This document shows positions 1 through 16,868 of a stretch of 16,868 nt of DNA, piece by piece. The notes beneath the pieces were generated by a model. It did no database searches and was not told where the DNA came from. It saw only the letters and a list, made by a program, of their open reading frames with translations. Source of the DNA: Globomyces pollinis-pini (Eukaryota; Chytridiomycota; Chytridiomycetes; Rhizophydiales; Globomycetaceae). The stretch is from the NCBI GenBank assembly GCA_025399215.1, contig MU621345.1:5176-22043 (forward strand), written 5' to 3'. The first letter of the stretch is position 1. Every line of letters begins with the position of its first letter. A program made the translations under genes and the position numbers.

Positions 1-71
1 GGAATAATTCATTGAGAGAGGCAACCATGATACACAAGAGGCACACTACACAATTTACACATCAAAAACAG

Positions 72-79
72 TATTTAAA
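72..79 (+). promoter_or_regulatory. TATA-like box of the 125-775 gene
   Basis: TATTTAAA lies 45 nt before the ATG at 125. The same octamer precedes the 3266-3772 gene. Assignment as core promoter is inferred from position. Confidence 0.5.
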
Positions 80-124
80 GCAACAAACATTCAAGAATTC
101 AATCCAAATAAAATTAAAGATAAA

Positions 125-775
125 ATGTTCCAATTAGCTCTCGTATTAGCCCTTACTTCATCTGCCAAACCTGTCAATTATGGATACAATTCCTACGATC
201 AAGTGGCTCCAGTGGTAGTTACTACGACTCCATGTAATGAAACTCCTGTATATGCTACCGCAGCTCCAGTGGTTGCAACTCCAGCATACAACACTGCTGC
301 TCCAGTTATCTCTACTCCTTGTGATACTCCAGTATACAACACTGCTGCTCCAATCATTTCAACTCCTTGTGATACTCCAGTATACAACACTGCAGCTCCA
401 ATCATTTCAACTCCATGTGAAACTCCAATATATAACACTGCTGCTCCAGTCATCTCAACTCCATGTGCAGAATCTTCCGTTGCACCAATCGCCACCACTC
501 CTTGTGAAGAAACCCCAGTATACACAGCAGCAGCCGCCATCGCAACTCCATGTGCAGAAACCGCTGCAGCTGCCATCGTGACACCTGGATATGGGTCCAG
601 CTTACCAGTTGCCACTCCAGGGTACAATCAAGCATTGGCAGCTATTGAAACTCCAGGTTATTCCGCTTACGGTAAAGCATCAGATGCTCAATATGCTAAT
701 GTGATTTCATCATCACAAAGATCTTCTGGTGTAGCTGGAATCATGATTGTTACTATCATGTCACTCATTCTTTAA
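125..775 (+). CDS. Secreted repeat-containing GPI-anchor-like surface protein (216 aa)
   Basis: No enzyme family is recognised. The N-terminus is a short signal peptide (about residues 1-14, ending TSSA). The body is built from Thr/Pro/Ala repeats with regularly placed Cys, including near-identical 16-residue units of the type STPCDTPVYNTAAPII, followed by degenerate units ending in ATPGY. The C-terminus has a small-residue stretch (ISSSQRSSG) followed by about 14 hydrophobic residues ending the protein, the layout of a GPI-attachment signal. The mature protein would be an extracellular, probably O-glycosylated wall or surface protein. It is the only + strand member of the small-surface-protein cluster and the only Cys-rich one. 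A TATA-like box lies just upstream. Function beyond surface location is unknown. Confidence 0.8.
   Translation: MFQLALVLALTSSAKPVNYGYNSYDQVAPVVVTTTPCNETPVYATAAPVVATPAYNTAAPVISTPCDTPVYNTAAPIISTPCDTPVYNTAAPIISTPCETPIYNTAAPVISTPCAESSVAPIATTPCEETPVYTAAAAIATPCAETAAAAIVTPGYGSSLPVATPGYNQALAAIETPGYSAYGKASDAQYANVISSSQRSSGVAGIMIVTIMSLIL
270..470 (+). repeat. 48-bp tandem coding repeats
   Basis: The word ACTCC[T/A]TGTG recurs at 314, 362 and 410, and ACTCCATGTG again at 458, giving a constant 48-nt (16-codon) period. The two copies beginning at 314 and 362 are nearly identical in nucleotides, which suggests recent duplication or homogenisation. The number of units may vary between strains. Confidence 0.9.
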
Positions 776-1046
776 CAATAAACATGAATGTAATTTGAAT
801 CAGTTGAATAATTATACATAAACCATTAGATCATGATAGGTTAGCTAGTTTCAACTTTGCGATCCTCGAAATTCTTAATGATAGATCGATTGCTGATAAC
901 GGTTGCTTTTGCTTTCCTTAATGGATTATGATCTTGAGATCCAGTCTATGTGTGACTTTTGTTTAGTATTGTTGTGCCAAACTATTTTTTAGTGGTAAAC
1001 TGATCAACTGCAATGATTTGTTCCAAAACCACATTTTATTGTTTAA
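776..1046. other. Convergent 3' intergenic region
   Basis: This region separates the stop codons of two convergent genes. CAATAAAC just after the first stop could serve in polyadenylation. No open reading frame or structured element is convincing here. Confidence 0.4.
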
Positions 1047-1328
1047 CTATACTAGAATCAAAGCCAAAATTCCTACACCATATTGATAACTATATTTTAC
1101 AGCTTCATTTTTTGCTGGTTTTGTTGGATATGCACCAGATGATGGTTTTAAACCAGCTCCAGTTGTAGTAGTGCGAACGCTGACGGTAGTAGACCTACTC
1201 AAAGTAGTGCTCACTACCACAGTAGGTCTAGGGATGTTACTGGTAGTAATGGTCGCGGTTGGTGTTGGGGACACGGTTTGTGTTTGTCCGAAAGAAATCA
1301 ATAGCGAGATCATAGTGATAAAAATCAT
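1047..1328 (-). CDS. Small secreted Thr/Ser-rich GPI-anchor-like protein (93 aa)
   Basis: Residues 1-15 form a signal peptide. The centre is Thr/Ser/Pro-rich and suited to O-mannosylation. The end carries a spacer (SGAYPTKPAKNE) followed by a hydrophobic tail (YGVGILALILV), as in GPI-anchored proteins. The SGAxYPTK...NE block before the tail is shared with the next gene (1855-2088), so the two are probably paralogues. A TATA box lies 26 nt before the ATG, implying a very short 5' UTR. No catalytic domain is visible. Likely cell-surface structural protein, specific role unknown. Confidence 0.7.
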   Translation of the reverse strand: MIFITMISLLISFGQTQTVSPTPTATITTSNIPRPTVVVSTTLSRSTTVSVRTTTTGAGLKPSSGAYPTKPAKNEAVKYSYQYGVGILALILV

Positions 1329-1354
1329 AATTACGAAAGATAATGTTAATCACA

Positions 1355-1363
1355 CTATTTATA
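1355..1363 (-). promoter_or_regulatory. TATA box of the 1047-1328 gene
   Basis: TATAAATAG on the minus strand lies 26 nt before the start codon. Confidence 0.55.
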
Positions 1364-1854
1364 GTTGAAATGTAGATGGTAAGAATGAGCCATTGCTTTA
1401 CACTCACGTTTATGTGTACGTAGTTTGTAAAGCCACAATCCAGAAGTAGCTAGATTTGATAAATTAAACACACCCTGACACGACTTAAAGTATATGCATG
1501 AGTGCCTGTCTATATTCTTCATCCGATGCAAAACAAACCAATCTTTTCTACAGGAAAATAGACCGGAAAAAATTATCCTACCAGTTTAATTCACAGCCAT
1601 AGTTTTACCGCCCCAAAACTTTTTGGGCGATACTGTTTTTAAAGATTGCGTTGTTGCGACAAAACTCACAGCCATGCATAACGATCAAATTGTTATCACG
1701 AGTGTTGATAATAACATCAAATTTGATCAGGTATGATAGATTGATGAAAGCTATAATGACTGTTCTGAAGTTGATTTTAGTTGAGAGTCTCAACTGAAAT
1801 GGGAAAATATATCTGATACATAGTATAGATGCTTTATTTGAAGTATCAGGTTGC
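1364..1854. other. Intergenic region with upstream control sequences of the 1047-1328 gene
   Basis: This region holds two words that recur upstream of other cluster genes: ATGAGCCAT at 1385-1393 and AAAGCCACAA at 1429-1438. The rest (about 1450-1850) is AT-rich. Its only long open frame (to 1880) runs into the end of the next gene and has no protein-like features. Nothing else is seen. Confidence 0.4.
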
Positions 1855-2088
1855 TTAAACAACAAAGGCAACAGCAGCAATTCCTAGGGCCACCAACTTT
1901 TCGTTGTGGGAAGCACTGCTAACGATTTTGGTAGGGTAAGGAGCACCACTGGTAGTAGTTCTAACAGCTGTGGTGGAAGCTCTAGTAGTGGTTGCAACTC
2001 TAGTAGTGGTTGGGGCAGCAGTAACGGTGGAAGATCTAGATTGAGCGAAAGCAGAGGTGATAATCAATGGGAAGATAAGAGAAAGCAT
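1855..2088 (-). CDS. Small secreted Thr-rich GPI-anchor-like protein (77 aa)
   Basis: The N-terminal signal peptide ends SAFA before QSRSS. A short Thr/Ala/Arg repeat region follows (TTTR, TTTRAST). The C-terminus is SGAPYPTK, a polar spacer with NEK, then a hydrophobic tail (LVALGIAAVAFVV). It is almost all signal sequence plus a roughly 45-residue mature peptide, probably tethered by GPI. It resembles the 93-aa neighbour in the pre-tail block. Function unknown. Confidence 0.7.
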   Translation of the reverse strand: MLSLIFPLIITSAFAQSRSSTVTAAPTTTRVATTTRASTTAVRTTTSGAPYPTKIVSSASHNEKLVALGIAAVAFVV

Positions 2089-2130
2089 TGTCTAGATTTG
2101 TTTAGTGATATTACCGATGCATCATTCTCT

Positions 2131-2138
2131 CTTTTATA
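2131..2138 (-). promoter_or_regulatory. TATA box of the 1855-2088 gene
   Basis: TATAAAAG on the minus strand lies 42 nt before the start codon. Confidence 0.55.
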
Positions 2139-2514
2139 CTGATTAGGGAGTTGTTGTCTAGGGACCAGTGCAAAATGCGTTACCCTAAATTGTGCACAAC
2201 GTGTTTTACCTTTTGAGGATAATATTCCCCTTGAAAGGTATTCTTTCGTAAACGTTTATGTATATAATCTGATATTCAAAAGTGTATGTTTAATAAGTTT
2301 CGTAAATAAAAAGTTAATAGTCTGGTAGTGCACATTATACGTAGCCATTTTTTGTTAGGGTGTTACTGTAAACAACCCACTCCCAATTGCATGACTAAAT
2401 GACTAAGCCATAAATTTTAATTTGCGTGATTCTTTAACAATTGGAAACATTTAATTCACAAAGCAAAATATTGATTTCGTTTACAAAGAATATTTTATGA
2501 AAGAAACAAATTGA
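2139..2514. other. Intergenic region, no gene seen
   Basis: AT-rich sequence between the promoter of the 77-aa gene and the stop codon of the next gene. The AAAGCC and ATGAGCCAT words found upstream of sibling genes were not found here. No ORF or RNA-like structure is supported. Confidence 0.35.
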
Positions 2515-2841
2515 CTACATGAAAGCCAACATAGCAGTAACCAAGACCAAGGAAATTATATTCTCATTCTTTCCAGCACCATTTATAACTGACGGAGTGC
2601 TTTTGGATCCAGCTGCTGTTGTTGTTGCTGCGGTTGCTGAAGTTGGTTGGACCCCAGGAGACACAGTTACAGGAACAGATACAGAAGTAACAGATACTTG
2701 TCCACCAATTACTGAAGTGGGAGTTATGGGAACACTAGTAGCAACACTTCCTGCAGAAGTAACTGAGGATGGGGAACCATGATCATGCCCTTCATGTGCC
2801 AAGACAGAAGCTAGGAAGAATGGAATAGTTATAGAAAACAT
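2515..2841 (-). CDS. Secreted HEGHDH-type GPI-anchor-like protein (108 aa)
   Basis: The start is placed at the internal Met at 2841, not the upstream in-frame one at 2904. A TATA box lies at 2871-2878, between the two, and only the shorter form begins with a signal peptide (MFSITIPFFLASVLA). Signal-peptidase cleavage after VLA would expose HEGHDHG as the mature N-terminus. The rest is Ser/Thr/Val-rich without Cys, ending in NGAGKNE and a hydrophobic tail, consistent with GPI attachment near Asn-Gly-Ala. The His cluster could bind metal (inference). It is one of three neighbours with this layout. Confidence 0.75.
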   Translation of the reverse strand: MFSITIPFFLASVLAHEGHDHGSPSSVTSAGSVATSVPITPTSVIGGQVSVTSVSVPVTVSPGVQPTSATAATTTAAGSKSTPSVINGAGKNENIISLVLVTAMLAFM

Positions 2842-2870
2842 TTGTGAGTATTGATGAGAAATGATTGTTT

Positions 2871-2878
2871 TTTTTATA
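2871..2878 (-). promoter_or_regulatory. TATA box of the 2515-2841 gene
   Basis: TATAAAAA on the minus strand lies 29 nt before the ATG at 2841. Its position argues against translation starting at 2904. Confidence 0.55.
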
Positions 2879-2904
2879 GAGGGAATTTCATTACGCCATC
2901 GCAA

Positions 2905-3265
2905 AAACGACGCAAGCCTGATGAGCCATCAGTAAAATCACCTCTTAGTGAGGGTTCAATTGAGCCTGTTTAAAAAAGTCTGAAGCCATTTGTTTTGAAG
3001 AATACTGCAATACCCTCATTACCTTCATCTGTTGATACCCAGATTTGTTCAATTGATTCAATCGACGGGTTGAAGCGTAACATGTAAAACTATTAAAGAA
3101 TTTACTTATATTAAAGACTAGTTGAGAAATGATAGCTCCCGACAACCGCAGATTCTTTCATAATTACAAATATTGTTTTGTGTTTTCAATTACTCAAAGA
3201 CTTTACTTCATAATATTTCAATAGTCATATTATTGTAGGAATTTTTTATTAAAATGAAATGAAGA
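2905..3265. other. Intergenic region with upstream control sequences of the 2515-2841 gene
   Basis: CTGATGAGCCATCAG at 2918-2932 is a perfect inverted repeat (6-bp arms, 3-nt spacer) that includes the shared word ATGAGCCATCAG. CGCCATCGCAAAAAC just before it (2895-2909) resembles CGCCACGCAAAAAC upstream of the next gene. A 66-codon open frame at 2945-3145 has no protein-like features and is not called. Confidence 0.45.
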
Positions 3266-3772
3266 TTAAGCAAAAATGAACATCAATCCCATTAAAATGA
3301 CTGACACGCGAGAGGTTTGACTTTGTCCATCGTTGGTGAGTACATTATAATCAGATGATTTGGATTCATCATAACCCTTTGGTTTAGTTTCAACATACCC
3401 AGCATTGCTTTGTTCGGAATATCCCTTGTGATCTGGTTGAGGTCCATTATATCCAGTTTGGCCGTAGGTGGTCTCAGTATACCCAGAATGATCAACTTGA
3501 GAAGGTTTTGGAGGTACGATACTGATGGACACGACAGTGGTAGATTCAGGTGATTTGGAAGTAACCACTGGAGCAATTGTTGTAACCGAAGCAATAGTTG
3601 TGGTGGTTTGGGCAATAGTTGTGGTAGCTTGAGCAACAGTTGTTGCAGGAGGTACACTAACGCTCGTGGTAGTTGGGGCCACTGAAGTTGCAGTAGAGGA
3701 TTTCGGACCATGATCAACACCATTGTGTGCCAAAACAGCAGCAGCAAGCAATTGGAAGGTTAAGGAATTCAT
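3266..3772 (-). CDS. Secreted HNGVDH-type, Thr-rich GPI-anchor-like protein (168 aa)
   Basis: The signal peptide MNSLTFQLLAAAVLA would be cleaved to leave HNGVDHG as the mature N-terminus, matching the H-[EN]-G-x-D-H pattern of two neighbours. Residues about 25-85 are Thr/Ser/Val repeats (TTTIAQTTTTIA). Residues about 90-140 hold a second imperfect repeat based on the motif [DH]xxGY (DHSGYTET, DHKGYSEQ, NAGYVET, PKGYDES). The C-terminus is NDGQSQTS followed by a hydrophobic tail, a GPI-type signal. Surface or wall protein of unknown role. The repeat region also leaves a second minus-strand frame open over 3292-3747, judged a composition artefact. Confidence 0.75.
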   Translation of the reverse strand: MNSLTFQLLAAAVLAHNGVDHGPKSSTATSVAPTTTSVSVPPATTVAQATTTIAQTTTTIASVTTIAPVVTSKSPESTTVVSISIVPPKPSQVDHSGYTETTYGQTGYNGPQPDHKGYSEQSNAGYVETKPKGYDESKSSDYNVLTNDGQSQTSRVSVILMGLMFIFA

Positions 3773-3805
3773 TTAATTGATAGTTCAGATTGCATTATAG
3801 TCTAG

Positions 3806-3813
3806 TTTAAATA
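3806..3813 (-). promoter_or_regulatory. TATA-like box of the 3266-3772 gene
   Basis: TATTTAAA on the minus strand lies 33 nt before the ATG. The same octamer precedes the first gene of the window. Confidence 0.5.
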
Positions 3814-4232
3814 CTCGATGATTGTGACGCCACGCAAAAACACCTCAAATGTTGAGACATAGGCACCAATTTTTATCATGAAAGCCTCAAATATGAACCC
3901 ACCCCTTCAGCCAGTTTGGGATGGAATGTATTAGTTATCTTTCGTTTGGTTTCATTTCCAAACTTACGGCCCATAGATTCACTGTTATCAGAGTAAGTTC
4001 ATTTATACAAATGTATCAAATTTTATCTTAATTCATTCCTCAAGTGATTACATTCAATCGAATCTCGTTTTCACAGAAGAAACGCTGCAACACCAAAATT
4101 GATTGAATCTAAGATCATTCCTTCACTTTATAAAAATGATGAGATTTTGAACCATATTTCGCGTCGCAAAGCATATCAAAAGTCTTAAGTATACAAAATA
4201 AATTGCTATTTAGAAATCAATTGTGAATTTAT
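3814..4232. other. Intergenic region with upstream control sequences of the 3266-3772 gene
   Basis: AAAGCCTCAA at 3881-3890 and CGCCACGCAAAAAC (about 3829-3842) are shared with sibling promoters. From about 3950 to 4230 the sequence is AT-rich with no supported gene. Confidence 0.4.
3881..3890. promoter_or_regulatory. Shared upstream word AAAGCCTCAA
   Basis: The decamer begins 109 nt from the start codon of the 3266-3772 gene. An identical copy begins 107 nt from the start of the 4233-4664 gene, and AAAGCCACAA begins 101 nt from the start of the 1047-1328 gene. The conserved word at a nearly constant distance suggests a transcription-factor site. Confidence 0.5.
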
Positions 4233-4664
4233 TTAAACTAAAGTAATGAAAATCAAAGCAGCGAGAGTAGATAAGAAAGTTTCTTTGCTGGCACCGTTAG
4301 CAACCACTCCATATGCGCCGGTTGGTTTTGCGTCATAAACACCTGGGGTAGAGTATCCAGGTGTAGTTGAACCTCCTGTCGTTGTTGTGGTAGTTATTTT
4401 TGGAGCAGCAGGTGCTTGAGGGACAGGAGCTTGAGGAGCAGCTGGAGGAGCAGGTGCCGGTGGAGCTGGAGCTGGAGGAGCAGGAGCCGGTGGAGCTGGA
4501 GCTGGAGGAGCAGGAGCTGGTGGAGCAGGAGCTGGAGGAGCAGGAGCAGGAGGAGCTGGAGCAGGAGGAGCAGGAGCAGGAGGAGCTGGAGCAGGTGCTT
4601 CATGATCATGACCTTCATGAGCAACAGCTAAAGCAACCAAGAGATGAAATACAACAGACACCAT
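4233..4664 (-). CDS. Secreted HEGHDH-type (APAPP)n GPI-anchor-like protein (143 aa)
   Basis: The signal peptide MVSVVFHLLVALAVA is followed by HEGHDHE, again placing His at the predicted mature N-terminus. Next comes an Ala-Pro domain of about eleven APAPP units (residues 23 to about 80), likely an extended rod-like stalk, then a Thr run, a Gly/Tyr/Pro segment (PGYSTPGVYD) and VVANGASKE plus a hydrophobic tail, a good GPI signal with Asn-Gly-Ala. The architecture (metal-binding-like tip, stiff spacer, membrane anchor) would display the His-rich end away from the membrane. This is inference. No enzyme domain is seen. Confidence 0.75.
   Translation of the reverse strand: MVSVVFHLLVALAVAHEGHDHEAPAPAPPAPAPPAPAPPAPAPPAPAPPAPAPPAPAPPAPAPPAPAPPAPAPPAAPQAPVPQAPAAPKITTTTTTGGSTTPGYSTPGVYDAKPTGAYGVVANGASKETFLSTLAALIFITLV
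4437..4598 (-). repeat. 15-bp tandem repeats encoding APAPP
   Basis: On the coding strand the repeat is CCWGCWCCWGCWCCW-like with period 15 nt and variable third positions. Because the period is a multiple of three with no stop trinucleotide, several other frames stay open by chance. It is expected to be length-variable. Confidence 0.9.
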
Positions 4665-4697
4665 TTTTAAGATACACGTAACTATTAATTTGGTTCC

Positions 4698-4705
4698 CTT
4701 TTATA
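4698..4705 (-). promoter_or_regulatory. TATA box of the 4233-4664 gene
   Basis: TATAAAAG on the minus strand lies 33 nt before the ATG. Confidence 0.55.
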
Positions 4706-4770
4706 CAAATTTCATCAAAGAAGCCTTCGCTAAAAAGACTCATAAAACAAACGCCTTCAACTTTCGCCAT

Positions 4771-4797
4771 AAAGCCTCAATTTAACTGATGGCTCAT
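4771..4797. promoter_or_regulatory. Shared upstream words of the surface-protein cluster
   Basis: AAAGCCTCAA (4771-4780) is identical to the copy upstream of the 3266-3772 gene. CTGATGGCTCAT (4786-4797) is the exact reverse complement of ATGAGCCATCAG at 2921-2932, upstream of the 2515-2841 gene. Confidence 0.5.
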
Positions 4798-4886
4798 AGA
4801 TGTACAAGAATAGTAACTGATTATAAAATCGATAAAAAGTAAGCTGTCTAAAATAATTGTTTTTTTAATAGTTCAAGAAACTAAGT

Positions 4887-6060
4887 TTATAAAAACAGCC
4901 AAGACCAAGACATGATGGATGCAAATACCAAACCAATGATAGATATCCAATCTTGTTTTTCGGGGCTAAGATGTAATATCTGTTGTAATCCTGGTTCATT
5001 AGGTGATGATGAGATAGGAAATTGACCATTTTCGTAGAATCCTATGAAATAAACAATTAGATTTTGAATACCTTTCATTAATTCATCTTTGACCATGAAT
5101 CGTTTGCGCAACCATACATCAAATTCTTCAGTGGCTGATTCTGATTTGGAATAAGGTTGCTTTGGTAGTCCAGGGATGTCTGCAATCTTTATTCGATCAA
5201 CATGAATGTGAATAGCTTGTGGTCCTTGACCTTTGAAAAATACTAGTGAAGGTGGATAAGCGTCATAAGGGATTGAATCTTTAGTTAATCCAGAGTAACC
5301 TTAAACATTAATTACTTAACATACCCATAGTAAAATCATACAAATACTCAGTATCTGATTCTAAGGCTCTTAAAATGTGATACAATCCAGTGCTTTTTGG
5401 CAACAACACATGTTTAGGTTCATCAGTGATATCTTTCTTTTTTGCATATGCTCTTGAGTTGGCCTTTGTACCTTCAGTAATGACTGTTCCTTCTGGGAAC
5501 ACTAATAACCACATTGGGTTCTTGTCATTTTTTGCTCTGACCAAATTATCAACAATTCTATCTTGATCCTTCTTCCAAACTCTTGCTAAAAAGATGAATT
5601 CAAAACATTTCATTCCCCATCCTATCATTTAAGAATTGATTCCAACGTACCTAAAATTGGAACAGATTTTAAAGATTCTTTCAATATAATTTTCAATTCA
5701 CCATGAGAATCTCTGAAATAACTAAATATCCATACATACCACCAATCAGTATAAATCTAATAATTATATAAGTTTAATTGAAATAATTACTTGATGGTTT
5801 GCCATGATAGGAACAAAAGATTTCCGATTCAAGTGGACATGTTCTCCTGTCATGACAATTTGAAGAGGAGCAAAGAGATAAGTGGCCACAATAACTAGTG
5901 ATCCAAACAAACGTTGAGTAAATCTCATCCAAGTTCGGTAATGAGGTCGAGAAAAATAGAGTAATAAACCAGGAAGTTGAACGATGTTTATGGCAAAAGA
6001 AACACCGAGAATCAACCAAATGAAGGCTACAACTCGTACGTAATAAATTAAAGATTCCAT
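4887..6060 (-). CDS. Lysophospholipid acyltransferase, LCLAT1/AGPAT5/Cst26 type (361 aa, 4 exons)
   Basis: Transfers an acyl chain from acyl-CoA to a lysophospholipid at a membrane (ER or related). Exons: 6060-5791, 5756-5651, 5621-5325, 5299-4887, which sum to 1086 nt. Introns are 34, 29 and 25 nt and all begin GTA and end AG. The first splice restores NHQIYTDWW, the catalytic NHxxxxD motif (His89, Asp94). The second restores VPILGWGM before the motif-II region (FLARVWKKD). FPEGT (about 167-171) and LLPKSTGL follow as motifs III and IV. The N-terminus is a membrane segment, and the C-terminal part (after FTMGYSGLT) looks like the family C-terminal domain and ends in a hydrophobic segment. 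Length is close to the family. It is transcribed divergently from the enkurin gene. Exact substrate is not determined by sequence. Confidence 0.9.
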
Positions 6061-6341
6061 TGTTTTTTGTTTAGTTTTGAAATGGGTTTAATATGAGATG
6101 GGGAAAAAGTCATGAGAGAAAAGCACAAAGAAACACAAAGAAAACGGCTTGTATGGAATTGTCCAATTGATTCAGTAAAACAAACTCAAGATACGATGGA
6201 TAAAGACTTGAATAAATTAGTAATAGTCTCTTTGTAATCTACTCTTTTTGAATGGTCGTTGGAACGCGTATAAGGTGACATCATCAATTCTTATTCATTC
6301 TTTAACCTCTTCTTTAAAACTTATCTCTGAATCAATTATAA
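6061..6341. promoter_or_regulatory. Shared divergent promoter region
   Basis: 281 bp between the start codons of the acyltransferase (-) and enkurin (+) genes. It is A-rich near the acyltransferase. No clear TATA box or ciliary X-box was recognised. Confidence 0.4.
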
Positions 6342-7389
6342 ATGGCTACCACTGCTGCTCCAAAAGCGTCTTGCGCTCGTCATTTAGGAAATACTCCAAC
6401 AAAAAATCATAACCAACCAAAAGGAAATAATTATCCTCATGATCCTTTAGAAGAATCAGTATATAATTTGATTCCTGAAGAATATATTCCACCTCCAAAA
6501 GAAAAACGATATCGTTCTCAATATGCTGATCAAGCAAGAAAAGAATACGTATCTGATACAAAAAAGACAGCATCTATGGGACCTGCTAAACTTCCAGTTC
6601 CTGCACCTAATGGATTTATGAAAAAAAGAAATGGAGTTCCAAAAGTTGAAAGTAAATTTAATTTGTGAGGTTTAATTTTTTAGGTAACTTCCAATGAATT
6701 CATTAAATTTTTAATAGTTTCCAAAGGGGAACGTGATCGTGTCATACGAAAGGTAAAGATCTATATGAATATTAATTTAACCTATTCATAGGCACCATTA
6801 CCTGAAAAAAACTCTGCTCCAATTAAACCATGTACCAAGAATTTCATTGAACAAAATGCCCTTGATAATATCAATTCCAGTAATTTAAAAAAAAAGAAAT
6901 CGATTTTAATACAATTCTTTAGTGGCCAAACTTGGAAAAGGAAAGAGTCCAATGTATTTGACAAAGAAAGATTATGGTCGTACACCAGATTATTTGCAAA
7001 AAAGAATTCAAGAAATTGAACAAGCAGAACTTCAAATGGCAAATCATCTTGCTTTACAACAAGAATCAAAAGCTCGTGATGATCTTGAAGATCAAGGAAT
7101 TGTTGTTTTACCTGATGAAGAACGTTCAAGAATTTTACAAGGTCTACAAGCTAATTGGGAAAAGTTGAATAAGGATTATCAAAAATTATCACTTACTGTA
7201 GATACAGTACCAAAAATTGCCAGGTAAACTTTTTAATTTATTTAATATTAATATTAGGTATTTTTAATTCATTGGTTAATCTCTATTAGAAAAGTGAACA
7301 TGGAACAACAATTGAAACAGTATGAAGAACTTATTGATAGATTCTCTCATACAAACATTCATGTCAGATTCAACTCAGTTTATGAATAA
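6342..7389 (+). CDS. ENKUR: Enkurin, flagellar/ciliary protein (277 aa, 5 exons)
   Basis: Enkurin is a calmodulin-binding, axoneme-associated protein of motile cilia. Exons: 6342-6651, 6718-6752, 6792-6879, 6923-7223, 7290-7389, which sum to 834 nt (278 codons). Recognised features are an N-terminal YNLIPEEYIPPPKEKRY (family IYNLIP...PP..P.RY), SMGPAKLPVPAPNGFMKK (family MGPAKVEVPSPKDFLKK), NFIEQNAL, and the C-terminal enkurin domain LTKKDYGRTPDYLQKR...LPDEER..ILQGLQANWEKLNKDYQ...DTVPKIARKV. Introns are 66, 39, 43 and 66 nt. Both 66-nt introns contain an internal AG|GT splitting them into intron-sized halves. The first splice junction is the least certain because the linker there is poorly conserved. 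Implies a flagellated life stage. Confidence 0.9.
6652..6717 (+). other. 66-nt enkurin intron made of two abutting GT...AG modules
   Basis: Module 1 is 6652-6683 (GTAAAT...TTTTAG, 32 nt) and module 2 is 6684-6717 (GTAACT...AATAG, 34 nt), joined AG|GT with no base between. Keeping module 2 as exon after removing only module 1 gives a stop (TGA) within five codons. The whole 66 nt must go for the frame to continue. Confidence 0.6.
7224..7289 (+). other. 66-nt enkurin intron made of two abutting GT...AG modules
   Basis: Module 1 is 7224-7257 (GTAAAC...ATTAG, 34 nt) and module 2 is 7258-7289 (GTATTT...ATTAG, 32 nt). Removal of all 66 nt joins KIAR to KVNMEQQ in the conserved enkurin domain. Confidence 0.65.
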
Positions 7390-7471
7390 AAATGATTTTG
7401 TAAAGTTTTATACACGACTTTAATTATTCTTATAAAATTTCCAACAAAGTCTGTATAAAAATCTATGGATA

Positions 7472-10464
7472 CTATTTATTTTGTTTTAATTTCAATTTAA
7501 TAGTTAATGATATGAGTATTAATAAAGTTAAAAATAATCCAACAGATACTGCCAAATCTTTCCAATATGCAGATACATCTAATCCAAACTTTTCCAATAC
7601 CACTGCAGCCGGAAAAGTTACATCAAACCCAGAAATTGTATCCACCAATTTCAATCCTGCAGCATCATTTACTACACAAGCTTCATAAGCATATTTGAAA
7701 AATGAGAGATATTGAATCCATCTTAAAGTAATTGGAATTTGAACTTGATTGATTAAAATCCCTGCGAAAAGCATTTGAAATAATGTGGTAATGGATGCAA
7801 CTAGAATAGCTGTTGCATTATCTCGAATGAGACATCCAATCATTAAACAGAAAAGTCCACTGTTGGCGGAGAAAATTACCATAATTCCAAGGAATTTAAA
7901 GAAAGTAGTTTGATCTATAGAATATCCAATCAAATAATATGCTATAGAACACATAATGGTAGATGGCAAAACACGTAATGGGATCAAATCAAATAAAACC
8001 TATTTCATAAGCATAATGGGGTTATTACTTTAGATACAAAGTAAGGAAAGAATCCATAAAATCCATTTGATCGTTCACGAACAAACAAAACCAAGTCCGC
8101 TTGTAAACTAGATATAGCACTGAGCCCCGAAAACGCAATAAGTGATTGTAAAAAGAATATAGAACCCAGTCGGTTTTGGATACCAGCCAAAGAAGAATCA
8201 ACCTTCAAGTATAAAAACCCAATAAACAATCCTAATGAAACCGATATTATAACTAGTATTAATACAATCGAAATTGAATACCATGTGAGATAAAAATTAA
8301 AGGGTTTCGATATAAGGTTTTCCAAGACCTACCCAACACTTTTTGTAATTGGGTCAATGAAGATGCATATGAAAATCGAATACTGTGATCATCAAGTATT
8401 CCATTTTCATCAGTCTGACCAACCAACATTGAATTCTTTCGTCCACTAGGGGTGATTGCCTCTTTTGGACTCATTTCTGTTCTACCCTTTTCACACGCAT
8501 AGTTCAATACATGATCTGCTATATGTGTTTTAGGTGGACATGGGGATCCTTTAGAGACGCAGAATTCCTCTACAGATGTGGATGACCCGAAATAAATTGG
8601 GATACCATCAGACAATAACAATAGTTTATCGAATAAAGAGAAAATGGTAGAATTAGGTTGATGAATAGTAAAAATGATCTACAATAAATGATTAAACAAT
8701 TTACTGTTTTCTTGGATTCTTTAGCCAAATTTGAGAGTGTTTGGATAACTTGCAATGCATTATATGAATCTAAACCACTGGTAGGCTCATCTAAAAACAA
8801 GATAGATGGATTCGTGACTAATTCAATACCAATTGAAAGTCTTCGTTTTTCACCTCCACTAATACCACGATCGAGAGTGTTCCCAATCCTGCTATCAGCA
8901 ACATGTGCAAGTCCTAATTGTGTGAGCACAAGTTGAACACGTTCTGATTTTTGTTGCACACTCATTGATTCGGGTAATCGTAATTGTGCACTAAATTCCA
9001 ATATTTCTCGTACTGTTAAACAAGATAAATGTATATCTTCTTGATCAACATATCCAGCTATATTTTGAAATGGAAATGCATTGTCAATTTTTTTCCCGTT
9101 TAGTTTAATTGATCCCATTACCACACCCTTCTTTTCCTTGTTGGCTAATATATCCAAACAAGTAGATTTTCCTGATCCACTTGGGCCCATTATCGCCAAC
9201 AGCTCACCTGGATGAGCTGTACCACTGATTCCAGTCACTATCGTCTTTCCATTCGCAAAATATGAAATATCTTGGAATTCATAAAGTATACCTGGTTGAT
9301 CAATTGGGATAGGTAACTTTCTTCGTTGATTTCTTTGATATAACCCCCAAAGAAAAGTAAAAAATATCAAACCAAGGAATCCAAAGACTACAGAGACAAT
9401 AGCCATACCTAATGAACCATATCCCGGAACCTTGTAACAAATCAATTTAAAGTTATAAATACCAAATCATCTGAAGTTGTAGGTCTGGAATATTCGTCTA
9501 CACATTCTCCAAATCGACAATTTGGTAAAGTGACACCTTGAGAAAAGATATTGGACAAAAATTCAACTAGATATTTAATAAATACAATATACATCGCAGG
9601 TTGCAGTTGCTTTTCATATCGCATTTAATAGATGAATCACCTTTGGCACCATTGATGACTTTGGTCAAATCAATCAAGCCAGGACTGGTATTAAACGGAT
9701 TGGATTACCTACACATAACTGCACCTTTATTACAGTTACAAGATAATGAAGAGCATTTCCAAGAAGTCCCATTATCTAACATTTAATCAATTTAATTGTA
9801 CTATTGAAAGTTTGTGAACAATCAGTTGCATTACAAGTAAACTGTGGACTTTCCTTCAACCATACTAATGATTATCATATGATAATTGAATTACAAGTTG
9901 CAAAAGCACTTTTAGTTTGAATATTGCGCTCAAATGTTACTCGTCCTTTTTCAGCAAATGCAAATGTTAACAGTGGTTCTATTCGTGTAAGAAATGTTGA
10001 ATCTTACCAGATACATCGCACGATGTCATATGCTTTGATTTCCAAACGACTGGACTTTGGTTACATATATTTCTGGCACCTTAATCCATAAATAAAAGCA
10101 TCATACCTAAAGGTGCACTATAATTAGTAAACATCAAAAATAATATTACCCAGGCAGAAATCGACACACATCATCATTAGTACATACATTACAATGTACA
10201 CCAGTGAATCCATCACCACATTGACATTGGTCTTTCAAGTTACTAATTGGTCGATTGATTGGAGTGTCTGATAATTTTCCACATACTACACATTGGTAAG
10301 AATATATTGAAGGATATACATGGTTTAGTGCAATCTAAATCTCCAAATCCATCCAAACATTGACAAACACCAAAGTTACATTTTCCAAGATTATCACAAC
10401 CCTATTGAATTGGATTCCATCATCATACCGTTGCTCTGCAATCAAAGCATGATGTTTTATTCAT
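7472..10464 (-). CDS. Adp1-like ABCG half-transporter with Cys-rich/EGF N-terminal domain (about 873 aa, 14 exons)
   Basis: ATP-driven membrane exporter or permease of the White/ABCG family. Substrate unknown. Exons (high to low): 10464-10429, 10401-10320, 10285-10150, 10117-10107, 10079-10008, 9978-9895, 9864-9802, 9775-9709, 9684-9593, 9566-9463, 9430-8705, 8678-8282, 8252-8029, 7999-7472. Sum is 2622 nt, and all 13 introns are 24-34 nt GTA...AG. Residues about 1-245 form a Cys-rich extracellular part with EGF-like cores (GKCNFGVCQCLDGFG, CQCGDGFTGVHCNVC). One membrane segment follows (about 257-278), then the ATPase: Walker A GPSGSGKST (331-339), ISGGEKRR (439-446), Walker B ILFLDEPTSGLD (459-470), H-loop His497. 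A C-terminal membrane domain contains LGLFIGFLYLKVDSSLAG, VLFDLIPLRVLP and NDAAGLK. The 5' end is uncertain: the proposed Met at 10464 gives no signal peptide although the next domain should be extracytoplasmic. Confidence 0.88.
10107..10117 (-). other. 11-nt microexon of the ABC transporter gene
   Basis: TGCACCTTTAG lies between a 32-nt intron (10118-10149, with TACTAAT near its 3' end) and a 27-nt intron (10080-10106). It encodes the middle of RFLPG-APLG-ARNIC. Skipping it would shift the frame. Including it makes the full 14-exon reading frame sum to a multiple of three. Confidence 0.75.
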
Positions 10465-10725
10465 GAACTCTTTATTTTATTTTTATTAAAATTCCAAGCA
10501 TGTTTTTTCCTGAAATTGGGGGTGGTTGTGAAACAGTTTGGGGTTTTCTGTACCACGATGGTTTGTGTGTTGGTCGTGAGACTCCCCTACAAAAAAGGAA
10601 TATTGGAGATGAAGAGTGAGACATTTCAACTCGTAGATTCATGGCAATATATACAATTAACAATGAAAAGTTATTTTTATAAATACAAATTCGTTTTTAA
10701 TATCTCTAGGCATAAATATGAAAGG
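10465..10725 (-). other. Unresolved 5' region of the ABC transporter gene / promoter
   Basis: This is the gap between the MgtE stop and the first recognised ABC exon. The frame of the proposed start has stop codons just upstream. TATAAAAATA (about 10673-10682) is a TATA candidate, and ATG codons at 10642 and 10624 begin an open frame to 10472 that does not look like a signal peptide. A missing upstream exon with its intron probably lies here, but no convincing donor/acceptor pair was found. Confidence 0.4.
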
Positions 10726-11915
10726 CTATTGAGCAGTCAAGAATATTGACGCCATTATCAAATAGATGGAAGTACCAATAAGGTCCTAATGTAAATAATA
10801 AAGAAATACTTGAAATGCTGTTTCGAACGGCCCAGCCATCTATTTGTCAATAAATAATCATTACAACAGCCGGATCGACATTCAAACTTCGGAATGTTAA
10901 TGGGCCCAAACTTCCAAGCATTCCCGCCATCGTAGAATTCAATAATATGCTAGAAAATGTGAATATGATAATGATACCTAAAGCCGGTTGTAAACGCAAA
11001 GGCTAAATTCCATGACCAACCCCAAGCAACGAGAAAAATCATAGACCCAGCTATAAATGCAATCACTTTAATCAATTATAGAATATTAGATACCTAAATG
11101 TTATTGAATTGAATACTATACCTAAGAGAATCAGCCTCCATAATGGATTAACCTTAGAGTCAGAAATGAAAATGGAAAAACCTAGAAAATCAGGGATTAA
11201 ATTATACCTAAAGGATCAGTGATCATAGTAATAAACCTAACGAAGTGGCAAATTCCTTTCTCAAAACGCGAAAGAAACCTCTTGAATCCACTTTGGCATG
11301 TCCAGTGGCGAGAGCTCTTAGAGTAGCAGTAGAAGACTGTAATCCAACATTACCTATTCTATCAAATATATACTTTAGATACCAGCAATAGCGGATAGAA
11401 TAGGCAAAAATGAAGTCATGAGTATGTGAGATTGGATTAAGTGTTGTTTTTCTGCAATTACAAAACCGACAATGAGTTCTAGAAGTAAAGTAGCTAAAAT
11501 TGCAGGACATCTATTTATTGCAAGTTTCCAAAACGGCATTCTGCTAGTGAGAATTGAAGATAATACTTTTGCATTGTATAAGCATGATTATTATTATCTC
11601 TTAGATAATCAATACGAGCTAGAATAAAGTGATTTAATTCTTCAGGGTTTGAAGTATTTGATAATTCTAATAAGAATTGCATTTCTGGTAATTTATGAAT
11701 ATTATGATTTAGTAAATCTAAAGAATCTAGAGAAGATCTACGATTGACTGAATGTATTAGTATGATAAAATACCTAAAATTTAATATGAGGTTAATTACC
11801 TAATGTCAAGATACATTAATTACCTAACAAATTAAAAATCCAATTACATTTTTACCATCCACTAATTTTTAATTCAAAAAAATTTACATTCAATCAATTC
11901 CTCACTGTCATCCAT
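10726..11915 (-). CDS. MgtE/SLC41-type Mg2+ transporter, membrane domain only (about 248 aa)
   Basis: Predicted divalent-cation (Mg2+) channel/transporter. Proposed exons: 11915-11888, 11747-11567, 11540-11383, 11353-11237, 11065-10978, 10949-10865, 10839-10810, 10785-10726, which sum to 747 nt. Recognised family signatures: PFWKLAINRCPAIL, MTSFLPILSAIAGNVGLQSS, TLRALATGHAK, RVLRKEFATSL, NSTMAGMLGSLGPLTF, LNVDPAVMAGPFETAFQD. There is no CBS or MgtE-N domain. A roughly 70-residue polar N-terminal part precedes the membrane domain. The splice at 11541-11566 has a TAGCAG double acceptor (N-R or K). Two intervening blocks (11748-11887 and 11066-11236) are arrays of intron-sized modules. A variant keeping 11122-11181 would add 20 residues in frame. 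The extreme N-terminus is the least certain part. Confidence 0.82.
11066..11236 (-). other. Six abutting intron-like GT...AG modules in the MgtE gene
   Basis: Reading down the minus strand: 11236-11208 (29 nt), 11207-11182 (26), 11181-11153 (29), 11152-11122 (31), 11121-11094 (28), 11093-11066 (28). Every internal boundary is AG|GT with no base between, and all six lengths match single introns elsewhere in the window. Removing all 171 nt preserves frame and joins RKEFATSL to VIAFIAGSM, the spacing expected for the family. Alternative: modules 3 and 4 (60 nt, open in frame) are an exon between two double introns. The first, third and fourth modules begin GTT rather than GTA. Confidence 0.6.
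11748..11887 (-). other. 5' intron array of the MgtE gene, five modules and a possible 6-nt microexon
   Basis: Module A 11887-11862 (26 nt), then six bases TGGATG (11861-11856), then four directly abutting modules: 11855-11824 (32 nt), 11823-11800 (24), 11799-11774 (26), 11773-11748 (26). Boundaries are AG|GT. The last module carries ATACTAATAC, a good branch-site-like word. TGGATG can be kept or dropped without changing frame. Confidence 0.55.
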
Positions 11916-11973
11916 ATAAAAAAGAAAAATTATTTTATATTGACATTTACTTCAAACTGGAATTAAACTATAA
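11916..11973. promoter_or_regulatory. 58-bp bidirectional promoter
   Basis: This is the entire space between the MgtE (-) and LRR (+) start codons. TATTTTATAT at 11931-11940 gives TATAAAAT on the minus strand and TTTTATAT on the plus strand, so both genes may share one AT-rich core. 5' UTRs must be very short. Confidence 0.5.
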
Positions 11974-12788
11974 ATGATTTATACAATAACTTCTGATATA
12001 AACAAAAATAGATCCTCTTTTACTACTATTGATAGTAAACTAAATTCTATAGAATTATTAAATTCTCCTGATAATGATACTATAATCAACTTATTCACTT
12101 ACTTACATTCTATCAATTCTTCAAATTCAATTCAAAAACCTATTAATGATGAACAACATCCTTTTGAATATACTGATTCTTTCTCTATGGTATCAGAGTT
12201 AGTCTCTAGCAAGTTATTACAATTGGAAATACCTGATTCAATTCATCTATTGCACAATTTAACTAGAATGTAATCAAAGATTTTATTAATTAATTAGCGA
12301 ACTGATTAAATGTCAATTATATGGTCCATTAACCGAAAGTATCTGTTCCCTTCCTTCATTGACTTATTTGTACTGTTCATTAACTCACCTTTAGAAATTT
12401 ATCATTTAACCATTTAACTGGAAATATTCCTACCCAAATTGGTGATTTGAGTGATTTATTATACCTGTATCTATCTTTAATAATACTCATCTTTTAGCAA
12501 TTTGTCTAATAATTCTTTTGCTGGAGATTTCCCTTCAAGTGTAAACAAACTTACTAAATTATCTCATCTGTACCATATTTTATTACTAACAATGTAGCTT
12601 ACTAAATAATAATTGCTTGGATGGGGATATCCCTGATTGTTTTCACAACTTGAATAAGCTGAAAGTTTTGTACGTCCTTCCGAGTATTAATTTTTTATAG
12701 CAACATTGAACACAACAAGTTTTCTTTTCGATTACCAGATTCATTATTGAATTTACAGAACATGTATTCCATAAAAATCTCACCATAG
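11974..12788 (+). CDS. Small leucine-rich-repeat protein (223 aa, 6 exons)
   Basis: Exons 11974-12269, 12298-12369, 12395-12466, 12498-12569, 12598-12669, 12701-12788, which sum to 672 nt. Introns are 28, 25, 31, 28 and 31 nt. After a roughly 95-residue Ser/Asn-rich N-terminal region without signal peptide come LRRs of the plant-like type: YGPLTESICSLPSLTYL, NLSFNHLTGNIPTQIGDL, NLSNNSFAGDFPSSVNKL, NNNCLDGDIPDCFHNL and a final degenerate one ending LPDSLLNLQNM. Four exons are exactly 72 nt and each encodes one 24-residue repeat. All five introns are phase 2 and cut just before the NLS strand. LRRs bind proteins; the partner is unknown. A cytoplasmic location is likely because no signal or transmembrane segment is seen. 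Confidence 0.88.
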
Positions 12789-12864
12789 TGTCTTAAATAC
12801 TCGCGCACATTTTAATCGACATAAGGATACACCTGAACGGTTATATAAATCAAAGAGTACATTT

Positions 12865-15786
12865 ATGAAGTCTGATTCTGATAATGTGGATGATGAACAC
12901 ACAACTGAAAGTGAAGAATCGGTAACCAAAGTTAATGAAAACCTCAACACTCAGAATACTAAGAGAAGAGCCATCAGAATGGAACAAAATGATGGGGATT
13001 GGTTTCATCAATTTGACAATTTTAACATTGATACAAATATAGCCTTGGATGACATTATTACAAACAAAAACAACAAAACCTCATATAACCTTAACTATGA
13101 AGATGTATTGGGAATTTCCCGGGATGTCAATACCGTTACTTCTAATTCATTTTCCCCATCGGAATCGAATGGCGAATCCAACAACTTGATGTTTTCGGAA
13201 GTGAAATCATCAGCGAACAATAATACAGAACCCCATTTTGAACCTGATCCAGAATTTTCAATCCGCCACCGTACAGATTCCATGAAAGTTCAAGTTCATA
13301 GAGATTTTCCCAAATACAAATCTTATCTTTCATTTTCGACAGCCGCAGATCAAATTACAACATCGAAACCAGTGTATGGCATGAACAGCTGTGCCCACAA
13401 TTTGAACTTATACATAGGGTTGAGACATACAACACTTGTATGTACTCACTGTCATAAAAACTACTTACTTTTCAATTTGCATAACTTAACGAATCAAATA
13501 TTCGACTTACTACGTTACAACTGTGATGGAAGTCAATACCAAACTTCAATACCTGACATGATACCATTTAAAGTACGTCAAAAAGCCAGTTATCTATATG
13601 ATTATCAGTGTGAACTTTGTGGTATGGTTACCGATTATAAGGCGTTATCTAAGCATTATCATTTTCATATGCGACAGTTTATGCGGGATGGAATAAGACG
13701 GATTTTGGAACCCAGTACTGATTATAAGAAAGTGGACAGCCATGGGGATAGTGATAGAATTGCTACTGCATCGTTTGGTAAACAAGATGATGGAATTCTT
13801 GGGATCTCAGATACAGTACCATTGATGCGACTATCTACTTATGATGCTAGCAGTCCACCTAAACTGCAGCCTGCCAGAATGCTATCGGCACGTATGGAAT
13901 ATCTGGATCAACAGGATAATGGAACTGTCGAAGTTTCAGATACAGTACCATTGATGCGACTTTCTACTTATGATGCTAGTAGTCCACCTAAACTTCGGCC
14001 TGACAGATTGTTATCGGCACGTATGGAATACCTTGATCAACAGGATAACGGAAATGTAGAAATTTCAGATACAACACCACTGAACAGGCTCTCTACTTAT
14101 GAAGCTAACAGTCCACCAAGACTTCAGCCTGCCAGATTGCTATCTGCGCACATGGAATATATTGAACACAACGATGGCCTATATACTCAAGTTGAAGGCA
14201 GCTTAGGATTAGGGTTAGGAGCTCCACCAAAACATAGTATTAACATGGGTGGGCAAGCTTTTTCTACTCATCAAATGCTGCCAATGGCTGGCAATCCATC
14301 TCAAAACCTTCCACGATCTAACACAATTGAATTAATCAACCAATCATTGTTTGGTCATGATCTAAACCAAGGGAATATGCCATTATTAGATTCTACTCAA
14401 GATCATATACCATCAGCAACTGTGGCAAAGCAATCACCCAAAATTAAGCGACTCAATACAATCGAACGAGTGAATCAATCTCTCTTTGGATCTACTATAC
14501 CAGAGAGTATCTTGGAATCTGAAGCATCGGATGTACCAAAACATACTACTCGCAATGATGAATATCCACCTAGATTTAAACCTTTGAAAAAAAATCTTTA
14601 TTCTTTAGATCCGAATCATAATGCACCAATGGTGTTTAATACCAACGAAATGGGATGGTCAGCAAATCATAGTCAGCATCCAATACCACCTCGTCCACTG
14701 CCAACACCACCATCACAGTACAGGGAACTGCTCCAGGAAACGCCTACACTCAACACACTGGAAAAAATTCAACAAAAAGTATATAATCGCCATAAAAGTT
14801 CAGGGAGTAGTGAATTATCAGATCAATGGAATTTCGAAGGATTTCAACTAAATAAACATACAGATTGGGAAAGCGTGAATGGATCAAATAGTATAGTTTC
14901 AAGCATATCTTCATTAGAAAAGATATATGAATATGCGGGAATGGAAAATCCGAGCCAAACTAGTATTCCTCCCAGACCTAGCCGAATGAGCAATTCAATG
15001 TTACCCTTTGATGGATCAATTCCAGATACCCAAAACGCTATACACGAGAAAGGAATGAAACATATTTCTGATTCCGTAAATACACACAGTTCTTGGTTAA
15101 ACGTTCCGCCCTTTAATAGAGTGGATGATAGTCAATTTAATTCTTTACCACAACCAAAGACTCAAGTTAATGATCAAATATCTACTTTGAATAGAATTGC
15201 AAGTGGATTAAAAAAATCCAAGTCTTCAGGAATGTTAAATGTACCAGAATCACAACCAATAACACACAATATTGATCAAGAAACCCTACCTACATTATCA
15301 CGAAGGAGTGTGTCACCCAACGCAGCCACTTATTTACATCAAAATCGGTCAAGTAACATATCTCCTAGTCCTCAAATTGGAGGAATACAATTCGTACCAG
15401 ATACTAGAGATTTTGCAGAAGGAATGTATATCAAGAGTCCAAATTCAAACAGTAAACTTGATCAACCCACTTTTGGTCAAACCCGCAGTGTTAGTCCTAG
15501 CTATATCCAATTCGGTATGCCAAAAGCCAACCGCAGAGGAAGTAAGTATGCAGAATCCCTTTTGGAAGATAGTCTTGGAAAAACTTTATCACCAAATCAA
15601 ACAAATCAACAATCATTACCTCATAATCCCACTCTAAACCCAACTGTAAATCGTAATGACGATATTACCATTGAAATGCTTCAAAAAGAATTAAATTCTA
15701 CAGAACAGATTGATTCAGATATTCTGTTGAATAGATATCGAAACTTGATTTTACAATTGGGTAAACAATTACAAGAACGTCAATAA
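12865..15786 (+). CDS. Large intronless Cys/His, repeat-containing protein (973 aa)
   Basis: Family not recognised. The acidic N-terminal region (to about 140) is followed by a Cys/His-rich segment: SCAH at 175-178, CTHC at 193-196, CELC at 249-252 and HYHFH at 264-268. This could coordinate zinc but matches no finger I can name. Residues 315-443 are three 43-residue tandem repeats (SDTVPLMRLSTYDASSPP...). Later parts are disordered, with recurring NTIExxNQSLFG motifs, proline motifs IPPRPLPTPP and IPPRPSR that resemble SH3 ligands, RSVSP repeats and RRGSKYAE, a possible basophilic kinase site. The last 40 residues (EMLQKELN...YRNLILQLGKQLQE) look like a coiled coil. The layout suggests a scaffold or signalling regulator. 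TATATAAA lies at 12842-12849, only 15 nt before the start, so the start could be further in. Confidence 0.8.
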   Translation: MKSDSDNVDDEHTTESEESVTKVNENLNTQNTKRRAIRMEQNDGDWFHQFDNFNIDTNIALDDIITNKNNKTSYNLNYEDVLGISRDVNTVTSNSFSPSESNGESNNLMFSEVKSSANNNTEPHFEPDPEFSIRHRTDSMKVQVHRDFPKYKSYLSFSTAADQITTSKPVYGMNSCAHNLNLYIGLRHTTLVCTHCHKNYLLFNLHNLTNQIFDLLRYNCDGSQYQTSIPDMIPFKVRQKASYLYDYQCELCGMVTDYKALSKHYHFHMRQFMRDGIRRILEPSTDYKKVDSHGDSDRIATASFGKQDDGILGISDTVPLMRLSTYDASSPPKLQPARMLSARMEYLDQQDNGTVEVSDTVPLMRLSTYDASSPPKLRPDRLLSARMEYLDQQDNGNVEISDTTPLNRLSTYEANSPPRLQPARLLSAHMEYIEHNDGLYTQVEGSLGLGLGAPPKHSINMGGQAFSTHQMLPMAGNPSQNLPRSNTIELINQSLFGHDLNQGNMPLLDSTQDHIPSATVAKQSPKIKRLNTIERVNQSLFGSTIPESILESEASDVPKHTTRNDEYPPRFKPLKKNLYSLDPNHNAPMVFNTNEMGWSANHSQHPIPPRPLPTPPSQYRELLQETPTLNTLEKIQQKVYNRHKSSGSSELSDQWNFEGFQLNKHTDWESVNGSNSIVSSISSLEKIYEYAGMENPSQTSIPPRPSRMSNSMLPFDGSIPDTQNAIHEKGMKHISDSVNTHSSWLNVPPFNRVDDSQFNSLPQPKTQVNDQISTLNRIASGLKKSKSSGMLNVPESQPITHNIDQETLPTLSRRSVSPNAATYLHQNRSSNISPSPQIGGIQFVPDTRDFAEGMYIKSPNSNSKLDQPTFGQTRSVSPSYIQFGMPKANRRGSKYAESLLEDSLGKTLSPNQTNQQSLPHNPTLNPTVNRNDDITIEMLQKELNSTEQIDSDILLNRYRNLILQLGKQLQERQ
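13807..14193 (+). repeat. Three 129-bp tandem coding repeats
   Basis: The word TCAGATACA begins at 13807, 13936 and 14065, an exact 129-nt (43-codon) period. Copies 1 and 2 are closest (ATACAGTACCATTGATGCGA is identical in both) and copy 3 is more diverged. Confidence 0.92.
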
Positions 15787-15943
15787 CAATATCTTATCCA
15801 AATTTTTCTATTTCATTCAAATAAATATTCATTTTTTAACCAACAACTCCAATGGAGGTCCGGTATCCAACGCCTTTAAAGTTACCGTTTGGCGTTAAAA
15901 CAAAATGATTGAAAGGATACTTGATTATATTCAGAGTAGACTT
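15787..15943. other. Convergent 3' intergenic region
   Basis: 157 bp between the stops of the 973-aa gene and the DM9-like gene. AAATAAATATTC just after the first stop could act in polyadenylation. Confidence 0.4.
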
Positions 15944-16868
15944 TTAATAAGAATACACCAAGACCATCATCATATTGCCAGGTTGAGCCCATCGAGGTAA
16001 ACCTTCTAATTGATATGATTGGTAACTAAAGTATCCCAAATGCGTATCAGTTTCAATTATCTCACCACTATCAGTAGCTCTGTCACATTCTCCCCTTCCC
16101 ATATATAATGAAGTCGTATTGCTATTTCCACCAAATACCAATCGTTTTCCGTCCAAAGTGTGATTGGAAATTACAAATGGTCCGTTGTTTTGTAAAGAAT
16201 GCCAACTGACAGCTTTAGAGTCACCCACCAAGACTTCATAGTCTTTCGATTCTTTATTTTCGTAATCAGTATTAAACTTGAAAACGCCATTCATTACTTC
16301 ACCAATCAAAACACAAGACTTTCCATAGTAATTGCTCTTTTTTCAGTATTAGTTTTCTTCTTACCTCATCATAAGTACGTCCTGCATAAACAGTTGTTCC
16401 ATCAGCTTTTGTGAACATGGGAATGGCATTTGTTGGGATTTTGTCATCAACCACTGGAACCTGACTCTATTAGTCAACTCATATTACCCAATACACCGAA
16501 GGTGGTGATCGTCCCTCCGCCTGAATACCACCAAGTCGCTTTGCTTGAAAATCTGCCGCCATTTTCCAAGATGCGAGGTTCTGATGATGAACATTGACAA
16601 AACCTAACCATTCGTCCCAAGTAGACTCAATCGGTTGGAAACTTCCAGTAAGCATCTGCTGACCTGGATTTTCAATAATCCAACTGCCATCCACAGTGAC
16701 TGGTGCAATACTATTAGTCCAAGCCTCATATTTTGGCAGTAACCATTTCTGATTGAACATCATTTCGGTCATATCAGATATCCATAAGAAATGGTTACTC
16801 AATTTTTCCACATTTTCATAATCTTCAATACGAAACAGGTTTTCGGTATATTCGTCTGCTTCTTCCCA
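15944..16868 (-). CDS. DM9/DUF3421-like protein, partial at its 5' end
   Basis: The frame is open to the window edge, so the start is missing. Exons 16868-16488, 16460-16365, 16336-15944, with introns of 27 and 28 nt that contain GACTAATAG and AACTAATAC as branch-like words. Visible sequence is 290 residues. The first 127 are Trp/Glu-rich (SWKMAADFQAKRLGG) and unassigned. The rest resembles a DM9 repeat: IPTNAIPMFTKADGTTVYAGR, then SNYYGKSCVLIGEV, then KDYEVLVGDSKAVSW. A second degenerate copy follows (GPFVISNHTLDGKRL, LYMGRGECDR, GYFSYQSYQLEG). DM9 domains are sugar-binding in some animal proteins. The role here is unknown, and the family call rests on motif order only. An alternative acceptor for the second intron (16319) would drop six residues. 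Confidence 0.6.

Follow-up and report, generated by a model that had tools for sequence, protein, structure and literature searches.

In Globomyces pollinis-pini, an intervening sequence of 171 nt within an MgtE-like magnesium transporter gene quite probably consists of six whole minimal spliceosomal introns joined by zero-length exons, one of many such arrays in this genome. In the sequence, the gap is tiled exactly, the signals of its units fall within the range of ordinary single introns of the same genome, and coding sequence is absent from it. The array lies in a window of 16,868 nt (the whole stretch of DNA analyzed), which is part of contig C256 of an 18.5-Mb genome in 459 contigs; on that contig, the stretch 5′ of the window (C256:1–5175, counted on the contig) is all N.

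The host gene (10726–11915, minus strand) comprises nine exons and, once spliced, encodes 251 aa matching Pfam MgtE with 98.3 bits over profile positions 1–124 of 125. Two of its eight intron sites are arrays, and its single introns measure 26, 23 (or 26), 29, 28, 25 and 24 nt. A tandem acceptor, TAGCAG, is seen at 11541–11566 (minus strand): its first AG gives the 23-nt intron of our initial gene model, and a 26-nt intron ending at the second AG agrees with the annotated protein. The model is least sure for exon 1 (28 nt) and exon 2 (6 nt). The closest known protein is BC833DRAFT_603500 from G. pollinis-pini itself (99% over 87% of the query), the annotated form of which begins later than our model, within exon 3.

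The exon located 5′ of the six-unit array (11237–11353, minus strand) ends in ...RKEFATSL in phase 1, and the exon located 3′ of it (10978–11065, minus strand) starts with VIAFIAGSM. Between them, from 11236 down to 11066 on the minus strand, the 171 nt resolve without remainder into GT...AG modules of 29, 26, 29, 31, 28 and 28 nt, every junction between modules being AG|GT. In the direction of transcription these are unit 1 (11208–11236, 29 nt, GTTTAT..CTGATCCTTTAG), unit 2 (11182–11207, 26 nt, GTATAA..CTGATTTTCTAG), unit 3 (11153–11181, 29 nt, GTTTTT..CTGACTCTAAG, with a weak donor), unit 4 (11122–11152, 31 nt, GTTAAT..CTGATTCTCTTAG, with the lowest score of the six), unit 5 (11094–11121, 28 nt, GTATAG..AATAACATTTAG) and unit 6 (11066–11093, 28 nt, GTATCT..TTGATTAAAG), all on the minus strand. 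When the 171 nt were shuffled with dinucleotides preserved and ends fixed, none of 4000 shuffles could be tiled completely with GT..AG units of 22–38 nt. All six units carry the signs of U2-type minimal introns (GT, AG, a typical length of 26–31 nt and a score in range), and five of them hold a branch-like YTNAY at the expected place, the exception being unit 5, where the motif is absent in the stretch searched. Scored with a model trained on 358 predicted single introns of 22–38 nt from the same genome, units 1 to 6 fell at the 55th, 45th, 19th, 12th, 48th and 51st percentile of single introns, units 3 and 4, both with GTT donors, being the weakest.

To judge these units we relied on the ordinary introns of the genome, obtained with a gene finder whose training set was the long open frames of 192 kb and whose later runs covered 272 kb (of which ∼6 kb are N); in the later and tiling-blind runs a gene model had to score above 20 to be kept, and cut-offs of 20 and 25 were used in the earlier ones. 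Intron density is high, with 645 sites in the 178.5 kb predicted to be coding, and the introns are tiny: of 623 sites with a single module, 593 do not exceed 39 nt, with a range of 23–39 nt and a mode of 28. Among 557 single introns the donor is GTA in 497 and the acceptor TAG in 412, and the branch A of YTNAY lies mostly 7–9 nt before the exon. The initial annotation had described the exact tiling of the gap with AG|GT junctions and had credited each module with full intron length; both descriptions are borne out by these comparisons, and the strand, which it left unnamed, is minus.

The annotated BC833DRAFT_603500 reads ...RKEFATSLVIAFIAG... across the junction, leaving out exactly 171 nt, and an insert at SL|V is missing from all 21 aligned homologues that span it (31 proteins were found and 23 aligned; P0001, which is the same gene, and P0020, in which the stretch is absent, were left out). 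A stop codon interrupts 20 of the 21 non-empty combinations in which modules are retained in frame, the sole open one being modules 3 and 4 together (60 nt), whose retention lowers the Pfam MgtE score from 98.3 to 80.6 bits. Since homologues carry no insert, the annotated protein omits the stretch and modules 3 and 4 cost 17.7 bits, intron most likely fills the entire gap, and a coding role for it is very improbable. A narrower version, in which modules 3 and 4 form a 60-nt exon, constitutive or alternative, between two two-unit introns, draws on their being the only stop-free pair, on their GTT donors and on intron scores that are the lowest of the six, and on two predicted pairs elsewhere in the sample that held what we take, from their open frames and motifs, to be a real exon instead of a unit. 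Such an exon would, however, place 20 aa into a hydrophobic, probably membrane-spanning stretch, at the cost in Pfam score given above, in a position where neither the homologues nor the annotated protein have them, and both modules contain CTGAY before their AG; we consider it highly improbable.

Further arrays occur in the window. The same MgtE-like gene holds a second one, of 32, 24, 26 and 26 nt (11824–11855, 11800–11823, 11774–11799 and 11748–11773, minus strand), in which the start of unit 1 hinges on the preceding 6-nt exon; 5 of 4000 shuffles tile, none of them reaching its score, and none of its three in-frame retained combinations is open. An enkurin gene (6342–7389, plus strand; Pfam Enkurin, 86.8 bits) contains two two-unit arrays, one of 32 and 34 nt (6652–6717, plus strand), followed by an exon of just 35 nt and with its junction outside the Pfam match, and one of 34 and 32 nt (7224–7289, plus strand). 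In an ABCG-type half transporter gene (7471–10464, minus strand; Pfam ABC_tran and ABC2_membrane), none of the 13 introns (24–34 nt) is an array; the N-terminal part of its product is cysteine-rich and EGF-like by eye, with no Pfam hit there. The window also encodes a DM9 repeat domain protein (15943–16772, minus strand; Pfam, 38.6 bits) and, at 2515–2904, 3266–3772 and 4233–4664 on the minus strand, three adjacent small proteins that look secreted by eye, each with a hydrophobic start, AHEGHDH or AHNGVDHG, a low-complexity body rich in T, P and A and a hydrophobic tail. These three are perhaps a local family of metal-binding, membrane-anchored proteins.

Elsewhere in the genome, arrays were found at sites where protein conservation fixes the ends of the exons independently of any splice signal. 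Five units (138 nt) interrupt a CLK/LAMMER kinase gene at FLHDL|GLIHTDLKPEN, twelve (365 nt) a MARK/SNF1-type kinase gene at the DFG motif (KIT|DFGLSN), and ten (285 nt) a gene for a PHYHD1-like dioxygenase at IFK|QPDIGGEV; the alignments with CLK2, MARK3 and PHYHD1, respectively, show no gap there. The PHYHD1-like array is counted as ten because an eleventh, first module turned out to be coding (VLQSMLIFK). The twelve-unit array lies within 3000–4700 of contig C102 and the ten-unit one within 41600–42800 of contig C12. Two units lie at VGE|AGE in the gene for a Rieske protein, again at a point where the protein alignment is gapless, and seven at residue 64 of a fragment with an MCM P-loop match spanning 58 to 228. 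The loci with twelve, ten and seven units were chosen via hits to three TAGGTA sites, a motif that bounds only six, five and four of their units, respectively; the choice of loci exerted no selection on the rest. For two further seven-unit loci (L023 and L026) no convincing protein was obtained, and in the CLK search no Globomyces protein stood among the best 120 of 4259 matches. Gapless arrays of whole minimal introns, from 2 to 12 units, are a real and recurrent architecture.

The excess of abutting introns is also evident genome-wide. In the 272 kb, counted with the window and its own arrays included, intron-like modules abut exactly (a gap of 0) 41 times, compared to 2–12 times (mean 6.2) for each gap of 1–15 nt. 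Abutting chains in the same 272 kb number 24 pairs and five of three to six units, as against four pairs and none longer as the mean of three Markov controls. A genome-wide search for TAGGTA triplets spaced by 16–32 nt gave 105 hits, and the reversed pattern, despite its commoner hexamer, 13. For two sites at gaps of 17–33 nt the corresponding counts are 391 and 319, the latter being nearly as high because the reversed hexamer is ∼2.5 times commoner than TAGGTA in the sample (225 versus 88), so that this excess is visible only after correction for hexamer frequency or against wider spacing (74 at gaps of 80–96 nt, some of these within arrays). Raw AGGT spacing, taken without any module model, shows a mild excess, with 28–30 per 5-nt bin at 20–34 nt versus 9–18 at 50 nt and beyond. 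Roughly extrapolated, the excess junctions amount to ∼1,800–2,400 in the genome, with or without the window.

The arrays were found through the same signals whose upkeep is argued here, except for the homology-bounded gaps and for a tiling-blind run in which chains were forbidden, long introns were given a flat prior and exons of at least 40 nt were required on both sides. In that run, 7 of 15 introns of 41–125 nt could be tiled, compared to 0.5 expected from shuffles (5 of 8 at 41–74 nt versus 0.48 expected, with 5 of 6 at 44–74 nt, and 2 of 7 at 75–125 nt versus 0.02 expected), so the genome-wide spacing comparison that the initial annotation had in mind came out in its favor. None of ten introns of 126–200 nt tiled; the run missed the known MgtE (171 nt), CLK (138 nt) and C2+ (92 nt) arrays, and its longest introns are in part likely gene fusions. 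The abutment excess, the shuffles and the tiling-blind run each show AG|GT sites within longer intervening sequences exceeding chance, and rule out chance AGGT spacing as their source. Individual chains call for more caution: of the 22 reported by the tiling-aware run, for which the chain penalty of the gene finder had been reset (too harsh a setting loses the MgtE array), at least three are wrong. Chain C3+ 53722 is an artefact, and in C3- 2087 (aldehyde dehydrogenase) and C3- 5164 (a kinase, VILYVLTCGK) the first unit is really coding, with open frames, judged by motifs that we presume to be diagnostic of these proteins. An open reading remains for the pairs C1+ 52048 and C3+ 72176, and one open retained combination for unit 2 of the CLK array.

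Long introns that cannot be tiled form a separate group. A 75-nt intron in a CDC10-type septin gene and a 179-nt intron in an ethanolamine kinase gene have no AGGT inside, and protein alignments span both junctions, gap-free at the junction itself and with small gaps a few residues off. Untiled introns of 44–74 nt are missing from the tiling-aware gene models of the 272 kb, and one of 57 nt was predicted in the tiling-blind run. The strong donors GTAAGT and GTATGT, which begin 33 of the 557 single introns and 1 of 65 array units, are present in 5 of 8 hand-picked predicted untiled long introns and in 6 of the complete set of 14 untiled introns predicted between 75 and 180 nt. Some apparent long untiled introns (C3- 1965 and C3- 1012) concealed exons, recognized by what we take to be aldehyde dehydrogenase motifs. 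The first gene model, built without chains, had 25 introns of at least 42 nt, most of which we judge to be gene fusions or doubtful. At about 7957–8035 of L034 (minus strand; C3- 1965–2044), an aldehyde dehydrogenase gene contains by eye a probable 28-nt GC–AG intron, a hint that GC donors may be in use as well in this genome.

With respect to the mode of removal, the units are probably spliced singly through their AG|GT junctions, by serial ordinary splicing. Taking out one unit rejoins its neighbors at a complete AG|GT, so that any unit could be cut out first and the others could follow in whatever order before the exons are finally ligated. Across the ten long arrays scored, the branch motif is found in 34 of 45 inner units and 6 of 10 last units, compared to 452 of 557 single introns, and the median scores are 3.05 for inner units, 2.01 for last units, 3.69 for single introns (n = 557) and −4.59 for any GT..AG; inner units score lower than single introns with P = 0.06. 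That units almost without resemblance to one another nevertheless keep their ends, their length and mostly their branch motif favors the stepwise route, and recursive removal at AG|GT, one of the options raised by the initial annotation, is the best-supported of the proposed mechanisms. A strong ratchet donor is not part of it: with GTAAGT or GTATGT so rare at the start of array units, the recursive-splicing consensus is not matched.

The main competing account of the same gap is that the 171 nt leave as a single intron in one step and that past intron duplication has left behind internal AG|GT sites without function. In its favor, the 171 nt are simply missing from the annotated protein; the untiled 75- and 179-nt introns imply a spliceosome able to bridge such lengths, and the scores of inner units lie slightly under those of single introns. 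Relics should nonetheless lose their boundaries, lengths and branch motifs, all of which persist in many arrays whose units are near background similarity. Untiled long introns also more often have strong donors, which are absent from the array as they are from most single introns: GTTTAT, with which the array opens, does not belong to the type found in about half of them, and introns of 44–74 nt tiled in five of six cases even when tiling was not modeled. We therefore regard one-step removal as unlikely.

The same untiled introns bear on the proposal, also made in the initial annotation, that the splicing machinery cannot bridge more than ∼35–40 nt and that short units are needed to make up any longer intron. 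The length distribution of single-module sites speaks for such a limit, as does the lack of untiled introns of 44–74 nt in the tiling-aware models. The alignment-supported, AGGT-free introns of 75 and 179 nt contradict it in its strict form, as would the untiled 57-nt prediction of the tiling-blind run, and it has very little probability; a weaker form, that introns with weak donors cannot be long, may still hold. Repeated insertion of introners, mobile intron-like elements, at one AG|GT point had likewise been an option at the outset. Arrays would be expected if new introns favored AG|GT targets, and GT does start the exon after a single intron in 75 of 557 cases, compared to 4.8% of coding dinucleotides. 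No clear family of look-alikes emerged, however, from the 593 single introns of the 272-kb sample (24 pairs above the similarity cut-off, compared to 13 after a single shuffling), and such likeness as there is sits between neighbors within arrays and fades with distance, as duplication predicts, which makes this route distinctly improbable as well.

The relationships among units point instead to tandem duplication of whole introns followed by drift, the most likely origin of the arrays. Over 11 arrays, with unit ends stripped, mean similarity falls from 0.278 between adjacent units to 0.214 and 0.203 at distances of two and three and to 0.148, 0.170 and 0.116 at distances of four to six, compared to 0.131 between arrays; neighbors being most alike and likeness fading with distance is what supports duplication. 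Another 56 neighbor pairs, taken from the three-site TAGGTA hits, average 0.296 versus 0.155 for unrelated pairs, with 14 of these 56 adjacent pairs above the 99th percentile of unrelated ones, and one array contains two identical 28-nt units. The support holds for arrays pooled and not array by array: kinship among an array's own units reaches P < 0.05 in 5 of 11, and is not seen in the long arrays L022, L023 and L024 (P of 0.68–0.91). For the six-unit MgtE array, mean unit similarity is 0.23 (P = 0.024, weak), and CTGAY, a motif picked after looking, occurs in four of the six units versus 21 of 592 single introns. The initial annotation had seen no obvious copies among the modules, which is right by eye, with weak kinship nonetheless measurable; its conclusion that tandem duplication does not explain them is at odds with neighbors that are significantly alike and sometimes identical. 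As a side observation, four near-identical stretches at C68:55194–60634, 1.5–2.2 kb apart and sharing a TAGGTATTCAT site, are probably tandem gene copies. Duplication of exon segments (the Rogers model) is not supported as a source of single introns: in the 557 compared, intron ends match flanking exon ends at 3.65 and 3.92 of 12 positions, as against 3.58 and 3.83 in shuffled pairings, which lie 1.2 and 1.7 SD lower, so that the likeness is not significant.

Under this duplication model, the segment from one AG|GT to the next, exactly one intron, would be duplicated in tandem by slippage or unequal exchange, an event that would be silent in the mRNA because each copy has its own donor, branch site and acceptor. 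The units would then diverge, with selection keeping the splice signals of each if, as we propose, every unit is recognized by itself. A broader and more tentative reading, to which we give somewhat less than an even chance, is that intron length in this lineage grows in quanta: a size-gauged, weak-signal mode at ∼23–39 nt would coexist with a second one serving long introns, many of which have strong donors, the lengths between would be reached almost only by adding units excised in turn, and the arrays would act as splicing-neutral minisatellites. Were this the case, perhaps some two thousand junctions would provide a natural assay of the rate of intron duplication and of the demands of the spliceosome. 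How introns originate and lengthen is a long-standing open question, and near-identical, half-diverged and fully diverged tandem introns coexist here in one genome, several of them inside conserved genes, by which the ends of the exons are fixed, and this allows drift, duplication and the selection acting on splice signals to be followed directly. Should the units indeed leave singly, up to a dozen splicing reactions may take place at one point of an mRNA, and recursive splicing would be a routine outcome of duplicating tiny introns as well as a device of large ones.

Several known systems share features with these arrays. The initial annotation knew of no described six-unit array of this sort, and among the matches listed from the open-access literature on recursive, twin, tandem and ultra-short introns, in the portions of these sources that were available, we likewise found no gapless array of whole minimal introns described; related arrangements have nonetheless been published, namely the AGGT array of UBC and a 24-bp repeat of fission yeast. 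In the human polyubiquitin gene UBC, an AGGT array of dual-specific splice sites is described, with repeat expansion tied to splicing, and in VCX3A an additional intron copy occurs as a polymorphism (PMC10809524). The Globomyces arrays share with UBC the row of AGGT sites at repeat-unit spacing; unlike its coding ubiquitin monomers and their stochastic splicing, the Globomyces units are minimal introns that do not code, have mostly diverged and are spread over many loci. Tandem genomic duplication of AGGT segments, as in ATP2A1 and in fission yeast, yields GT..AG units, and in fission yeast SPOG_01682 an intron extends across four copies of the 24-bp AGGT repeat (PMC4974935). Those systems copy exon sequence into an intron, whereas the Globomyces arrays appear to copy whole introns.

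Fungal stwintrons, in which consecutive splicing reactions remove one intervening sequence (PMC5639578, PMC9024468), resemble the serial reactions proposed here for Globomyces. As far as these accounts describe it, however, a stwintron has one intron inside the donor, branch or acceptor element of another, and the Globomyces units abut at complete AG|GT junctions with none interrupted, which rules out stwintron identity for the MgtE array. In size, the units are similarly tiny to the ultra-short introns of ∼25 bp reported in Paramecium and others (PMC5014332). Recursive splicing with zero-length exons in Drosophila and vertebrates is described for large introns with the consensus (y)nncag|gtaagt (PMC2773006); as in the Globomyces arrays, AG|GT serves there as acceptor and then as donor, and the intervening sequence leaves piecewise. 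Compared to that account of large introns, the Globomyces units have weak signals, measure ∼23–36 nt in the ten long arrays scored and number up to 12, and they resemble duplicated whole introns. Overall, the Globomyces arrays are not a separate new kind and extend two known ones, recursive splicing and AGGT duplication.
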